DNA of 64,000 nt from Helicobacteraceae bacterium (GTDB lineage Bacteria > Campylobacterota > Campylobacteria > Campylobacterales > Sulfurimonadaceae), in the NCBI GenBank assembly GCA_015488775.1, contig WFNF01000140.1:1-64000 (forward strand), given 5' to 3'. How positions within the stretch are numbered: position 1 is the first letter of the stretch; each line of letters starts with the position of its first letter. The translations under genes and the position numbers were made by a program. The notes beneath the pieces are model-generated. The model was not told the DNA's origin and searched no databases. It saw nothing but the letters and a program-made list of their open reading frames with translations. Of this stretch, positions 1 to 64,000 are shown piece by piece.

Positions 1-2
1 AT

Positions 3-1292
3 GTAATGTTACAACTCCTTCAAAGTGTTGATAAAGATGGTAATAGTAGCAATGGTATTGATCTTTCAGATGCTGTAGATAAAACTTTTCCAGAGTTAAA
101 TGAGACAGTATTAAGTGATGAGAGTGAACTTGCAAAAGTTGTTGAAGCTATTACTCCTGGTAAGCCAGTTGTAGATGTTGAAGAAGCACTTAAACATTTT
201 AAAAATCAGCTAGAGATTGTAGATGATGCATCTGAAACAAACACTTCTGAAACAAATACCTCAACCGTAGAAGAGGAAGATTATAAGTTAATAAATCCAG
301 TTTATGAAAACAAACTGTCTGGAACTTGGTCTGTTTCTATAGAGGATAATGATACAAAAGAGTTTTTACTTGAAGATGAAAATTTAAGTGCACAGTTTGT
401 TCCTATAAATAAAGATGAACTTTTGTCTTCTGGCTATTTGTATGATATAGGCAATATGCTAGATGATGTTAATGTAACTTCTGTAGTATCTAATGATGAT
501 AGTATAAAATACACTATAAACATACCAATTTCTAATGCTTTAAGTAGCCCTTTAAATGGAATTGGTTCACCAAATCCTTCTAAAACATATATAGTAAAAT
601 TTAAAATATTATCTCGTTATGAAAAGGCTTATATTAATAGAGAGGATGTTTTAAATAGATCTATATATCGTAGTTCTTATGATTTTATACATATAAGAAA
701 TTGTACTAACTCAGGTGTTAAAAGTGGTGTGAGTGTAGAAGCTCATAAAAGTGTAAACCTATTTGATACAAAAAAATTTAAAGTGACATATGAAGCGCTT
801 AAAAAAAGAGCTCTAAATGAAGATGGCCTTACTTTGAGTGTAGAAGGTTTAGTATCACCAGATTTGAGAATGCCATATATGAAAAGTGTTAAAATTAGTA
901 CTTTTATAGATGATGAACAGTGTCATCAATATAAAAAAATTGTAAACGTATGGTCATTATTTCGTTATGATCACTTTTCAACAAGAGTATTACAAGCAAA
1001 ACAAGGTATTAGCTTGAGTGGCACTTGGTCTTTGAAATACCGTACTAAAATTTATGGAAATCCATATTCACGTGAGCAAAAAATGATACTTGCAGCAGAT
1101 GTTCCTTTAGATTTAACCTCCTTAAGTACATATACACATGTTAAAAATGGTTTTTACTATATACCTCAACATGGAGTTAAGTTTTCTTCTGATAAGGTGG
1201 AATGGTCCGTACTTACATACTTTCCATCAAAAACTAATCCAGGTAGATTAGATACAACAGTTATTGAGTTGGTATTTTCTAAAGAGCCTTAG
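3..1292 (+). CDS. C-terminal part of a large surface/secreted-type protein (5' end outside window)
   Basis: The reading frame is open to the window edge, so the ATG at position 6 is probably internal and the protein begins upstream. The first visible residues (DKDGNSSNGIDLSDA) resemble the short calcium-loop-like DxDxNxxNGI segments seen in large exported proteins of marine bacteria. A Thr/Ser/Glu-rich linker follows (about residues 75-92). The motif LSGTWS occurs twice, near residues 104 and 337, suggesting two related beta-rich domains; the second copy lies in the C-terminal part. No transmembrane helix or sorting signal is visible at the C-terminus. Function is unknown; a role at the cell surface is inferred from composition only. 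Confidence 0.55.
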   Translation, partial: VMLQLLQSVDKDGNSSNGIDLSDAVDKTFPELNETVLSDESELAKVVEAITPGKPVVDVEEALKHFKNQLEIVDDASETNTSETNTSTVEEEDYKLINPVYENKLSGTWSVSIEDNDTKEFLLEDENLSAQFVPINKDELLSSGYLYDIGNMLDDVNVTSVVSNDDSIKYTINIPISNALSSPLNGIGSPNPSKTYIVKFKILSRYEKAYINREDVLNRSIYRSSYDFIHIRNCTNSGVKSGVSVEAHKSVNLFDTKKFKVTYEALKKRALNEDGLTLSVEGLVSPDLRMPYMKSVKISTFIDDEQCHQYKKIVNVWSLFRYDHFSTRVLQAKQGISLSGTWSLKYRTKIYGNPYSREQKMILAADVPLDLTSLSTYTHVKNGFYYIPQHGVKFSSDKVEWSVLTYFPSKTNPGRLDTTVIELVFSKEP

Positions 1293-1322
1293 ACTTTTAA
1301 TCTAAAATATAGTTTAATACTA

Positions 1323-1335
1323 AGACCCTCTGGGT
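1323..1335 (+). terminator. Short stem-loop downstream of the first gene
   Basis: GACCC and GGGTC are separated by three bases, about 30 bases after the stop codon of the preceding gene. There is no following U tract, so termination is only a guess. The rest of 1293-1532 shows no gene on either strand that I can support. Confidence 0.25.
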
Positions 1336-1532
1336 CGATATGCAGATACAAAGCTCTGTGATATCTAATAGATAAATTTAAATAAAGAAATTAGATATAA
1401 AAGATTAACTTGGAGCAATATAGATAAAAAATTATATATTGAGTTAAAAAGTTTTGCTTTATTGGCTGGAAGTAAAAATATAAGTTGGCTAAATTTTCGA
1501 TAATAAAATATAGGATGATTAAGGCCAAGATT

Positions 1533-1895
1533 TTATTTACTTATATTTATTGGTTTTAAAATAAGAAGTTTTGAATGAAGTTCAGAGTTTTTTTTCTTAA
1601 TCTGCGTATCAATATTGAGTAAAAAAAATGTTTTACCCATGCCTCTTTTTGCTTTGATTAATATAATATTATGAATACGACTTTCATAAAGATTCTTTTT
1701 TTTAAATGTGTTTATCTCTTCTAAGCTATTGATAAGTTTTATGTAAGCATCTTCTTGAAGTGCTAAACTATTTTTTTCCTTTTGTTCATTTATTATATGT
1801 GAATTTAAGTTATCTAAATCAATTATGATTTTATCTATGGTATTACATTCCTCTTTAAATATAAAAATAATCTTGATGATAAAATCATCTCCTTT
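1533..1895 (-). pseudogene. Remnant of a P-loop NTPase (N-terminal fragment, no usable start)
   Basis: On the minus strand a frame of about 120 codons is open from a stop at 1896-1898 to a TAA at 1533-1535. It encodes a charged helical stretch followed by IILIKAKRGMGKTFFLLNI, a clear Walker A motif (AKRGMGKT) after a hydrophobic strand. There is no ATG in frame; a good AAGGAG sequence lies just upstream but the ATG next to it is in another frame and soon stops. The frame ends about 25 residues after the P-loop, far short of any complete NTPase, with no Walker B. I read it as the decayed start of a defence- or mobility-type ATPase. Family is not identifiable by eye. Confidence 0.5.
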
Positions 1896-2112
1896 TTATC
1901 TTACAAAAAAGACTACAAGTTTACTATAAACTTTTTTAAATTGTGTGGATACTGCATCTATTTATTTTTATCTCATATAGTTTGAAGTGATTTTAGATAA
2001 AATTACAGATTCTTAAACTTTGTGCTGTAGTGTTGTGCTGAATGTACTACTAGCATACCATAAAAGAAAGCAATTTGACAATACAATACATAACTTTTTT
2101 AAAAGGATTTTA

Positions 2113-2586
2113 ATGGACATATTTATAACAATAATTAGCTGGCTTGGTGGTTTAACTAGTGGCTTTATATTAATAATTTTTATTATTCTTAGTCTTACTT
2201 CTCATGGTTCTGAGACTAATATTGTCAGTTTTCTTTCTTCAATTTTATTTTTGTGGCTTCTTTGGATTGGTGCTTCATCTTTGTATAACTATGTCATACC
2301 TGATACTCCTTCCAACACTCAAGTAATACATGTCAAAGAGACTAAAAAAGAACCCATAATGATTACAACTAATTCCAATGAATTTGAGTATGTATATAAA
2401 GGACTTTACATCTTAGCAGTACTCTCTTTTTTTGCTTGGCTTTTTATCCCATCTAAAGATGAGCAGAGTAGTAGAACCTTGCTAAGAAATAAATTTATAA
2501 AAACAGTTTCACTAAAAGCAAATGATAAAGTCTTAAAAACCTCAGATACAAAAGGAAAAGCAGATAAGACAAAACATAACACTTAA
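2113..2586 (+). CDS. Hypothetical membrane protein, 157 residues
   Basis: The frame is open from 2020, but the ATG at 2113 is preferred: AAAAGGA lies seven bases upstream and the product then begins with a membrane helix. Three hydrophobic segments are visible (about residues 4-27, 36-57 and 97-115), with a polar loop between the second and third and a basic, Lys/Thr-rich C-terminal tail of about 40 residues. No family is recognised. It is followed after 31 bases by the SUKH-like gene in the same direction and could be cotranscribed with it. Confidence 0.6.
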   Translation: MDIFITIISWLGGLTSGFILIIFIILSLTSHGSETNIVSFLSSILFLWLLWIGASSLYNYVIPDTPSNTQVIHVKETKKEPIMITTNSNEFEYVYKGLYILAVLSFFAWLFIPSKDEQSSRTLLRNKFIKTVSLKANDKVLKTSDTKGKADKTKHNT

Positions 2587-2617
2587 CAAATATAAAGAAA
2601 TTTTTAAAGAATATAAA

Positions 2618-3154
2618 ATGCCAAAAGAGATAATAGAACTATTTCTTTTTCAATTTGGAAAAAATAATAATTTGTTTTTATATCCATTTTATATGGATTT
2701 TGTATTAGATGATGAATTTACATGGTTTTGTGAAGATAACGATAAACAAATAGAATTATTAAATAGTATTATTGCTTTTGCAAGTTCTGATGGAGCAGGT
2801 GGGTATTTTGCATTTTGGTTACAAGATGAGAACGATGACTTGTCAAATACCCCAATTATTCATATTGATAGTGAAGGCGGAAGTCACCTTGTATGTAAAA
2901 ATATCAATGATTTACTGATCATAATGACAGGAGATCTTGATCACACCATAGTTAATTCAGATAAAGACCCAAGTGATTATGCTAATGAGTATAAAAATTG
3001 GGTAAAAAAAACTTTTAATATTGATTCGGTAGATGTTGAAAATACTGAAGATTATGAGTCGCCTCTTAAAGTAGAAAAAATCATAGAAAATGTAAATAAT
3101 ATGTATGAAGATAAATACAAAATTTGGAAAGCTAGATTTTTCCATGATTATTAA
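2618..3154 (+). CDS. SUKH-like (SMI1/KNR4-like) protein
   Basis: A 178-residue soluble acidic protein with no signal peptide. Its centre (about residues 53-100) reads FASSDGAGGYFAFW, then PIIHIDSEGG, then a segment ending IMTG. This matches the middle domain of the WGR/TPR protein at 41838-43616 (FATTDGTGGIAAFW and PIISFGSEGS), and the similarity runs nearly the whole length, including a C-terminal W..FF / W..FY end. The pattern of a Gly-rich turn, a Trp strand and a PII..SEG strand is typical of SMI1/KNR4 (SUKH) proteins, many of which are immunity proteins of contact-dependent toxins. No toxin partner is visible nearby. Shine-Dalgarno sequence is weak. Confidence 0.55.
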   Translation: MPKEIIELFLFQFGKNNNLFLYPFYMDFVLDDEFTWFCEDNDKQIELLNSIIAFASSDGAGGYFAFWLQDENDDLSNTPIIHIDSEGGSHLVCKNINDLLIIMTGDLDHTIVNSDKDPSDYANEYKNWVKKTFNIDSVDVENTEDYESPLKVEKIIENVNNMYEDKYKIWKARFFHDY

Positions 3155-3270
3155 AAAGTATAAACACACTTTTAGAAATTGCTTACACTTGTAGGTATAT
3201 ATAAAGCTACCTCAAAAAAACTTTACTAGTTTTCAGTTTATGTAGATGAACTTGTAGAAAAACGTTAAGT

Positions 3271-3276
3271 TATAAT
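3271..3276 (+). promoter_or_regulatory. Probable -10 box for the unknown gene at 3296
   Basis: TATAAT stands 19 bases before the ATG at 3296, with AAAGGA between them as the ribosome binding site. No convincing -35 box is seen, which is usual for the main sigma factor in this phylum. Confidence 0.45.
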
Positions 3277-3295
3277 ATTTTAATAAAGGACATAA

Positions 3296-4051
3296 ATGGG
3301 TTTTAGCAGTTTAGGTAAAAAATATAAATTAAAAAGAAGTGGTGTTGAGTATTCAGAAGCTGAACCATTTTATGAAGTTATAGAAAAAATTGAATTAAGA
3401 GAAGATGTTATTTTAGATGTTTTAGATCTTGTTGAAGAAAAATTTGATAATTATGATGGAGATAATAGTGATAGAGTCTATCGTATACTTAGTGTAATAA
3501 AAAAATTTCCAGATTATAAAGTATTATTTTTGAAAGAGGTTTATTATCATCTTTTAAGATTATCAGTGATACCTAAAATTACAACAAATGAATCATTAAA
3601 AAGATTGAGTGAAGCCTATAGAGATATAAATAACAAACTAGATAAAAAGTATCCATACATCTCAATACAAAAACTTGAAACACTCTTTCTTTTTGGTTAT
3701 TATAGCAACATTAAAATAGATGATTCTTTAACGATTGACATTGATATATTTAATAAAAGGCGAAAAGTAGTTTTACAGTGTTCAAAATACTCAAACATAC
3801 CAAGTATGTTAAAGAAAAAAGAACAATTTTTATCTTTTTGTGATGATGAAACCTCAGAAAGATTGTATATATTGATAATAAAGATACCACATAATGATGA
3901 AAGCTTAGAGCTTATATTCTGGGCTTATGTTTTTATTACCTTGTTAAACAGTACTACAAAAAGTAAAATAATTGAGTATTTTGAAAACTTAGAAGATACT
4001 GATCATATAAAAGAAAAAGAGATATTTAAAAGATTTGTGGCTATTTCATAA
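3296..4051 (+). CDS. Hypothetical protein, 251 residues
   Basis: A soluble protein with no signal peptide and no recognised motif. It is rich in Lys, Glu and Asp and appears mostly helical; residues 25-100 contain alternating charged and hydrophobic residues suggestive of helical repeats. The ATG is preceded by AAAGGA at a normal distance. It lies between the SUKH-like gene and the Cys/Gly-tail protein in the accessory region at the left end. I do not recognise the family and assign no function. Confidence 0.5.
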   Translation: MGFSSLGKKYKLKRSGVEYSEAEPFYEVIEKIELREDVILDVLDLVEEKFDNYDGDNSDRVYRILSVIKKFPDYKVLFLKEVYYHLLRLSVIPKITTNESLKRLSEAYRDINNKLDKKYPYISIQKLETLFLFGYYSNIKIDDSLTIDIDIFNKRRKVVLQCSKYSNIPSMLKKKEQFLSFCDDETSERLYILIIKIPHNDESLELIFWAYVFITLLNSTTKSKIIEYFENLEDTDHIKEKEIFKRFVAIS

Positions 4052-4083
4052 GTTTTAGAAATATATAAAAGGGAAATTAAATC

Positions 4084-4755
4084 ATGGGAAATATAGTATT
4101 AGCAATTATCTTAGGAAGTGTTGTTTTATATTTGATATATGAAATGTATAAAAAAACAGATGTTAAAAGACGAGAGGCATATATAAATAATTATAAATTT
4201 CCTCTAAGAATATCTCAAACTTTATTGACAACATATCCACATCTTAAAGTAAGTGATGTAGATTTGATTATGAAAGGCTTAAGAGAATATTTTCATGTTT
4301 GTAATATGGCAGGGAAAACAATGGTATCTATGCCGTCTCAAGCGGTAGATGTCGCGTGGCATGATTTTATACTTTTTACAAGGAAATATGAATCTTTTTG
4401 TCAAAAAGGACTAGGTAGGTTTTTACATCATACCCCAGCAGAAGCTATGCAGAGTAAGACCATTGCTCAAGATAGTATTAAGGTTGCTTGGAATTTTTCA
4501 TGTAAAAGAGAAAATATAGATGTAAATACACCTAAAAAACTACCATTGCTTTTTGCACTTGACTCTAGTCTTAACATTAATGATGGGTTCAAATATTCAC
4601 TTGATTGTAGGGCAAAAAATGGTGCAGCATATTGTGCTGGAGATATAGGATGTAGTAGTGGTTGTTCTGGAGATTCAGGAGATAGTAGTTTTGGAGATTC
4701 AGGTTGTGGTGGAGATTCTAGCTGTGGTGGAGGTTGCGGAGGTGGTGGAGATTAA
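4084..4755 (+). CDS. Membrane-anchored protein with glycine-rich-domain-like core and Cys/Gly/Ser tail
   Basis: One N-terminal transmembrane helix (about residues 4-20) is followed by a cytoplasm-sized domain of about 140 residues. This contains SMPSQAVDVAWHDFILFT, then YESFC and FLHHTP, a pattern of the bacterial glycine-rich-domain (GRDP-like) family, with conserved Trp-His and His-His that could bind metal. The last 40 residues are almost only Gly, Ser, Asp and Cys, with about eight Cys in spaced pairs (GCSSGC, GCGGDSSCGGGCGG). Low-complexity Cys/Gly tails after such domains are found in several uncharacterised bacterial families; metal binding is inference. AAGGGAA precedes the ATG. Confidence 0.6.
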   Translation: MGNIVLAIILGSVVLYLIYEMYKKTDVKRREAYINNYKFPLRISQTLLTTYPHLKVSDVDLIMKGLREYFHVCNMAGKTMVSMPSQAVDVAWHDFILFTRKYESFCQKGLGRFLHHTPAEAMQSKTIAQDSIKVAWNFSCKRENIDVNTPKKLPLLFALDSSLNINDGFKYSLDCRAKNGAAYCAGDIGCSSGCSGDSGDSSFGDSGCGGDSSCGGGCGGGGD

Positions 4756-4843
4756 AATCACCACACTGTAGCAAATTATTTAAAGTGTATTATTAATTAG
4801 CTATAAGGTCATATCTTCTACTTAAATTTTTCAGTAAATATTA

Positions 4844-4849
4844 TATAAT
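4844..4849 (+). promoter_or_regulatory. Probable -10 box for the hybrid kinase gene
   Basis: TATAAT lies 18 bases before the ATG at 4868. No Shine-Dalgarno sequence is obvious between them. Confidence 0.4.
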
Positions 4850-4867
4850 TAAATGTCATAATATTTT

Positions 4868-6517
4868 ATGAATCAAAAGTACTTCGACCTTAAAAAGGCT
4901 ACAAAAACATTTTTATACATTTCATTGATGGCAAGTATTATTGCAATTATTGTCATTAGTGTACTTGCTTTTAAAGTTGCTTCAATGGGCTTATTTTATG
5001 TTTGTGTTAGCGTTGCATTTATTTATACTCTTCTTTTGTTTTACCTAAAATCAAGTAACAATTTAAAACTATCAAGCAATATCTATTTATTAATAATGGC
5101 ATTAGGGCTTTATAGTGCTCTTTTTACAGATAGACCTGATCAACCATCAGGATTAGCAGGTTTTTTTATTTTTGTTATTGTTGTTTATATATTTAAACCT
5201 ATAAGGGTAGCAACATTTTTAAATTTACTATTTTTTGCAGGTCTATTAATTCTAGCTATTGCTTCTCATTACAAAATTATTACAACTTACTACAACACTT
5301 ATCAGTACACTTATTATTTCATCTCTTTGCTATCTGTTTTGCTTTACACACTCATTTTTGTGTATATACAAAAACGACTTAAAGATAATGATACGCTATT
5401 GGTACGAGCAGCACAAGAGGCAAATTTAGCTAAAAGTGATTTTCTTTCAAATATGTCTCATGAGTTAAAAACCCCACTAAATGGGATTATAAATATATCT
5501 AAACAATTAGAAAAAGAGTCGTCAAATAATGAAAAAATAACCTTGCTTAATTCTAATGCTACACACCTTTTTGATATGTTAAACAATATTCTTAACTACT
5601 CACAACTTGAGGACAATAGCCTAAAACTTCAGATACACCCTTTTTCATTTTTGAAGGAACTGAAATATCTTAAAGAAATTTATACTATAAAAGCACAAAA
5701 TAGCAATATAAAACTTGAATTTCTCATAAATATTTCTGATGAAAAATGCTACGTTTCTGATGAACAGCAGATAAGACAACTTCTCTCACATATACTTAAC
5801 AATGCTATAAAGTTCACTGCTCCTAATGGGCATGTGGTTTTTAGTGTGAATGAAGTAGACTCAAAAATTGGAACTGATTTTCATATTGAGGTTAAGGACA
5901 ATGGATGTGGGATTGAACAAGAGAAGTTAGACTCTATATTTGAGCTTTTTTCACAATCAGATCTCTCTGAGACTAAGAAACATTCAGGGATTGGTATTGG
6001 ACTTAGTATCTCTCAAAAGCTCTGTTTATTGCTTGATGCACAACTTCAAATAAAAAGTAGTAAAAAAGAGGGAACCTTAGTCACTATTGACTTAAGTCTT
6101 GAAGAATCTACTGATGTGAAGTACAAAACAGCAAATGGATTAAATATCTTAGTTGCAGAAGATATAAAAACAAATCAAATGGTACTGCAGTTTATGCTTG
6201 AGGAGTATGAACATCATATAATTTTATGTGATGATGGTCAGCAATGTTTAGACTACTATAAGGAGCATTATAAAAAGATAGATATTATCTTAATGGATAT
6301 CCGAATGCCAAATATGAATGGTATCGAGGCCACAAAAGAGATAAAAATCTTTGAAAAGCAAAATAGTTTAAAAATTACACCAATACTTGCAGTAACTGCC
6401 AATGATGATGAAAAGAACAAAGATGAATACCTGAAAGTAGGGCTGAAAAGTGTTATCTCTAAACCGATTGATGAAGAGATATTGTTAAAAGAGATTGCTA
6501 AAACATTGAAACTTTAA
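4868..6517 (+). CDS. Hybrid sensor histidine kinase/response regulator
   Basis: A 549-residue inner-membrane protein. Residues 15-170 hold about six transmembrane helices with no large periplasmic loop, so the signal is probably sensed in or at the membrane. The HisKA dimerisation domain has SNMSHELKTPLNG with the phospho-acceptor His198. The ATPase domain shows an N box (HILNNAIKFT, about 308-317), DNGCGI (G1) and GIGIGLS (G2). A C-terminal receiver domain (about 425-545) has acidic residues ED at 431-432, phospho-acceptor Asp477 in ILMDIRMPNMNG, T/A in AVTAND and Lys in SKP. All catalytic residues are present. It stands alone; no output regulator is next to it, so its partner is unknown. 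Confidence 0.85.
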   Translation: MNQKYFDLKKATKTFLYISLMASIIAIIVISVLAFKVASMGLFYVCVSVAFIYTLLLFYLKSSNNLKLSSNIYLLIMALGLYSALFTDRPDQPSGLAGFFIFVIVVYIFKPIRVATFLNLLFFAGLLILAIASHYKIITTYYNTYQYTYYFISLLSVLLYTLIFVYIQKRLKDNDTLLVRAAQEANLAKSDFLSNMSHELKTPLNGIINISKQLEKESSNNEKITLLNSNATHLFDMLNNILNYSQLEDNSLKLQIHPFSFLKELKYLKEIYTIKAQNSNIKLEFLINISDEKCYVSDEQQIRQLLSHILNNAIKFTAPNGHVVFSVNEVDSKIGTDFHIEVKDNGCGIEQEKLDSIFELFSQSDLSETKKHSGIGIGLSISQKLCLLLDAQLQIKSSKKEGTLVTIDLSLEESTDVKYKTANGLNILVAEDIKTNQMVLQFMLEEYEHHIILCDDGQQCLDYYKEHYKKIDIILMDIRMPNMNGIEATKEIKIFEKQNSLKITPILAVTANDDEKNKDEYLKVGLKSVISKPIDEEILLKEIAKTLKL

Positions 6518-6544
6518 ACTATTTAACACTTTCTATAAATACTT

Positions 6545-7462
6545 TTATTTTACAAAGTCCTCTATAGCTTTTGCACTTAATTCAGACTCTTCATACATAG
6601 GAACATGACCTGAATTTTTAAAAATTATGAGTTTAGAATTTTTTATTTTTTCTTGAAATTTTAGAGAGTTTTTTACATTAAGCATTTTATCTTTTGCACC
6701 CCAAAGTATTAGAGTTGGGACTGTGATTTTCGATGCAACTAAGCTTAAATCATCTATGTTATCCATGTTGTTATCTAAAAATCCTGAACTTTGATGGATT
6801 TCAAGCTTTGCATTTTTACATTTTACCTCTGCCAAATACTCCAATATACCATCTGTTATATACATTGGTTTATCCATACTCAAAGTTAACAAGTTTTTCA
6901 TTTTTTCTTTGGAACAGACGTTAAATAATAGTTCTTTTTTCTCATCTATAGATAACTTGTCAAAAACTGAATCTTCAGCTTTTATTCCAAAAGCATCTAT
7001 AAGTATAAGTTTTTCTACTTTATGATCAGATGCGTATATAAGTGATATACCTCCACCCATTGAATTTCCAACTATGATGATGCTTTTGATGCCAAGCTTT
7101 TGAGTGAAATCAAACAAAAGATCACTTTGTTTTTGTAAAGTGTAATTGATATCAAAAGGTTTTGAACTTTCACCAAAACCTACCAAGTCTGGTATAACTA
7201 TATGGTACTCATCATCAAACTCATTAGTTAAAGAAAGCCAATTTTCTTTATTTGCACCAAAACCATGAACAAGTAAAAGTGTATATTTACTTGATACTTT
7301 GTTTTCAAAGTAAGTAACACTTAAATTATCATCTATAATTAAAGTTTTTTTATCTAAATTTGCATTATATGTGGCAAAATCCATAGCATTAGTATAAATG
7401 CTTTTTCCACTACATCCAAAAAAAGTTATACTTGCTAAAATAATAAAAATAATTTTTTTCAT
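6545..7462 (-). CDS. Alpha/beta hydrolase lipoprotein
   Basis: A 305-residue enzyme of the alpha/beta hydrolase fold. The N-terminus is a lipoprotein signal peptide with lipobox FFGC, so the mature protein is anchored by Cys16. The fold markers are LLVHGFGANKENW (oxyanion region), GNSMGG (nucleophile Ser), LILWGAKD (acid Asp) and SGHVPMYE (catalytic His near the end). This set is typical of carboxylesterases and C-C bond hydrolases; substrate unknown. Its ATG overlaps the stop of the upstream helicase-domain gene by four bases, so the two are translationally coupled. Confidence 0.8.
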   Translation of the reverse strand: MKKIIFIILASITFFGCSGKSIYTNAMDFATYNANLDKKTLIIDDNLSVTYFENKVSSKYTLLLVHGFGANKENWLSLTNEFDDEYHIVIPDLVGFGESSKPFDINYTLQKQSDLLFDFTQKLGIKSIIIVGNSMGGGISLIYASDHKVEKLILIDAFGIKAEDSVFDKLSIDEKKELLFNVCSKEKMKNLLTLSMDKPMYITDGILEYLAEVKCKNAKLEIHQSSGFLDNNMDNIDDLSLVASKITVPTLILWGAKDKMLNVKNSLKFQEKIKNSKLIIFKNSGHVPMYEESELSAKAIEDFVK

Positions 7463-8118
7463 GTTAATTCTATATTTTCATTTTCATTATTTTCATCTTC
7501 ATTTTCACTCTCTTTTAACTTGTTCTTCTTTTTATTTTTTTTATGACGAGGCTTTTTGATTTTATCTTTTTTGCCAATACTCTCTTCATCATTGTAAGCA
7601 CTTGGTAGGTAACCCTCAATCTCTTGTTTATCTATATCAGCTTTAATCAACCACTCTATAGCTCTTAAAGATTTTTCATCCTCAATCGAATACAAGACAA
7701 CAGAAATCCCTGACTTAGATAAACACTCTAATCTGTTTATGTACTGTTCTGCGTCGTGAGGAAGATCATAGCTTACTATACAATCAAGATTATCTAGCTC
7801 GCTATATTGTAAGATTAAATCAGTTGTGATCAAAACCTTAAGTTCACCACTTTTATAGTCATTTATAAATTTTTCTTTTTTATCTGTTCTAGTGTTTCCA
7901 TGTGCAACTTCAACACTAATCTCTTTGGCTTTTAAAAATTTATAAAGAGTGTCAGCACTCTTTTTTGTTTTAGTAACTACAACAGTTTGAGAATCACTGT
8001 TTTTTTTGATGATGTATGCTAATGCACTTGACTTGTCAACTTTAGAAAGTGGGTGTACTATCTGTGCTGTTCTACTTGAGATACTTACTGCATCATTAAA
8101 CTCTTTGTGCTCACTCAT
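7459..8118 (-). CDS. Orphan RhlE-like helicase C-terminal domain with degenerate motif VI
   Basis: The 219 residues match only the second RecA domain of a DEAD-box RNA helicase: a leading segment like the RhlE inter-domain linker, motif IV region (VVVTKTKKSADTLYKFL), HGN, and motif V (KVLITTDL). Motif VI, normally HRIGRTGR, reads INRLECLSKSG, so the arginine fingers are lost. The ATPase/DEAD domain is absent and nothing like it lies upstream; the ATG has a proper AGGAA ribosome site, so this is a start, not a frame break. The C-terminal 50 residues are Lys-rich then Glu/Asn-rich and low in complexity. It probably binds RNA or another helicase without hydrolysing ATP. Confidence 0.65.
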   Translation of the reverse strand: MSEHKEFNDAVSISSRTAQIVHPLSKVDKSSALAYIIKKNSDSQTVVVTKTKKSADTLYKFLKAKEISVEVAHGNTRTDKKEKFINDYKSGELKVLITTDLILQYSELDNLDCIVSYDLPHDAEQYINRLECLSKSGISVVLYSIEDEKSLRAIEWLIKADIDKQEIEGYLPSAYNDEESIGKKDKIKKPRHKKNKKKNKLKESENEDENNENENIELT

Positions 8119-8195
8119 AAATTATTCCTAAATTAATATTTATGAAATTATATCTTTTTAAACAATAATAAAAGAATGATACTTTTAAGCCTAAG

Positions 8196-8211
8196 TTGTA
8201 TACAATATAAT
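8196..8211 (+). promoter_or_regulatory. Promoter with adjacent palindrome for the small basic protein
   Basis: TATAAT (8206-8211) lies 31 bases before the GTG start at 8243. Directly before it is the perfect palindrome TTGTATACAA (8196-8205), which could be an operator but is short and AT-rich. Confidence 0.4.
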
Positions 8212-8242
8212 CTATTAATAAAATTATATAAAAGGAGATATT

Positions 8243-8344
8243 GTGGCTAAAGGTAAAGATACTCAAAAATCAGTTAAAAAAGCACCTGCAAAAAGTTTAA
8301 AAGAGAAGCGTAATGATAAAAAACTTAAAAAAAGTCAAGGGTAA
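8243..8344 (+). CDS. Small Lys-rich protein, 33 residues
   Basis: GTG start with a strong AAAGGAG site five bases upstream. The product begins MAKGKDTQKSVKKAPAKSLK and has about 14 Lys among 33 residues with no acidic patch and no Cys or Trp. The good ribosome site, the TATAAT promoter and its coding-like composition make it likely to be translated. I recall similar tiny Lys-rich proteins in this phylum, but no function. It lies just before the split RNase H gene, with 9 bases between, and is probably cotranscribed with it. A nucleic-acid-binding role is only inferred from charge. Confidence 0.6.
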   Translation: MAKGKDTQKSVKKAPAKSLKEKRNDKKLKKSQG

Positions 8345-8353
8345 TATAGACTA

Positions 8354-9105
8354 ATGTCTAAAGAACAACTCTATTAGGGCACCTCTAAAAACCCTAGTGC
8401 CCCTCAGAGGGAAGAAAAAAAGATGAGATTTTGTAAAAGCTTTTATGAGTCATAGCCGTAGCTATGGCGATTAAAAGTTTTACTAAATATCGCTTTTTTT
8501 ATCCCTCCCTTTGGGCATTACATAGGAGCTTACACTCCGCGTTAATCTTTTTCGACTTAGCTTTGGCTAGGTCTTCAAAAGATTGCCTTGATTGTAAACT
8601 CCTATGTAATGCTGAGGGGCACTAGGGTTTTTAGAGGTGCCCTTTATTTACAGATGGAAGTGTTAACCCTCAAAGCGGAGTTGGATTTGGAGCTTATTTA
8701 CTTTTAACTAAGCTGAGGTTCACCTGCGATGTATTGAAAAATAAAATCAAGATTAAACAATTTACAAACACCTCTTCAACAAAACTAGAAGTTGAAACAC
8801 TTTTATGGGCTTTAAATCAAATCGACATAAAAAACTACAAAATCCAAATATATACAGACTCTCAAAACATCATAGGCCTCAATGATAGAAGAGATAAATT
8901 TGAAAAAAATAATTATATTACAAGTAAAGGCAAACTGATTAAAAATCATGAACTTTATAAAGATTTTTTTAATAAAATGGATATATCGCAATGTGAACTT
9001 ATTAAAGTTAAAGGTCATAAAAAAGCAAGTCTAAAAAATGAGATAGATGATATATTTAGCCTTGTTGATAAAGCAACAAGAGACTATCTGCGTAAAGTAA
9101 CTTAA
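8354..9105 (+). pseudogene. rnhA: RNase HI gene interrupted by a MITE-like element
   Basis: Positions 8354-8374 encode MSKEQLY; a stop (TAG at 8375-8377) then arises at the element junction. After the element, from 8644, the frame resumes LFTDGSVNPQSGVGFGAYL, the first beta hairpin of RNase HI with its catalytic Asp. It goes on with the helix Glu (TKLEVETLLWAL), the second Asp (IYTDSQNI), KGHKK and the last acidic region before the stop at 9103-9105. Joined, the two parts give a normal-looking enzyme of about 160 residues, which cuts RNA in RNA-DNA hybrids. The downstream part cannot start before the catalytic Asp (TAG at 8632-8634 in frame), so the gene is probably dead. Confidence 0.7.
8376..8643. 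mobile_element. 268-bp MITE-like element with nested inverted repeats
   Basis: The ends are perfect 32-bp inverted repeats (8376-8407 and 8612-8643) that begin AGGGCACCTCTAAAAACCCT. Each end is itself a small hairpin (GGGCAC...GTGCCC). Inside lies a second inverted pair of 20 bp with one mismatch (8515-8534 and 8593-8612, GCATTACATAGGAG...), adjoining the right outer arm. A further short palindrome is CATAGC/GCTATG near 8451-8466. No open frame for a transposase is seen, so it is non-autonomous. It sits within the RNase HI coding sequence. A target duplication is at most TT, TTA or TA and cannot be fixed from one copy. Confidence 0.75.
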
Positions 9106-9244
9106 AAATATCTAAGAGACAATATACACTAGTTTGTGGAACTTTACAATAAAACATAATTTAGATATTATTATGTTAATTGATGTGGTACTATAAGATT
9201 CTAGTTTAATCATCACTGTTATAACACTTGTCAAAAGGCTAATA

Positions 9245-10387
9245 TTGATAGATAGTAAAAAATATTTATATTCAAAACAGATTGAAACTATATATGCTCA
9301 GTCTATTACAGCCGCAATTGGCAATACTCTTTCTGCTTTATTAATTGTATATATATTTTCAAGTAGTGTAGTTATGTGGAAGTTATGGACTCTTTTTGGA
9401 ATTATTACTTTTTTTTCCATTGCTAGAATTTTTATTTACAAGGCATATAAAAGAGATGTAAATGAAGAAAAAATAGTTTTTTTTGGTAATGTATATGTTC
9501 TGATTTCTTTAATAAGCTCTTCGGTATGGGGTGTTTTTTGGTTTGTATTAATCCCAACTACTCAACCTGTTCATTTAGCTATTGTGGGGATGTGGGTTAT
9601 GGGAATGAGTGCAGCACCTGCAATATCTTACGCTGTTTATCTAAAGTCTTTATTTGCTTATTTTCTTCCTATAACTATTTCTGGTATTGCAGCGTTTTTA
9701 TATATTGGAGGTCCATATGCTACGCCTATAGCCTTAGTCTTAGTTATATATACTTTTGTTCTAATTCGTGGTTCTATCCCCGTTAATAAATCGATTATTG
9801 ACTCTATTTTATTAAATTTAAAATTAAAAGTAGAGATAAAAGAGAGAGAAAAGATTCAAAAAGAATTAGAGGAACTTTCTATTAAAGATGGTTTAACTGG
9901 TCTTTTTAATAGACGTTTTTTTGATGAAACATTGAAATTTGAACTTCATTCAGCACAAAGAAGTGCATATGAACTTTCTTTGATTATGATAGATATTGAT
10001 TATTTTAAAGCATACAATGATAACTATGGGCATCTTGAAGGTGATGATTGTTTAAAAATTATTACAAAAAATATTAAGTTAAGTGCAAAAAGGTATGGAG
10101 ATATAGTGTGTCGTTATGGTGGAGAAGAGTTTGCTATTATTTTACCAAGAACAAGTTCTCAAAATGCTTATAAAATTGCGCAAGAGATTAAAAAAAGTGT
10201 ACTTGCTTTAGAGATTGAACATAAATATTCTGAAATTGATGATATAAATTTTATTACATTGAGTTTTGGAGTGGGAACGATTGTTCCTATAAAAGATACC
10301 AAGATGGAAGAGATTATTTATTTGGCTGATAAAGCTTTATATGAAGCTAAAAATAGTGGACGAAATAGAGTTACAGTTTTAAAATAA
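9245..10387 (+). CDS. Membrane-bound diguanylate cyclase (GGDEF)
   Basis: A 380-residue protein that makes c-di-GMP from two GTP. Residues 20-178 contain about six transmembrane helices forming a membrane sensor; a short coiled coil (192-210) leads to the GGDEF domain. The active site reads GGEEF (292-296), a functional variant, and an inhibitory I-site RYGD lies at 283-286. LTGLFNRRFFD and MIDIDYFKAYND are the other family signatures. The start is a TTG with AAAGG six bases upstream; an ATG start would remove the first helices. No neighbour is cotranscribed; the next gene begins 250 bases later under its own control. Confidence 0.85.
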   Translation: MIDSKKYLYSKQIETIYAQSITAAIGNTLSALLIVYIFSSSVVMWKLWTLFGIITFFSIARIFIYKAYKRDVNEEKIVFFGNVYVLISLISSSVWGVFWFVLIPTTQPVHLAIVGMWVMGMSAAPAISYAVYLKSLFAYFLPITISGIAAFLYIGGPYATPIALVLVIYTFVLIRGSIPVNKSIIDSILLNLKLKVEIKEREKIQKELEELSIKDGLTGLFNRRFFDETLKFELHSAQRSAYELSLIMIDIDYFKAYNDNYGHLEGDDCLKIITKNIKLSAKRYGDIVCRYGGEEFAIILPRTSSQNAYKIAQEIKKSVLALEIEHKYSEIDDINFITLSFGVGTIVPIKDTKMEEIIYLADKALYEAKNSGRNRVTVLK

Positions 10388-10517
10388 ATGTTACTTATAA
10401 ATATAAACTTTATAAGTTGTGATATATTAATAGTTAGCAAATACTTAAAATGAAACTCCTTCCCTCTTTTCATCCCTTTACAAAATAAACCCTGATTTTT
10501 TATTTTTATCTTATAAC

Positions 10518-10532
10518 ATGAGTTAAGCTCAT
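10518..10532. promoter_or_regulatory. Palindromic operator 1 before the TetR/RND operon
   Basis: ATGAG-TTAAG-CTCAT is a perfect 5-bp-arm palindrome with five-base spacer, followed by TTTATGAA. It closely matches operator 2 (10571-10591) in arms and spacer. Paired operators just upstream of a tetR gene are the usual sign of autoregulation. Confidence 0.55.
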
Positions 10533-10570
10533 TTTATGAATATAAATATATATTTTGAATTTTATTTCAT

Positions 10571-10591
10571 AAAATGAATTAAGTTCATTTT
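10571..10591. promoter_or_regulatory. Palindromic operator 2 before the TetR/RND operon
   Basis: AAAATGAA-TTAAG-TTCATTTT has perfect 8-bp arms around the same TTAAG spacer as operator 1, about 50 bases before the tetR start. Together they give the consensus ATGAR-TTAAG-YTCATTTT, a plausible TetR-family site. A third site of the same geometry lies at 54382-54400. Confidence 0.6.
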
Positions 10592-10639
10592 AATAATTTT
10601 GCTTGTAAACTTCTCAAATAATATTTTGTAAGGAGTTCT

Positions 10640-11224
10640 ATGCCTAATTTAAAATCTAAAATTAAAGATATGAAAAAAGATTTGATTTTAGAATCTGCTT
10701 CAAATATGTTTGAGGAGTATGGCTTTGATGATTTAAAAGTTACTACTTTAGCAAAAAGTGTAGGGGTTAGTGTTGGCACTATCTACTCATACTTTGAGTC
10801 TAAAGAGGGACTTTATGCTGCTTGTACCTCTATGCATATTGAAGAAGCGTATCAAATGTTTAAACAACTTTTAGATGAAAACCTCTCTTTTGAAGAGACT
10901 TTAGTTAAGTCTATTAGATTGAAACTTCAAACTATCTCATCTAAAAAATGCTCCATAGCAAGTGGTGCAATGAGTAACCCTTTCTTTTTTGAATCTATGC
11001 AAATTGTTCATAAAGAGGAGTTGACAAAGATATATAAGCTTTTTGCCCCTTTGGTTGAGAAAGAGAAAGAGGTTGACATAGACACAATGACACTTCTTTA
11101 CCTTTTAAATGCATTTGGAAATGCATATATTTTGAGATGGATTGAGGGTGATTTAAAAACCTTAGATGGCGTTGAGCATGAGATTGCTAATAGTTTCATC
11201 AAGATTATAAAGGATAAAAATTGA
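10640..11224 (+). CDS. TetR-family transcriptional repressor
   Basis: 194 residues. The N-terminal helix-turn-helix (about 13-55) has the family pattern ILESASNMFEEYGFDDLKV, then LAKSVGVSVGTIYSYFESKEGLY. The remaining residues form the helical ligand-binding and dimer domain. An AAGGAG site lies six bases before the ATG. The stop overlaps the TTG start of the outer-membrane efflux gene, so it is the first gene of the RND operon. It is expected to repress its own operon through the two palindromes upstream until a toxic or lipid-like ligand binds. Confidence 0.85.
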   Translation: MPNLKSKIKDMKKDLILESASNMFEEYGFDDLKVTTLAKSVGVSVGTIYSYFESKEGLYAACTSMHIEEAYQMFKQLLDENLSFEETLVKSIRLKLQTISSKKCSIASGAMSNPFFFESMQIVHKEELTKIYKLFAPLVEKEKEVDIDTMTLLYLLNAFGNAYILRWIEGDLKTLDGVEHEIANSFIKIIKDKN

Positions 11225-12486
11225 AAAAAACACTTTTACTACTTTCATTAAGTGCTTTTATATATGCAAATGAATTAAGTTCGCTTATAGAAAAAGCACA
11301 AAAAAATGAGTTGGTAGAGATATATAAACAGAAGTTAAAAGCTTCACAACTTGAGTATGATGCTACTGGGTCAGCTTATTTGCCTAGGCTAGATTTAGGT
11401 GCGGCTGCTCAACTTACAACTCCAAAGGGTCCATTAGATGCTGGACAAATTTATAATGCTAAACTTGAAGCCTCTTATGTGATTTTAGATGGATTTAAAA
11501 GGGAAAACCTTTTAGATGAGAAAGAAACTCTGATCAAGGCAAATGAGTTTAATCTTGAAGATGCAAAAAAACAGGTTTCAAAAAATGTAGCATCTCTTTA
11601 CTTTAATCTTAAAAATATCAGTTCAGATATAAAAGCTTTAGAGCAAAAAAAAGAGCAATTAGTTGAACAACTAGCTCAACAAGAGAAATTTTTTAGTGTA
11701 AAACTTGTAACAGAAGATAATGTTGAACGTATAAAAGCAGCAGTTGCAAATGTTGATTATGAGATAGAGGCTAAGAAGTACTTTTTTGATGAAGCAAGAG
11801 CTAAAATTTTCACCTTAACTAATGTCTTAGTTGAAGATGCTGATGATAGTTCACTTCAAGAACCTCTTTACGATAAAGAGCAAACTTTAGACTCTTTAAA
11901 ATCTTTAAAAAAACAAGCTGAGGCTTTAAAGTTTAAGGCTGAACAAGCAGATAGTGCTTACTATCCAACTTTAGTTATTAAAGATGAACTTTCATATACA
12001 CATTTTGCAGATGATAGTTTTGATGACTTTAAACTACCAGCACCACCTGGTCAAACTTCAGTAAGTTTTGAGCGCCAAGAGGCTCAAAATAAATTGATGC
12101 TTAGTTTTAAAATGAATATTATAGATTTTTCAAGTGCTTCAGAGATTAAACAAGCGATTATGGCAAATCAAAACGCTCTAAATGCTCAACTAGCCTATAA
12201 AACTAAAGAGGCAAAAGCATCTTTGGCATTAGCAAAAAGAGCTATAGAAAGATCTAAAAAGCTACTAGAAGCTTCAAAACTTTCTATGAATGCAAGTGAT
12301 AGAACTTTTGAGATTGTAAACAAAAAGTATAAGGCTAGGGTAGTTGATTATGTTAAGTACCTTGATTCACTTTCACAACAAACAACTGCCAAAGCACAAT
12401 ACAACAGAGCTCTAGGAGCTTTAGAAATTTCATACGCAGCTTATTACGCTGAAGCTGGTTTAGATGTAAAGGATTTTATAAAATGA
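11221..12486 (+). CDS. TolC-family outer-membrane efflux protein
   Basis: 421 residues with a cleavable signal peptide (MKKTLLLLSLSAFIYA). The mature part has long helical segments with heptad character (about 85-165 and 310-400) separated by beta-strand regions, the duplicated layout of TolC proteins. Such trimers make the outer-membrane channel of tripartite pumps. The TTG start overlaps the tetR stop (TTGA), and its own stop overlaps the next ATG (ATGA), so the operon is tightly coupled. Order regulator, channel, adaptor, pump is complete. Confidence 0.85.
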   Translation: MKKTLLLLSLSAFIYANELSSLIEKAQKNELVEIYKQKLKASQLEYDATGSAYLPRLDLGAAAQLTTPKGPLDAGQIYNAKLEASYVILDGFKRENLLDEKETLIKANEFNLEDAKKQVSKNVASLYFNLKNISSDIKALEQKKEQLVEQLAQQEKFFSVKLVTEDNVERIKAAVANVDYEIEAKKYFFDEARAKIFTLTNVLVEDADDSSLQEPLYDKEQTLDSLKSLKKQAEALKFKAEQADSAYYPTLVIKDELSYTHFADDSFDDFKLPAPPGQTSVSFERQEAQNKLMLSFKMNIIDFSSASEIKQAIMANQNALNAQLAYKTKEAKASLALAKRAIERSKKLLEASKLSMNASDRTFEIVNKKYKARVVDYVKYLDSLSQQTTAKAQYNRALGALEISYAAYYAEAGLDVKDFIK

Positions 12487-13223
12487 TAAAAAAATTAATG
12501 ATAGTAACTGTTATGATGTTGAGTAGTTTAAATGCTACTGAAGTTTATGCTACTTTTTCTGTATTAGCTCAAAAAGAAGCTTCTTTGGTGCTTGCAAAAG
12601 GTGGCGTTGTTAAGAGTATAAAAGTTGATGTTGGTTCAAAAGTTAAAAAAAATCAACTACTTTTAGAATTAGATAATGATGATGTTTCAACATCTTTAGT
12701 TCTTGCCCAAAAACAGATTAAACTTGCAAAAATCAATCTTGAATATGCAAAAAAATCTTATGATAGATTTGTTGAGATAAAAGATGTTGTTGATCAAGAG
12801 AAGTTTGATAACTATAGTGCTGCTTATGAGAGAGCTAAGATAAATTTGGAAAATGCAAAAGCATCTTTAACTTATAAAAAAGCTTTATATGCTAAAACAC
12901 AACTTAAAGCTCCATTTAGTGGTGTTATTGCAAATAAATATGTTGAACTTGGAGATGGTGTTAATACATCAAAACCAGTTTTTACACTTATAACTCCAAA
13001 TGCTCAAAAACTTCTTTTAAGCATAGATGAAAAATATTGGAAAAAAGTAAAGGTAGGTCAAGTTTTTACATATAATGTAGATGGAGATAGTAAAAATTAT
13101 AGCGGTAAAATATCTAAGACATACCCATCAATAAATGCTAGTAAAAGATCTTTTAATGTTGAAGTTAAAGCGAAAAACTTAAAAGTTGGTCTTTTTGGTC
13201 ATGGAAAGTTAAAGGTAAACTAA
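12483..13223 (+). CDS. RND efflux periplasmic adaptor (HlyD/MFP family)
   Basis: 246 residues, short for the family (usually 350-400). After a signal peptide (to about residue 19) come a biotinyl-lipoyl half (GGVVKSIKVDVGSKVKKNQL), a helical hairpin (about 70-135), the second lipoyl half (LKAPFSGVIANKYVELGDGV) and a beta-barrel. The C-terminal membrane-proximal domain appears reduced or absent. It bridges the inner-membrane pump and the TolC channel. It overlaps the channel gene by four bases and ends two bases before the pump gene. Confidence 0.85.
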   Translation: MIKKLMIVTVMMLSSLNATEVYATFSVLAQKEASLVLAKGGVVKSIKVDVGSKVKKNQLLLELDNDDVSTSLVLAQKQIKLAKINLEYAKKSYDRFVEIKDVVDQEKFDNYSAAYERAKINLENAKASLTYKKALYAKTQLKAPFSGVIANKYVELGDGVNTSKPVFTLITPNAQKLLLSIDEKYWKKVKVGQVFTYNVDGDSKNYSGKISKTYPSINASKRSFNVEVKAKNLKVGLFGHGKLKVN

Positions 13224-13224
13224 T

Positions 13225-16200
13225 ATGTATAAGTTTGCTATAACAAGACCAATAACAACGCTAATGATATTTGTATCATTGGTGTTTTTTGGATTTTTAA
13301 GTTTCAAGAGTATGAATACAACTCTTTTTCCTAAGGTTGACTTTCCTATAGTATCTGTTAAAACAGTTTATTATGGAGCAGATCCTGAAACTATAGAGTC
13401 TAAGGTTACAGATAAAATAGAGGAAGCTGTATCTTCTGTTGCTGGTTTAGATAAGCTAAACTCAGCATCAAATGAAAATATATCTTTAGTAACTTTAATC
13501 TTTGATATGGACGTAGATATAACTGAAGCTACAAATGATGTTAGAGATAAAATTGCTGCTATATCTTTTGAAAGTGGTATAGAAAAACCAGTTGTATCTA
13601 AACTAGATATAGGTGCTGCACCTGTTTTAAGCCTTTTTGTGGCTAGTGATAGTGTTGATAAACAAACATTGATGTTAAGGGTAGATAATGTAGTAAAACC
13701 TGCGCTTGAAAGACTTAAGGGTGTTGGTAATATAAATATTATTGGTTATCAAGATAGAGAGATTAAAATCTATCCAGATCCGTTTGCACTTAGAAAATAT
13801 TCATTAACGCCAGCTACATTAGAGAAGTTGATTTCAAGCTCAAACGTTCATCTAAGTGGTGGTAAACTTATAAATCAATCATCTCAAACTATAGTAAGCG
13901 TTAGAGCAGATGCTTCAAGTGTTGAGGAGTTAAGAAATTTTGAGATTTTACCAAATGTTAAACTTAGAGATATAGCTAAGGTTGAAGATACACTAGAGGA
14001 TGAAGTCTCTATATCTACACTTGATGCTAAAAAAGGTGTTATCCTTCAAATACAAAAGATATCTGATGCTAATACATTAAATGTTATTAAAAGAGTTAAA
14101 GAGGAGATGCCTGATATACAAGAACGTTTAGGTAAAAAGTATCAACTTCAAGAGTTTAACGATACGTCAAATTTTATAAAAGCCTCTTTGGATCATGTTA
14201 CTTTTGACCTTATATATGGTGGTATATTAGCAATACTTATAGTTTTTCTATTTTTAAGAAATTTTAGAGCTACCTTGGTTTCTGCTGTTGCAATTCCAAC
14301 TTCAATAATTGGTACATTCTTCTTAATGGATGTTTTTGGTTATGATTTAAATAAGGTTTCAATGCTTGGTCTTACTTTAGCTATTGGTATATTTATTGAT
14401 GATGCCATAGTTGTTATAGAAAATATCTATAAAAAGATGGAAAGTGGTTTAAGTAAGGTTGATGCAGCTATTGAGGGTACTAAAGAGATAGCATTCTCTA
14501 TTTTAGCTATCTCTGCGATGCTTTTAGCCGTGTTTATCCCTGTATCATTGATGGGTGGAATAGTTGGTCAATTTTTTAATGCTTTTGCATTTACTGTAGC
14601 AGTTGGTATATTTATATCTTACTTTGTTGCTATTATGCTTATACCAGCACTATCAGCTAGAATACTTAAACAGGGTGAATCTAAGTTTTATGCACTTACT
14701 GAACCTATATTTTTAGCTATAGATAGAGCTTATGTTAAAACAGTAACTATAAGCGTGAAATATGCAAAAACTACACTTGTTCTTGCAGTGGTAATTATGG
14801 TTTCTTCACTATCTTTGGGTTCAAAAATAGGTATGGACTTCGCACCAAAAGAGGATAAAAGTGAGATAGAAGTAACACTAAAATCACCTATAGGTATCAG
14901 CTTAGAGGAGATGCATAAAAGGTGTGAAGCTTTAGCAGATAAAATTCGCGAAAATGAGTATGTTGAATATACAGCATTAACTGTTGCTTATAATCAAACT
15001 AGAGATGCAAATAGAGCACAAATTTATGTAAAACTTAGAGATGTTGATAAAAGAGAAGTATCTCAAGAGAGTATAATTTTAACTCTTAGAAAAGAAATAG
15101 GTGATACTAAAGGTTTTGAGTCTATTGCAGTAGCTGATATACCTGGGATTAAAGGTGCAGGTGGGGCACAACCTTTACAACTTCTTATTCAAGGTGATTC
15201 ATTAGAGGAGCTTCAAAAGGTTGCATCTAAAATTACAAGTAGAATGGAAAAACATAAGGGTATAGTTGATGTAGCTACAAATTATGAGTCTGGTAAACCT
15301 GAAATAAAAGTTACACTAAGACGCGAAGATGCAACTAGATTAGGTGTAAGTGCTTATGAGATAAGTTCAATCATCCAAGCTACACTCTCAAGTGATAGAG
15401 CTATCTCTAAATATGAAGAGGGTGGAAAACAGTACGACATAACTTTAAGATTTTCTGATCAAAACAGAAAAAGTGTTGATGATCTTAGACGCTTAGAGGT
15501 AAAAACTGCTAGTGGTAATTATGTTGCTTTAGAGGGTCTTGTAAACTTTAAAGAGAGTAAGGGTCCTGTATCTATAAACCATTACAATAGACAGCGTCAA
15601 ATAACAATTTCTGCTAACTTAGATGCTATCCCACTTGGTGAAGCTGTTGATACTGCTTTAGATGGTATAGATAATGATTTAGAAAAAGGGATGAAACATC
15701 AACTTCTTGGTATGGCTGAGGAGATGAAAAAGATGGGTAAAGAGTTTGGTCTAGCTTTTGGATTGGCATTTTTAATGATGTATATAATCTTGGCTGCTCT
15801 TTATGAGTCTTTACTTCAACCACTTATTATAATGGTAGCTTTACCTATGTCATTTATAGGTGTTATGGTAGCTCTTTTTATAGCTGGTAAAAGCTTCAAT
15901 CTCTTTACAATGATGGGGATAATTTTACTTATGGGTATGGTTGGAAAAAATGCGGTTCTTTTAGTTGATTTTGCAAACAAACAACTTAGACTTGGAAAAA
16001 CTGTAAGTGAAGCTCTTGTCTTAGCTGGAGAGAAAAGATTAAGACCTATTTTAATGACTACTATAGCTATGGTTGCTGCTATGCTTCCTTTAGTATTTTT
16101 AAAGGGTGCAGGTTATGAGTCAAACTCACCAATGGCAACTGCAATTGTTGGTGGTCTTATAAGCTCTATGTTACTTACCTTAGTGGTAGTTCCAGCAATA

Positions 16201-16269
16201 TATAAGTTTTTTAGTCCTCTTGATATGTGGATGAGAAAGTTTTATGATTTGGAGTTTATGAAAAAATAA
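13225..16269 (+). CDS. RND-family efflux pump, inner-membrane transporter
   Basis: 1014 residues, the length of AcrB/HAE-type pumps. The first helix follows MYKFAITRPITTLMIF, and two large periplasmic domains (about 35-325 and 545-840) separate two groups of helices. TM4 carries GIFIDDAIVVIEN with the paired Asp of the proton relay (about residues 391-393), and TM10 has GMVGKNAVLLVDFAN. The SNVHLSGGKL segment near residue 210 belongs to the porter domain. It exports drugs, solvents or lipids by proton antiport. It is the last gene of the tetR-channel-adaptor-pump operon. Confidence 0.9.
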   Translation: MYKFAITRPITTLMIFVSLVFFGFLSFKSMNTTLFPKVDFPIVSVKTVYYGADPETIESKVTDKIEEAVSSVAGLDKLNSASNENISLVTLIFDMDVDITEATNDVRDKIAAISFESGIEKPVVSKLDIGAAPVLSLFVASDSVDKQTLMLRVDNVVKPALERLKGVGNINIIGYQDREIKIYPDPFALRKYSLTPATLEKLISSSNVHLSGGKLINQSSQTIVSVRADASSVEELRNFEILPNVKLRDIAKVEDTLEDEVSISTLDAKKGVILQIQKISDANTLNVIKRVKEEMPDIQERLGKKYQLQEFNDTSNFIKASLDHVTFDLIYGGILAILIVFLFLRNFRATLVSAVAIPTSIIGTFFLMDVFGYDLNKVSMLGLTLAIGIFIDDAIVVIENIYKKMESGLSKVDAAIEGTKEIAFSILAISAMLLAVFIPVSLMGGIVGQFFNAFAFTVAVGIFISYFVAIMLIPALSARILKQGESKFYALTEPIFLAIDRAYVKTVTISVKYAKTTLVLAVVIMVSSLSLGSKIGMDFAPKEDKSEIEVTLKSPIGISLEEMHKRCEALADKIRENEYVEYTALTVAYNQTRDANRAQIYVKLRDVDKREVSQESIILTLRKEIGDTKGFESIAVADIPGIKGAGGAQPLQLLIQGDSLEELQKVASKITSRMEKHKGIVDVATNYESGKPEIKVTLRREDATRLGVSAYEISSIIQATLSSDRAISKYEEGGKQYDITLRFSDQNRKSVDDLRRLEVKTASGNYVALEGLVNFKESKGPVSINHYNRQRQITISANLDAIPLGEAVDTALDGIDNDLEKGMKHQLLGMAEEMKKMGKEFGLAFGLAFLMMYIILAALYESLLQPLIIMVALPMSFIGVMVALFIAGKSFNLFTMMGIILLMGMVGKNAVLLVDFANKQLRLGKTVSEALVLAGEKRLRPILMTTIAMVAAMLPLVFLKGAGYESNSPMATAIVGGLISSMLLTLVVVPAIYKFFSPLDMWMRKFYDLEFMKK

Positions 16270-16272
16270 AAA

Positions 16273-16312
16273 ATGGCTAAAGTAACATCTAAAAATGGTG
16301 TTGCTTAGATTT
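16273..16312 (+). terminator. Possible terminator hairpin after the RND operon
   Basis: An imperfect stem pairs CTAA..AACA with TGTT..TTAG across a TCTAAAAATGG loop, followed by ATTTTAAA. It lies just past the pump stop codon and before the kinase gene. Confidence 0.35.
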
Positions 16313-16382
16313 TAAACTAAAATAATAATTTATACTTTAAGCAGTTCTTTTCTGATACAATCAAACCATTAAAGGTTAAGGT

Positions 16383-17714
16383 ATGAGCAAAGATGATTTG
16401 TATAAAGAGTTTAAAAAAAGATTTATTTTAGTTATTTTAGTTATTTCAATAGTTGTAGTTTATATTCAAATACCAGTTACATACTTCCAATCAAGATATT
16501 TTGCTACTAAAATTGATATTTTTTTTGCTTCTACATTAACATTGGTATTATTACATTATTATATAAAAAGAGATATTGAAAAAACGTCATATTTTTTAGC
16601 ACTAAACTTTTATTTTTTATCTTTAGTTGTTTTAATTGTTGCATCTTATAATAATATATTTATGTATAAATGGGCTATGATTCCCCCAATAATGATATAT
16701 TATCTTTTAGGTCTTGATAGTGGTAAAAAATATATACTTTCTATAGTTATTTTTTACATAAGTTTTTGTATATTAGCTTTATTTGATATAGTTCCAGCTG
16801 TTTATGATAAAGATGAACTTATACAAATAACACTTGCAGTTGCTTTTTTTTCAATTATGGCTCACTATTTACAAAAGATGAATCATGATGTCCACAACAT
16901 GTTAAATGAAAAAAATGATCAACTCCAAACTACTCTAAATCAATTAAGCCAATCACACAAATCTCTTATAGAATCTGAAAAAATGGCATCTTTAGGTTCT
17001 TTAGTTGCAGGTGTTTCACACGAAATCAACACTCCTATAGGTGGCTCTTTAACTGGTATTTCACAGATTAAACATGATACTATAACTATAGAATTGGCAT
17101 ATAAAAATAACCAAATGGATGAAGATAAATTTAAAAACTATATTAAAAGTACAAAGACTTTGAGTGAACTTATTGAAAAAAACTTAAAGACAGCATCAAA
17201 CCTTGTAAAATCTTTTAAGGCGATAAGTGTTGATCAACATAAAGATGATCTTAGAGAGATAAACCTAAAAGATTATATTGATCAAGTTATAACAACTCTA
17301 CATAGTGAACTAAGATTTAAACATATAAAGATAAATAACTCTGTAGATGAAAATATAAATATAAATACCTACGCTGGTATATATTCACAAATATTTTCAA
17401 ATCTTATTTTAAACGCTTCAAAGCATGCTTTTAAGAATACTAATGCAGATAATACTATAGATATTTTTGCAGAGCAAAATGACAAAAATATAGAAATTTA
17501 CTTTAAAGATAATGGTGTTGGAGTTAGTGACGATATAGTAAATAAACTTTTTGATCCATTTTTTACAACAACGCGTGGACAAGGTGGTAGTGGTTTGGGC
17601 TTAAATATAGTTTATAACCTTATAACATCCAAATTAAATGGTACTATAGAAGTAGATAAAAGTTATAAAAATGGTCTTGCGTTTAAAATATCTTTAGGGG
17701 AGTTAGATGGCTAA
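16383..17714 (+). CDS. Membrane sensor histidine kinase
   Basis: 443 residues. About six transmembrane helices (15-160) are followed by a coiled coil and EKMASLGSLVAGVSHEINTPIG, the HisKA motif with phospho-acceptor His213. The insertion of about 50 residues after the H box, and the ATPase motifs (NLILNASKHAF, DNGVGV, GQGGSGLGLNIV), match kinases of the ZraS/PAS-less type often paired with c-di-GMP proteins. It overlaps the following REC-GGDEF-EAL gene by eight bases and almost certainly phosphorylates its receiver domain. Confidence 0.85.
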   Translation: MSKDDLYKEFKKRFILVILVISIVVVYIQIPVTYFQSRYFATKIDIFFASTLTLVLLHYYIKRDIEKTSYFLALNFYFLSLVVLIVASYNNIFMYKWAMIPPIMIYYLLGLDSGKKYILSIVIFYISFCILALFDIVPAVYDKDELIQITLAVAFFSIMAHYLQKMNHDVHNMLNEKNDQLQTTLNQLSQSHKSLIESEKMASLGSLVAGVSHEINTPIGGSLTGISQIKHDTITIELAYKNNQMDEDKFKNYIKSTKTLSELIEKNLKTASNLVKSFKAISVDQHKDDLREINLKDYIDQVITTLHSELRFKHIKINNSVDENININTYAGIYSQIFSNLILNASKHAFKNTNADNTIDIFAEQNDKNIEIYFKDNGVGVSDDIVNKLFDPFFTTTRGQGGSGLGLNIVYNLITSKLNGTIEVDKSYKNGLAFKISLGELDG

Positions 17715-19404
17715 CTTAACATTTGCAAATAAAGTTGAAGATGAAACTTATATAAAAAAAGATATATATAAAATTCTTTTAGTTGATGATGACAAAAGTA
17801 TACATCAAATTACCACTAATGCTATAGACTCTATGGTTTTTAAAAGTTTCAATATAGAAGTTATATCTGTTTATAGCTCTATAGAGGCTAAAAATTATCT
17901 TAAAAAAAATAAAGATGTTGCTTTAGCTCTTATAGATGTAGTTATGGAAAAACCTGAGTCTGGTTTAGAATTGGTTGAGTATATACGCGAGAAGTTAGAG
18001 TTAAATATGATAAGACTTATCATAAGAACAGGTCAAGCAAATGAAGCACCACAAATGGAAGTTGTAGATAGATATGATATTGATGATTATAAAGAAAAAA
18101 CAGAGCTAACTATACAAAAACTTTTTACAACTATACGAACCTCAGTACGCTCATATATACAATCACGAGAATTGCAACAAAAATATGAAGATATATATAA
18201 ACAGATGACAAGAAACCATCTAACTAGTCTTCCAAATAGAATTTTACTAAATGAAAACCTTACAATACAAACCAATAAAGTGCTAGTTCTTATAGATATA
18301 ATCTCTTTTAGTTCTATAAATGAAAGTAATGGTTTTGATGTAGGTGACATGGTACTTAAAGAGCTTGGTGGATTTTTAGAAAGCATGTATGGAGATAAAT
18401 ATGATGTTTACCATTTAGATTCTGATCTATTTGCCATTGTCTTGCCAAGTGAGATTCCAGATAAACTTCAAACAAAAATAGCTCAAATAAAAAAAGATAT
18501 TGCAAAACTTCATATTATTACTAATAATTTTAATAGAACCATAGATACAACTATAGGTGTAGCTTACCAAGGTGAAAAAAACACTATGCAAAAGGCTGAA
18601 CTTGCTTTAAATGAAGCAAAAAATCAAGGTAAAAATCAGATAACTTACTATAGCGAAGATTTAAAAATTATACAAAAAATAGAGAACACTCAACATTGGG
18701 GTGGCATCTTAAAAGAAGCTATACAGTCTGATGATATTATTGCTTATTATCAACCTATTGTAGATACTTTTAGTGGTGAGATATATAAGTATGAGATGTT
18801 AGTTAGATTAAAACATGAGGGTAAAATATATACACCATACTACTTTTTAGAAGCAGCTGAAAATACAGGTCAACTTTATGATATATTTAAATATATGTTC
18901 ACAACTGCGTGTGTTAAGGTTAATGAATCTAATATAAAGTTAAGTGTAAACATAGGGGATATAGAACTATCTCATCCAAATTTGATGGTGTTTATTAAAA
19001 AAACTATAGAGTTCTTTGATGTAGATATATCTAAAATATCTTTAGAGATTTTAGAGTATAACTCTATAAGTGAACATCTTTATGTTAAAGATAAAATAAT
19101 TGCTTTACATAACTTGGGTTTTGAAATTGTTATAGATGATTTTGGAACAAGATGTTCTAATTTCTCACAAATAGAAAATTTACCTATAGGTATTTTAAAA
19201 ATAGATGGACAATATATAAAAGATATAGATACTTGTGAAAACTCAAGAGTGGTCACTGAAACTATTTTTAAATATGCACAAAAAAAAGGTCTTAAAGTTG
19301 TTGCTGAATTTGTTCACTCTCAAGAGGTTTACGATATTGTAAAAGAGATAGGTTTAGATTATATGCAAGGTTACCACTTGAGTGAGCCTAAACCTAGTTT
19401 ATGA
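17707..19404 (+). CDS. Response regulator with degenerate GGDEF and intact EAL (c-di-GMP phosphodiesterase)
   Basis: 565 residues in three parts. The receiver (about 20-145) has DDD near the start, phospho-acceptor Asp77 (ALIDVVM) and an unusual PESGLELVEYIRE segment of the type found in HD-GYP-linked receivers. The GGDEF domain (about 165-310) has LTSLPNR but reads DSDLF at the active site, so it should not make c-di-GMP. The EAL domain has EML for EAL plus SVNIGD, LEILEY, IDDFGT, LKIDG and VVAEF, so the metal and catalytic residues are kept. It likely degrades c-di-GMP when phosphorylated by the overlapping upstream kinase. Confidence 0.85.
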   Translation: MANLTFANKVEDETYIKKDIYKILLVDDDKSIHQITTNAIDSMVFKSFNIEVISVYSSIEAKNYLKKNKDVALALIDVVMEKPESGLELVEYIREKLELNMIRLIIRTGQANEAPQMEVVDRYDIDDYKEKTELTIQKLFTTIRTSVRSYIQSRELQQKYEDIYKQMTRNHLTSLPNRILLNENLTIQTNKVLVLIDIISFSSINESNGFDVGDMVLKELGGFLESMYGDKYDVYHLDSDLFAIVLPSEIPDKLQTKIAQIKKDIAKLHIITNNFNRTIDTTIGVAYQGEKNTMQKAELALNEAKNQGKNQITYYSEDLKIIQKIENTQHWGGILKEAIQSDDIIAYYQPIVDTFSGEIYKYEMLVRLKHEGKIYTPYYFLEAAENTGQLYDIFKYMFTTACVKVNESNIKLSVNIGDIELSHPNLMVFIKKTIEFFDVDISKISLEILEYNSISEHLYVKDKIIALHNLGFEIVIDDFGTRCSNFSQIENLPIGILKIDGQYIKDIDTCENSRVVTETIFKYAQKKGLKVVAEFVHSQEVYDIVKEIGLDYMQGYHLSEPKPSL

Positions 19405-19414
19405 TAAAATTTCA

Positions 19415-19448
19415 TTTAGGGTACTAGGGTTTTTAGAGTTGCCCTAAA
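19415..19448. repeat. Solitary REP-like hairpin, copy of the MITE terminus
   Basis: TTTAGGGTA and TGCCCTAAA form a 9-bp stem with one wobble pair. The core matches the right end of the element at 8376-8643 at 25 of 27 positions (shared ACTAGGGTTTTTAGAG). It lies between the EAL gene and trmA, where it may also act as a terminator or barrier. Confidence 0.65.
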
Positions 19449-19472
19449 TAGTTTTATAAACAAGGATGTTCT

Positions 19473-20579
19473 TTGGAATGTAGTTATTTTGGTGTGTGTG
19501 GTTCGTGTAATAATTATGAGGGTGGTTATGAAGCTCAACTAGAGCGTAAACTTTTAGATGTAAAAGATGATTTTAATGAGCTTTATAGTGGAGAGTTTTT
19601 TGTAGCAAAAAGTGAAGATAGTAATTATAGAAGTAGATCAGAGTTTAAAGTATGGCATATGGGTGATGAGATACATTATGCTATGAACTCTAAGGTAAAA
19701 GGTGAGGTGCTAACTATAGACTCATGTTCTATGGTTTCTAAACATATAAACCACTTTATGCCACTCATACTTGATGAGGTTAAAAAAGAGGGTATAGACT
19801 TTAAACTTTTTGGAGCAGATTTTTTAAGTAGTGGAGATGATATAGTTGTATCTTTACTTTACCATAAACAACTAGAAAACGAGTGGAAAAACAAAGCACA
19901 AGCTATAGCAGATAGATTAAATATAAACATTATAGGTCGTGCAAGAAAACAAAAGATAGTTTGTGGAAATGACTTTGTAATTCAAAAACTTCTTCTTGAT
20001 CAGAAGGAGTATAGTTTTAAGTATATCGAAAACTCTTTTACTCAACCAAACTCTTATGTTAATGAGCAGATGCTTACTTGGGCTATGGATGCTTTTAAGG
20101 GTAAGAATGGTGATCTTTTAGAGCTATATTGTGGCGCTGGTAATTTTACTATCCCTTTTGCAAATATATTTAATAAAGTTTTAGCAACAGAGATATCAAA
20201 ATCCTCTATAAATGCTGCAAAAACAAATATGGAGTTAAATTCAGTTACAAATATAGAGTTTGTAAGGATGAGTGTAGAGGACTTTGTTGGTGCTATGGAT
20301 GGTGTTAGAGAGTTTAGACGTATGAAAGATATAGATATGTCATCTTACTCCTTAGAGTCTATATTTGTCGATCCTCCTCGTAGTGGTATAGATGAAGAGT
20401 CTCTAAAGTTTGTTTCACGCTTTGAAAACATAGTATATATCTCATGTAGTCCACAAACACTTAAAAGAGATTTAGAGATTTTAAAAGATACTCATGAGAT
20501 TGAAAGTATGGCAGTGTTTGATCAGTTTGCTTATACTAAACATTTAGAGATGGGTGCATCACTTAAGAGAAAAGCATGA
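19473..20579 (+). CDS. trmA: tRNA (uracil-54-C5)-methyltransferase TrmA
   Basis: 368 residues, the same length as E. coli TrmA. It uses S-adenosylmethionine to make ribothymidine 54 in the T loop of tRNA. Motifs seen are CGVCGSC-like Cys at the N-terminus (CSYFGVCGSC), SAM site LELYCGAGNFTIPFA, the VDPPRSGID motif and the catalytic SCSP Cys near residue 325. The TTG start is chosen because AAGGA lies six bases upstream and MECSYFGVCG aligns with the family start. It overlaps the next gene by four bases. Confidence 0.9.
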   Translation: MECSYFGVCGSCNNYEGGYEAQLERKLLDVKDDFNELYSGEFFVAKSEDSNYRSRSEFKVWHMGDEIHYAMNSKVKGEVLTIDSCSMVSKHINHFMPLILDEVKKEGIDFKLFGADFLSSGDDIVVSLLYHKQLENEWKNKAQAIADRLNINIIGRARKQKIVCGNDFVIQKLLLDQKEYSFKYIENSFTQPNSYVNEQMLTWAMDAFKGKNGDLLELYCGAGNFTIPFANIFNKVLATEISKSSINAAKTNMELNSVTNIEFVRMSVEDFVGAMDGVREFRRMKDIDMSSYSLESIFVDPPRSGIDEESLKFVSRFENIVYISCSPQTLKRDLEILKDTHEIESMAVFDQFAYTKHLEMGASLKRKA

Positions 20580-21289
20580 GATATATTTTAATTCTAAATA
20601 TTTTAGTACTGTTTTTGCATGCTAATGATATAGATAGGATAGAAAAAATTGTAAACGAGATAGAGAGTTTAAGAGAGAGTTATAATATTTGTCAAGATAA
20701 ACTAAGCTCTCAAAGTATGACAAATAACTCATCATCAAAATTAAAAAGCTTAGAGATAAATACGGCTGATTTAACTGTAAAGTTACAAGAAAAAAGTAAT
20801 GAGATAGAAGTGCTAAAACAAGAGCTTATTAGCGAACATGAAAAGCTAAAAGTTGAAAAAGAGAGTAATGAAAAACTAGAGATTAAACTAAGTAAAGTAA
20901 AGCTAAAAAAGCCTTTAGTTTGTAAGCCAAAGGTAGTTACTAAAATAGTAAAAGAAAAAATATATAAGCCAAAAATTATAACTAAAACAGTAGTAAAACT
21001 TGAAAAGGTAGATGATAACCATTTTCCATCTTTAGAGTATAAAGATAAGTATAAAATTAAAAAAAGTAAAACTAAGGCTAAGACATATAAATTAAAAAAT
21101 GATAGTGATATAGTTTTTAATAAAACAAAAAAAGTAAAATATATTTGGGAAAAAAACACTAGCTTTACATCTAGCCATAAAGAGGGTAATTATATACAAA
21201 TAACTGGTTACTTTATAGACTCAAAATGGAAATCTTCAAAAGATGAAAATATTTGGATAATGTCTTCTAAAGCTGTTTTGAAAAAATAA
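20576..21289 (+). CDS. Exported coiled-coil protein, unknown function
   Basis: 237 residues with a signal peptide (to about LHA at residue 16). A coiled coil (about 20-115) rich in Glu, Lys and Ser is followed by two similar basic segments (KPKVVTKIVKEKIYKPK and KIITKTVVKLEK) and then a C-terminal domain of about 60 residues with several aromatic residues (KYIWEKNT, YIQITGYFIDSKW). The end may be a small SH3- or GW-like domain that binds cell wall, but this is a guess. It overlaps trmA by four bases, an arrangement that need not imply related function. Confidence 0.55.
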   Translation: MRYILILNILVLFLHANDIDRIEKIVNEIESLRESYNICQDKLSSQSMTNNSSSKLKSLEINTADLTVKLQEKSNEIEVLKQELISEHEKLKVEKESNEKLEIKLSKVKLKKPLVCKPKVVTKIVKEKIYKPKIITKTVVKLEKVDDNHFPSLEYKDKYKIKKSKTKAKTYKLKNDSDIVFNKTKKVKYIWEKNTSFTSSHKEGNYIQITGYFIDSKWKSSKDENIWIMSSKAVLKK

Positions 21290-21295
21290 AAATTT

Positions 21296-22495
21296 TTACC
21301 AAGAAATTTTTTCATGCCCTTTTAAAGCGTAGTAAATTATAAATATATATGCAAGTATTGTGATCAAATAGGCATCTTGTAAACCTGCTTTTTCGCTTAC
21401 TACTCCAAAAATCAAAGGGATTATCGCTCCACCTGCTATTGCCATTATAAGTAGGGCACTTGCTTGTGGTGTGAGTGAGCCTAAATCTTTTAGTGCAAGT
21501 GGCCATATGCTTGGCCATACAAGTGCATTTGCTAAACCTAAAAGTGCTACAAAAAAGATACTATCTGGCATTAGTGATGTTATGGTGTAAGTGTCTGTTG
21601 AGCTTATAGATACCATTATAACGCTGATTATACCTAGTAGTCCACTGTAAAGTAGGGCGTTTTTTTGTGATATATATTTTGGAATAGCTACAACACCAAT
21701 GATGTAGCCCAAAACCATAAAACTCATAGTGTATGATGTAAAAGTTGTATAGCTATCAAGTCCTAAACTTTTTGCATAAAGACCAATAGTATCTCCTGCT
21801 ATAACTTCAACTCCAACATAGAAAAAAAGTGCAACTACACCTAATATAACTCTTGGATACATAAATATAGAATCTTTTACATCTTTTACATCTTCAAACT
21901 TAATCTCTGGCAATGAAGAGTATTTGATCAGAACTATGAGTAATATTAATATAATTGCCATAATAAAATATGGTAAAACTAAAGACTCAGCATTTACACT
22001 TGTTAGCTCAATATCAGACAAAACTAAGGCTGTAAAAACGATTGGAGCTAATATCCCAGCACCTTTGTTTAAAAGTCCCATTATACTTATACGCATTGCA
22101 GCACTTTCATTTGGACCAAGTAAAACTATGTAGGGATTAGAAGCTGTTTGAAGTATGGTTAATCCACTTCCCAAGGTAAAGAGTGCTAATAAAAACACAG
22201 GATATGAAGCACTAAAAGCTGCTGGTATAAAAAGTAGTGAACCAAATGCCATAATTGCAAGTCCAAAAGCCATTGAGTTTTTGTAACCATGTTTGTTTAA
22301 GATAAAACTCATAGGGTAAGCCATAGTTGTGTAAGCTATGTAAAAAGCAAAAGTTACTAAAAGTGCCTGAGTATCACTAAGGTCACATAAAACTTTTAGG
22401 TAGGGGATTAAAGAACCATTTAACCAAGTTACAAAACCAAATATAAAAAAAAGTATCCCTATTAGAACCATTGGCATTGTTGTGTTTGACTTCAT
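21296..22495 (-). CDS. Sugar MFS transporter (FucP/GluP type)
   Basis: 399 residues and about 12 transmembrane helices. The N-terminal FFIFGFVTWLNGSLIPYLK matches the first helix of the fucose/glucose/galactose:proton symporter family, including the Asn before the second helix. ASNPYIVLLG in TM5 is a further family mark. It imports a sugar with protons; the sugar cannot be told by eye. It starts three bases after the stop of the Cof-type phosphatase gene, forming a two-gene operon that suggests uptake plus dephosphorylation of a sugar phosphate. Confidence 0.8.
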   Translation of the reverse strand: MKSNTTMPMVLIGILFFIFGFVTWLNGSLIPYLKVLCDLSDTQALLVTFAFYIAYTTMAYPMSFILNKHGYKNSMAFGLAIMAFGSLLFIPAAFSASYPVFLLALFTLGSGLTILQTASNPYIVLLGPNESAAMRISIMGLLNKGAGILAPIVFTALVLSDIELTSVNAESLVLPYFIMAIILILLIVLIKYSSLPEIKFEDVKDVKDSIFMYPRVILGVVALFFYVGVEVIAGDTIGLYAKSLGLDSYTTFTSYTMSFMVLGYIIGVVAIPKYISQKNALLYSGLLGIISVIMVSISSTDTYTITSLMPDSIFFVALLGLANALVWPSIWPLALKDLGSLTPQASALLIMAIAGGAIIPLIFGVVSEKAGLQDAYLITILAYIFIIYYALKGHEKISW

Positions 22496-22498
22496 TTT

Positions 22499-23341
22499 TT
22501 ACCTTATGTTTTGAAGATATTTTGCTACTGCGTCTTCATCGTTGGAGTGCTCTAGTATCTTACTAGCATGCTCTTTTGTTTCATCTAAAGCGTTTTTAAC
22601 TGCAAGTGAAGTTCCAGCTAGTTTAAACATACCTATATCGTTTAGACTGTCTCCAAAAACACTTATGTTTTTAAACTCTATATCCATGTACTCACTTACA
22701 AATTTTAGTGCATGAGCCTTATCGCCTAGTGGATGTAAAATAGTTAAAAAGTAATCACCTGTATAATTTTCAGGAGATAGTTTAAACTCAAAAACATCTT
22801 GAAACTTAGATTTTAGATGTGAAGTAAGTGCAATCAACCTCTCTTTTTTTGCCATATAAACAACTTTGAAAGTTTTGTCATCTGCTTTTATAGAGTACTT
22901 TTCAATCAATCTAGTGTCGTTTTTATAGTTTAGTAAAACAGTGTCTTGGGTGTCAGTTCTTATGCTTGGATAATCAAATGTTTCATTTAACTCATTATCT
23001 TTTAAACCTATGACAAAAGGGTGTATATTATCAAACCTTATAGCTTCTAAAATCAACTCATTTGCAGCTTCTTTGTTTACAAACTTTGCATCTAATATCT
23101 TTTTGTCTTGTGTTGCTATAAGCACCCCATCTAAAAGTATCATGGGAGATTTAAAATCTAAGTTATCTAAAATACTCATAGCAGAGTAAAAACTTCTAGC
23201 TGTTGCAATGCTAAGGTTAGTAATGCTCTGTTTTGAGTTCCAAATATCTTTAGAAAAATCACTTACACTTAAATCTGAGCGTAAAAAAGTATGATCAAGG
23301 TCACTTATATATAGTCTATTCATAGTGTTGGATTTTATCAT
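22499..23341 (-). CDS. HAD-superfamily Cof-type phosphatase
   Basis: 280 residues. HAD motif I is YISDLDHTFL (nucleophile Asp and Asp+2), motif II Thr/Ser lies in TARSF, the motif III Lys is in the GDKAHALKF region and motif IV is FGDSLNDIGMF. The IIB-type cap inserted between motifs II and III marks the Cof group, which acts on sugar phosphates and cofactors. Two ATGs six codons apart (23341 and 23323) are possible; neither has a good Shine-Dalgarno site. It is the first gene of an operon with the sugar transporter. Confidence 0.8.
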   Translation of the reverse strand: MIKSNTMNRLYISDLDHTFLRSDLSVSDFSKDIWNSKQSITNLSIATARSFYSAMSILDNLDFKSPMILLDGVLIATQDKKILDAKFVNKEAANELILEAIRFDNIHPFVIGLKDNELNETFDYPSIRTDTQDTVLLNYKNDTRLIEKYSIKADDKTFKVVYMAKKERLIALTSHLKSKFQDVFEFKLSPENYTGDYFLTILHPLGDKAHALKFVSEYMDIEFKNISVFGDSLNDIGMFKLAGTSLAVKNALDETKEHASKILEHSNDEDAVAKYLQNIR

Positions 23342-23488
23342 AATAATATTAAAAGCTACTAGAATTAAACTTTACACTTTATCAAATTATATAAATAACA
23401 TAAAATAATATTTAAATTATTTATATTTCATAGATTAACAATTTTTTTATCAAAAATCCAAGGACTTATAACTTTTGCCTTATTCATC

Positions 23489-23764
23489 TCAGAAACTACT
23501 ATGACCAAAAAGCTCTTGGATACTTCGTAAGTCAATTCCATCTTGCAGCAGATACGTTGTGTAAGAGTGTCTAAATATATATGAAATGACTTTTTTGTTT
23601 AGATTCGCTTTTTGTGTAGCTACTTTTATGTTTCGACATAGGGTTTGTGGATTTAAGTGGTTTGTTTTTTTTTGGACAGTATAGCGTTTAGTGTTGGGTT
23701 TTTCACTGTCTCTGAAAAGAGGATTAAATTGTCCATACTTCAAATATATTGACAAAAGGCACAC
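23489..23764 (-). pseudogene. Tyrosine recombinase (integron integrase/XerCD-like) remnant
   Basis: About 91 residues remain of the C-terminal catalytic domain. FRHSYTTYLLQDGIDLRSIQELFGHSS is the box II region, but the first conserved His (usually H-x-L-R-H) is Tyr and the frame stops directly after GHSSF, before the catalytic Tyr. The upstream part (NPLFRD, then LNPQTLCRNIKVATQKA) resembles IntI-type integrases. The arm-binding and N-terminal domains are missing and a TAG stop lies just upstream of the first possible start. It is a dead fragment. The promoter of the toxin-antitoxin pair overlaps its 5' end on the other strand. Confidence 0.65.
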
Positions 23765-23777
23765 GTTGTGCTATAGT
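23749..23777 (+). promoter_or_regulatory. Consensus promoter with operator in the spacer, before brnT
   Basis: TTGACA (23749-23754) and TATAGT (23772-23777) are 17 bases apart. The spacer ends with the 13-bp palindrome GCACA-CGT-TGTGC (23759-23771). The -10 box ends six bases before the toxin ATG, so transcription should start at or next to that ATG. A palindrome between the boxes is well placed for repression by the ribbon-helix-helix antitoxin. Confidence 0.75.
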
Positions 23778-23783
23778 TATTGC

Positions 23784-24047
23784 ATGATTACATACAATTG
23801 GAATAATGAAAAAAATCTTCTTTTAAAAAAAGAGCGTAATTTAAGTTTTGAGCAAATTGTTTTGCATATTGAAAGTGGAGATTTACTAGATATAGTCAAT
23901 CATCCAAACAAAGAAAAATTTGCTCATCAAAAAATCCTAATTGTCAAAATAGAAGAGTATGTGATAGCCGTACCTTTTGTAGAAAATGATAATGAAAGAT
24001 TTTTGAAAACCATCATTCCAAGTCGTAAATTGACAAAACAATATTAG
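23784..24047 (+). CDS. brnT: BrnT-family ribonuclease toxin
   Basis: 87 residues beginning MITYNWNNEKNLLLKKERNLSFEQIV, the BrnT (DUF497) start with W-x-x-x-K and SFEQI. HPNKEKFAHQKILIV, YVIAVPFVEN and RFLKTIIPSRKLTK follow. BrnT toxins are RelE-like ribonucleases that block translation. The frame is open further upstream, but this ATG fits the family and sits directly after the -10 box. There is no Shine-Dalgarno site, consistent with a leaderless message. The antitoxin gene follows after 10 bases, the usual toxin-first order for BrnTA. Confidence 0.8.
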   Translation: MITYNWNNEKNLLLKKERNLSFEQIVLHIESGDLLDIVNHPNKEKFAHQKILIVKIEEYVIAVPFVENDNERFLKTIIPSRKLTKQY

Positions 24048-24057
24048 GAGCATCAAA

Positions 24058-24342
24058 ATGAAAAAGTTTACTTTAGAAGATGAAGAGTTAGAACTTTTAA
24101 ATTCACTAGAGTCTAACGAATGGAACTCTGTAGAAAATCTAAAAGATGAAATAACCTCTCATCAAATTATTGCAAAAAATACACTTAAAAAAGATAAGAG
24201 AGTAAATCTTCGCATCTCATCTAAAGACTTAGAGGATATTAAGGCTTATGCAGCAGAAGAGGGACTTCCTTATCAAACGCTTATGTCAAGTGTACTGCAT
24301 AAATTTATTAGTGGTAGGCTTGTAGATAGACAAGCAGGATAA
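24058..24342 (+). CDS. CopG-type ribbon-helix-helix antitoxin partner of BrnT
   Basis: 94 residues. The N-terminal half is acidic (EDEELELLNSLESNEW) and likely wraps the toxin. The C-terminal half (KRVNLRISSKDLEDIKAYAAEEGLPYQTLMSSVLH) is a ribbon-helix-helix DNA-binding domain of the CopG antitoxin family. AGGAG precedes the ATG. It should neutralise the toxin and repress the shared promoter. The domain order is unlike classic BrnA in detail, but the position after brnT and the fold make the role clear. Confidence 0.75.
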   Translation: MKKFTLEDEELELLNSLESNEWNSVENLKDEITSHQIIAKNTLKKDKRVNLRISSKDLEDIKAYAAEEGLPYQTLMSSVLHKFISGRLVDRQAG

Positions 24343-26584
<2,242 letters not shown>

Positions 26585-26629
26585 TAGGGTAAACTTAAGG
26601 TTTATATTAAAATATCTAAAGGAAGTATT

Positions 26630-28522
26630 ATGAGTGTAGGTTTATTAAATTGTGAAATCTCTACTGAATTGGGTTTTGAAAACTATAATCTTCAAAAAGA
26701 TGAATATACTAAAATCTTTGAATATCAAAGAGATATTTTTGGATTTATTGCACTTGATAAAAGTGATACAGATATTTTAAAAAAACTTTGTTCCTTAGCT
26801 GAAGTTTTAGTTCCTGATGCTCTTGCTTCCATTATGATGGTAAATCCTGATGATGGGAAACTTTATGTACTCGAAGCTCCTAGCATACCACCTGAGGGTA
26901 TAGAAGCCTTAAATGGTTTGCAACCAGGTCCTGGTGGTGGTTCTTGTGGTAATGTCGTATATAAAAAAGAAGCACAGTTTGTAACTTCAATTGCTACAGA
27001 TAGTAGATGGAATGATCTTAGGAAAATTGCAGATGCTTTTGGCTTGGGTGCTTGCTGGTCGATGCCAGTTAAAAATGAAAAAGGTGTAGTTCTTGGTACT
27101 TTTGCACTTTCATCTTTTACAGATAGAACACCTCAAGATTTTCATAAGGCTATATTAGAATTTTCAGCTTACGCGGTTTCTATCGTGCTTAAAAGATCTG
27201 ATCAAAGAGATGAACTTCAAAGTAAAAATGAACTCTTAGAATTTATGGCATACCATGACTCATTAACCTCCCTTTCAAATCGTTCTCAGTTTTACATCAG
27301 CATAGAAAAAGCTCTTAAAAATGCCAAACGCTACAACACCTCTGGTGCTATTTTATATCTTGATTTAGACAGATTTAAAAATCTAAATGACATTTATGGT
27401 CATGACGTTGGTGATGAAATTTTAAAACAGTTTTCAACTAGATTAAAAAATACTTTAAGGGAAGTTGACACTATATGTAGGCTTGGTGGAGATGAATTTG
27501 TTGTGATTTTAGATAAAATTGATGATGATGGTGACGCTCTAAGAGTTGCAAATAAAATTTTTGATATTTTAAAAATACCTTTTTCGTATGAGGATAAAGA
27601 TTTTTTATTAAGAGCAAGCATTGGTATAAGTATATTTCCTGAAGATAGCCAAAACTCAAGTGAGCTTCTAAAAAAAGCAGATATAGCAATGTATAGTGCA
27701 AAAAGTTCAGATTTTGATGCTATGAAGTTTTATGATGAGTCTATGAACACTTTAAAAAAGGATCTTTTTAATTTAGATATTGCTATGCAAGATGCTATAG
27801 AAAATGATAAATTTGAACTTTTTTATCAACCGCAAGTTGATGCTAAAACTAAAAAGCTTGTTTCTGCTGAAGCATTAATTCGTTTGAAAAAAGATGGTGG
27901 TGGTTATGTTTCTCCTGTAGATTTTATACCTATAGCAGAAGAGAGTGATATTATAAATAAAATAACACTTTTTGTAGTTAGACGTGCTTTAGAGGATTTA
28001 AAATCTTGGAAGGAAAATCTGTCTGATGATTTTACCCTTTCTATAAATATATCTGGCCGTGATATTAATGAAAAAAGTGTAGATAATATAATATCTATAA
28101 TGGATGAACATGAAATTTGTGTTGGACGTTTAGAGTTAGAACTTACTGAAACTTATCTTATGAAACATACTCATGACTCTATAGATCTTATAAAAAGATT
28201 TAAAGATAAAAAACTAAAACTTGCTATTGATGATTTTGGTAGTGGTTACTCCTCTTTGTCTTATCTTAAAAAGTTCAAAGTTGATGTCTTAAAGATAGAT
28301 AGACTATTGATCAGAGATATAGAGTATGATGAAGATGATTTGTCTATAACTAAAGCAGTTGTTGCAATGGGACACTCTTTGGGGATGAAGTTAGTTGCTG
28401 AGGGTGTAGAAAATAAAAATCAAGTTGATATGTTAAGTGAACTTGGTGTAGATATATTTCAAGGTTTTTATTTTGATAAACCTCTTTGTAAAGGTGATTT
28501 TGAAAAAAAATATATTGTTTAA
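26630..28522 (+). CDS. GAF-GGDEF-EAL dual-domain c-di-GMP protein
   Basis: 630 residues without membrane segments. A GAF sensor (about 40-190) contains GPGGGSCGNVV and SRWNDLRK. The GGDEF domain has canonical GGDEF at 286-290 and an I-site REVD at 277-280. The EAL domain has EAL at 414-416, SINISG, LELTETYLM, IDDFGSGYSSL, LKIDR and VAEGVEN, so both synthesis and breakdown sites look intact. Which activity wins probably depends on the GAF ligand. AAGGAAG lies before the ATG. The following outer-membrane gene overlaps its end. Confidence 0.9.
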   Translation: MSVGLLNCEISTELGFENYNLQKDEYTKIFEYQRDIFGFIALDKSDTDILKKLCSLAEVLVPDALASIMMVNPDDGKLYVLEAPSIPPEGIEALNGLQPGPGGGSCGNVVYKKEAQFVTSIATDSRWNDLRKIADAFGLGACWSMPVKNEKGVVLGTFALSSFTDRTPQDFHKAILEFSAYAVSIVLKRSDQRDELQSKNELLEFMAYHDSLTSLSNRSQFYISIEKALKNAKRYNTSGAILYLDLDRFKNLNDIYGHDVGDEILKQFSTRLKNTLREVDTICRLGGDEFVVILDKIDDDGDALRVANKIFDILKIPFSYEDKDFLLRASIGISIFPEDSQNSSELLKKADIAMYSAKSSDFDAMKFYDESMNTLKKDLFNLDIAMQDAIENDKFELFYQPQVDAKTKKLVSAEALIRLKKDGGGYVSPVDFIPIAEESDIINKITLFVVRRALEDLKSWKENLSDDFTLSINISGRDINEKSVDNIISIMDEHEICVGRLELELTETYLMKHTHDSIDLIKRFKDKKLKLAIDDFGSGYSSLSYLKKFKVDVLKIDRLLIRDIEYDEDDLSITKAVVAMGHSLGMKLVAEGVENKNQVDMLSELGVDIFQGFYFDKPLCKGDFEKKYIV

Positions 28523-29084
28523 ACTGTTTTTGTTTTTAATCTTTAGTGTTACCTTAGAAGCTAGAGATGGTACATTTGTTGGTGTTTCATACCTTACCTC
28601 AAAGTTAAGTAGTGATACTCGTTATAAAAGTTTTGAAGATGATAAATCAGATGGTTATAAAGTTGAAGTTGGTGCATATATAAACTCTTATTTAAGTGTT
28701 GGTTTTGAGTTTGTAGATAATGGTGTTTTTAAAGCTAAATTAAAAAATGATTTAGATTCAGTAACATCTTTAAAATCTTTAAGTACCAATGTAAGTGCAC
28801 ATTACCCTTTTTTTAGTGAAATAGTAGATACTTATGCCAAATTAGGTTTTGGTGAAGTTATTTTTGAAGAAGACGTAGATAATTATGCTCACCAATCACT
28901 AAAAGGAGCTTTTGCAATGTATGGTTTTGGTGTTGCATTTAGAGCTTATGAAGATTATGTTTTGAAATTAGGCTACGATAGGGAAATTTTTAATATTTTA
29001 AATACAGATAGTGTTAAAAAAGTTACTCAAAAAGATGAGATGATTATAGATAGAATTTATGTAGGAATAGAGGTACAGTTTTAA
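28500..29084 (+). CDS. Outer-membrane beta-barrel protein
   Basis: 194 residues from a TTG at 28500, preferred because AAAGG lies about six bases upstream and MKKNILFKLFLFLIFSVTLEA is then a clean signal peptide. An earlier in-frame start (28473) would add nine residues. The mature part has alternating strands, a GAYINSYLSVGFEFVDNG hairpin and a C-terminal Phe (VGIEVQF), the mark of an OmpA/OmpX-like barrel of eight strands. Function unknown. It overlaps the c-di-GMP gene before it and touches tlyA after it. Confidence 0.65.
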   Translation: MKKNILFKLFLFLIFSVTLEARDGTFVGVSYLTSKLSSDTRYKSFEDDKSDGYKVEVGAYINSYLSVGFEFVDNGVFKAKLKNDLDSVTSLKSLSTNVSAHYPFFSEIVDTYAKLGFGEVIFEEDVDNYAHQSLKGAFAMYGFGVAFRAYEDYVLKLGYDREIFNILNTDSVKKVTQKDEMIIDRIYVGIEVQF

Positions 29085-29788
29085 TGAGGCTTGATCAAAG
29101 GGTAAGTGAGATTTTAGATATCTCAAGAAATAAAGCTAGTGAAATAATAAAAAAGTCTTTAGTATTAGTTAATGATAAAGTTGTAACAAAAAACTCTTTT
29201 AAAGTTGAAGATGAAACTATAAGTATAAAAGAGCATAATATATATGTTTCAAGAGCAGCATACAAACTATTAGGTTTTTTTGAAGATGTTAAACTTGATG
29301 TTACTTCAATGAAAGCTTTAGATATTGGCGCATCAACTGGAGGTTTTACCCAAATTCTTTTAGAAAAAGGTGTCTCAAGTGTTGTATCTTTAGATGTTGG
29401 AAGAGAGCAGTTAGATAAGTCACTTAGAGATAACTCCAAGGTTGAAGTTGTAGAAAATCAAGATATTAGAGAGTATGTTACAGATAAAAAGTTTGATATA
29501 GTTGTTAGTGATGTCTCCTTTATATCTTTAGAAAAAATTTTAGATTTTATATCTCCTCTTTGTGAAAACCATTTAGTTTTACTTTTTAAACCACAGTTTG
29601 AAGTTGGTAAAAATGTTAAAAGAGATAAAAATGGTGTTGTACTAGATAAAAAAGCTATATCTAAAGCTAGAGAATCTTTTGAATTGAAATGTAAATCTTT
29701 AGGATTTTTCAATGAATATAATGAAGAGTCTAAACTTAGTGGAAAGGAGGGGAATCTTGAATATATCTACTACTTCACAAGAGATTGA
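29084..29788 (+). CDS. tlyA: TlyA family rRNA methyltransferase
   Basis: 234 residues. The N-terminal S4-like RNA-binding domain (MRLDQRVSEILDISRNKASEIIK) is followed by a SAM-dependent methyltransferase with ALDIGASTGGFTQILLEKG and VVSDVSFISLEKI. The KDKE set of 2'-O-methyltransferases fits Lys in YVSRAAYKL, Asp in SDVSF, Lys in LLFKPQFEVGK and a later Glu. In Campylobacter and mycobacteria the enzyme methylates cytidines of 23S (and 16S) rRNA. The ATG touches the previous stop, and the ribF gene overlaps the end by 32 bases. Confidence 0.9.
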   Translation: MRLDQRVSEILDISRNKASEIIKKSLVLVNDKVVTKNSFKVEDETISIKEHNIYVSRAAYKLLGFFEDVKLDVTSMKALDIGASTGGFTQILLEKGVSSVVSLDVGREQLDKSLRDNSKVEVVENQDIREYVTDKKFDIVVSDVSFISLEKILDFISPLCENHLVLLFKPQFEVGKNVKRDKNGVVLDKKAISKARESFELKCKSLGFFNEYNEESKLSGKEGNLEYIYYFTRD

Positions 29789-30596
29789 GGCTATAGCTAT
29801 TGGAGGTTTTGATGGCATGCATATAGCACATCAACATCTTTTCAATGAGCTTGGCGATAATGGCGCAATCATAGTTATAGAGAGTGGTTTTGCAAATCTT
29901 ACACCTGGTGTTTTAAGGGAAAACTATAGTACTCATAGAATGATTTATTATCCACTTGATCAGATAAAATCTTTTGATGGATTGGATTTTATAAAATCTC
30001 TTAAAAAAACCTTTGTTAATCTGAAAAAGATAGTTGTTGGTTACGATTTTTATTTTGGAAAAAATAGAGCTTATTGTGCTAATGATTTAAAAAAAGCTTT
30101 TGATGGTGAGATAGTTGTTGTAGATGAGGTTATCTCACACGACACATCTGTACATTCAAATAAAATAAGAGAATCACTACAAAATGGCGATATAAAAAAA
30201 GCAAATATATTTTTAGGTCATAACTATACTATATATGGTGAACATGTTGATGGACAGGGTTTAGGCAAAAAAGAGTTGTTTCCAACTATAAACATAAAAA
30301 CAGAAGGTTTTTTAATACCTAAAGATGGAGTGTATGCATCTTTTTGCTCAATTAATGGAAGTGATATATATTATAAATCTGTAACTTTTATAGGACATAG
30401 AGTAACTACAGATGGAACTTTTGCTATAGAAACATATATTATAGATAAAGATATAACCAAAGTGAAAGATGTAAAAATCTCTTTTATCTCTTACTTAAGA
30501 GAAAATAAAAAGTTTGATAATCTTGAGTTATTAAAAGATAGAATAGAAAATGATATTGATTTAGCTAAAAACTCTTTAAATATTGCTACAATTTAG
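29757..30596 (+). CDS. ribF: Bifunctional riboflavin kinase/FAD synthetase RibF
   Basis: About 279 residues from a TTG at 29757, chosen for the very strong AAAGGAGG site before it; an ATG at 29712 is less likely. The FAD synthetase part has GGFDGMHIAHQHL (nucleotidyltransferase HxGH-like) and VVGYDFYFGKNR, and SNKIRESL. The riboflavin kinase part has GHGVDGQ-like turn and GLGKKELFPTINI (the GRxLGFPTAN motif), ending with the catalytic Glu in FAIETYI. It turns riboflavin into FMN and FAD. The gene overlaps tlyA, giving a compact OMP-tlyA-ribF run. Confidence 0.85.
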   Translation: MNISTTSQEIEAIAIGGFDGMHIAHQHLFNELGDNGAIIVIESGFANLTPGVLRENYSTHRMIYYPLDQIKSFDGLDFIKSLKKTFVNLKKIVVGYDFYFGKNRAYCANDLKKAFDGEIVVVDEVISHDTSVHSNKIRESLQNGDIKKANIFLGHNYTIYGEHVDGQGLGKKELFPTINIKTEGFLIPKDGVYASFCSINGSDIYYKSVTFIGHRVTTDGTFAIETYIIDKDITKVKDVKISFISYLRENKKFDNLELLKDRIENDIDLAKNSLNIATI

Positions 30597-30669
30597 AGAT
30601 CTCTTAAAGCTGTTTTTAATAGATATAAAGGTAAAATCGCACCAATAATTTAATACACAGGGGTCTTAA

Positions 30670-31347
30670 GTGGGTGAACTCTTTACTTTTTTTGGTCTAA
30701 TTTCTCATGATCATACTTTTATTTATGCAACACATTTGGCATTAGTTGTTCTAATAGTCTTAGTTTTAGCAAAAGTTGCTACAGCAAATATGCAAGTTGT
30801 ACCTCGTGGTACACAAAATGTAATGGAAGCTTACCTTGGCGGTGTTCTTGCTATGGGTGCTGATGTTATGGGCAAAGAGGAAGCACGTAAGTATTTACCA
30901 TTAGTTGCAACTATTGGTTTACTTGTTGGTGTGGCTAATATTGTTGGTGTTATTCCTGGTTTTGAAGCACCATCATCATTTTTAGATTTTACTCTAGCTT
31001 TAGCTTTAGTAGTTTTCTTTTACTATAACTTTGAAGGTATAAGAAAAAATGGTGTTGTTGCTTACTTTAAGCACTTTTTAGGACCTGTTTGGTGGTTGTA
31101 CTGGTTAATGTTTCCAATTGAAATAGTATCTCATATATCAAGAATTATATCTTTATCTTTTCGTCTTTTCGGAAATGTAAAAGGTGATGATATGTTCCTA
31201 ATGGTACTTTTAATGCTAGCTCCTTGGTTACTACCAATGATTCCATTTGCTTTACTACTGTTTATGGCGTTTTTACAAGCATTTATCTTTATGATGCTTA
31301 CTTACGTTTACCTTGGTGGTGCGATAGCAGTAAGTGATGATCACTAA
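30670..31347 (+). CDS. atpB: ATP synthase F0 subunit a
   Basis: 225 residues with about six transmembrane helices. [16 protein letters not shown] holds the essential Arg of the proton channel, and [20 protein letters not shown] is the last helix with the conserved Gln. GTG start after AGGGG. As is usual in this phylum, it stands away from the other atp genes and is followed by a small membrane gene, here overlapping its end. Confidence 0.95.
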
Positions 31348-31624
31348 AAGTTCATCAATAAAAATTATAAACTTTTTGCAAGGGGTTTCTTATGGGTTTA
31401 TGCTCATAGGGACTCTTGTCTTTTTTAAATCTTTCCTTTTCCTAGGTATTGGTACAGCGATATTTTTTTCACTAATCTTTGTTTTTGTTTCTATTTTTAT
31501 GGTTTTACTACTTGATGTTATAAAACTACAATATACAAAACTTGATGAGATGAAAAAGCAAACTGAACTTTTAGAAAAACTTACATTAAAAGAGCTTGAT
31601 AATGTTGAAAAGCTATCTAATTAG
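31337..31624 (+). CDS. Small membrane protein next to atpB
   Basis: 95 residues. The ATG at 31337 is preferred to the GTG three bases before it. Two hydrophobic segments (about 15-35 and 38-60) are followed by a charged helical tail. It overlaps the end of atpB, and I recall an equivalent small membrane gene after atpB in Campylobacter. A role in ATP synthase assembly is conceivable from position alone. Confidence 0.6.
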
Positions 31625-32165
31625 CGACAGAGATTATTATAGCTCTAATCCTAAAACCTTAGAATATAAATTATCTAAGGTTTTAGAAAAACAAACTCCA
31701 TCTTTTACTTTACTTAGAGATAAACTTAGCTCAAACATAGAAGAACTTGCAAAATCATTTTTATATATATCACAAAAATTTCAAGTTGAAAAAGTTTATC
31801 TACATACTGATATTAGCTTAGCTCATAGTTTAGGTTTTGATGGTGTACACTTAGATTCTAACTCCTTTTCTAAGATTAAAGAGGCTAAAGCATTAAATCT
31901 TGATGTTGTTATAAGTACACATACAAAAGAGGAAGTTCTAAAAGCTTGTGAATACGGCGCAGATATGGTTACTTTTAGTCCTATATTTAATACGCCAAAT
32001 AAGGGAAAGCCTAAGGGTTTAGAACTTTTAAATGAAATAAGTGATACAATCGCGATAAAAATTATTGCTTTAGGTGGAATAATCAGCCAAGAGCATATAG
32101 ATAAAATACAAAATAGCAAGGCTTATGGCTTTGCTTCTATAAGATACTTTACCAAGGAAATATAA
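31602..32165 (+). CDS. Thiamine phosphate synthase-like (ThiE/TenI) protein
   Basis: About 187 residues from ATG 31602 (AAAAGAG upstream; a TTG at 31605 is also possible). The fold signatures are FTLLRDK (the R-x-K phosphate contact), [33 protein letters not shown] and ALGGI. ThiE usually has GQ after DGVHL and PTxTK; here DS and TPNKGKPKG stand instead, so it may be ThiE or the TenI-type branch. It overlaps the previous gene by 23 bases and ends at the base where gatB begins. Confidence 0.7.
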
Positions 32166-33589
32166 TGTTTGAAACCGTAATAGGTCTTGAAGTTCATACT
32201 CAACTAAATACTAAAACTAAACTTTTTTGTAGTTGTCCTACAAGTTTTAATGATACCCAAAATGTAAATACATGTCCAACTTGTTTGGCACTTCCTGGTG
32301 CTTTACCCGTTTTAAACAAAGAAGTTTTAGAAAAGTCTGTTAAGTTTGGTAAAGCTGTTGATGCAACGATTAACAGAACATCTTACTTTGATAGAAAATC
32401 ATACTTCTATCCTGATTCTCCAACTGCTTACCAAATAACTCAACTTTATACTCCAGTTGTTGAGCATGGGAAGCTAAAAATTGATTTAGAAGATGGTACA
32501 TCAAAAGAGATAAGAATAAATAGAGCCCATATAGAGGCTGATGCTGGTAAAAATATACATGAAGGTTCATACTCTAAAGTTGATTTAAATAGAGCAGGGA
32601 CACCACTTTTAGAGATTGTAAGTGAACCAGACTTAAGAGGCGTAGAAGATACTATTTTATATCTTAAAAAACTTCATTCTATAGTTCGTTACTTAGACAT
32701 TAGTGATGCAAATATGCAAGAGGGTTCATTTAGAGTTGATGTTAATGTTTCTATTAGACCTAAGGGTGATGAAAAACTTTATACTAGGGTTGAGATTAAA
32801 AACATAAATAGTTTTAAGTTTATACAAAAAGCTATAGAGATTGAAGTTAAAAGACAGATTAATGCTTGGGAAGATGGTGTTTATGAAGAGGAAATTTTCC
32901 AAGAAACTCGTCTTTTTGATCAAACGGCTCAAGTTACAAAATCCATGAGAGGTAAAGAGGGAGCGGCTGATTATAGATACTTCCCTGAACCTGATCTTTT
33001 AAAAGCTGTTATAGATGATGAGATGTATGAAAGAAACATAAACATACCAGAACTTCCTGATCAAAAGAAAGAGCGTTTTGTAAAAGAGTTTAAACTAAGT
33101 GAATATAATGCAGGTGTCATTTGTAGTGAGTTAGAGATGGCTCATTATTTTGAAGCCATGATAAAAGCTGGTGGTAGTCCTAAAGTAAGTGTTAATCTTT
33201 TAACAGTTGAGCTTCTTGGACGTTTAAAAGGTGGTTTAAATATATCTAATTCACCTATAAAAGCTGAAACTCTTGGTAAGTTGGCTTTACGTATTGATGA
33301 TGGTACAATCTCAAATAAAGCTGCAAAAGATGTTCTTGACTTCTTAATGGATAGCGATAAAGATATTGATGAAGTTATAGATGAACTTGGCTTAAAACAA
33401 GTTAGTGATACAGGTGCAATTGAAAAAATGGTTGATGATATTTTAGCTGCAAATCCAGATAAAGTTGAACAATATAAAGGTGGAAAAGATAAACTGTTTG
33501 GTTTCTTTGTTGGGCAAACAATGAAAGCAAGTAAAGGTAGCGCTTCTCCTCAGGTTGTAAATGAAATCTTAAAATCTAAGTTGGCTTAG
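32165..33589 (+). CDS. gatB: Asp/Glu-tRNA amidotransferase subunit B
   Basis: 474 residues, full length. With GatA and GatC it converts Glu-tRNA(Gln) and Asp-tRNA(Asn) to the amide forms. Clear marks are [22 protein letters not shown], the zinc Cys pairs (CSCPTSF and CPTCLALPG), [11 protein letters not shown], and the C-terminal YqeY-like helical tail (from about 330) ending [20 protein letters not shown]. gatA and gatC are not in the window. It is followed by the potassium channel gene after seven bases. Confidence 0.95.
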
Positions 33590-33596
33590 GTATAGT

Positions 33597-35150
33597 ATGA
33601 GGTCACTTGCTAATTATGCTCTTGACTTAGCCATTTTTTTAGAGTCATCTACAAAATATCAATCTTTTAAGCATGGTGTCTACCGTATATTGGAAGATCC
33701 TACATGTAAATATAAAAAATATTTTGATTTTTTTATGATTTTTATGATATTTTCAAGTGTTTTAATTTTAGTTGGCGAAGTTAAAATTGACTTGAAGTCA
33801 TATCTTCTTTATTTTAATATATATATTATATCTTCTGTTTTTTTAATGGAATATATACTAAGACTTTGGGTTTATAACTCCAATTCTCAAATTATTATCG
33901 ATCTTTATGAAAGAGATACTTTTTTAAACAAAAAACTAACTATATTTAGCATAATATATAAAATAGGTACGAAAAAATTTGAATTTATAAAAAAACCAAG
34001 TTCTATAGTTGATCTCCTTGCTATAACCCCATTTTTTCATGAGGTTAGATTACTTAGAGTCTTTGTTCTGTTTAGAGTTTTTAAACTTTTTAGATATACA
34101 CAAAGTATGAGTCTTTTTTATTCAGTTTTAAAAACTAAAAAATTTGAGCTTGTTACTCTCTTTTTCTTTGTTACTCTAGTTATGTCTGTTTCAGCAGTTT
34201 TGATATATGTTATGGAAGCAAATAATCCTGATTCACCAATTAATACTATGTATGAAGCATTCTACTGGTCATTAGTTACTATATCTACAGTTGGTTATGG
34301 TGATTTGTACCCAGTTAGTGATTATGGGCGTGGCGTGGCCATGGTTATTATTATCTCTGGTATTGCAGTTCTTAGTTTCTCTACATCTATAGTTGTATCA
34401 GCATTTAATGAAAAGTTTGATGAGATTAAAGATCAAAAAGTTTTGGATGATATAAAAAAAGTTAAAAATTTTTACCTTGTGTGTGGATATAATGAATTAT
34501 CTAGAAACCTACTTACACGCTTAAAAAATAATGGTAGAAATATTATAGTTCTGGATTCAAATCATGATGCAGTTAACCTAGCACTAAAAGATGGTTTTAG
34601 AGCTTTAAATTTTGATCCAACAAAATCAAAAAGCTATATGGAACTAGATATAGATTTAGAAAAAAATGTTATTAAAGTTTTATCCATGTATGATAGTGAT
34701 GTTCAAAACATATATGTAACATTAACTTTAAAATCTATATGTGAAAACATTAAGGTTGTAGCTATTTTACAAAAAAAATCTAATTATAAAAAATATCAAT
34801 TAGCTGGTGTCGATGATATAATTTTTACTCAAGAACTTATTGGTCTAACTGCTAAGGAACTTAGTGGTAAACCAATAGCTTTTGAAGCTATAAACGCACT
34901 TAGAAGCATTGATAATGAGATAATTTTAGATGAGATTAAAATAGATGAGAGAATTGTTCCACATATTGATGAGTTATTAAGTATAGTAAAAAATGGTTAT
35001 AAAGTTATATTGATTGGTTCTTATAAGATAGAAAATGAAAGTTTTTCTTTTTACTTAGATGATGACTTTAGTATTAAATTAGGCGATGTACTGCTATGTA
35101 TAGGTAAAAAAGATATACTAAACGAATTAAAAATATATTTAAGAAGATAA
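33597..35150 (+). CDS. Kv-like potassium channel with fused RCK domain
   Basis: 517 residues. Six transmembrane helices are visible. S2 has EYILRLW, S3 has SIVDLLAITPFF, and S4 (151-167) carries R151, R154, R160, K163 and R166 at voltage-sensor-like spacing. The pore shows TISTVGYGDLYP with filter TVGYG at 231-235. After the last helix an RCK (TrkA-N) domain begins about residue 290 (VCGYNELSRNL, IIVLDSNHD) and a TrkA-C part ends the chain. It should pass K+ across the inner membrane. The next gene, one base after its stop, encodes a second RCK unit. Confidence 0.85.
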   Translation: MRSLANYALDLAIFLESSTKYQSFKHGVYRILEDPTCKYKKYFDFFMIFMIFSSVLILVGEVKIDLKSYLLYFNIYIISSVFLMEYILRLWVYNSNSQIIIDLYERDTFLNKKLTIFSIIYKIGTKKFEFIKKPSSIVDLLAITPFFHEVRLLRVFVLFRVFKLFRYTQSMSLFYSVLKTKKFELVTLFFFVTLVMSVSAVLIYVMEANNPDSPINTMYEAFYWSLVTISTVGYGDLYPVSDYGRGVAMVIIISGIAVLSFSTSIVVSAFNEKFDEIKDQKVLDDIKKVKNFYLVCGYNELSRNLLTRLKNNGRNIIVLDSNHDAVNLALKDGFRALNFDPTKSKSYMELDIDLEKNVIKVLSMYDSDVQNIYVTLTLKSICENIKVVAILQKKSNYKKYQLAGVDDIIFTQELIGLTAKELSGKPIAFEAINALRSIDNEIILDEIKIDERIVPHIDELLSIVKNGYKVILIGSYKIENESFSFYLDDDFSIKLGDVLLCIGKKDILNELKIYLRR

Positions 35151-35151
35151 A

Positions 35152-35820
35152 ATGACAGCATTTATATTTGGAAATAACGAATACACAAATGAGATATATG
35201 AAAATATTTCAGATATTTATGATAAGATATATGTATTAACTCAAAATAAAGATGATGTAGATAAAAAAAATAATATTTTATATTTTGATTTAAGTGATGA
35301 GTGGGATGATCTTCTTGAGCTGATGATTGAAGAAACAGGAGTAGCTTTTTGTGTTTTAGATAATGATGCAAATAATATATTCTTGACTATATCTCTAAGA
35401 GCTAGATTTGAAAACTTATATATAGTTTCTTTATCTACAGACGATGAGAGTTCTACTAAGTTAAAAAGAGCAGGGGCAACTAAGGTTTTACCTATAGTTG
35501 ATATTACCGCATCTGTGATATTTGACATTATAGAAAAACCTATATCTTCAACTATGTTGCATACTATTATGTATGAAAAAACCAATTTAAAAATATCTCA
35601 AATTTGTATAGGGGATAAATCAAACATTGTTGGTAAATATTTACATGATATAGATTTTACAAAAATTATAGTTGTTGCAGTTATTGATCATAATGTAAAC
35701 ACTGAGTTTATCTTTACTACACAAGGGCATAATCATAAACTTAATATTGATGATGTTTTGGTAATAATTGGATATGATGATGATATCATAAATTTTAAAG
35801 AGAGTATTGGAGCAATTTAA
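35152..35820 (+). CDS. Stand-alone RCK (TrkA-like) protein
   Basis: 222 residues. A Rossmann-like TrkA-N half (1-120) includes AFCVLDNDANNIFLTISLRARF and RAGATKVLPI, typical RCK sequences, but the glycine-rich nucleotide loop is weak (IFGNNEYTNEI). A TrkA-C half (about 145-222) follows (GKSNIVGKYL-like, DVLVIIGYDDDI). One base separates it from the channel gene and it ends where gpsA begins. It probably completes the channel gating ring as the second RCK layer, as in two-RCK channels where both units are in one chain. Confidence 0.75.
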   Translation: MTAFIFGNNEYTNEIYENISDIYDKIYVLTQNKDDVDKKNNILYFDLSDEWDDLLELMIEETGVAFCVLDNDANNIFLTISLRARFENLYIVSLSTDDESSTKLKRAGATKVLPIVDITASVIFDIIEKPISSTMLHTIMYEKTNLKISQICIGDKSNIVGKYLHDIDFTKIIVVAVIDHNVNTEFIFTTQGHNHKLNIDDVLVIIGYDDDIINFKESIGAI

Positions 35821-36714
35821 GTGGCAAAATTAGGAATAATTGGAGCTGGTAAGTGGGGAACTGCTTTATATACAGCCTTATCTCAAAAAGTAGATTGTCT
35901 TATAACATCTAGAAGTAAAAAAGATTTAAAAGATTTTACAAGTTTAGATGAAGTTTTGAAATGTGAATATCTTTTAATTGCAATACCTGCCCAACAAATA
36001 AGAGCGTGGCTTAAAGATAATTATATATATAATAATCATAAAATTTTAGTTGCCTCAAAGGGTATAGAATCATCAAGTGGAGATTTTTTACTTGATATCT
36101 ACTCTGAGTATGTTCCAAAAGAGAATTTAGCTTTTATCTCTGGTCCATCTTTTGCAAGTGAGGTTATTAAATCCTTACCAACAGCCTTAGTAGTGAACTC
36201 TTATAATTTAGATTTAGCACATAAGTTTTGTGAGATGTTCCCACCTTTTATAAAAACATATACCTCCAATGACGTTATAGGTAGTGAGGTTGCTGGTGCA
36301 TATAAAAATGTTATAGCTATAGCATCTGGAATATGTGAAGGTTTAGACCTTGGTAAAAATGCTGCTGCTTCACTAATCTCAAGAGGTTTGGTTGAGATGC
36401 AAAGGTTTGGTGAGTTTTTTGGAGCTCAACATGACACTTTTATGGGACTTAGTGGTGCTGGTGATCTTTTTTTAACTGCAAGTTCTACTATGTCTAGAAA
36501 CTATAGAGTTGGACTTGGTCTGGCTGCAAACAAAACTCAAGAAGCTATACTTGAAGAGTTAGGTGAAGTTGCTGAGGGTATTGGTACATCTTACGCTATT
36601 CACAATATAAAAATAAAACATAAATTATATCTACCAATAGCTACAGAAGTATATGAAATATTAGAGGGAAAAAATCCAAAAGACTCTTTAAAAGATCTAC
36701 TTAGCAAGGGTTAA
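35821..36714 (+). CDS. gpsA: Glycerol-3-phosphate dehydrogenase [NAD(P)+]
   Basis: 297 residues; supplies sn-glycerol 3-phosphate for phospholipid synthesis. The nucleotide site is IIGAGKWGTAL; catalytic Lys lies in GAYKNVIAIASGI; GLSGAGDLFLTASSTMSRNYRVG is the substrate region. GTG start immediately after the preceding stop codon. It is slightly short but complete, typical of the phylum. The transporter gene follows after two bases. Confidence 0.95.
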   Translation: MAKLGIIGAGKWGTALYTALSQKVDCLITSRSKKDLKDFTSLDEVLKCEYLLIAIPAQQIRAWLKDNYIYNNHKILVASKGIESSSGDFLLDIYSEYVPKENLAFISGPSFASEVIKSLPTALVVNSYNLDLAHKFCEMFPPFIKTYTSNDVIGSEVAGAYKNVIAIASGICEGLDLGKNAAASLISRGLVEMQRFGEFFGAQHDTFMGLSGAGDLFLTASSTMSRNYRVGLGLAANKTQEAILEELGEVAEGIGTSYAIHNIKIKHKLYLPIATEVYEILEGKNPKDSLKDLLSKG

Positions 36715-36716
36715 AG

Positions 36717-38072
36717 ATGAGTGATAATAAAACACAATTTAAAAAGATTGGGTTAGGGGTACTGTTAGGTTTTTTAGCTTTTCTCCCTAGTACTTTAGTA
36801 TTTAATTTTGAGCAATCTGCACTAATTGGTATTATAGTTTTCCTTGTAACACTTTGGACAAATGAGGGACTATCTTTAGCTGTTGTTTCACTTCTACCTA
36901 TTATAATTTTTCCAGCTTTTGGGATACTTTCAACTAAAGCTACAAGTATAAATTATGCTAACCCAATAATATATCTTTTTCTTGGTGGCTTTATGCTAGC
37001 AATAGCAGTAGAAAAAACCAACCTTCATACATATATTGCAGATAAAGTTTTAAATATATTTCCAAATACCGCTAGGGGTATAATATTTTCATTATCCATA
37101 ACCTCTGGTGTATTAAGCTCAATTCTTTCAAACACTACAACTACCTTGCTTTTAATACCCATAGCATTATATTTAAGCGATAACGATAAACTTAAAATGA
37201 GATTTGCTTTAGCAATAGCTTATGGTGCAAGTGTTGGTGGTATATTGACACCAATTGGCACACCTCCTAACTTGATTTTACTGGGTATCATGAACGATAT
37301 GGGTATGGAAGCTATACCATTTTTTAAATGGATTATGTTAGTTGCACCTCTATCTTTTTTTATGTTTATTGTTGTATCGAGTGTTTTAAGTATAGGTGTC
37401 ACCAATATAAAATTAGAAAGAAAAGTTGAAACTATACCTTTAAGTTGGGATCAAAAAAAGCTTTTAGGGCTTTTAGTACTTTTAATTGTTACTCTTTTTA
37501 TCAATGCACCTATTAAACCTTATTGGGGTGGTCTTGGTTTAAGTGAACCTGGGATTCTTCTTGGTTTTGGGCTTTTACTATTTGCTCCACCATTAAATCT
37601 TTTAGAGTGGATGGAAGATAAAGCAAAAATACCTTATAGAATTATGTTTTTGTTTGGTGCTGGTTTTTCTATAGCTGTAGCATTTGCAAGTACAGGTTTA
37701 GCCGATGAGATTGCATCTTATTTGTTAAGTTTAGCAGTTCTACCAACATTTGCACTTCTTTTAGTTATTGCCACTTTAATAACTTTTACAACAGAAGTAA
37801 CATCAAACACTGCTTTAATATCTATTATGTTACCAGTGATATATTCAGTAGCAGATCAAGCTGGTATAGATAAAACTTTGTTTATGATGGTTGCTACTAT
37901 ATGTGCATCTTATGCTTTTATGTTACCTATTGCAACTCCACCAAATGCTATAGCTATGAGTACAGGGGTTGTAGATGTTAAAACAATGGCTAAGTATGGT
38001 CTTATTTTTAATATTATTGGTATTTTTATTATTGTATTTATTGCAGAGTTTTTTTGGAAAGGTATATTATAA
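36717..38072 (+). CDS. DASS/SLC13-family anion:Na+ symporter
   Basis: 451 residues, about 11-12 transmembrane helices. Two SNT motifs mark the pseudo-repeats and the Na+ and substrate sites: LSNTTTTLLLIPIAL (first) and VTSNTALISIMLPV (second), with GGILTPIGTPPNLILLG and LPIATPPNAIAMSTG as the paired hairpin ends. The family imports di- and tricarboxylates, or sulfate and phosphate; the substrate cannot be fixed here. It follows gpsA after two bases and probably shares its transcript. Confidence 0.85.
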   Translation: MSDNKTQFKKIGLGVLLGFLAFLPSTLVFNFEQSALIGIIVFLVTLWTNEGLSLAVVSLLPIIIFPAFGILSTKATSINYANPIIYLFLGGFMLAIAVEKTNLHTYIADKVLNIFPNTARGIIFSLSITSGVLSSILSNTTTTLLLIPIALYLSDNDKLKMRFALAIAYGASVGGILTPIGTPPNLILLGIMNDMGMEAIPFFKWIMLVAPLSFFMFIVVSSVLSIGVTNIKLERKVETIPLSWDQKKLLGLLVLLIVTLFINAPIKPYWGGLGLSEPGILLGFGLLLFAPPLNLLEWMEDKAKIPYRIMFLFGAGFSIAVAFASTGLADEIASYLLSLAVLPTFALLLVIATLITFTTEVTSNTALISIMLPVIYSVADQAGIDKTLFMMVATICASYAFMLPIATPPNAIAMSTGVVDVKTMAKYGLIFNIIGIFIIVFIAEFFWKGIL

Positions 38073-38103
38073 AAATACAAATTAAAAAATAAAGGATAAA
38101 AAA

Positions 38104-38394
38104 TTGGTAGTACACATAGTGATGTTTAAGTTTAGTGATGAGCATAAAGGCTCAAACATAAAAAAAGTAAAAGAGATGTTGGAAGCATTAGTTTCTAAGA
38201 TAGAACCATTAATAAAAATGGAAGTTGGTGTAGATTTTAATCAAAGTGAAAGAGCATTTGATATGAGCTTATACTCAACATTTAAAACTAAAGAGGACTT
38301 AGCTGAGTATGCAACACATAAAGCACATTTGGAGCTTGTTGAATTTATTAAAAAAGTTACTACAGAGTCTAAGGTTGTAGATTATATTTTATAA
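38104..38394 (+). CDS. Dabb-family (stress-responsive alpha/beta barrel) protein
   Basis: 96 residues from a TTG start with AAAGGA upstream. VVHIVMFKF at the start, the MEVGVDFNQSERAFDMSLYSTF core and YATHKAHLELVEFI near the end are Dabb-domain signatures. These small dimeric ferredoxin-fold proteins are widespread; biochemical role mostly unknown. Last gene of the gpsA-transporter run. Confidence 0.8.
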   Translation: MVVHIVMFKFSDEHKGSNIKKVKEMLEALVSKIEPLIKMEVGVDFNQSERAFDMSLYSTFKTKEDLAEYATHKAHLELVEFIKKVTTESKVVDYIL

Positions 38395-38398
38395 TCTA

Positions 38399-40336
38399 TT
38401 AGGAGTTTAAAAACTCCTCTTGTTTCTCCTCTATCTCTAAAAGCTCTTCCACTTTTTGCTCATAAACCTCTTCAACTTTTTCAAGTTCATTTGCTATAGA
38501 ACTTATACCTTTCTCTTCATAACAAGAAGGATCTGCCAGACATTTATTTATATCATCTATTTGCTTTTCAAGCTTATCTATCTCATCTGGTAATGTTTCA
38601 AGTAACTTTTGTTCTTTAAAAGATAATTTTTTGACCTGCTTTGTTTTTTGTACCTCAATAACTTTAGATGTAGATTCACTCTCCATCTCATCTAGCTCTT
38701 TTATTTCACGCTCAAACTCAAGGTATTCACTATATTGTTGGTAGGATTCTTCTATAGTTCCATCACCTTTAAATATAAAAAGTTTTTTAGCAATTTTATC
38801 TACAAAGTATCTGTCATGCGAAACCAACATAACTGCACCTGAAAAGTTTTGAAGTTTCTCCTCTAATATATTTATAGTTGGTATATCTAAGTCATTTGTT
38901 GGTTCATCTAAAATCATGATATCAACTTTTTTAGTAAAAAGTAGAGCTAAAGCAACTCTATTTTTTTCTCCACCACTTAAAACACCTATCTTTTTATCTA
39001 AAAACTCTCTAGGAAAAAGAAAGTTTTTTAAATAGCCATAGACATGCATATTATGATCTTCAACCATAACTCTATCTCCACCATTTGGGCAAAAGGTTTC
39101 AATTATATTTTTATCATCATCAAGTAGTTCTCTATGCTGATCAAAGTAACCTATAGTAAAATCACCAATCTTTATAACACCAGTAGTTGGTTTTATGCGT
39201 CCAAGTAAAGCTTTTAGTAGAGTTGATTTACCACTTCCGTTTGGACCAACTATAGCTATGACATCTTTTTGTAGTATTCTTGTTGTAAAGTTTTTAACTA
39301 AAAGTTTATTACCAAGTGTTATGCCTAAGTTTTCCATCTCAAAAAGCATCTTTTGTTTATTTATACTTTTATCTCTGTTGAAGTTTTTAACCTCTCTACT
39401 TAACTCAATTTTCATTTTTCTAATTTGAGCAGGGTTTGTTTTTGCATCCTCTCTTAAACTCATTAACCTAGCTTTTCTACCCTCATTTCTTTTAAGTCTT
39501 GCTCTTACTCCCCTTGAATACCATTCATTTTCACTTTTTACAACTTTTAAAAGATTATCATGCTGTTTTTGTAAAGTTCTTAAAAGTTCAGCTTTTTGAG
39601 TTAGATAAGATGAGTAACCACCACTAAATTCTCTAAGTTTTGTGTCCTCAACCTCTATTGTTTTTGTTGCGATTTTATCTATGAAATATCTATCATGAGA
39701 TATAAAAACCATAGTAAATTTTTCTTTTAAAATCAACTCTTCTAAAAATTCAACCATATAAACATCAAGGTGGTTTGTTGGTTCATCAAGAAGTAAAATG
39801 TCTGGTTTTTGTAGAAGTAAAGATGCTAGAGCAACACGCCTTTGCTCTCCACCACTTAGAAGAGTTATATTTTTATCTCTATACATCTCAAGTTGAAAAT
39901 GTTCTATAACTCTATTTATCTTATCATCTAAATTCCATGCATTATGGTGATCTAAAAAGTTCCCTAGTTTTGTATGTTCATCTAAGAGCCTAGCGTTCTC
40001 AAAGTCATCTGCAAGTTTTAAAGATAACTCATCATATTTAATTTTAGTTTGCTTAAGATTGTCCAAACCCTCTTCAACTGCTTGTTCAACTGTATGGGAC
40101 TCATCAAACACAGGTACTTGAGATAACATTTTTATCTCTAAATCTTGCCTTGTTATACGCTCACCATCATCAGTATCTAAAACACCATTAACAATTTTCA
40201 TCAGGGTAGATTTACCACTACCATTTTTTCCAACTATAACAATACGCTCACCCTCATCAACATGAAAGTTTACATCTTGTAAAATTTTTTGTGCTTCGTA
40301 ATTTTTACTTACTCCAAGTAGGTCAACTAGTGCCAT
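38399..40336 (-). CDS. uup: ABC-F family ATPase (Uup-like)
   Basis: About 645 residues from the ATG at 40336. Two ATPase modules: GKNGSGKST and LSGGEQRRVALASLLL with LLLDEPTNHLD, then GPNGSGKST and LSGGEKNRVALALLF with MILDEPTNDLD. No membrane domain. The linker between modules is of P-site tRNA-interacting type, and a C-terminal coiled coil of about 70 residues (from KLSFKEQKLLETLPDEI) is the mark of Uup, which binds DNA and helps ribosome function. The start forms TAATG with the upstream membrane gene, so the two are coupled. Confidence 0.85.
   Translation of the reverse strand: MALVDLLGVSKNYEAQKILQDVNFHVDEGERIVIVGKNGSGKSTLMKIVNGVLDTDDGERITRQDLEIKMLSQVPVFDESHTVEQAVEEGLDNLKQTKIKYDELSLKLADDFENARLLDEHTKLGNFLDHHNAWNLDDKINRVIEHFQLEMYRDKNITLLSGGEQRRVALASLLLQKPDILLLDEPTNHLDVYMVEFLEELILKEKFTMVFISHDRYFIDKIATKTIEVEDTKLREFSGGYSSYLTQKAELLRTLQKQHDNLLKVVKSENEWYSRGVRARLKRNEGRKARLMSLREDAKTNPAQIRKMKIELSREVKNFNRDKSINKQKMLFEMENLGITLGNKLLVKNFTTRILQKDVIAIVGPNGSGKSTLLKALLGRIKPTTGVIKIGDFTIGYFDQHRELLDDDKNIIETFCPNGGDRVMVEDHNMHVYGYLKNFLFPREFLDKKIGVLSGGEKNRVALALLFTKKVDIMILDEPTNDLDIPTINILEEKLQNFSGAVMLVSHDRYFVDKIAKKLFIFKGDGTIEESYQQYSEYLEFEREIKELDEMESESTSKVIEVQKTKQVKKLSFKEQKLLETLPDEIDKLEKQIDDINKCLADPSCYEEKGISSIANELEKVEEVYEQKVEELLEIEEKQEEFLNS
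38401..38418. terminator. Bidirectional terminator between convergent genes
   Basis: AGGAGTTT and AAACTCCT are separated by AA, a perfect 8-bp stem lying seven bases after the Dabb stop and inside the last codons of the convergent ABC-F gene. A T-rich stretch follows on the plus strand. Confidence 0.5.
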
Positions 40337-40635
40337 TAACAAACCCTTTCAAATGTAAACCAAGTAGCTATCTCTTGATCAGTATAATTTTTTTCTTGTA
40401 ACTTTGGTGGTATGACAGAGTTCCTAATATATGATTTTATAATCCCACCAACTACATAAAGTAGTAAAAGTGAAGCTATAGCTAAAAAATAATCACTCTT
40501 TAGCCATACAAGTAAAGTTATAAAATATATAGTATAGCTAAGTAGAAAACCAATAAATTTTGAAATTAATCTACATCTTTTACTAGGTAGGTGTGGTGTG
40601 TAAGTTATATCGTTTATATCTTCTTTAAAATTCAT
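40336..40635 (-). CDS. Small membrane protein upstream of the ABC-F gene
   Basis: 99 residues from the ATG at 40635 (a TTG at 40680 would add 15 residues of poor quality). Two adjacent hydrophobic segments lie at about residues 26-65, with basic flanks (SKRCRLISK before them). No family is recognised. The stop overlaps the ABC-F ATG. The start has no Shine-Dalgarno site but a TGCTATACT box six bases upstream, hinting at a leaderless message. Confidence 0.5.
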   Translation of the reverse strand: MNFKEDINDITYTPHLPSKRCRLISKFIGFLLSYTIYFITLLVWLKSDYFLAIASLLLLYVVGGIIKSYIRNSVIPPKLQEKNYTDQEIATWFTFERVC

Positions 40636-40641
40636 TTTGAA

Positions 40642-40650
40642 AGTATAGCA
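40642..40650 (-). promoter_or_regulatory. Extended -10 box directly before the small membrane gene
   Basis: On the minus strand TGCTATACT ends six bases before the ATG, the same spacing as at brnT. No -35 box is evident. Confidence 0.4.
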
Positions 40651-40728
40651 AAAAGATAATAATGTAGCATTTTGAGACAATTAACTGAATGGTAACTTAA
40701 AATAAAATGTTTGTAATAAAAATTGAGA

Positions 40729-40734
40729 TATAAT
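40729..40734 (+). promoter_or_regulatory. Probable -10 box of the first desaturase gene
   Basis: TATAAT in TTGAGATATAATC. Transcription would begin near 40741, placing the hairpin at 40747-40797 at the very 5' end of the mRNA. Confidence 0.45.
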
Positions 40735-40746
40735 CTTACTAACAAT

Positions 40747-40797
40747 GGGCATTTCAAAAATCACTTGTAAATTCTACTAGTGGTTTTAATTATGCCC
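40747..40797. repeat. 51-bp inverted-repeat element in the desaturase leader
   Basis: GGGCAT/ATGCCC outer arms and AAAATCACT/AGTGGTTTT inner arms (one wobble) fold into a long hairpin. The ends resemble the termini of the 268-bp element (GGGCAC..TCTAAAAACC), so it is likely a short member of that family. It ends nine bases before the AGGAG ribosome site of the desaturase. Confidence 0.55.
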
Positions 40798-40816
40798 TAA
40801 TATTTAGGAGTACAAT

Positions 40817-41809
40817 TTGTCAATAATAGTAGATGATGTTAAAGCTAAAAAAAATTTAGAAAAAAAACTTTTTTCTGAGTTCACTCAGGAGATGAGAGAT
40901 AAAGGTCTTTTAGATAAAACACCAATTAGAGGAGCTTTTGAAATTTTACTTGAGCTTACAGGATATGTTTTAGTATATATGTTTATGACACAAATATCAC
41001 CTATAGTTGTCGGTTTAGTTTTTGTACTTTTAATGGTTCGCTCTACTTACATAGTTCATGATCTTTTACATAAACAGTATTTTTCATACTCGTTTTCAAA
41101 AAAACTTGGGTTGATTTTTGGTAACTTAACCTTAGGACTTAGTGGAAAATGGTGGAATAAAGAGCATAATGTTATGCACCATACATACACAAACTCAGCA
41201 GAGCGAGATGGTGATGTTCAAGGTTTTGGAGGAGCATTTCTAGGTAAGCATGATTCTGTAAAATTACTACATAGATTTCAACATCTAGTTTTTTATGCAT
41301 TTTTGCCTTTAATCTATATAGGTTTTGTAATGCAAACATATAAGTTTGTATTTAAAAATAAAGAGTGGACAGAGTTATTGTTCTTAGTGTTACACTTAGC
41401 TTTCCCAATATCTTTTTTTATGATTTTACCAACAAGTGACGCTATTATAGTTACTTTAGTTATGTACATAGGTTATGGATTTGCTCTTTCTATGGTTACT
41501 ATAACAAATCATATAGGTTTGCCTATACTTTTTGGTGATGAGTATAAAAAGCACTCATGGTTAAGTCTTCAAACACAAGGAAGTAGAAATGTAAGAGGTG
41601 GCCTTTTTACTCACTATATTTATGGTGGTTTAAACACTCAAGTTGAACATCACATTTTTCCACATGCTTCAAGATTTAATCTACTTAAAGTTGCAAAACA
41701 CACAAAAGCCTTTTGTGAAAAACATGATCTTATCTACTATGAAACTTCTCCATGGCAAGCGTATAAAGAGATATATGTATATCTTAAAGATTTAAGATAT
41801 AAGGGATAG
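40817..41809 (+). CDS. Membrane fatty acid desaturase (paralog 1)
   Basis: 330 residues with TTG start and AGGAG six bases upstream. The three His boxes that hold the di-iron site are HDLLHKQYF, HNVMHHTYT and VEHHIFPHA. About four transmembrane helices flank them. Such acyl-lipid desaturases insert double bonds into membrane fatty acids using O2. Its closest relative in the window is 53380-54339. The leader carries a long hairpin. Confidence 0.8.
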   Translation: MSIIVDDVKAKKNLEKKLFSEFTQEMRDKGLLDKTPIRGAFEILLELTGYVLVYMFMTQISPIVVGLVFVLLMVRSTYIVHDLLHKQYFSYSFSKKLGLIFGNLTLGLSGKWWNKEHNVMHHTYTNSAERDGDVQGFGGAFLGKHDSVKLLHRFQHLVFYAFLPLIYIGFVMQTYKFVFKNKEWTELLFLVLHLAFPISFFMILPTSDAIIVTLVMYIGYGFALSMVTITNHIGLPILFGDEYKKHSWLSLQTQGSRNVRGGLFTHYIYGGLNTQVEHHIFPHASRFNLLKVAKHTKAFCEKHDLIYYETSPWQAYKEIYVYLKDLRYKG

Positions 41810-41832
41810 ATATCTATCTATCTTTATATCTT
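41794..41832. terminator. Bidirectional terminator between desaturase and WGR genes
   Basis: Outer arms AAGATATAA/TTATATCTT and the inner perfect palindrome GATAGATATCTATC form a long stem. It overlaps the desaturase stop and ends six bases before the convergent WGR gene. Confidence 0.55.
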
Positions 41833-41837
41833 TGTTA

Positions 41838-43616
41838 TCAATACCCCTCATTAACCCAAAAATCTAAATTTGTTTTATATACATCTTCATCAGGGTCTAA
41901 TTTTATAGCTTTTTTATAGTACTTCATAGCTTTTTTTATATCGTTGCCATTTTTTATAGCTAAAACTCCTAAGTAGTTGTTACACTCTGCTTTTTCACTT
42001 TCCCAATTCATATTTTTTAATGCAAACTCATACATCTTTTGAGCCTCTACATAAGCCTCTTTTTTAAAAAATATTTCTGCATTATCCATATAGATAAAAT
42101 CTTGCATATGAGTTTCTAAGTCTGCAAATTTTAAAAAATGTTCATATGCCAAATCAAACTTTTTAGCTTTTATATATAAATCTACAAGGGATTGATGGGT
42201 GTATTTTGATTTTGATTTTTTAGATACATCTTCTAGTATCTCTATAGCATTCATTTTATTTTTTTTGGCTATCTCTATAATGTATTTTTGAGAATACCCA
42301 CCATAACTTTCAGGACTAGCAATAATATCTTTTATATAGTACTCTAAAGCTTTTTGTGGTTCACCTAGTCTGTCATAACAATCTGCTACATCATCATAAA
42401 GTTTACAGTTTTGTTCACCCTCTAGTTCAATAACTTTAAATAGATATTTTAATACAAGTTTATCATCATCTCGTGAGTATCTTGATGCAAGTTCTTTTAG
42501 TGCATCTATATGATTTGGATTAAGTTCAATCACTTTGTTATATAGACTATCTATTTTGTCATGGTTATATTCGCTATTTTGACCTATTTCTATCTCTAGT
42601 TGTGCTTGATCAAAATATAGTTGTGCATTTGTTGGGTCTTTTTCTATTTTTTCAAGTAAAACTTTTTCCTCTTTTGCTAGTTTTTCAAGTTGCTCTCTTT
42701 TATAAATAGCTTCTTCAGAGTCCGGATCAGGATAAAATTTATATTGCCATTTATTAAAGGCTTTATTTACTTTTTTTTGAGCTTTTGCTATAAGTTTATC
42801 TACTTCATCACTATTTTCTATATCCCAAATTTTTACAGGTTTTATCCCTAACTCATCTTTCATCCACTCTCTAAATTTTATAAAATTTGGATTGTAGTCT
42901 TTAAACTCACTAGCAAAGTCTGCATACTCACTATCTTCATCATACTCTTCTATATAGTGGTAAAAGCCACCATCCATACACTCAGCACCAAAACTAAGCA
43001 TCTTAACAAAATCTTTTATATCTTGAGCAACTACATCTATAGACCCCTCACTACCAAAAGAGATAATAGGGGCTTTTTCTAAGTCAGTATTTCCTTTTTT
43101 TATCCAAAACGCTGCTATTCCACCTGTACCATCTGTTGTAGCAAATTGTAAAAGTGAGTCATTATACTCTTTAATCTCTTTTTCACTAAGTTCATCTTCA
43201 TCAAGATAGTTTACAAAAGCGTCCTCATCATGTCCTATATAAAAAGAGTGTGAAAATGTTTCAGCGCCGTTCTCATCTTCAAACTTAGCTAGTTTTTTTA
43301 ATGTTAATGGCACCTCGTAAGCACCAAAAGCTTTTTGAAGTGCTTCTATAGTTGGACAAGTTAACTCTTCTGTATTGCTAGCATATGAATTTTCATCATT
43401 TGTTGGTAATTCAGCTTCAAGATAGCCTTTTTTAAGTTTCTGTTTTATAAGTTTTTCAGCCTCATTTTTAGCTTTGTCTTCACTATCAAACTCTTTAATA
43501 CTGCTTTTTCCATCTGAACCAATTTTTCCGTAAACTACTTTAAAATGGTTTCCTTTTAGCTCAATTTTGTAAAACTTGTGTGACTTTTCATCATTAAATT
43601 CTAAGTATTTTGTCAT
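41838..43616 (-). CDS. WGR domain - SUKH-like - TPR protein
   Basis: 592 residues, soluble. The N-terminal WGR-like domain (1-75) reads KFYKIELKGNHFKVVYGKIGSDGKS, then a middle SUKH-like domain (about 85-290; FATTDGTGGIAAFW, PIISFGSEGS) and a C-terminal helical region of TPR repeats (about 305-590; NPNHIDALKELASRY, LGEPQKALEYY, AMKYYKKAIKLDPDE). WGR domains occur in PARP-like and MolR-type proteins and may bind nucleic acid. The SUKH-like part is homologous to the whole protein at 2618-3154. Function unknown; a scaffold or immunity-derived regulator is a guess. Confidence 0.65.
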   Translation of the reverse strand: MTKYLEFNDEKSHKFYKIELKGNHFKVVYGKIGSDGKSSIKEFDSEDKAKNEAEKLIKQKLKKGYLEAELPTNDENSYASNTEELTCPTIEALQKAFGAYEVPLTLKKLAKFEDENGAETFSHSFYIGHDEDAFVNYLDEDELSEKEIKEYNDSLLQFATTDGTGGIAAFWIKKGNTDLEKAPIISFGSEGSIDVVAQDIKDFVKMLSFGAECMDGGFYHYIEEYDEDSEYADFASEFKDYNPNFIKFREWMKDELGIKPVKIWDIENSDEVDKLIAKAQKKVNKAFNKWQYKFYPDPDSEEAIYKREQLEKLAKEEKVLLEKIEKDPTNAQLYFDQAQLEIEIGQNSEYNHDKIDSLYNKVIELNPNHIDALKELASRYSRDDDKLVLKYLFKVIELEGEQNCKLYDDVADCYDRLGEPQKALEYYIKDIIASPESYGGYSQKYIIEIAKKNKMNAIEILEDVSKKSKSKYTHQSLVDLYIKAKKFDLAYEHFLKFADLETHMQDFIYMDNAEIFFKKEAYVEAQKMYEFALKNMNWESEKAECNNYLGVLAIKNGNDIKKAMKYYKKAIKLDPDEDVYKTNLDFWVNEGY

Positions 43617-43662
43617 AATTCTCCAATGTTCTTATTAGTGAAATTATAGTATAATTTTTTTT

Positions 43663-44460
43663 ATGAAACTGAAACAATTAAGAAAAAAAATGTGTTATCT
43701 TTTCTCTTTAATATTTTTATTATCAGGATGTGAAGATGATAAACAAAATATTATAAGCATAAGTAATGATGAATATTCAAAATATCATGAACTTTATAAG
43801 TCAAACTATATGGTAAAAGTTGATGTTAATGATTTTGATATAGGTAACAATTATGTAATAAAAAAAGATAATTTGACATATACACTTAGAAGTGCAAATG
43901 AGTCAAGCCACACACAGTTTTCATCTCCTAAACGTGAAGAAGATATGGAGATACCATCTGCTACGTTAAGTGTTTATGATGAAAATTTAAAACAAGTTGT
44001 TTTTAGTAAAAAACTATTTGAGCATAATTGTGGATTGCTGTGGCTTGATATTTCACTATTTAAAAATAACTTTTATCTAAGTTATAAGGGCATTTGTGAT
44101 GATACATCATTAAAGATGAGTTCTACTAATGGGCTTGATGTTAATGAACTTCTTATTGACAAAAATGATGCTAGTAACTTAAATTTTATAGAAACACCAG
44201 AGACTTTATATTTAGCATATAATGCTGGGGTAAAAGTTACCCTTTTTTCTATTAGTGGTAAAAACAATCTAAAGCTTATTCGTATAAATGAAGATGGTAC
44301 TATACATAGATATAATCCCATAAAAGTAAAATATGGTATATATGCTCTAAGTGCTTTTATTTATGAAAAGTATCTGTATTTTTGGATGAGTGTACCTGCT
44401 AAAGATGATAAATCTTACGATAGTGCAGATTATAAAAAGATAAAACTTGAAGATATATAG
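43663..44460 (+). CDS. Predicted lipoprotein, unknown function
   Basis: 265 residues. Signal peptide with lipobox LLSGC at about residue 23. The mature chain has repeating beta-type segments (YTLRSANES, SATLSVYDENLKQVVFSK, FYLSYKGICDD, TLYLAYNAGVKVTLFSISG) like a small beta-propeller or sandwich. No family recognised. It lies 30 bases before the PagL-like gene and may be part of an envelope cluster with the Kdo transferases. Confidence 0.55.
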   Translation: MKLKQLRKKMCYLFSLIFLLSGCEDDKQNIISISNDEYSKYHELYKSNYMVKVDVNDFDIGNNYVIKKDNLTYTLRSANESSHTQFSSPKREEDMEIPSATLSVYDENLKQVVFSKKLFEHNCGLLWLDISLFKNNFYLSYKGICDDTSLKMSSTNGLDVNELLIDKNDASNLNFIETPETLYLAYNAGVKVTLFSISGKNNLKLIRINEDGTIHRYNPIKVKYGIYALSAFIYEKYLYFWMSVPAKDDKSYDSADYKKIKLEDI

Positions 44461-44490
44461 TATAATCACATAAATTGTTTAAGGTTGTCT

Positions 44491-45090
44491 ATGTTGAAGA
44501 TTTATAAATTTTTTCTTTTATTTTTAATGTTCTATAATCTTAGTGCTGATGATACTTTAAATATATATACTGCAAGAGAGGTTGATACTAACCTTTTAGA
44601 ACTACCTGGGATGATTTTAAGTGGTGATATAGATTTTGAAGACTCTTATCTTGAAGCACTTTCATATAACTATACACTAAAAAAATTTAAGTTTGAAAAT
44701 GGTTCAAGTGTGGTTTTTGGTTTAGAGGGGATGTTGGTAAAACATAGAGGTTTACAAAATAACTTTGAAACAAATCTTGTTTTGATGCTTCGCTATAGGG
44801 AACTGTTTTGGAAAAATGATTTTTTTAACATGGATATAGCCTTGGCAGATGGTTTATCTTACGCTTTAGATACGCCATCAAATGAAAAACCAGTTTATAG
44901 TGAGGATAACCCTAGTGGATACTACCCTTTACAAAACCTTATCATAATAGATAGTGAGTTTTATACACCATATTTAGATTTTATACATCTGTTTTTTAGA
45001 CTTCATCATAGAAGTGGTATTTATGGTATTGTAGCCCCACCAAAAGTTGGTTCAAACTATCTTGGTATTGGTTTAAAATATATTTTTTAG
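44491..45090 (+). CDS. PagL-like outer-membrane protein (possible lipid A deacylase)
   Basis: 199 residues from the ATG at 44491 (AAGG five bases before; a TTG at 44485 is less likely). A signal peptide to about LSA at residue 18 precedes a barrel-like mature part. Near the C-terminus LFFRLHHRSGIYG resembles the His-x-Ser catalytic site of PagL-type lipid A 3-O-deacylases, followed by SNYLGIGLKYIF with a terminal Phe. The catalytic Glu cannot be assigned with certainty. It comes before kpsC and kpsS-type genes, so an envelope role is likely. Confidence 0.5.
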   Translation: MLKIYKFFLLFLMFYNLSADDTLNIYTAREVDTNLLELPGMILSGDIDFEDSYLEALSYNYTLKKFKFENGSSVVFGLEGMLVKHRGLQNNFETNLVLMLRYRELFWKNDFFNMDIALADGLSYALDTPSNEKPVYSEDNPSGYYPLQNLIIIDSEFYTPYLDFIHLFFRLHHRSGIYGIVAPPKVGSNYLGIGLKYIF

Positions 45091-45097
45091 GATTAAA

Positions 45098-46183
45098 ATG
45101 GATAATCATCTTTTTTTTGGTTTCTCTTACTGGAAACATGAGTATATGTCGAAGTTTTTCTATGAGTTAGATAGTTTAGTTTTTATAAATCCTTGGTTTA
45201 AAAAAAATGTTTTTAAGTGTGCTGTAAAAAAAGGTTTAAATCCAAAAAGTTCTATATATATTTGGGGTAAAAAAGATTTTAAAGAGATTGAGGAGTATGC
45301 CAAGTTTCACAATATAAATATAATTAGAGTTGAAGATGGTTTTATCCGTTCAGTTTCTTTAGGCTCAGACCTTACAACTCCATTTTCTCAAGTAGTAGAT
45401 AAAAGTGGAATATATTTTGATCCAAATACACCAAGTGATTTAGAAAATATTTTAAACACTTATAAGTTTAATCAAGAGTTACTTAATCGAGCTAAAAAAG
45501 TAAAAGAACATTTAATAGACTCTAAGATATCAAAATACAATATTTTTGAAAATGTAGATTTAGCTCTACCAAAAGATAAAAAGATAGTTCTAGTTCCAGG
45601 ACAGGTTGAAGATGATGCTTCTATAAAATTTGGTGCAAATGGGATGTCTAACTTAGAGTTACTAAAAAAAGCTAGAGAAAATGTAAAAGATGGTTTTATA
45701 GTTTTTAAGCCACACCCTGATGTTTTAGTAGGAAATAGAGTAGGGCTGGTGGATGAAAAAGATGCATTAAAGTATTGCGATAAGATAGTTACTAATGTTG
45801 GTTTAGACTCTATATTAGCTGTTTGTGAAGAGGTTCATACTATGACATCTTTAGTTGGATTTGAAGCTTTGATGTATGGTAAAAAAGTTTTTACTTATGG
45901 CTTACCATTTTACGCATCTTGGGGTTTAACATCTGATCAGAATAGTTTAGCTAGAAGAGATAGAATTTTAAGTGTAGATGAACTTGTAGCAGCAACTTTA
46001 ATACTTTACCCAAGATATTATAACCCCTATAAAGATAAGATTTGTGAGATAGAGGATATTTTAGACTTAATAGAATCTCAAAGAGAGTTATATAAAAGTA
46101 CAATATTCAAATATAAAAACAAAATCAGAAACTATATATCTAGAAAAATACAGCTTTTTTTGAGGATATTGATGTTAAAATAG
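45098..46183 (+). CDS. kpsC: KpsC-like beta-Kdo glycosyltransferase, single-domain form
   Basis: 361 residues against about 650-700 for classic two-domain KpsC. Signatures are RVEDGFIRSVSLGSDLTTPFS, VPGQVEDDASIKFGA, FKPHPDV and TSLVGFEALMYGKKVFTYGLPFYASWGLT. KpsC and KpsS build the poly-Kdo linker on a lysophosphatidylglycerol anchor for capsule export. Only one of the two KpsC glycosyltransferase units is present. It begins seven bases after the PagL-like gene and is followed by the KpsS-type gene. Confidence 0.75.
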   Translation: MDNHLFFGFSYWKHEYMSKFFYELDSLVFINPWFKKNVFKCAVKKGLNPKSSIYIWGKKDFKEIEEYAKFHNINIIRVEDGFIRSVSLGSDLTTPFSQVVDKSGIYFDPNTPSDLENILNTYKFNQELLNRAKKVKEHLIDSKISKYNIFENVDLALPKDKKIVLVPGQVEDDASIKFGANGMSNLELLKKARENVKDGFIVFKPHPDVLVGNRVGLVDEKDALKYCDKIVTNVGLDSILAVCEEVHTMTSLVGFEALMYGKKVFTYGLPFYASWGLTSDQNSLARRDRILSVDELVAATLILYPRYYNPYKDKICEIEDILDLIESQRELYKSTIFKYKNKIRNYISRKIQLFLRILMLK

Positions 46184-46211
46184 AGTTAGTGATAATGAAA
46201 TTAGGTAAAAT

Positions 46212-47432
46212 TTGAATAAAATTAAAAGCGTTAAAAATAAAAACATACTTCTTTTACAAGGTCCAATGGGGACTTTTTTTAAGCGTCTTGATGTGGCATT
46301 TAGAGAAAATGGAGCTAAAACTTTTCGTATTGGATTAAATGCGGCAGATGCTTTTTTTTCACATAAAGATAATTATACACCATACAAAGGTACTCCTCAA
46401 GATTGGATAAAGTTTGTCTGTGATTTTTATAAAAAAAATAATATTAATCAAATATATATATTTGGTGATTGTAGATTTTATCAATCTATTGCTATCCAAG
46501 AGGCAAAAAAAATAGGTATTGAAGTATATGTTTTTGAAGAGGGTTATATAAGACCAGATTTTATAACTATGCAAAAAGATGGGGTAAATGCTTTTGGTGG
46601 TTTAAGTGATGATCCTGATTTTTATAAAAAACTTGAATTAAAAGAGATTAACAATCCTCATAGTGTAAATAAAAACACTTTTATAGAACATATTGACTCT
46701 GGTTTATATTATTTTATAGCAAATCTATTTTCATCTTATTATCCAAGTTATGTACATCATAAAGAGTTCTCTACTTTAAAAGAGGCTTTTTATGCTATTA
46801 GAAACTTATTAAGAAAGTATGTATATAGGTACTTTGAACGTGGATTTGAGAAAAAAATACAACTATCTCTAAATAAACAGTATTATTTTATCCCACTTCA
46901 AACTCATACAGATTTTCAAATTTTGGAGCACTCTAAGTATGCAAATATAGAAGAGTTTTTAGATGAAGTGATTAGATCATTTGCTAAGTTCGCACCAAAA
47001 GATAAAAAGTTACTTTTTAAACACCATCCTGTAGATCGTGGTCGTCCAAGATTTAGAAGTAAAATAATGGCTTTAGCTTCAAAATACTCAATTGAACATA
47101 GGATGATAATAGTTTATGATGTACATCTTCCAACAATTTTGAAACATTCTATATCAACTATAACTATAAACTCAACTGTAGGTTTATCATCTGTGTATCA
47201 TCAAATACCAACTAAGGTGATGGGTAGAGCAGTTTATGATATAGATGGTTTAACTGCTCAATGCTCTTTAGATGAGTTTTGGGATTACAATAAAGTTCCA
47301 GACACTGTCTTATATAAAAAATTTAGATATTTTATTGTTGAAAATACACAATTAAATGGAAGCTTTTATGGTTTGTTTCCAAAAGTTTTGTGTTTTAATA
47401 ATGATGATTTATCTAAAAAACTAAGTATCTAG
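46212..47432 (+). CDS. kpsS: KpsS-like Kdo transferase for capsule linker
   Basis: 406 residues from a TTG start (no strong ribosome site). LLLQGPMGTFFKRLDVAFRENG, FEEGYIRPDFITM, IPLQTHTDFQILEHS and KHHPVDRGRPRF are the KpsS signatures. KpsS adds the first Kdo to the lipid anchor of group 2 capsules. Together with the single-domain KpsC it suggests a capsule or capsule-like polysaccharide; the ABC exporter and sugar genes are not in the window. Confidence 0.75.
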   Translation: MNKIKSVKNKNILLLQGPMGTFFKRLDVAFRENGAKTFRIGLNAADAFFSHKDNYTPYKGTPQDWIKFVCDFYKKNNINQIYIFGDCRFYQSIAIQEAKKIGIEVYVFEEGYIRPDFITMQKDGVNAFGGLSDDPDFYKKLELKEINNPHSVNKNTFIEHIDSGLYYFIANLFSSYYPSYVHHKEFSTLKEAFYAIRNLLRKYVYRYFERGFEKKIQLSLNKQYYFIPLQTHTDFQILEHSKYANIEEFLDEVIRSFAKFAPKDKKLLFKHHPVDRGRPRFRSKIMALASKYSIEHRMIIVYDVHLPTILKHSISTITINSTVGLSSVYHQIPTKVMGRAVYDIDGLTAQCSLDEFWDYNKVPDTVLYKKFRYFIVENTQLNGSFYGLFPKVLCFNNDDLSKKLSI

Positions 47433-47449
47433 CTTAGTGCTTAGTTTTT
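47416..47449 (+). terminator. Intrinsic terminator after kpsS
   Basis: AAAAACTAAG and CTTAGTTTTT pair perfectly (10 bp) around a 14-base loop that contains the kpsS stop codon; the right arm ends in a T run. Confidence 0.55.
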
Positions 47450-47525
47450 ATAAACATCTAAACTCTTTTAACTATAATCACATATATAAATTACCATTTT
47501 AAAATTACTATTTTAAGGCTTAAAA

Positions 47526-50500
47526 TTGAGCGAAGCAAAATTTACACATCTACATTTACATACAGAGTACTCATTACTTGATGGGGCAAATAAATTAACA
47601 AATCTTCTTGATCGTGTAAAAGAGCTTGGGATGACATCTGTTGCTATGAGTGATCATGGCAATATGTTTGGAGCTATTGACTTTTATAAACAAGCTAAAG
47701 ATGCAGGAATTAAACCAATTATTGGAATTGAGGCTTATATCCATAATGGTGAAGAGTTGAACGACAAGACAAATAAACAAAGATTTCATATATGTCTTTT
47801 TGCCAAAAATAAAATTGGTTATGAAAATCTTATGTATCTTAGTTCAAAAGCTTTTATAGATGGGTTCTATTACTATCCTAGAATAAACAAAAATGAGTTG
47901 CGTGAACATAGTGAGGGGATAATCTGTACCTCTGCATGTTTGCAAGGTGAAGTAAACTGGCATCTAAATTTACAAAACGAAAGAAATGTAAGAAATGGTG
48001 CTGAGGGTTATGAGGGTGCTAAAAGAGTTGCATTAGAGCATAAAGAGATATTTGGTGATGATTTTTATTTAGAGATGATGAGACATGGCATTGGTGATCA
48101 ACTATACATAGATAATCAAGTTTTACAACTTTCAAAAGAGTTAGATATAAAAATAGTTGCAACAAACGATACTCACTACACTTACCCAGGTGATGCACAG
48201 TATCATGAAGCTTTTATGTGTATTGGTATGAATAAACTTTACGATGATCCTAACCGTATGCGTCACTCTGTTCATGAGTTTTATGTGAAGTCTCCTGATC
48301 AGATGGCTAGACTGTTTGCAGATATACCAGAAGCACTTGAAGCTACTCAAGAGATAGTAGCGAAGATAGAAGAATTTGTGCCTATTGTGAAAACACCTAC
48401 ACCCCCTAACTTTAAGTTTACAAAAGAGTTAGCTTTAAAAGATGGCTTAATCATAGATAATAAAGATGATGAACCACTACATCCTAATCCAAGTGAAGAT
48501 GAGAAAAAACTTTGGATGGCAGCAATAGATAAAGATGATGCTGAGTACTTTGTTTTCAAATGTGAAGAGGGACTTAAAAAACGTTTAGAGTATGTTGATG
48601 AGTCTCTTCATCAAAAGTACAAAGATAGACTTGTATTTGAGATGGATATCATTAACTCTATGAAGTTTCCAGGTTATATGATGATTGTTTGGGATTTCGT
48701 TCGTGAGGCTAAAGAGATGGGTATAGCTGTTGGACCTGGTCGGGGTTCTGCTGCTGGAAGTTTGGTTGCTTTCTCTTTAGAGATTACAGATATAGATCCA
48801 ATGAAGTATGATTTACTTTTTGAGAGATTTCTAAATCCTGAACGTGTAAGTATGCCCGATATAGATATGGACTTTATGCAAGCAAGACGTGGTGAGGTTA
48901 TAGACTATGTTGCTAAAAAATATGGTCGTAATCAAGTTGCCCAAATCATAACCTTTGGTTCTTTACTAGCTAAAGGGGTTATTCGTGATGTTGCTAGGGT
49001 TTTAGATATGCCACTTTCTCAAGCAGACAAGATGGCAAAACTTATACCTGATGAACTAGGAATTACTCTAAATGGTAAAACTAAAAAAGGTCAATTTGTT
49101 GAGGGAGCTTTTCAAAAAGAGCCTAAAATATCTGAACTTGTAGATATGGATGCAGGAGCTTCAAGAGTCTGGGAGTTTGCTAAAAAGTTAGAGGGTTTAA
49201 AAAGGAACTCTGGTATCCACGCTGCGGGTGTTGTTATCTCCAATGAGGAGCTTTGGAAAAAAACACCTATATATAAACCATCTGGTGAAGATACTTTTGT
49301 TACACAATACTCTTTAAATTTTTTAGAAGATGTTGATTTGATTAAGTTTGACTTCCTTGGACTTAAAACTCTTGATGTTATAGATAATGCTGTTAAACTT
49401 GTAAAAAAACGTTATGATGTAGATGTTGACTGGCATCTGATAAATGAAAATGATCAAAAAGTTTATGATGTTATACAAAGTGGGGAGACTGTTGGTATGT
49501 TCCAGATAGAATCTTCTGGTATGCAAGATCTTAATAAAAGACTTAAACCATCAAATTTTGATGACCTTATTGCGGTTTTGGCACTATATAGACCAGGTCC
49601 TATGGAGTCTGGGATGTTAGATAGTTTTATTGAGCGTAAACATGGTCGTGAAAAGATTGAGTATGTTTTTGATATTATGGAACCTATACTTAACACAACT
49701 TATGGGGTGATTGTTTATCAAGAGCAAGTTATGCAGATTGTTCAACATGTTGGAGGATTTTCACTTGGTTACTCAGATATTATTCGTCGTGCAATGGGTA
49801 AGAAAAAAGATATGGCAACTTATAATGCTGAGTTTTCAAAAGGAGCTCAAGGGCAGGGTCATGATTACCAAAAAGCAAGTGAACTTTTTGATTTAATTGA
49901 GAAATTTGCTGGGTATGGTTTTAATAAATCTCATTCAGCAGCTTACGCAATGGTTACTTTTCAAACTGCTTGGCTCAAAACATACTTTCCACAAGAGTTT
50001 ATGGCAGCTCTTCTAACTTCAGAAAAAGATAATACAGAAAAGGTTGTTAAGTATATTGATGAGGTAAAAAGGATGGATATAGTTCTTTCTCCACCTGAAA
50101 TAAACCACTCATACTTAGAATTTTCAGCAATTAAGAAAAACGATGTAGATACTATACTTTTTGGTCTTGGAGCTATAAAAGGTGTTGGAAATGAAGCGGT
50201 TCGCTCTATCTTGCAGGTTAGAAGTGATGGAACTTTTGCAAATATACAAGATTTTGTAAATAGGATAGAACCTCAAAAAGTCAATAAAAGGGTTATTGAA
50301 TCTATTATAAAAGCTGGTGGATTTGATGAATTTAAGTTTTCAAGAAAAGCACTTTTGCTTCAAATAGAACTTATTATAGAAACAGCAAAAAAATCGAGTG
50401 AAGCTAAAAAAAATGCAGTTGGATCTCTTTTTGGAGATGATGAAGAGATAACAACAGTTACTTTAGAACTTACAAATCAAGAGGAGTACGACCTTAAGTC

Positions 50501-51128
50501 TATTTTAGAGTTTGAAAAAGACACTTTAGGCTTTTATGTTTCTGGTCATCCACTTGATGAGTTTAGAGCTGAGATGGATGCAATAAATTACACTTTATCT
50601 TCTGCTTTAGCCACTATTGCAGATGGTTCAAGTGCTATTTTTATAGGAAAGGTTGAGGAAGTTGTATCTAAGGTTTCTAAAAAAGGAAACCCTTTTGGTA
50701 TAGTTTCTTTATTGGATTTTCATGGAAATATGGAGATTATGCTTTTTAGTGACAAACTTGAAGAGATAAAAGAGATGAATCTTGAAGAGCCAATAGCTTT
50801 TAGAACAAAGATAACTCAAACTGAGATGTTTACACGTATAAGTGTAAATAAGATTATGACACTAAAAGAAGCTAAAAAAGTTGCTAAAAAAGTAGATACA
50901 AAGATTAGGGAGGTTTTTGAAGAACCACTTGAGCTTAGACTAAATATAAGTAGAGATTTAGCTCTTTTAGAAAAATTATATGCTCTTGTTAGACGTTTTC
51001 CAGGAAATAGAGAGGTTAAACTTACTCTTGTTTCTAAGCTACAAAATGTAGTTATAAGCTCAAACATAAGAGTAAATTCAGAGATTATTGCAGAGTTAGA
51101 AAAATTTGAAGATGTGGATGTAGCTTAA
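47526..51128 (+). CDS. dnaE: DNA polymerase III alpha subunit
   Basis: 1200 residues, full length. It is the replicative polymerase. The PHP domain starts FTHLHLHTEYSLLDG; the polymerase palm has GPGRGSAAGSLVAF and the catalytic Asp pair in MPDIDMDF (about 444-450); YQEQVMQI and AGYGFNKSHSAAYA are further C-family motifs; helix-hairpin-helix and OB domains end the chain (FIGKVEEVVSKVSKKGNPFG). TTG start with AAGG eight bases before. The stop overlaps the ATG of the next gene by one base. Confidence 0.95.
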   Translation: MSEAKFTHLHLHTEYSLLDGANKLTNLLDRVKELGMTSVAMSDHGNMFGAIDFYKQAKDAGIKPIIGIEAYIHNGEELNDKTNKQRFHICLFAKNKIGYENLMYLSSKAFIDGFYYYPRINKNELREHSEGIICTSACLQGEVNWHLNLQNERNVRNGAEGYEGAKRVALEHKEIFGDDFYLEMMRHGIGDQLYIDNQVLQLSKELDIKIVATNDTHYTYPGDAQYHEAFMCIGMNKLYDDPNRMRHSVHEFYVKSPDQMARLFADIPEALEATQEIVAKIEEFVPIVKTPTPPNFKFTKELALKDGLIIDNKDDEPLHPNPSEDEKKLWMAAIDKDDAEYFVFKCEEGLKKRLEYVDESLHQKYKDRLVFEMDIINSMKFPGYMMIVWDFVREAKEMGIAVGPGRGSAAGSLVAFSLEITDIDPMKYDLLFERFLNPERVSMPDIDMDFMQARRGEVIDYVAKKYGRNQVAQIITFGSLLAKGVIRDVARVLDMPLSQADKMAKLIPDELGITLNGKTKKGQFVEGAFQKEPKISELVDMDAGASRVWEFAKKLEGLKRNSGIHAAGVVISNEELWKKTPIYKPSGEDTFVTQYSLNFLEDVDLIKFDFLGLKTLDVIDNAVKLVKKRYDVDVDWHLINENDQKVYDVIQSGETVGMFQIESSGMQDLNKRLKPSNFDDLIAVLALYRPGPMESGMLDSFIERKHGREKIEYVFDIMEPILNTTYGVIVYQEQVMQIVQHVGGFSLGYSDIIRRAMGKKKDMATYNAEFSKGAQGQGHDYQKASELFDLIEKFAGYGFNKSHSAAYAMVTFQTAWLKTYFPQEFMAALLTSEKDNTEKVVKYIDEVKRMDIVLSPPEINHSYLEFSAIKKNDVDTILFGLGAIKGVGNEAVRSILQVRSDGTFANIQDFVNRIEPQKVNKRVIESIIKAGGFDEFKFSRKALLLQIELIIETAKKSSEAKKNAVGSLFGDDEEITTVTLELTNQEEYDLKSILEFEKDTLGFYVSGHPLDEFRAEMDAINYTLSSALATIADGSSAIFIGKVEEVVSKVSKKGNPFGIVSLLDFHGNMEIMLFSDKLEEIKEMNLEEPIAFRTKITQTEMFTRISVNKIMTLKEAKKVAKKVDTKIREVFEEPLELRLNISRDLALLEKLYALVRRFPGNREVKLTLVSKLQNVVISSNIRVNSEIIAELEKFEDVDVA

Positions 51129-52372
51129 TGAAAAACAAATTTAATTTAAAGCTTTTAGAATTTTTAAGCTCAAGTATTACTGAGTATCATGCTGTTCTTA
51201 GTATTGAAGATTTACTTTTAAGTGCATCTTATGAAAGAGTCTATATTGAAGATACTTGGAACTTGCTTGAGGATTCAAAGTATTATGTTATTAAAGATGA
51301 TAGTTCTATTATTGCTTTTACCTATAAAAAAAGTAGCTCTTATACTATTTTTGGAGCTCACACTGACTCTCCAACTTTAAAAGTAAAACCAAATCCTCTT
51401 ATAAAAACTGCTGGTGTAAGCCAATTTAGTGTTGAAACTTATGGTGGTGTTTTACTTAACCCATGGTTTGATAGAGATCTTAGTTTAGCTGGAAAAGTTT
51501 CATATTTAGATAAAAAAGGTGAGATAAAAAGTGATATTATAGATTTTGAAAAAGCTATAGCAATTATCCCATCTTTAGCTATACATCTTGATAAAAAAGC
51601 AAATAAAGATAGAACTATAAATGCTCAGACAGATATAAACCCTATAATTGCAAATGAAAAAGATATAGACTTAAACTCTTTACTTTTAAAAAAGTTAGAT
51701 AAAGCAGAAGAGATTTTATCTTATGATTTGAATTTTTATGATACTTCTAAAGCATCTTTTGTTGGTTTAGATGATGAATTTATTGCGTCAGCAAGATTAG
51801 ATAATCTTCTTAGTTGTTTTGTTAGTGTTGAGGTTTTAGTTAAAAATAAAGATGATGCTTTTATGATGGTTGCATCTAATCATGAAGAGGTTGGAAGTGA
51901 TAGTGCCTCTGGTGCTTCTGGACCATTTTTAGAAAATGTATTAAAAAAGATAAGCGAAAATAGTGATGAATATATAAAACTTACTTCAACATCACTGCTT
52001 ATCTCATGTGATAATGCTCACGCACTTCATCCAAATTATAAAAGTGTTCATGAGGAGCAACATTCACCTTTAATAAATCAAGGTGTAGTTATAAAAACTA
52101 ACTCAAATCAGAGGTACGCTACAAATGTATCTTCAGTTGCTTATTTTAAAAAAGCAGCAAAAAAAGCTGACATTAAACTTCAAAGTTTTGTAACTAGAGG
52201 AGATATGGGATGTGGCTCAACCATAGGACCAATCATGGCTACTAGGCTAGGGTTAAATACTATAGATGTTGGTCTTCCAACATACGCAATGCACTCTATA
52301 CGCGAGTTGTGTGGTGTTGATGATGCATATGATTTATATAAAATACTTCAAGAGATAAATCCCAATGCCTGA
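51128..52372 (+). CDS. apeB: M18 family aminopeptidase (ApeB-like)
   Basis: 414 residues. Zinc-site residues lie in FGAHTDSPTL (His), SARLDNLLS (Asp), SNHEEVGS (Glu pair) and near the end in YAMHSIRELCG (His). The enzyme removes N-terminal, often acidic, residues from peptides in the cytoplasm. It starts at the last base of dnaE and overlaps flgS by eight bases, so the three genes probably form one transcript. Confidence 0.9.
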   Translation: MKNKFNLKLLEFLSSSITEYHAVLSIEDLLLSASYERVYIEDTWNLLEDSKYYVIKDDSSIIAFTYKKSSSYTIFGAHTDSPTLKVKPNPLIKTAGVSQFSVETYGGVLLNPWFDRDLSLAGKVSYLDKKGEIKSDIIDFEKAIAIIPSLAIHLDKKANKDRTINAQTDINPIIANEKDIDLNSLLLKKLDKAEEILSYDLNFYDTSKASFVGLDDEFIASARLDNLLSCFVSVEVLVKNKDDAFMMVASNHEEVGSDSASGASGPFLENVLKKISENSDEYIKLTSTSLLISCDNAHALHPNYKSVHEEQHSPLINQGVVIKTNSNQRYATNVSSVAYFKKAAKKADIKLQSFVTRGDMGCGSTIGPIMATRLGLNTIDVGLPTYAMHSIRELCGVDDAYDLYKILQEINPNA

Positions 52373-53348
52373 CATATCTGCACAAGAGTTAAAAACACTT
52401 ATTGATCAAACATATAAAATTGAAAATGAGTATAAAGGTTTAAGAGCTTCTTACTCTCATCTTCAAGATACTATAGAAAAAGTTATAGAGTTTTTACCAA
52501 ATGCTATATGGATTTTAGATGATGATGGTAAGGTTTTTTTACAAAACTCTGCTGCTTCTGAACTGTATGAGTTGTTAATCATACTTAAACTTGATGAAGA
52601 TGATTATGAGTTAAGTTTTTCATCTAGATCTTATCTTATAAAATCATCTACATATCAAGATAAAAGGATGATATCTGCAACAGATATAACTGATCAGAAA
52701 AGAAAAGAAAACTTGGCAACTATGGGACAGATGGCAGCTCATCTTTCACATGAGATAAGAAACCCAATAGGCTCTATATCTTTACTAGCCTCAACACTTA
52801 AAAAAAGGGTTGCAGATAAAAATATACCTATAGTTGAAGAGATAGAAAGTTCAATCTATCGTATAGATAGAATTATAAAAGCAACTCTTATGTTTTCAAA
52901 AGGGGTAGTTGCTACAAAAAGCCCTATGCGGTTTTCAAGTGTCATCAATGAGATTAAAAGTGCTGTTGGATACTATAGCTACTCTAAAGATATAACTTTT
53001 GATTTTGATGAGATAGATTTTATATTTGAAGCTGATAAAGATCTTTTAGTTATGCTTTTTACTAATTTTATATTTAATGCTATAGATGCTATAGAGCTTG
53101 ATGAAAATGATGATGGGGTTATAGAGTTTAAGTATGTACCAGATGAAACATACCATATTTTAGAGATTTATGATACAGGTGTGCCTATAGAAAACCCTCA
53201 AGAGCTATTTGAAGCTTTTAAAAGTACAAAAGAGAAGGGTAATGGCTTAGGGCTTATATTGTCTAAACAGATAGCTCAATCTCATAATGGTGAGATAAGT
53301 TTAATTGACTCTAAGAAAAAAGGTTTTAGAATTACTTTGTTGAAATAA
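52365..53348 (+). CDS. flgS: FlgS-type histidine kinase
   Basis: 327 residues without membrane segments. The N-terminal part (YKGLRASYSHLQDTIEKVIEFLPNAIWILDDDGK) is a PAS domain very like FlgS of Campylobacter and Helicobacter. HisKA has MAAHLSHEIRNPIGS with phospho-acceptor His129; the ATPase domain has NFIFNAIDAIE and GNGLGLILSK. FlgS senses the flagellar export apparatus and phosphorylates FlgR to turn on sigma-54 flagellar genes; flgR is not in the window. Identification rests on the PAS and H-box resemblance. Confidence 0.8.
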   Translation: MPDISAQELKTLIDQTYKIENEYKGLRASYSHLQDTIEKVIEFLPNAIWILDDDGKVFLQNSAASELYELLIILKLDEDDYELSFSSRSYLIKSSTYQDKRMISATDITDQKRKENLATMGQMAAHLSHEIRNPIGSISLLASTLKKRVADKNIPIVEEIESSIYRIDRIIKATLMFSKGVVATKSPMRFSSVINEIKSAVGYYSYSKDITFDFDEIDFIFEADKDLLVMLFTNFIFNAIDAIELDENDDGVIEFKYVPDETYHILEIYDTGVPIENPQELFEAFKSTKEKGNGLGLILSKQIAQSHNGEISLIDSKKKGFRITLLK

Positions 53349-53351
53349 TTG

Positions 53352-53390
53352 AAAATATTAAAGGACATCTCTAAATCTATTAATATTTCC
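53352..53390. terminator. Possible bidirectional hairpin between flgS and desaturase
   Basis: GAAAATATTA and TAATATTTC pair with one bulge around a 20-base loop (GGACATCTCTAAATC). It lies just after flgS and overlaps the convergent desaturase end. Confidence 0.35.
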
Positions 53391-54339
53391 CAATTACATC
53401 ATTAATCTGTTTATATGCTAAAAGTGGTGTTGTTTCAAAGTATGGTATGTTGTTTTCCTTAGCAAACTCCATAGTTATCTTTTTTACTTTTAAAAGATGA
53501 AATCTTGGTGCTTTAGGGAAAAGATGATGCTCTATTTGAGTATCAAGTCCACCATAGAACCAGTGCATAAAGGCCTTACCCTTAAGTGATCTTGATGTTC
53601 TCATTTGTAGTTCCATCCAAGAGAAATCTTTACTCTCTTGTGCTGTAAAAGTTTCACACCCTAAGTGGTTTGTTATAAACCCTAAAGATAACCATATAGA
53701 AAGTGTAAAATATAGAGTTACAAAAACAGTTATTGCACTAGTTAATGGTAAAAAGTAAAAAATACTTCCCCAAATAACAATAAAGTGTAAAACCATAATG
53801 CTTAACTCATTATATAATCTATGTTTTATAACATACTCAAAAGAGTTTTTTATAAAAGCTGGATACATTAAAAATAATCCACCCCAAAAGATGAAGTATT
53901 TATATGATCTTATAAATGGGCTATTACCTTTGATTTGTGGAGCAAAAGCACCATCCATAGCTTGAATATCTTCATCTTTTTCAACTACATTACAGTAAGT
54001 ATGATGATTTATATTATGCTTTTTATTCCACCATGATGATGAGTTACAAATTAAAAAATTTGAGAAAGGGTAAGATAAACGGCGAGATAGAGTTCTGTTT
54101 TTAAAATATTGGGAGTGAAGTATATCGTGAGATACAAAAACTGATCTTGTAAAAATTACAGTTAAGGCAAGTCCCATTAAAATAGGATTCCACATCTGCA
54201 TCGTTGCTAAAACTGCTATAGTTGATATAGCAATTAATATCATCTCTATTGAACCTCTAACAGGCACTCTATCTAAAAGACCCGCTTCTCTTACCCTATT
54301 TTTTAAATTATCAAATATATCTGGATATCTTTCACTCAT
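53380..54339 (-). CDS. Membrane fatty acid desaturase (paralog 2)
   Basis: 319 residues. His boxes HDILHSQYF, HNINHHTYC and IEHHLFPKA. Sequence is parallel to paralog 1 over its length (RGSIEMI against RGAFEIL, SSWWNKKHN against GKWWNKEHN). It should add double bonds to membrane fatty acids. A strong 8-bp-arm palindrome lies about 43 bases upstream of its ATG. Convergent with flgS. Confidence 0.8.
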   Translation of the reverse strand: MSERYPDIFDNLKNRVREAGLLDRVPVRGSIEMILIAISTIAVLATMQMWNPILMGLALTVIFTRSVFVSHDILHSQYFKNRTLSRRLSYPFSNFLICNSSSWWNKKHNINHHTYCNVVEKDEDIQAMDGAFAPQIKGNSPFIRSYKYFIFWGGLFLMYPAFIKNSFEYVIKHRLYNELSIMVLHFIVIWGSIFYFLPLTSAITVFVTLYFTLSIWLSLGFITNHLGCETFTAQESKDFSWMELQMRTSRSLKGKAFMHWFYGGLDTQIEHHLFPKAPRFHLLKVKKITMEFAKENNIPYFETTPLLAYKQINDVIGKY

Positions 54340-54381
54340 ATTTTCACTTTATTTTTAGTTTATTTACTAATATTATTCATA

Positions 54382-54400
54382 TTATGAGCAAGGCTCATAA
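54382..54400. promoter_or_regulatory. Palindromic operator before desaturase paralog 2
   Basis: TTATGAGC-AAG-GCTCATAA has perfect 8-bp arms. Read as ATGAG-N5-CTCAT it has the same half-sites and spacing as the TetR operators at 10518-10532 and 10571-10591. It sits where a -35 region would be for the minus-strand gene, before a TAATAT box. Confidence 0.55.
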
Positions 54401-54484
54401 ATTGAGATATTATAGTTGTTATAAATATAATCTTATATCTATTTAGTATTATTATATATAAATTAAATTTTATTTATATTAAAT

Positions 54485-55885
54485 TTAGTTAGATTCCCAA
54501 AAAGTTCCATTGGCAGTGTCCATAATAGACACATCTAAGGCTAAAATTTCATCTCTAATCTGATCAGATAACTCAAAATTTTTATCTTTTTTTGCTTCTG
54601 CTCTTTTTTCAATTAAAGTATCTATCATGTTTTTTTTATTTTCATCTATGCCATATTGAAAGTACTCAAATGGATTTTGACTTGCAAAACCTAATATGTT
54701 TTCAATAAACATAAGATTTGCCATAGCCTCTTTTTTTATAAGTTTATTTTTTGGCTCATTATCTAAGGTATCATTTACACTAGATATCATCTCATCTATA
54801 AGTGCGTAAGATACAGATGTATTTAAGTCATCATTTAAGGCTTTAAGTAATTCATCTTTAAATGTAGTTTTTATATCTTTGCTACCCATGCCAAATAAAC
54901 GCTTTTTTAGTCTATATATCTTGTCTAAACGTTTTTTAGATACTAATAAATCCTCTTCACTAAAGTTAAAGTTTGCTCTGTAGTGTGAACTTAAAAGATA
55001 GTATCTTAAAACTTCACCATCATATTTTTTGAGTGCATCTTTTATAAAAAAACTATTTCCTAAAGATTTACTCATTTTTTCATTGTTTACAGTTACAAAG
55101 CCATTATGAACCCAGTACGCTGCTAGTTCATGAGATGATGAACATCTTGTTTGTGCTGCTTCATTTTCATGATGAGGAAAAAGTAAATCTGCTCCACCAC
55201 CATGTATATCTACACTATATTTTAAGTTTTCATCTGCTAAATGTTTTTCAATCATTGCAGAACACTCTAAATGCCAACCTGGACGACCTTTAGAGTAGGG
55301 TGCTTCAAAAGATACTTCATTATCTTTAGCACTTTTCCATAAAGCAAAGTCTGTGTTGTTTCTTTTTAAAGATGAAGATTCAACTCTTGCTTGGGTAGAG
55401 TCCTCATCTTGTCTTTGATTTGAGATACTAAGATAGCTTTTATCGCTTTTTGTATCAAAATAAACATCTCCATCTTTTGTTACATAAGCATGCTCTTTTT
55501 CTATAAGTGAGTTTATAAGTGAATACATAGCTTCTAAAGACTCAGTTGCACGAGGCTCTAAGTTTGGTCTTTTTATATATAGGGCATCCATATCTTTATG
55601 GTAAGCATCTGTAAACTCTGAACTTATCTGATCAATAGTTTTATTTAACTCTTGTGCTTTTTTTATGATTTTATCATCTATGTCTGTAATGTTCTTAGCA
55701 TAAGTAACATCATAAGCATTCGCCTCTAACACTCTATAAAGAAGATCAAAACTAAGAGATGATTTTGCATGACCCAAGTGAGCATCATCATAAACAGTTG
55801 GTCCACATACATACATCTTTACATTGTTTTTATCTTGGGGGATAAACTCTACTTTTTCTTTTTTTACACTATCAAATATATACAT
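54485..55885 (-). CDS. cysS: Cysteinyl-tRNA synthetase
   Basis: 466 residues from the ATG at 55885 (a TTG one codon earlier is possible). Class I HIGH motif is AHLGHAKS and KMSKS is EKMSKSLGNS. Zinc ligands include MYVCGPTVYDD and HLECS, HHENE. The DALR and C-terminal anticodon domain follow (SDQIRDEILALDVSI). It overlaps the end of murJ by 14 bases, so murJ and cysS are cotranscribed. Confidence 0.95.
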   Translation of the reverse strand: MYIFDSVKKEKVEFIPQDKNNVKMYVCGPTVYDDAHLGHAKSSLSFDLLYRVLEANAYDVTYAKNITDIDDKIIKKAQELNKTIDQISSEFTDAYHKDMDALYIKRPNLEPRATESLEAMYSLINSLIEKEHAYVTKDGDVYFDTKSDKSYLSISNQRQDEDSTQARVESSSLKRNNTDFALWKSAKDNEVSFEAPYSKGRPGWHLECSAMIEKHLADENLKYSVDIHGGGADLLFPHHENEAAQTRCSSSHELAAYWVHNGFVTVNNEKMSKSLGNSFFIKDALKKYDGEVLRYYLLSSHYRANFNFSEEDLLVSKKRLDKIYRLKKRLFGMGSKDIKTTFKDELLKALNDDLNTSVSYALIDEMISSVNDTLDNEPKNKLIKKEAMANLMFIENILGFASQNPFEYFQYGIDENKKNMIDTLIEKRAEAKKDKNFELSDQIRDEILALDVSIMDTANGTFWESN

Positions 55886-57278
55886 CAATAAAATCTTTAA
55901 ATAGGATTAATATAACTGTAAAACTAAGCATAACACTTAAATATATAGTTAATTTTTTAAAAGTAATTATAGCAAAAAACTCTTCAAATTTAAACTCTTT
56001 TAATGTTAAAAAAAGAAGTATAAAGCCACTAAGAGATGAGGCTAAAGCTAAACCCATCGCACCTAATGGTTTTATAAGGGCTAAAGAGAAGATAATATTA
56101 CTTACTAGAGATATACTTGCAATTTTGGCAGCTTTTTTTTGCATCTGTGAGGCGTAAAGCCACAATGAAAAAAGTTTAGCTAAACCAAAAGTAAGTAAAC
56201 CTATCATGTACATCTGCAAAACTAAGGCTGTATTTTGTGTGTCACTTGTGCTAAAACTTCCATGCTCAAACAAAAGCCAAATAATCTCTTTACTAAGTAT
56301 AAATCCACCAAGTGATGCTAATGTTAGTAGGTAAGTTAAAAACCAAAAGCTTTTATCAAACATCTCTAGGGCTTTTTTATGATCAGAGTTTTTGATATAT
56401 CTTGAGATACGAGGAAAAAGTGCAACTGTAGTTGCTATAGCAAAAAGAGCAAGAGGAAGTTGAAATATACGATTAGCATAATAGATATAAGAGATTGAAC
56501 CTGTTACTAAAAAAGAAGCAAGCCAAGTATCTATAAAAGCAGAAATTTGTGCAGTTGAACCACCAATAACAGCAGGAATAAATTCACTTTTAAATTTTTT
56601 AGTCTCTTTTTTAACTTTGTTTTGCTCTTTTTTGTAGTATTTTAAACCACCACTAAATATAAACTCAAGATGAAAATATTTAAGAGCAAGTATATGTGCT
56701 ATAAGTTGTAAAAGACCACCTATAACAACTGCGTAACTCAATGCTTCAACTATAACTATCTGATCAGAATCTTTAAAAAGGTATAAGGCACTTATAAGTG
56801 ATATGTTTAGTAAAGATGTAGCAAATGATGTTGTAGCAAAATGGTTTTTATATTGTAAAAAAGTACTTAGGAAAGTTACAAAAAATATCACTATAAGATA
56901 GTAAAAATTTATAGCTACAAAAGGGCTTGCTAACTCTATAGTTTTCTGATCAAACCCAAATGCTATAAGTTTTGTAAAAAAAGATGGAAATAAACTTACA
57001 ATTAGAGTAAAAACAGCTAATATTAATGAAAATGCTATAAAAATATGCATAGAAAATATAGCTTTATTATGACTTCTTATAAAAGATGGTATAAAAGTTT
57101 GAGCAAAAGCACCCTCCGCAAAAATTCGTCTAAAAAGGTTGGGAAGCTTAAATGCGATAAAAAAGATATCGGAGTAGATATTTGCACCTAATGTTGCAGC
57201 CATCATCATATCTCTAAGAAAGCCAAAAATGCGTGAAATTAAAATTCCAAATGAGTTTGTAAATATAGATTTAAACAT
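55872..57278 (-). CDS. murJ: Lipid II flippase MurJ
   Basis: 468 residues and about 14 transmembrane helices, a little shorter than the E. coli protein. SFGILISRIFGFLRDMMMAATLG, FKLPNLFRRIFAEGAFAQTFIPSF and the IDTWLASFL, IYYANRIFQLPLALFAIA segments are MurJ/MviN hallmarks, with the essential Arg residues at the central cavity. It flips lipid II for cell wall synthesis. The start has no Shine-Dalgarno site; a TATTAT box lies seven bases before the ATG. Confidence 0.9.
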   Translation of the reverse strand: MFKSIFTNSFGILISRIFGFLRDMMMAATLGANIYSDIFFIAFKLPNLFRRIFAEGAFAQTFIPSFIRSHNKAIFSMHIFIAFSLILAVFTLIVSLFPSFFTKLIAFGFDQKTIELASPFVAINFYYLIVIFFVTFLSTFLQYKNHFATTSFATSLLNISLISALYLFKDSDQIVIVEALSYAVVIGGLLQLIAHILALKYFHLEFIFSGGLKYYKKEQNKVKKETKKFKSEFIPAVIGGSTAQISAFIDTWLASFLVTGSISYIYYANRIFQLPLALFAIATTVALFPRISRYIKNSDHKKALEMFDKSFWFLTYLLTLASLGGFILSKEIIWLLFEHGSFSTSDTQNTALVLQMYMIGLLTFGLAKLFSLWLYASQMQKKAAKIASISLVSNIIFSLALIKPLGAMGLALASSLSGFILLFLTLKEFKFEEFFAIITFKKLTIYLSVMLSFTVILILFKDFIDVYI

Positions 57279-57352
57279 AAAGCGTATAATAACTATATAT
57301 GGAATAATATATGCTTTAAAAAATTAAACTTTTATAAATTAGGAAGTAGATA

Positions 57353-59215
57353 GTGTCTGATACACAAATAACACCAATAGCACTTAGAATAGATAATGTT
57401 GCTCGTGCTCTTTTACAAAATGCTAAGTCTAATGGTATTGATGTTAAAACTTTAGATTTTAATTTATTGGATACAAGTAATTTTATAAGATATGCTAGCG
57501 ATAAAGATGAGATTGAATGGGAAGCTATAGAAGAGTCGGAGTTAAAAAATATAGATGAAACAGATTGGTTAAACCCTAACTTTGAAATAAAACAAATATA
57601 TGAGATTGAAATTTTTACTAAAGAGGACTCACCTTTAGATAATTTAAATATATCTATTGGAGCTAATTCAGATGTGACCAATGTATTTTTAAGTATCAAG
57701 TCTGGATCTTTTATAGAAAATTATGATGATTTTGAAAATGATTTGTATAGCTTAGTTCAACGAAGACTTTTAAGAGCAAATATTAAATTAAATATATTTT
57801 TATTTGATTTTAAAGATGTGTTAAAAAACATAGTCTCTAAAGTAAAGGTAAATGGTAAGTACACATTTGAAGAAACAGAACTTATAAATATTGCTCACTC
57901 TTTTGATGTGATGCAGAGTGTGGACGATGAACTTATTTTATTTTATGAGCAAAAAAGTTCGGCACTTGATGAGTTTGATAGAATAGATTATGCAAAAAGA
58001 GGTTTTTTAGTTGCTTGTATTGAGGATGAACTACTTATAAAATATATAAAACCTAAAAAAGGTAAAGCTGGACGTGATTGTAGGGGGAAGTATATAGAAC
58101 CAAAAGATCCAATAACAAAGAATGAACCAACTTTTAGTGTAAGTGAGAAAATTGAGATAAAAGAGGATGATGACTTTATTTTATATATAGCTAAAAATAG
58201 TGGTTATATCACTTTTGAAGCTGGTGCTTATGATATACATGAAGAGGTAGATATACAAGAGATAAGTTTTAAGACCACTGGTGATATAGATGCTGGTATA
58301 GATGCAGATGTTAGTATAAATGTAGTTGAAAAAGATATTTTCAAAGATGCTGTTGGAATGGGGATGAGTGTTGAGGTTAAAGAGATTACTATTCAAGGTA
58401 ATGTTGGACCAAATGCTAGGGTTAAAGCTCAAACAGCTAAAATTGATGGACAAACACACTCTAGTTCATTTGTAGAAGCAGATGAACTTTTTATAGAGAT
58501 ACATAAGGGTCATGCAAAGGGTAATGAAGTCACCATAACAAGATTAGAACATGGAAGTGTTGAAGCAAATATAGTAAATATTACTCAAGCTTTAGGTGGT
58601 AAAGTTATAGCAAAAGAGATCAATATCGAGTTGTGTGGTTCCCATCTTAATCTAAGAGCTTCACATAAAATAGAGATACATAAACTTAGAGGTGGAGAAA
58701 ATGAGTTTATAATAGATACTATTTTAGATGCAAATACCAAAGAAAACTTAGAAAATAATGATGATGCTATAGTAGAACTTGAGAGAAAAAATAGGTCTCT
58801 TAAAGAAGAATTAGAAAAACTAGAAGATTTATTAGTACAAAACACACCTGCATTTAAAGAATTAAAGAAGCGTTTAATCCATTATAAAAAAAATGGTGTT
58901 AAAATGCCAAACTCATTTGTTAAAAAGTATAAAGAACATATAGGTTTAGAAAAAGAAGTTGAAAATCTAAAACAAGAACTTTTTGCATTAAAAAGATCTG
59001 CATCAAGTTTACATATAAAACATGATGCTTTTCAGATAAACATAATGGATGCTAGGATTATAAACCATGATAAATGGAAAAATCATAATGTTCTTAAGTT
59101 TAGGATGTTAAACCCAGATATAGAGTTAGAGTTCATCCCTCAAGAGGGAAGTACAAATACTACTTTTTCCTTAGTTGAAGTAGATGATGAGTTTGAGATA
59201 AAAGCAATAGATTAA
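57353..59215 (+). CDS. FapA (DUF342) family protein
   Basis: 620 residues from a GTG start with AGGAAG upstream. The central FapA domain (about 205-475) is marked by YIKPKKGKAGRDCRGKYIEP, NSGYITFEAGAYDIHEEV and a long beta-helix (GNVGPNARVKAQTAKIDGQTHSSS). A coiled coil (about 475-570) follows, then a short C-terminal strand domain. DUF342/FapA proteins occur in many Gram-negative and Firmicute cells, some polarly localised, and bind or regulate flagellar or chromosomal partners. Here it heads the ruvA-ddl-hydrolase-murF run. Confidence 0.8.
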   Translation: MSDTQITPIALRIDNVARALLQNAKSNGIDVKTLDFNLLDTSNFIRYASDKDEIEWEAIEESELKNIDETDWLNPNFEIKQIYEIEIFTKEDSPLDNLNISIGANSDVTNVFLSIKSGSFIENYDDFENDLYSLVQRRLLRANIKLNIFLFDFKDVLKNIVSKVKVNGKYTFEETELINIAHSFDVMQSVDDELILFYEQKSSALDEFDRIDYAKRGFLVACIEDELLIKYIKPKKGKAGRDCRGKYIEPKDPITKNEPTFSVSEKIEIKEDDDFILYIAKNSGYITFEAGAYDIHEEVDIQEISFKTTGDIDAGIDADVSINVVEKDIFKDAVGMGMSVEVKEITIQGNVGPNARVKAQTAKIDGQTHSSSFVEADELFIEIHKGHAKGNEVTITRLEHGSVEANIVNITQALGGKVIAKEINIELCGSHLNLRASHKIEIHKLRGGENEFIIDTILDANTKENLENNDDAIVELERKNRSLKEELEKLEDLLVQNTPAFKELKKRLIHYKKNGVKMPNSFVKKYKEHIGLEKEVENLKQELFALKRSASSLHIKHDAFQINIMDARIINHDKWKNHNVLKFRMLNPDIELEFIPQEGSTNTTFSLVEVDDEFEIKAID

Positions 59216-59224
59216 AGGTGGATA

Positions 59225-59788
59225 ATGATAGTAGCAATAGAGGGTGAAGTTGTACATAAAGAACCAACTTTAGCACATATAAAATGTCAAGGTTTAACTT
59301 ACGGAGTAAATATATCTTTAAATACTTATGCACAAATAAATGATAAAAATACATCTTTACATATTAAACAAGTTATTAGAGAGGATGCAAATTTACTTTA
59401 TGGCTTTTTTGATCAAAGTGAGATGGTGCTTTTTGAAAGATTGATTAAGATTAGTGGGGTTGGTCCAAAAGTTGGACTTGCTATATGTTCATCTTTTACT
59501 CCACAAGCTTTTTCATCAGTTATTAGTGGGTCTGATATTAATTCATTGAAAAAAGTACCAGGGATCGGTCCTAAAAGTGCAGGTCGTATTTTAGTTGAAT
59601 TAAATGGCTTTGATGAGGTTTTAGTTGGTTCAAGTGGTGCAAATAATTCAACTGCTTATAACGAATCTGTTATGGCTTTAGAATCTCTTGGCTTTAAAAA
59701 CGATATAATTACGAAAACTTTAGCTACTTGTACAAGTTCTACTACTTCAGAACTTGTTAGAGAAGCTCTGAAAAAATTACAAAAATAG
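59225..59788 (+). CDS. ruvA: Holliday junction helicase subunit RuvA
   Basis: 187 residues. OB-fold domain I (MIVAIEGEVVHKEPTLAHI), two helix-hairpin-helix motifs (LIKISGVGPKVGLAI and LKKVPGIGPKSAGRILVEL) and the flexible C-terminal domain III (ESVMALESLGFKNDII). RuvA binds four-way junctions and loads RuvB. It follows the FapA-like gene after nine bases and precedes ddl by eight bases. Confidence 0.95.
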   Translation: MIVAIEGEVVHKEPTLAHIKCQGLTYGVNISLNTYAQINDKNTSLHIKQVIREDANLLYGFFDQSEMVLFERLIKISGVGPKVGLAICSSFTPQAFSSVISGSDINSLKKVPGIGPKSAGRILVELNGFDEVLVGSSGANNSTAYNESVMALESLGFKNDIITKTLATCTSSTTSELVREALKKLQK

Positions 59789-59796
59789 GATATTCC

Positions 59797-60831
59797 TTGA
59801 AATTATCAATACTTTTTGGAGGATCAAGCTTTGAGCATGAAATCTCTATAGTAAGTGCAATCACTTTAAAATCTAAATTAGAAGGCTTTGAATTAGAATT
59901 TATTTTCTGTGACACAAACCATCAGTTTTATTATATAGATTCACAAAATATGAAATCAACATACTTTAGTTCAAAAAAGTATAAAAATGACAATGAACTT
60001 TTTTTAAAAATAGGTTATTTTGAGCTTAAAAAAATGTTTTCAAGTACTAAAATAGATAGTACTGTTTTAAACTTAGTTCATGGTGGTGATGGTGAAGATG
60101 GAACTATAAGCTCTTTATTAGATTTTTATAAAATAAAATATATTGGGCCAAGAACAGAAGCATCTGTTTTTTCATTTGATAAAATTTTTACAAAATACCT
60201 TGCAAATAGCATAGGCGTAAAAACTTTAAAATACCAAACACTAAACAAAAAAGATAAAAGAGTTTTAGAGATAGATTTACCAGTTATCTTAAAACCATCA
60301 CGTTTAGGTAGCTCTATAGGTGTGAGTATAGTTAAAGATGAAAGTGAACTAGATTATGCTTTAGATGTCGCTTTTGAGTTTGATGAAAATGTTTTGATAG
60401 AACCTTTTATAAATGGAGTAAAAGAGTTTAACCTTGCTGGTTATAAAACAGATAAAATAAACTTTTCTATAGTAGAAGAGCCACAAAAAACAGAATTTTT
60501 AGATTTTGAAAAAAAATATATGGATTTTTCACGTGATGGTAGTGCTAGTGAAGCAGTTATAAGTGAAGCCTTAAAACAAGCTATGAGAGATAATTTCACA
60601 AAAATTTATGGCGAAATATTTAATGGAGCATTAATTAGATGTGACTTTTTTGTTATAGATGGTGCTGTTTATCTAAATGAGATTAACCCTATCCCTGGAT
60701 CTATGGCAAACTATCTATTTGAAGACTTTTCAAACTCTATCAAAGAGTTAGTTGAAACTTTAGAGCTTAAAAATGAGATTAAATCTGATTATTCATATAT
60801 AAACTCTATCACTATGGCTAAAGGTAAATAG
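59797..60831 (+). CDS. ddl: D-alanine-D-alanine ligase
   Basis: 344 residues from a TTG with AGGA seven bases upstream. ATP-grasp enzyme making D-Ala-D-Ala for peptidoglycan. Signatures are LFGGSSFEHEISIVSAI, LVHGGDGEDGTISSLL, KPSRLGSSIGVSIV and YLNEINPIPGSMANYLFEDF. The stop and the next GTG start share a base. With murF two genes on, it forms the dipeptide-adding steps of one pathway. Confidence 0.95.
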   Translation: MKLSILFGGSSFEHEISIVSAITLKSKLEGFELEFIFCDTNHQFYYIDSQNMKSTYFSSKKYKNDNELFLKIGYFELKKMFSSTKIDSTVLNLVHGGDGEDGTISSLLDFYKIKYIGPRTEASVFSFDKIFTKYLANSIGVKTLKYQTLNKKDKRVLEIDLPVILKPSRLGSSIGVSIVKDESELDYALDVAFEFDENVLIEPFINGVKEFNLAGYKTDKINFSIVEEPQKTEFLDFEKKYMDFSRDGSASEAVISEALKQAMRDNFTKIYGEIFNGALIRCDFFVIDGAVYLNEINPIPGSMANYLFEDFSNSIKELVETLELKNEIKSDYSYINSITMAKGK

Positions 60832-61562
60832 TGGCTATAAAGTCTTTACAGTACGGCTTCCACACCTTTGATATCTCTTATGAAATTCTTAATCCAAGTG
60901 CTAAAGTTGATATAATTTTTTTACACGGATGGGGTTCAAATAAAGCCTTAATGAAAAGTGTATTTTCTAAACAGATGGATAGTTTTAGACATATATATAT
61001 TGATTTACCTGGTTTTGGTAGTTCCACATCTCCCATGGCTTTAAAGACTGATGATTATCATAAAATACTAGAGAGATTTTTATGTGAAATTAATGTTACA
61101 AAAAACATTATAGTTGGTCACTCTTATGGTGGTAAGCTTGCAACTCTTTTAAATCCAGAACTTTTAGTATTGCTTAGTAGCTCTGGGATTTTAGTTCCAA
61201 AACCTTTAAGTATAAAACTAAAAATAGCTGTTTTTAAAACACTTAAAATCTTTGGTTTTACTAAACTTCGCTCACTTTTTGTAAGTAGTGATGCTAAGGA
61301 TTTAAATGAATACATGTACACAACATTTAAAAATGTAGTAAATGAAGATTTTAGAGATAAATTTAGTGAATTTAAAAATAAAGCACTTCTTTGTTGGGGA
61401 GTAGATGATACTGCTACACCTTTATATACTGCTTATGAGATTGAAAAGCTTATATCTAAATCTATAGTGAAAGAGTTTGATGGTGATCACTACTTTTTTA
61501 TGAAACATGCTAATGATATATCTTTAGATATTGAAGATGAATATTTAGGAGATAGAGATTAA
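60831..61562 (+). CDS. Alpha/beta hydrolase between ddl and murF
   Basis: 243 residues from GTG. FLHGWGSNKALMKSVF, VGHSYGGKLA (nucleophile Ser) and LLCWGVDDTATPLYT (acid Asp), then FDGDHYFFMKH (His) give a complete triad. No signal peptide, so cytoplasmic. The place between ddl and murF, with one-base junctions, is kept in Campylobacter as I recall, which suggests a link to wall precursors, but the substrate is unknown. Confidence 0.75.
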   Translation: MAIKSLQYGFHTFDISYEILNPSAKVDIIFLHGWGSNKALMKSVFSKQMDSFRHIYIDLPGFGSSTSPMALKTDDYHKILERFLCEINVTKNIIVGHSYGGKLATLLNPELLVLLSSSGILVPKPLSIKLKIAVFKTLKIFGFTKLRSLFVSSDAKDLNEYMYTTFKNVVNEDFRDKFSEFKNKALLCWGVDDTATPLYTAYEIEKLISKSIVKEFDGDHYFFMKHANDISLDIEDEYLGDRD

Positions 61563-63001
61563 TGGAAGAACTTTTTTATTTTGTGACAAATGTACTTTTT
61601 GTAACAACTTTGGGTTGGTACTTAATAACACTTTTACAATGGTACGATTATAAAATAGATCGTGTTGTTTTAAAGCACCATAAATGGTGGTGGCATATAT
61701 TTTACTTTATAATCCCTTTTATGCTTTACTATAGTGCTTATGAATTTTTCTGGATATTTTATTATTTTGCAACACTTCCAGCTTTTTTACTTTGGAATTA
61801 CAAGTTAGATAAGCGTTTAGTTTTAACTTGGAGAGTAAAAAGGTTTTTAATTTTACTTGTAGCATTAAATATTTTTGCTGATCTAATATGTACTATAAAG
61901 GGTGTATGTCAAGTTTATCCAGTGTTTTTGCCTATAGCATTGGCTTATATAGGTTCAACCTTAGTTGAGATGTATCTGTTCTTTATGTTTAAAAAGATGG
62001 CATCAAAAAAACTAGAATCTATGAAAAACTTAAAAGTTATTGCAGTTACTGGTTCTTTTGGAAAAACATCTATGAAAAACTTTATCTACTCTATGTTAAA
62101 AGATTGTGGAAAAAAAGTTTATATGACACCAAGAAGTGTAAATACTCTAGGTGGACTTGTAAAAGATATAAATGTAGATTTTCCATCTGGTATTGAGTAC
62201 TATGTTGCTGAGGCAGGTGCTAGAGCAAGAGGTGATATTTACGATATAGCTCAACTTATTAAGCCGCATATTGCAGTAGTTGGAAAAGTTGGAGAGGCTC
62301 ATATAGAGTATTTTAAATCTTTAGACAATATACAAAAAACTAAACTAGAACTTGTAAGTTCACCAAGATTAGAAAAAGCTTTTGTTTATCACAATGTGAC
62401 TAATGAGCCACATGACAAAGTTACATTTTTTGGTGAAAATATAAGTGATTTGAATGGAACTTTAGATGGTTTAACATTTAAAGTTACAAGCTCTAAAGAT
62501 ACGTATAATCTTAAAACAAGTATTTTAGGATCTTTTCAAGCTATAAATATAAATGCAGCTATTTTAGTTCTAGAGGAAGTTGGAGTTGAAAAAGAATGTA
62601 TAGAAAAAGCTGTTTCTAAACTTAAAAGTGTAGATCATAGACTTCAGAAGATTGAAGCGGGTGGTAAAATTATTTTAGATGATGGTTACAATGGAAATAT
62701 TGATGGGATGTTAGAAGCTATAAGACTTTGTTCAACTCATCAAGGTTCTAAAGTTATTGTTACTCCTGGTTTAGTTGAAAGTAGTGATGAGTTAAATATA
62801 CAACTTATAGAATCAATAAATGATGTTTTTGATCTTGTTATAGTTACTGGTAAGTTAAATAGTGATATCTTTAAAAAACATCTAAAAGTTTCAAATAAAA
62901 TATTTTTAGAAGATAAAACAAAATTAACAGATGCTTTGGCTACTCAAACAAAAAGTGGAGATATTATACTTTTTGCAAATGATGCACCTAGTTTTATATA
63001 G
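61562..63001 (+). CDS. murF: UDP-N-acetylmuramoyl-tripeptide-D-Ala-D-Ala ligase with membrane N-terminus
   Basis: 479 residues. The first 145 residues hold four to five transmembrane helices instead of the usual MurF N-terminal domain; the Mur ligase part has VTGSFGKTSMKNF (P-loop, 163-170), TPRSVNTLGG and YYVAEAGARARGDI, HIAVVGKVGEAHIEYF, SVDHRLQKIE and LDDGYNGN. It adds D-Ala-D-Ala to the UDP-MurNAc-tripeptide. The membrane part may tie it to the lipid I/II machinery. It ends where the TRAP gene begins. Confidence 0.9.
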   Translation: MEELFYFVTNVLFVTTLGWYLITLLQWYDYKIDRVVLKHHKWWWHIFYFIIPFMLYYSAYEFFWIFYYFATLPAFLLWNYKLDKRLVLTWRVKRFLILLVALNIFADLICTIKGVCQVYPVFLPIALAYIGSTLVEMYLFFMFKKMASKKLESMKNLKVIAVTGSFGKTSMKNFIYSMLKDCGKKVYMTPRSVNTLGGLVKDINVDFPSGIEYYVAEAGARARGDIYDIAQLIKPHIAVVGKVGEAHIEYFKSLDNIQKTKLELVSSPRLEKAFVYHNVTNEPHDKVTFFGENISDLNGTLDGLTFKVTSSKDTYNLKTSILGSFQAININAAILVLEEVGVEKECIEKAVSKLKSVDHRLQKIEAGGKIILDDGYNGNIDGMLEAIRLCSTHQGSKVIVTPGLVESSDELNIQLIESINDVFDLVIVTGKLNSDIFKKHLKVSNKIFLEDKTKLTDALATQTKSGDIILFANDAPSFI

Positions 63002-63475
63002 ATGAAAAATTTTCAAAATATAATTAAAAATATATCTTCTATAGCTTTGGCTATATTGGTTCTTTTGGTAGTTTATGATGCAATGATGAGATTTTTATTT
63101 TCAAATGGGTCTATAGCTATACAAGAGTTACAATGGCATTTTTTTGATCTTTTAATTATGTTTGGTATATCATATGCCTTAAAAAATGATGCTCACGTTA
63201 GAGTCGATATCTTTTACTCTAACTTTTCACAAAAAACAAAAGCTTATGTAGATATAGCTTCTTACATTTTTTTTATGCTACCTTTTTCTATACTAATAAT
63301 TTATGTTTCTTATGAGTTTGTTATTTTGAGTTTTATTCAAAATGAGTCTTCAGCAAATCCTGGTGGTTTAGATTATAGATTTATAGTTAAGGCTATAATA
63401 CCTTTAGCTTTTTCACTGTTAATTTTACAAGTACTAAGTTTACTATTTGATAGAATAAAGGGTTTGAAAAAATGA
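63002..63475 (+). CDS. dctQ: TRAP transporter small permease (DctQ)
   Basis: 157 residues with four transmembrane helices. VYDAMMRFLFSNGSIAIQELQWHFFDLLIMFGISYALKNDAHVRVDIFY is the typical DctQ core (shown in part: ELQWHFFDLLIM, DAHVRVDIFY). It pairs with DctM and a periplasmic binding protein to import organic acids with Na+. It starts right after murF and overlaps the DctM gene by four bases (ATGA). No binding-protein gene is visible in the window. Confidence 0.85.
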   Translation: MKNFQNIIKNISSIALAILVLLVVYDAMMRFLFSNGSIAIQELQWHFFDLLIMFGISYALKNDAHVRVDIFYSNFSQKTKAYVDIASYIFFMLPFSILIIYVSYEFVILSFIQNESSANPGGLDYRFIVKAIIPLAFSLLILQVLSLLFDRIKGLKK

Positions 63476-64000
63476 TACCTTTATTTATGTTTATAACTGC
63501 ATTACTTTTTTTATTTGTGGGTATTCCAGTTGCTTTTTCGTTTGGAATGGTTGCTTTTGTATTTGCACTACTATCTCCAGATTTAGGCTTAGAGATATTT
63601 AATATTTTACCTTTTAGAATCTTTGGAATTATGTCTAATACAACTTTAATGAGTGTACCACTTTTTATACTTATGGGGTCTATTTTAGAAAAATCAAAAC
63701 TTGCTGAAGAACTTTTAATAAGTATGTCCTCCTTATTTAAATCTTTGCGTGGAGGTTTAGCTATAAGTGTAGTTTTAGTTGGAGCCTTACTTGCTGCATC
63801 AACTGGTATTGTAAGTGCAAGTGTGGTTATGATGAGTATTATAGCTCTACCTTTAATGTTAAAAAGTGGTTATTCTCACTCTTTAAGCTCTGGAACTATT
63901 ATTGCGAGTGGTACACTTGGGCAAATTATTCCACCATCTATTATTCTAATAATACTTGGTGATGTAATGAATGTAAGTGTTGGTGAACTTTTTTTAGCTG
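63472..64000 (+). CDS. dctM: TRAP transporter large permease (DctM), 3' end outside window
   Basis: The first 176 residues are visible from the ATG at 63472. PLFMFITALLFLFVGIPVAF, SVPLFILMGSILEKS, LLAASTGIVSASVVMM and ASGTLGQIIPPSIILI are DctM signatures. The gene runs past the window edge without a stop. It forms the ion-coupled channel with DctQ. Confidence 0.9.
   Translation, partial: MIPLFMFITALLFLFVGIPVAFSFGMVAFVFALLSPDLGLEIFNILPFRIFGIMSNTTLMSVPLFILMGSILEKSKLAEELLISMSSLFKSLRGGLAISVVLVGALLAASTGIVSASVVMMSIIALPLMLKSGYSHSLSSGTIIASGTLGQIIPPSIILIILGDVMNVSVGELFLA

Follow-up and report, generated by a model that had tools for sequence, protein, structure and literature searches.

Interruption of an RNase HI gene

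In the window (the whole stretch of 64,000 nucleotides analyzed), the two parts of an RNase HI gene lie on either side of an inverted repeat at 8354-9105, raising the questions of what split the gene, whether it still functions and which RNases H are left to the genome. A sequence-only reading had proposed that a MITE-like element split the gene near its start, that the junction creates a stop and that the downstream part cannot start before its catalytic Asp. All three proposals are borne out by direct reading of the sequence. On the forward strand, the 5' stub (8354..8377) runs from an ATG at 8354 through the codons TCT AAA GAA CAA CTC TAT (MSKEQLY) to a TAG at 8375-8377, which is composed of TA from the flank and the first G of the element. 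The remainder of the gene (8635..9105, forward strand) is preceded by a TAG at 8632-8634 and is open over 8635-9102, with its stop at 9105. The codons ahead of the catalytic Asp (8653-8655) are AGG TGC CCT TTA TTT ACA, with no ATG, GTG or TTG among them, and the earliest in-frame start listed downstream is a TTG at 8734 (123 aa). Translation from the ATG thus ends directly behind codon 7, and no start lies ahead of the first catalytic Asp, so that the gene is no longer intact and translatable. A small basic ORF recognized by sequence reading (8243..8344, forward strand; GTG start, 33 codons, AAAGGAGA upstream) terminates 9 bases 5' of the RNase HI start, and is probably co-transcribed with the RNase HI gene.

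When joined, the two parts match Pfam RNase_H (PF00075) with 60.7 bits (cut-off 25.8), and in an alignment with E. coli RNase HI (rnhA) the motifs FTDGS, LEVE, YTDSQ and KGH, together with the last Asp, supply all of the D-E-D-D residues as well as the active-site His. However, the NCBIfam ribonuclease HI model gives only 58 bits against its cut-off of 160, and solved RNases H are matched weakly (best E 0.00025).

Uninterrupted copies, which the sequence-only reading had suggested looking for in related genomes, are present in other genera. Homologues of the broken gene were found in 13 of 100 relatives by whole-genome protein search, a count that leaves out three weak matches (E >= 1e-4); a short-peptide-pattern scan of genome contigs with the RNase protein found none in any relative, where the whole-genome search did match. 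The closest homologue (L049, genome G012; 64% identity) shares the start region, AAAGAAAAACTCTATCTATTTACTGATG, without an insertion; it reads ATGCATAAAACTAAAGAAAAACTCTATCTATTTACTGATG, that is, KEKLYLFTDG in one uninterrupted frame. This implies that the ancestral site here was CTC TAT TTA TTT ACA, the empty site being represented by homologues from other genera at no more than 64% identity, rather than by a related strain. The homologues start directly with the strand that bears FTDGS, and all of them have this N-terminal strand and an FxDGS/DAS motif.

The homologues also bear on whether the gene could still be alive, with its downstream part translated from an internal start as a short working protein. 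The 8635-9102 frame is intact, all four catalytic positions are kept, and the TTG at 8734 could begin a fragment in which RNase_H is still recognized (43.6 bits). However, this TTG, the sole start listed, is downstream of the first catalytic Asp, the N-terminal strand and motif are common to all homologues, and an RNase H without the first catalytic Asp is expected to be inactive; a working short protein is therefore very unlikely. A similarly small probability is given to an assembly error in which a repeat was wrongly joined to unrelated flanks. The draft is fragmented (170 contigs), and many element copies lie at contig ends, pointing to difficult assembly around the repeat. However, both flanks come from a single gene, as the codons on the left match the homologue start and the right part continues it without loss, and there is a near-duplication of the target at both edges of the element.

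A secondary RNase HI gene of about 160 codons has thus very probably been inactivated by insertion of a 266-bp MITE, which has IS5-type ends and entered a TTTA target behind codon 7. The element would have been moved by an IS5-family transposase acting in trans, and the product of the gene is presumably inactive. The insertion may be fairly recent, as the RNase HI frame is otherwise undamaged. The broken gene offers a clean natural knock-out and dates movement of the element in one lineage. The gene break as such is ordinary, and the element family is the part worth following up.

RNase H complement of the genome

The expectation that RNase HI had been lost does not hold as it was worded. Another RNase HI gene in the genome is intact (C70:25669-26094), encoding 270 aa that include the catalytic residues, and the genome therefore still has an RNase HI. 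What was broken is a divergent second gene of this kind with a patchy distribution, being limited to the 13 of 100 relatives noted above. Of the two further enzymes that the sequence-only reading had proposed to look for, a second RNase HI is therefore present, and RNase HII gave no match in the draft genome, although it is present in 55 of 60 relatives. The canonical rnhA of about 150 aa that is common in relatives was not found in the draft either. As the completeness of the draft is given as 95.38%, rnhB could sit in an assembly gap; a chimeric query built from the rnhB neighbors in G012 matched nothing but the hydrolase downstream, which has other surroundings here. The 270-aa enzyme may thus be the one intact predicted RNase H left in the draft, unless rnhB lies in such a gap. 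If RNase HII is truly absent as well, the genome would be a naturally occurring example of an organism that lives with a single predicted RNase H.

Six genomes, including this one (G000, G008, G012, G018, G033 and G068), have no match to a canonical RNase HI of about 150 aa and carry a longer RNase HI of 261-285 aa. The type of about 160 aa is also found in G000, G008, G012, G033 and G068, but not in G018. The longer and the 160-aa types may replace the canonical RNase HI gene in those genomes.

The inserted element and its copies

The element occupies 8377-8642 on the forward strand, its limits being set by comparison with other genomic copies. Its inverted ends are GGGCACCTCTAAAAACC (GGGCACC...GGTGCCC), and it has a branched fold and no transposase; the longest listed ORF inside it is 53 aa, without an assigned family. 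The terminal repeats of 31 bp are perfect in the window copy (positions 1-31 versus 236-266, 100%). The inverted-repeat nature of the element was correctly recognized from sequence alone, but its length is 266 bp; the 268 bp first given takes in a complementary base from either flank. The target duplication of this copy is imperfect, with TTA on the left (8374..8376, forward strand) and TTTA on the right (8643..8646, forward strand), suggesting that one T has been lost from the left TTTA.

About 24 places match the element in its own genome, a 2.7-Mb draft, and nine of these are complete inside contigs; the true copy number is uncertain, as many copies stop at contig ends. Several of the complete copies have identical 4-bp flanks (TAAA/TAAA, TTTA/TTTA, TTAT/TTAT), and copies in other genera have TTAA-like 4-bp duplications (TTAA, TAAA, TAAG, TGTA and similar). 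Matches were found in 38 of 100 relatives, counting partial matches. Plasmid and phage records that were searched gave no match, and the terminal inverted repeat pattern occurs in two stretches of viral contigs. With terminal repeats, no transposase, dispersed copies and 4-bp TTAA-like duplications, the element is a MITE by definition. That this family has moved, as was claimed from the insertion itself, is supported by the uninterrupted homologues, by the 4-bp duplications at many copies and by a second split gene with a perfect TAAA duplication.

This second gene encodes an RT-Cas1 fusion, with cas2 directly downstream, and is split by the element copy L004 (G000:C24:3468-3733). The reverse transcriptase and the beginning of Cas1 are on the left, and the remainder of Cas1 is on the right; when the element is deleted along with one of the TAAA copies, a frame of 697 aa is open again. 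Since the element splits RT-Cas1, a CRISPR adaptation gene is broken here too.

Other forms of the element were also seen. In the window, a lone half-element, GGGTACTAGGGTTTTTAGAGTTGCCC, lies between TTTA and TAAA at 19419-19444, in the gap between two genes. Longer versions of 290-313 bp are found in the same genome (L007, L008, L009) and elsewhere (L107, L155), apparently with extra inner-hairpin sequence.

Relationship to the IS5 family

The ends of the MITE, GGGCACCTCTAAAAAC, and its TTAA-like 4-bp target duplications are like those of the IS5 family (NF033581, transpos_IS5_4). Autonomous IS5-family elements in other genomes have these ends (16-17 bp identical to those of the MITE) and the same kind of target, are 1.2-1.35 kb long and carry a DDE transposase. 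They include L218, L219 (1270 bp, GGGCACCTCTAAAAAC ends, flanked by two TTAA copies), L136 (1292 bp, two TGTA copies), L094 (1208 bp, two TTTA copies), L116 (1214 bp, two TTCA copies) and L212 (1252 bp). For the transposase of L212, the IS5 model NF033581 gives 275.5 bits (cut-off 140), and DDE_Tnp_1 and DUF772 are matched as well. In the assembly that holds the window, a transposase with these ends was not found: around the sole DDE_Tnp_1 match (C11) there are none of these ends, and the L212 transposase has no match in the genome. The presumed driving transposase has either been lost, been collapsed in the draft or is missing from it.

Unlike the autonomous elements, the MITE has no transposase, and by inspection its sequence past the end repeat does not visibly continue into that of the compared IS copies. 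Judged by this, the MITE does not appear to derive from those copies by a simple loss of interior sequence.

IS5-type ends are also found on other short elements. Minimal elements of 38-52 bp, approximately two end repeats back to back, occur at L123:234-271, L118:2872-2918, L109:281-330, L133:3158-3209 and L160:4727-4776, and several have 4-bp target duplications. Elements of 121-195 bp with the same type of ends and other interiors (L098, L101, L105, L110, L114, L121, L126, L134, L132, L140, L148) are hosted by MAGs named Spirochaeta, Tannerellaceae, Ruminococcus, Sulfuriferula, Saprospiraceae and others.

Predicted fold and covariation

The inverted repeat of the window copy is predicted to fold with -149.9 kcal/mol, compared with -67.4 +/- 4.9 for shuffled sequences, a difference well outside what chance would give. 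On the forward strand, the left terminal inverted repeat forms the 5' arm of an outer stem (8377..8406, 30 consensus pairs, helix 1), and the right terminal inverted repeat forms its 3' arm (8613..8642). Between them lie hairpin 1 (8407..8507, helices 2 and 3), with a conserved CATAGCCGTAGCTATGG tip, a short two-pair hairpin (8508..8514, helix 4) that is invariant in an alignment of 17 sequences, and hairpin 2 (8515..8612, helices 5-7), with a conserved CGTTR ... GCCTTG motif at its middle. No Rfam 15 family reaches its gathering score at 8200-8800, and the sub-threshold matches are chance-like.

The fold also bears on how the split gene is read. Removal or skipping of the element at the RNA or ribosome level, with the full protein still made, would suit so stable a closed structure, and exact removal of 266 bp gives CTC TAT TAT TTA TTT ACA in frame (MSKEQLY-Y-LFTDGS), but this is highly improbable given that an in-frame outcome has a one-in-three chance, that the RT-Cas1 copy is restored only if 4 nt are removed besides the element, and that the Rfam matches in the window are far below every threshold and include no intron.

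Among 51 distinct copies of the element, most are 264-268 bp long, and identity between genera drops to approximately 70-85% in searches. In 36 copies, one structure of 107 pairs is paired in 92% of cells, with 74 pairs changed on both sides, compared with 40-49% paired and 32-44 pairs changed on both sides in slid controls. In the separate 17-copy alignment, 68 of 101 predicted pairs have double changes. Here, 93.2% of cells are paired (shuffles 77.5 +/- 0.6) and 265 cells have double changes (shuffles 78.7 +/- 7.6; slid versions <=65). None of 500 shuffles reaches the observed value on any measure, although the size of the effect counts more than the number of shuffles, as the structure comes from the same alignment and the shuffles keep relatedness. 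The covariation indicates that the predicted branched fold (an outer stem and two long hairpins with a short one between) is maintained across genera.

The arms of a palindrome can also stay alike through copying from arm to arm, or through the needs of a DNA cruciform. Arm-to-arm recombination is a possible cause of covariation in the outer stem, but it fits hairpin 1 less well. In the outer stem, G-U and A-C cells are on a par (32 and 37), which fits arm copying or a cruciform. In hairpin 1, G-U cells outnumber A-C cells (158 versus 54), and hairpin 2 has one U-G pair that all 17 of 17 sequences keep unchanged. Since arm copying tends to remove such wobble pairs, these observations lean toward an RNA made from the strand shown; as a few columns carry most of the wobbles, the excess serves as a lead rather than as a test.

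Among MITEs, a short non-coding element in which paired mutations preserve the fold from genus to genus would be unusual. Such conservation would mean either that the folded form matters for movement, or that the element acts in the cell. It is conceivable, although less likely than not, that selection acts on the fold and that the element, with its IS5-type ends, is a mobile structured RNA or a DNA cruciform and not a passive deletion derivative; pointing this way are the compensatory changes between genera, the one-strand conservation of wobbles in hairpin 1 and the invariant U-G of hairpin 2.

Comparison with known MITEs

Prokaryotic MITEs that are derived from or mobilized by IS elements include Chunjie of Geobacter uraniireducens and QMITE2 of Coxiella (reviewed in PMC10969869). 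Like these, the present element is below 500 bp, with terminal inverted repeats, target duplications, many copies, a stable fold and no transposase, and it is mostly intergenic, with occasional gene disruption. It differs from MITEs of the Chunjie and QMITE2 type in that both its full length and its branched fold are kept from one genus to another, with compensatory changes in the sequence. A limited literature search found no report of such cross-genus conservation of length or fold for any MITE, and no description of the element was found in literature on MITEs in Sulfurimonas or Campylobacterota or on the end sequence. The family is apparently undescribed so far.

The motif of hairpin 2, CGTTR ... 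hairpin ... GCCTTG, is present in 37 of 51 copies of the 266-bp family. It is also seen in 4 of 12 outside elements (L110, L132, L140 and L148), where the 12 include one short Campylobacterales element and the motif was chosen after looking. In shuffled sequences the motif occurs at roughly 0.04-1.1% per element.
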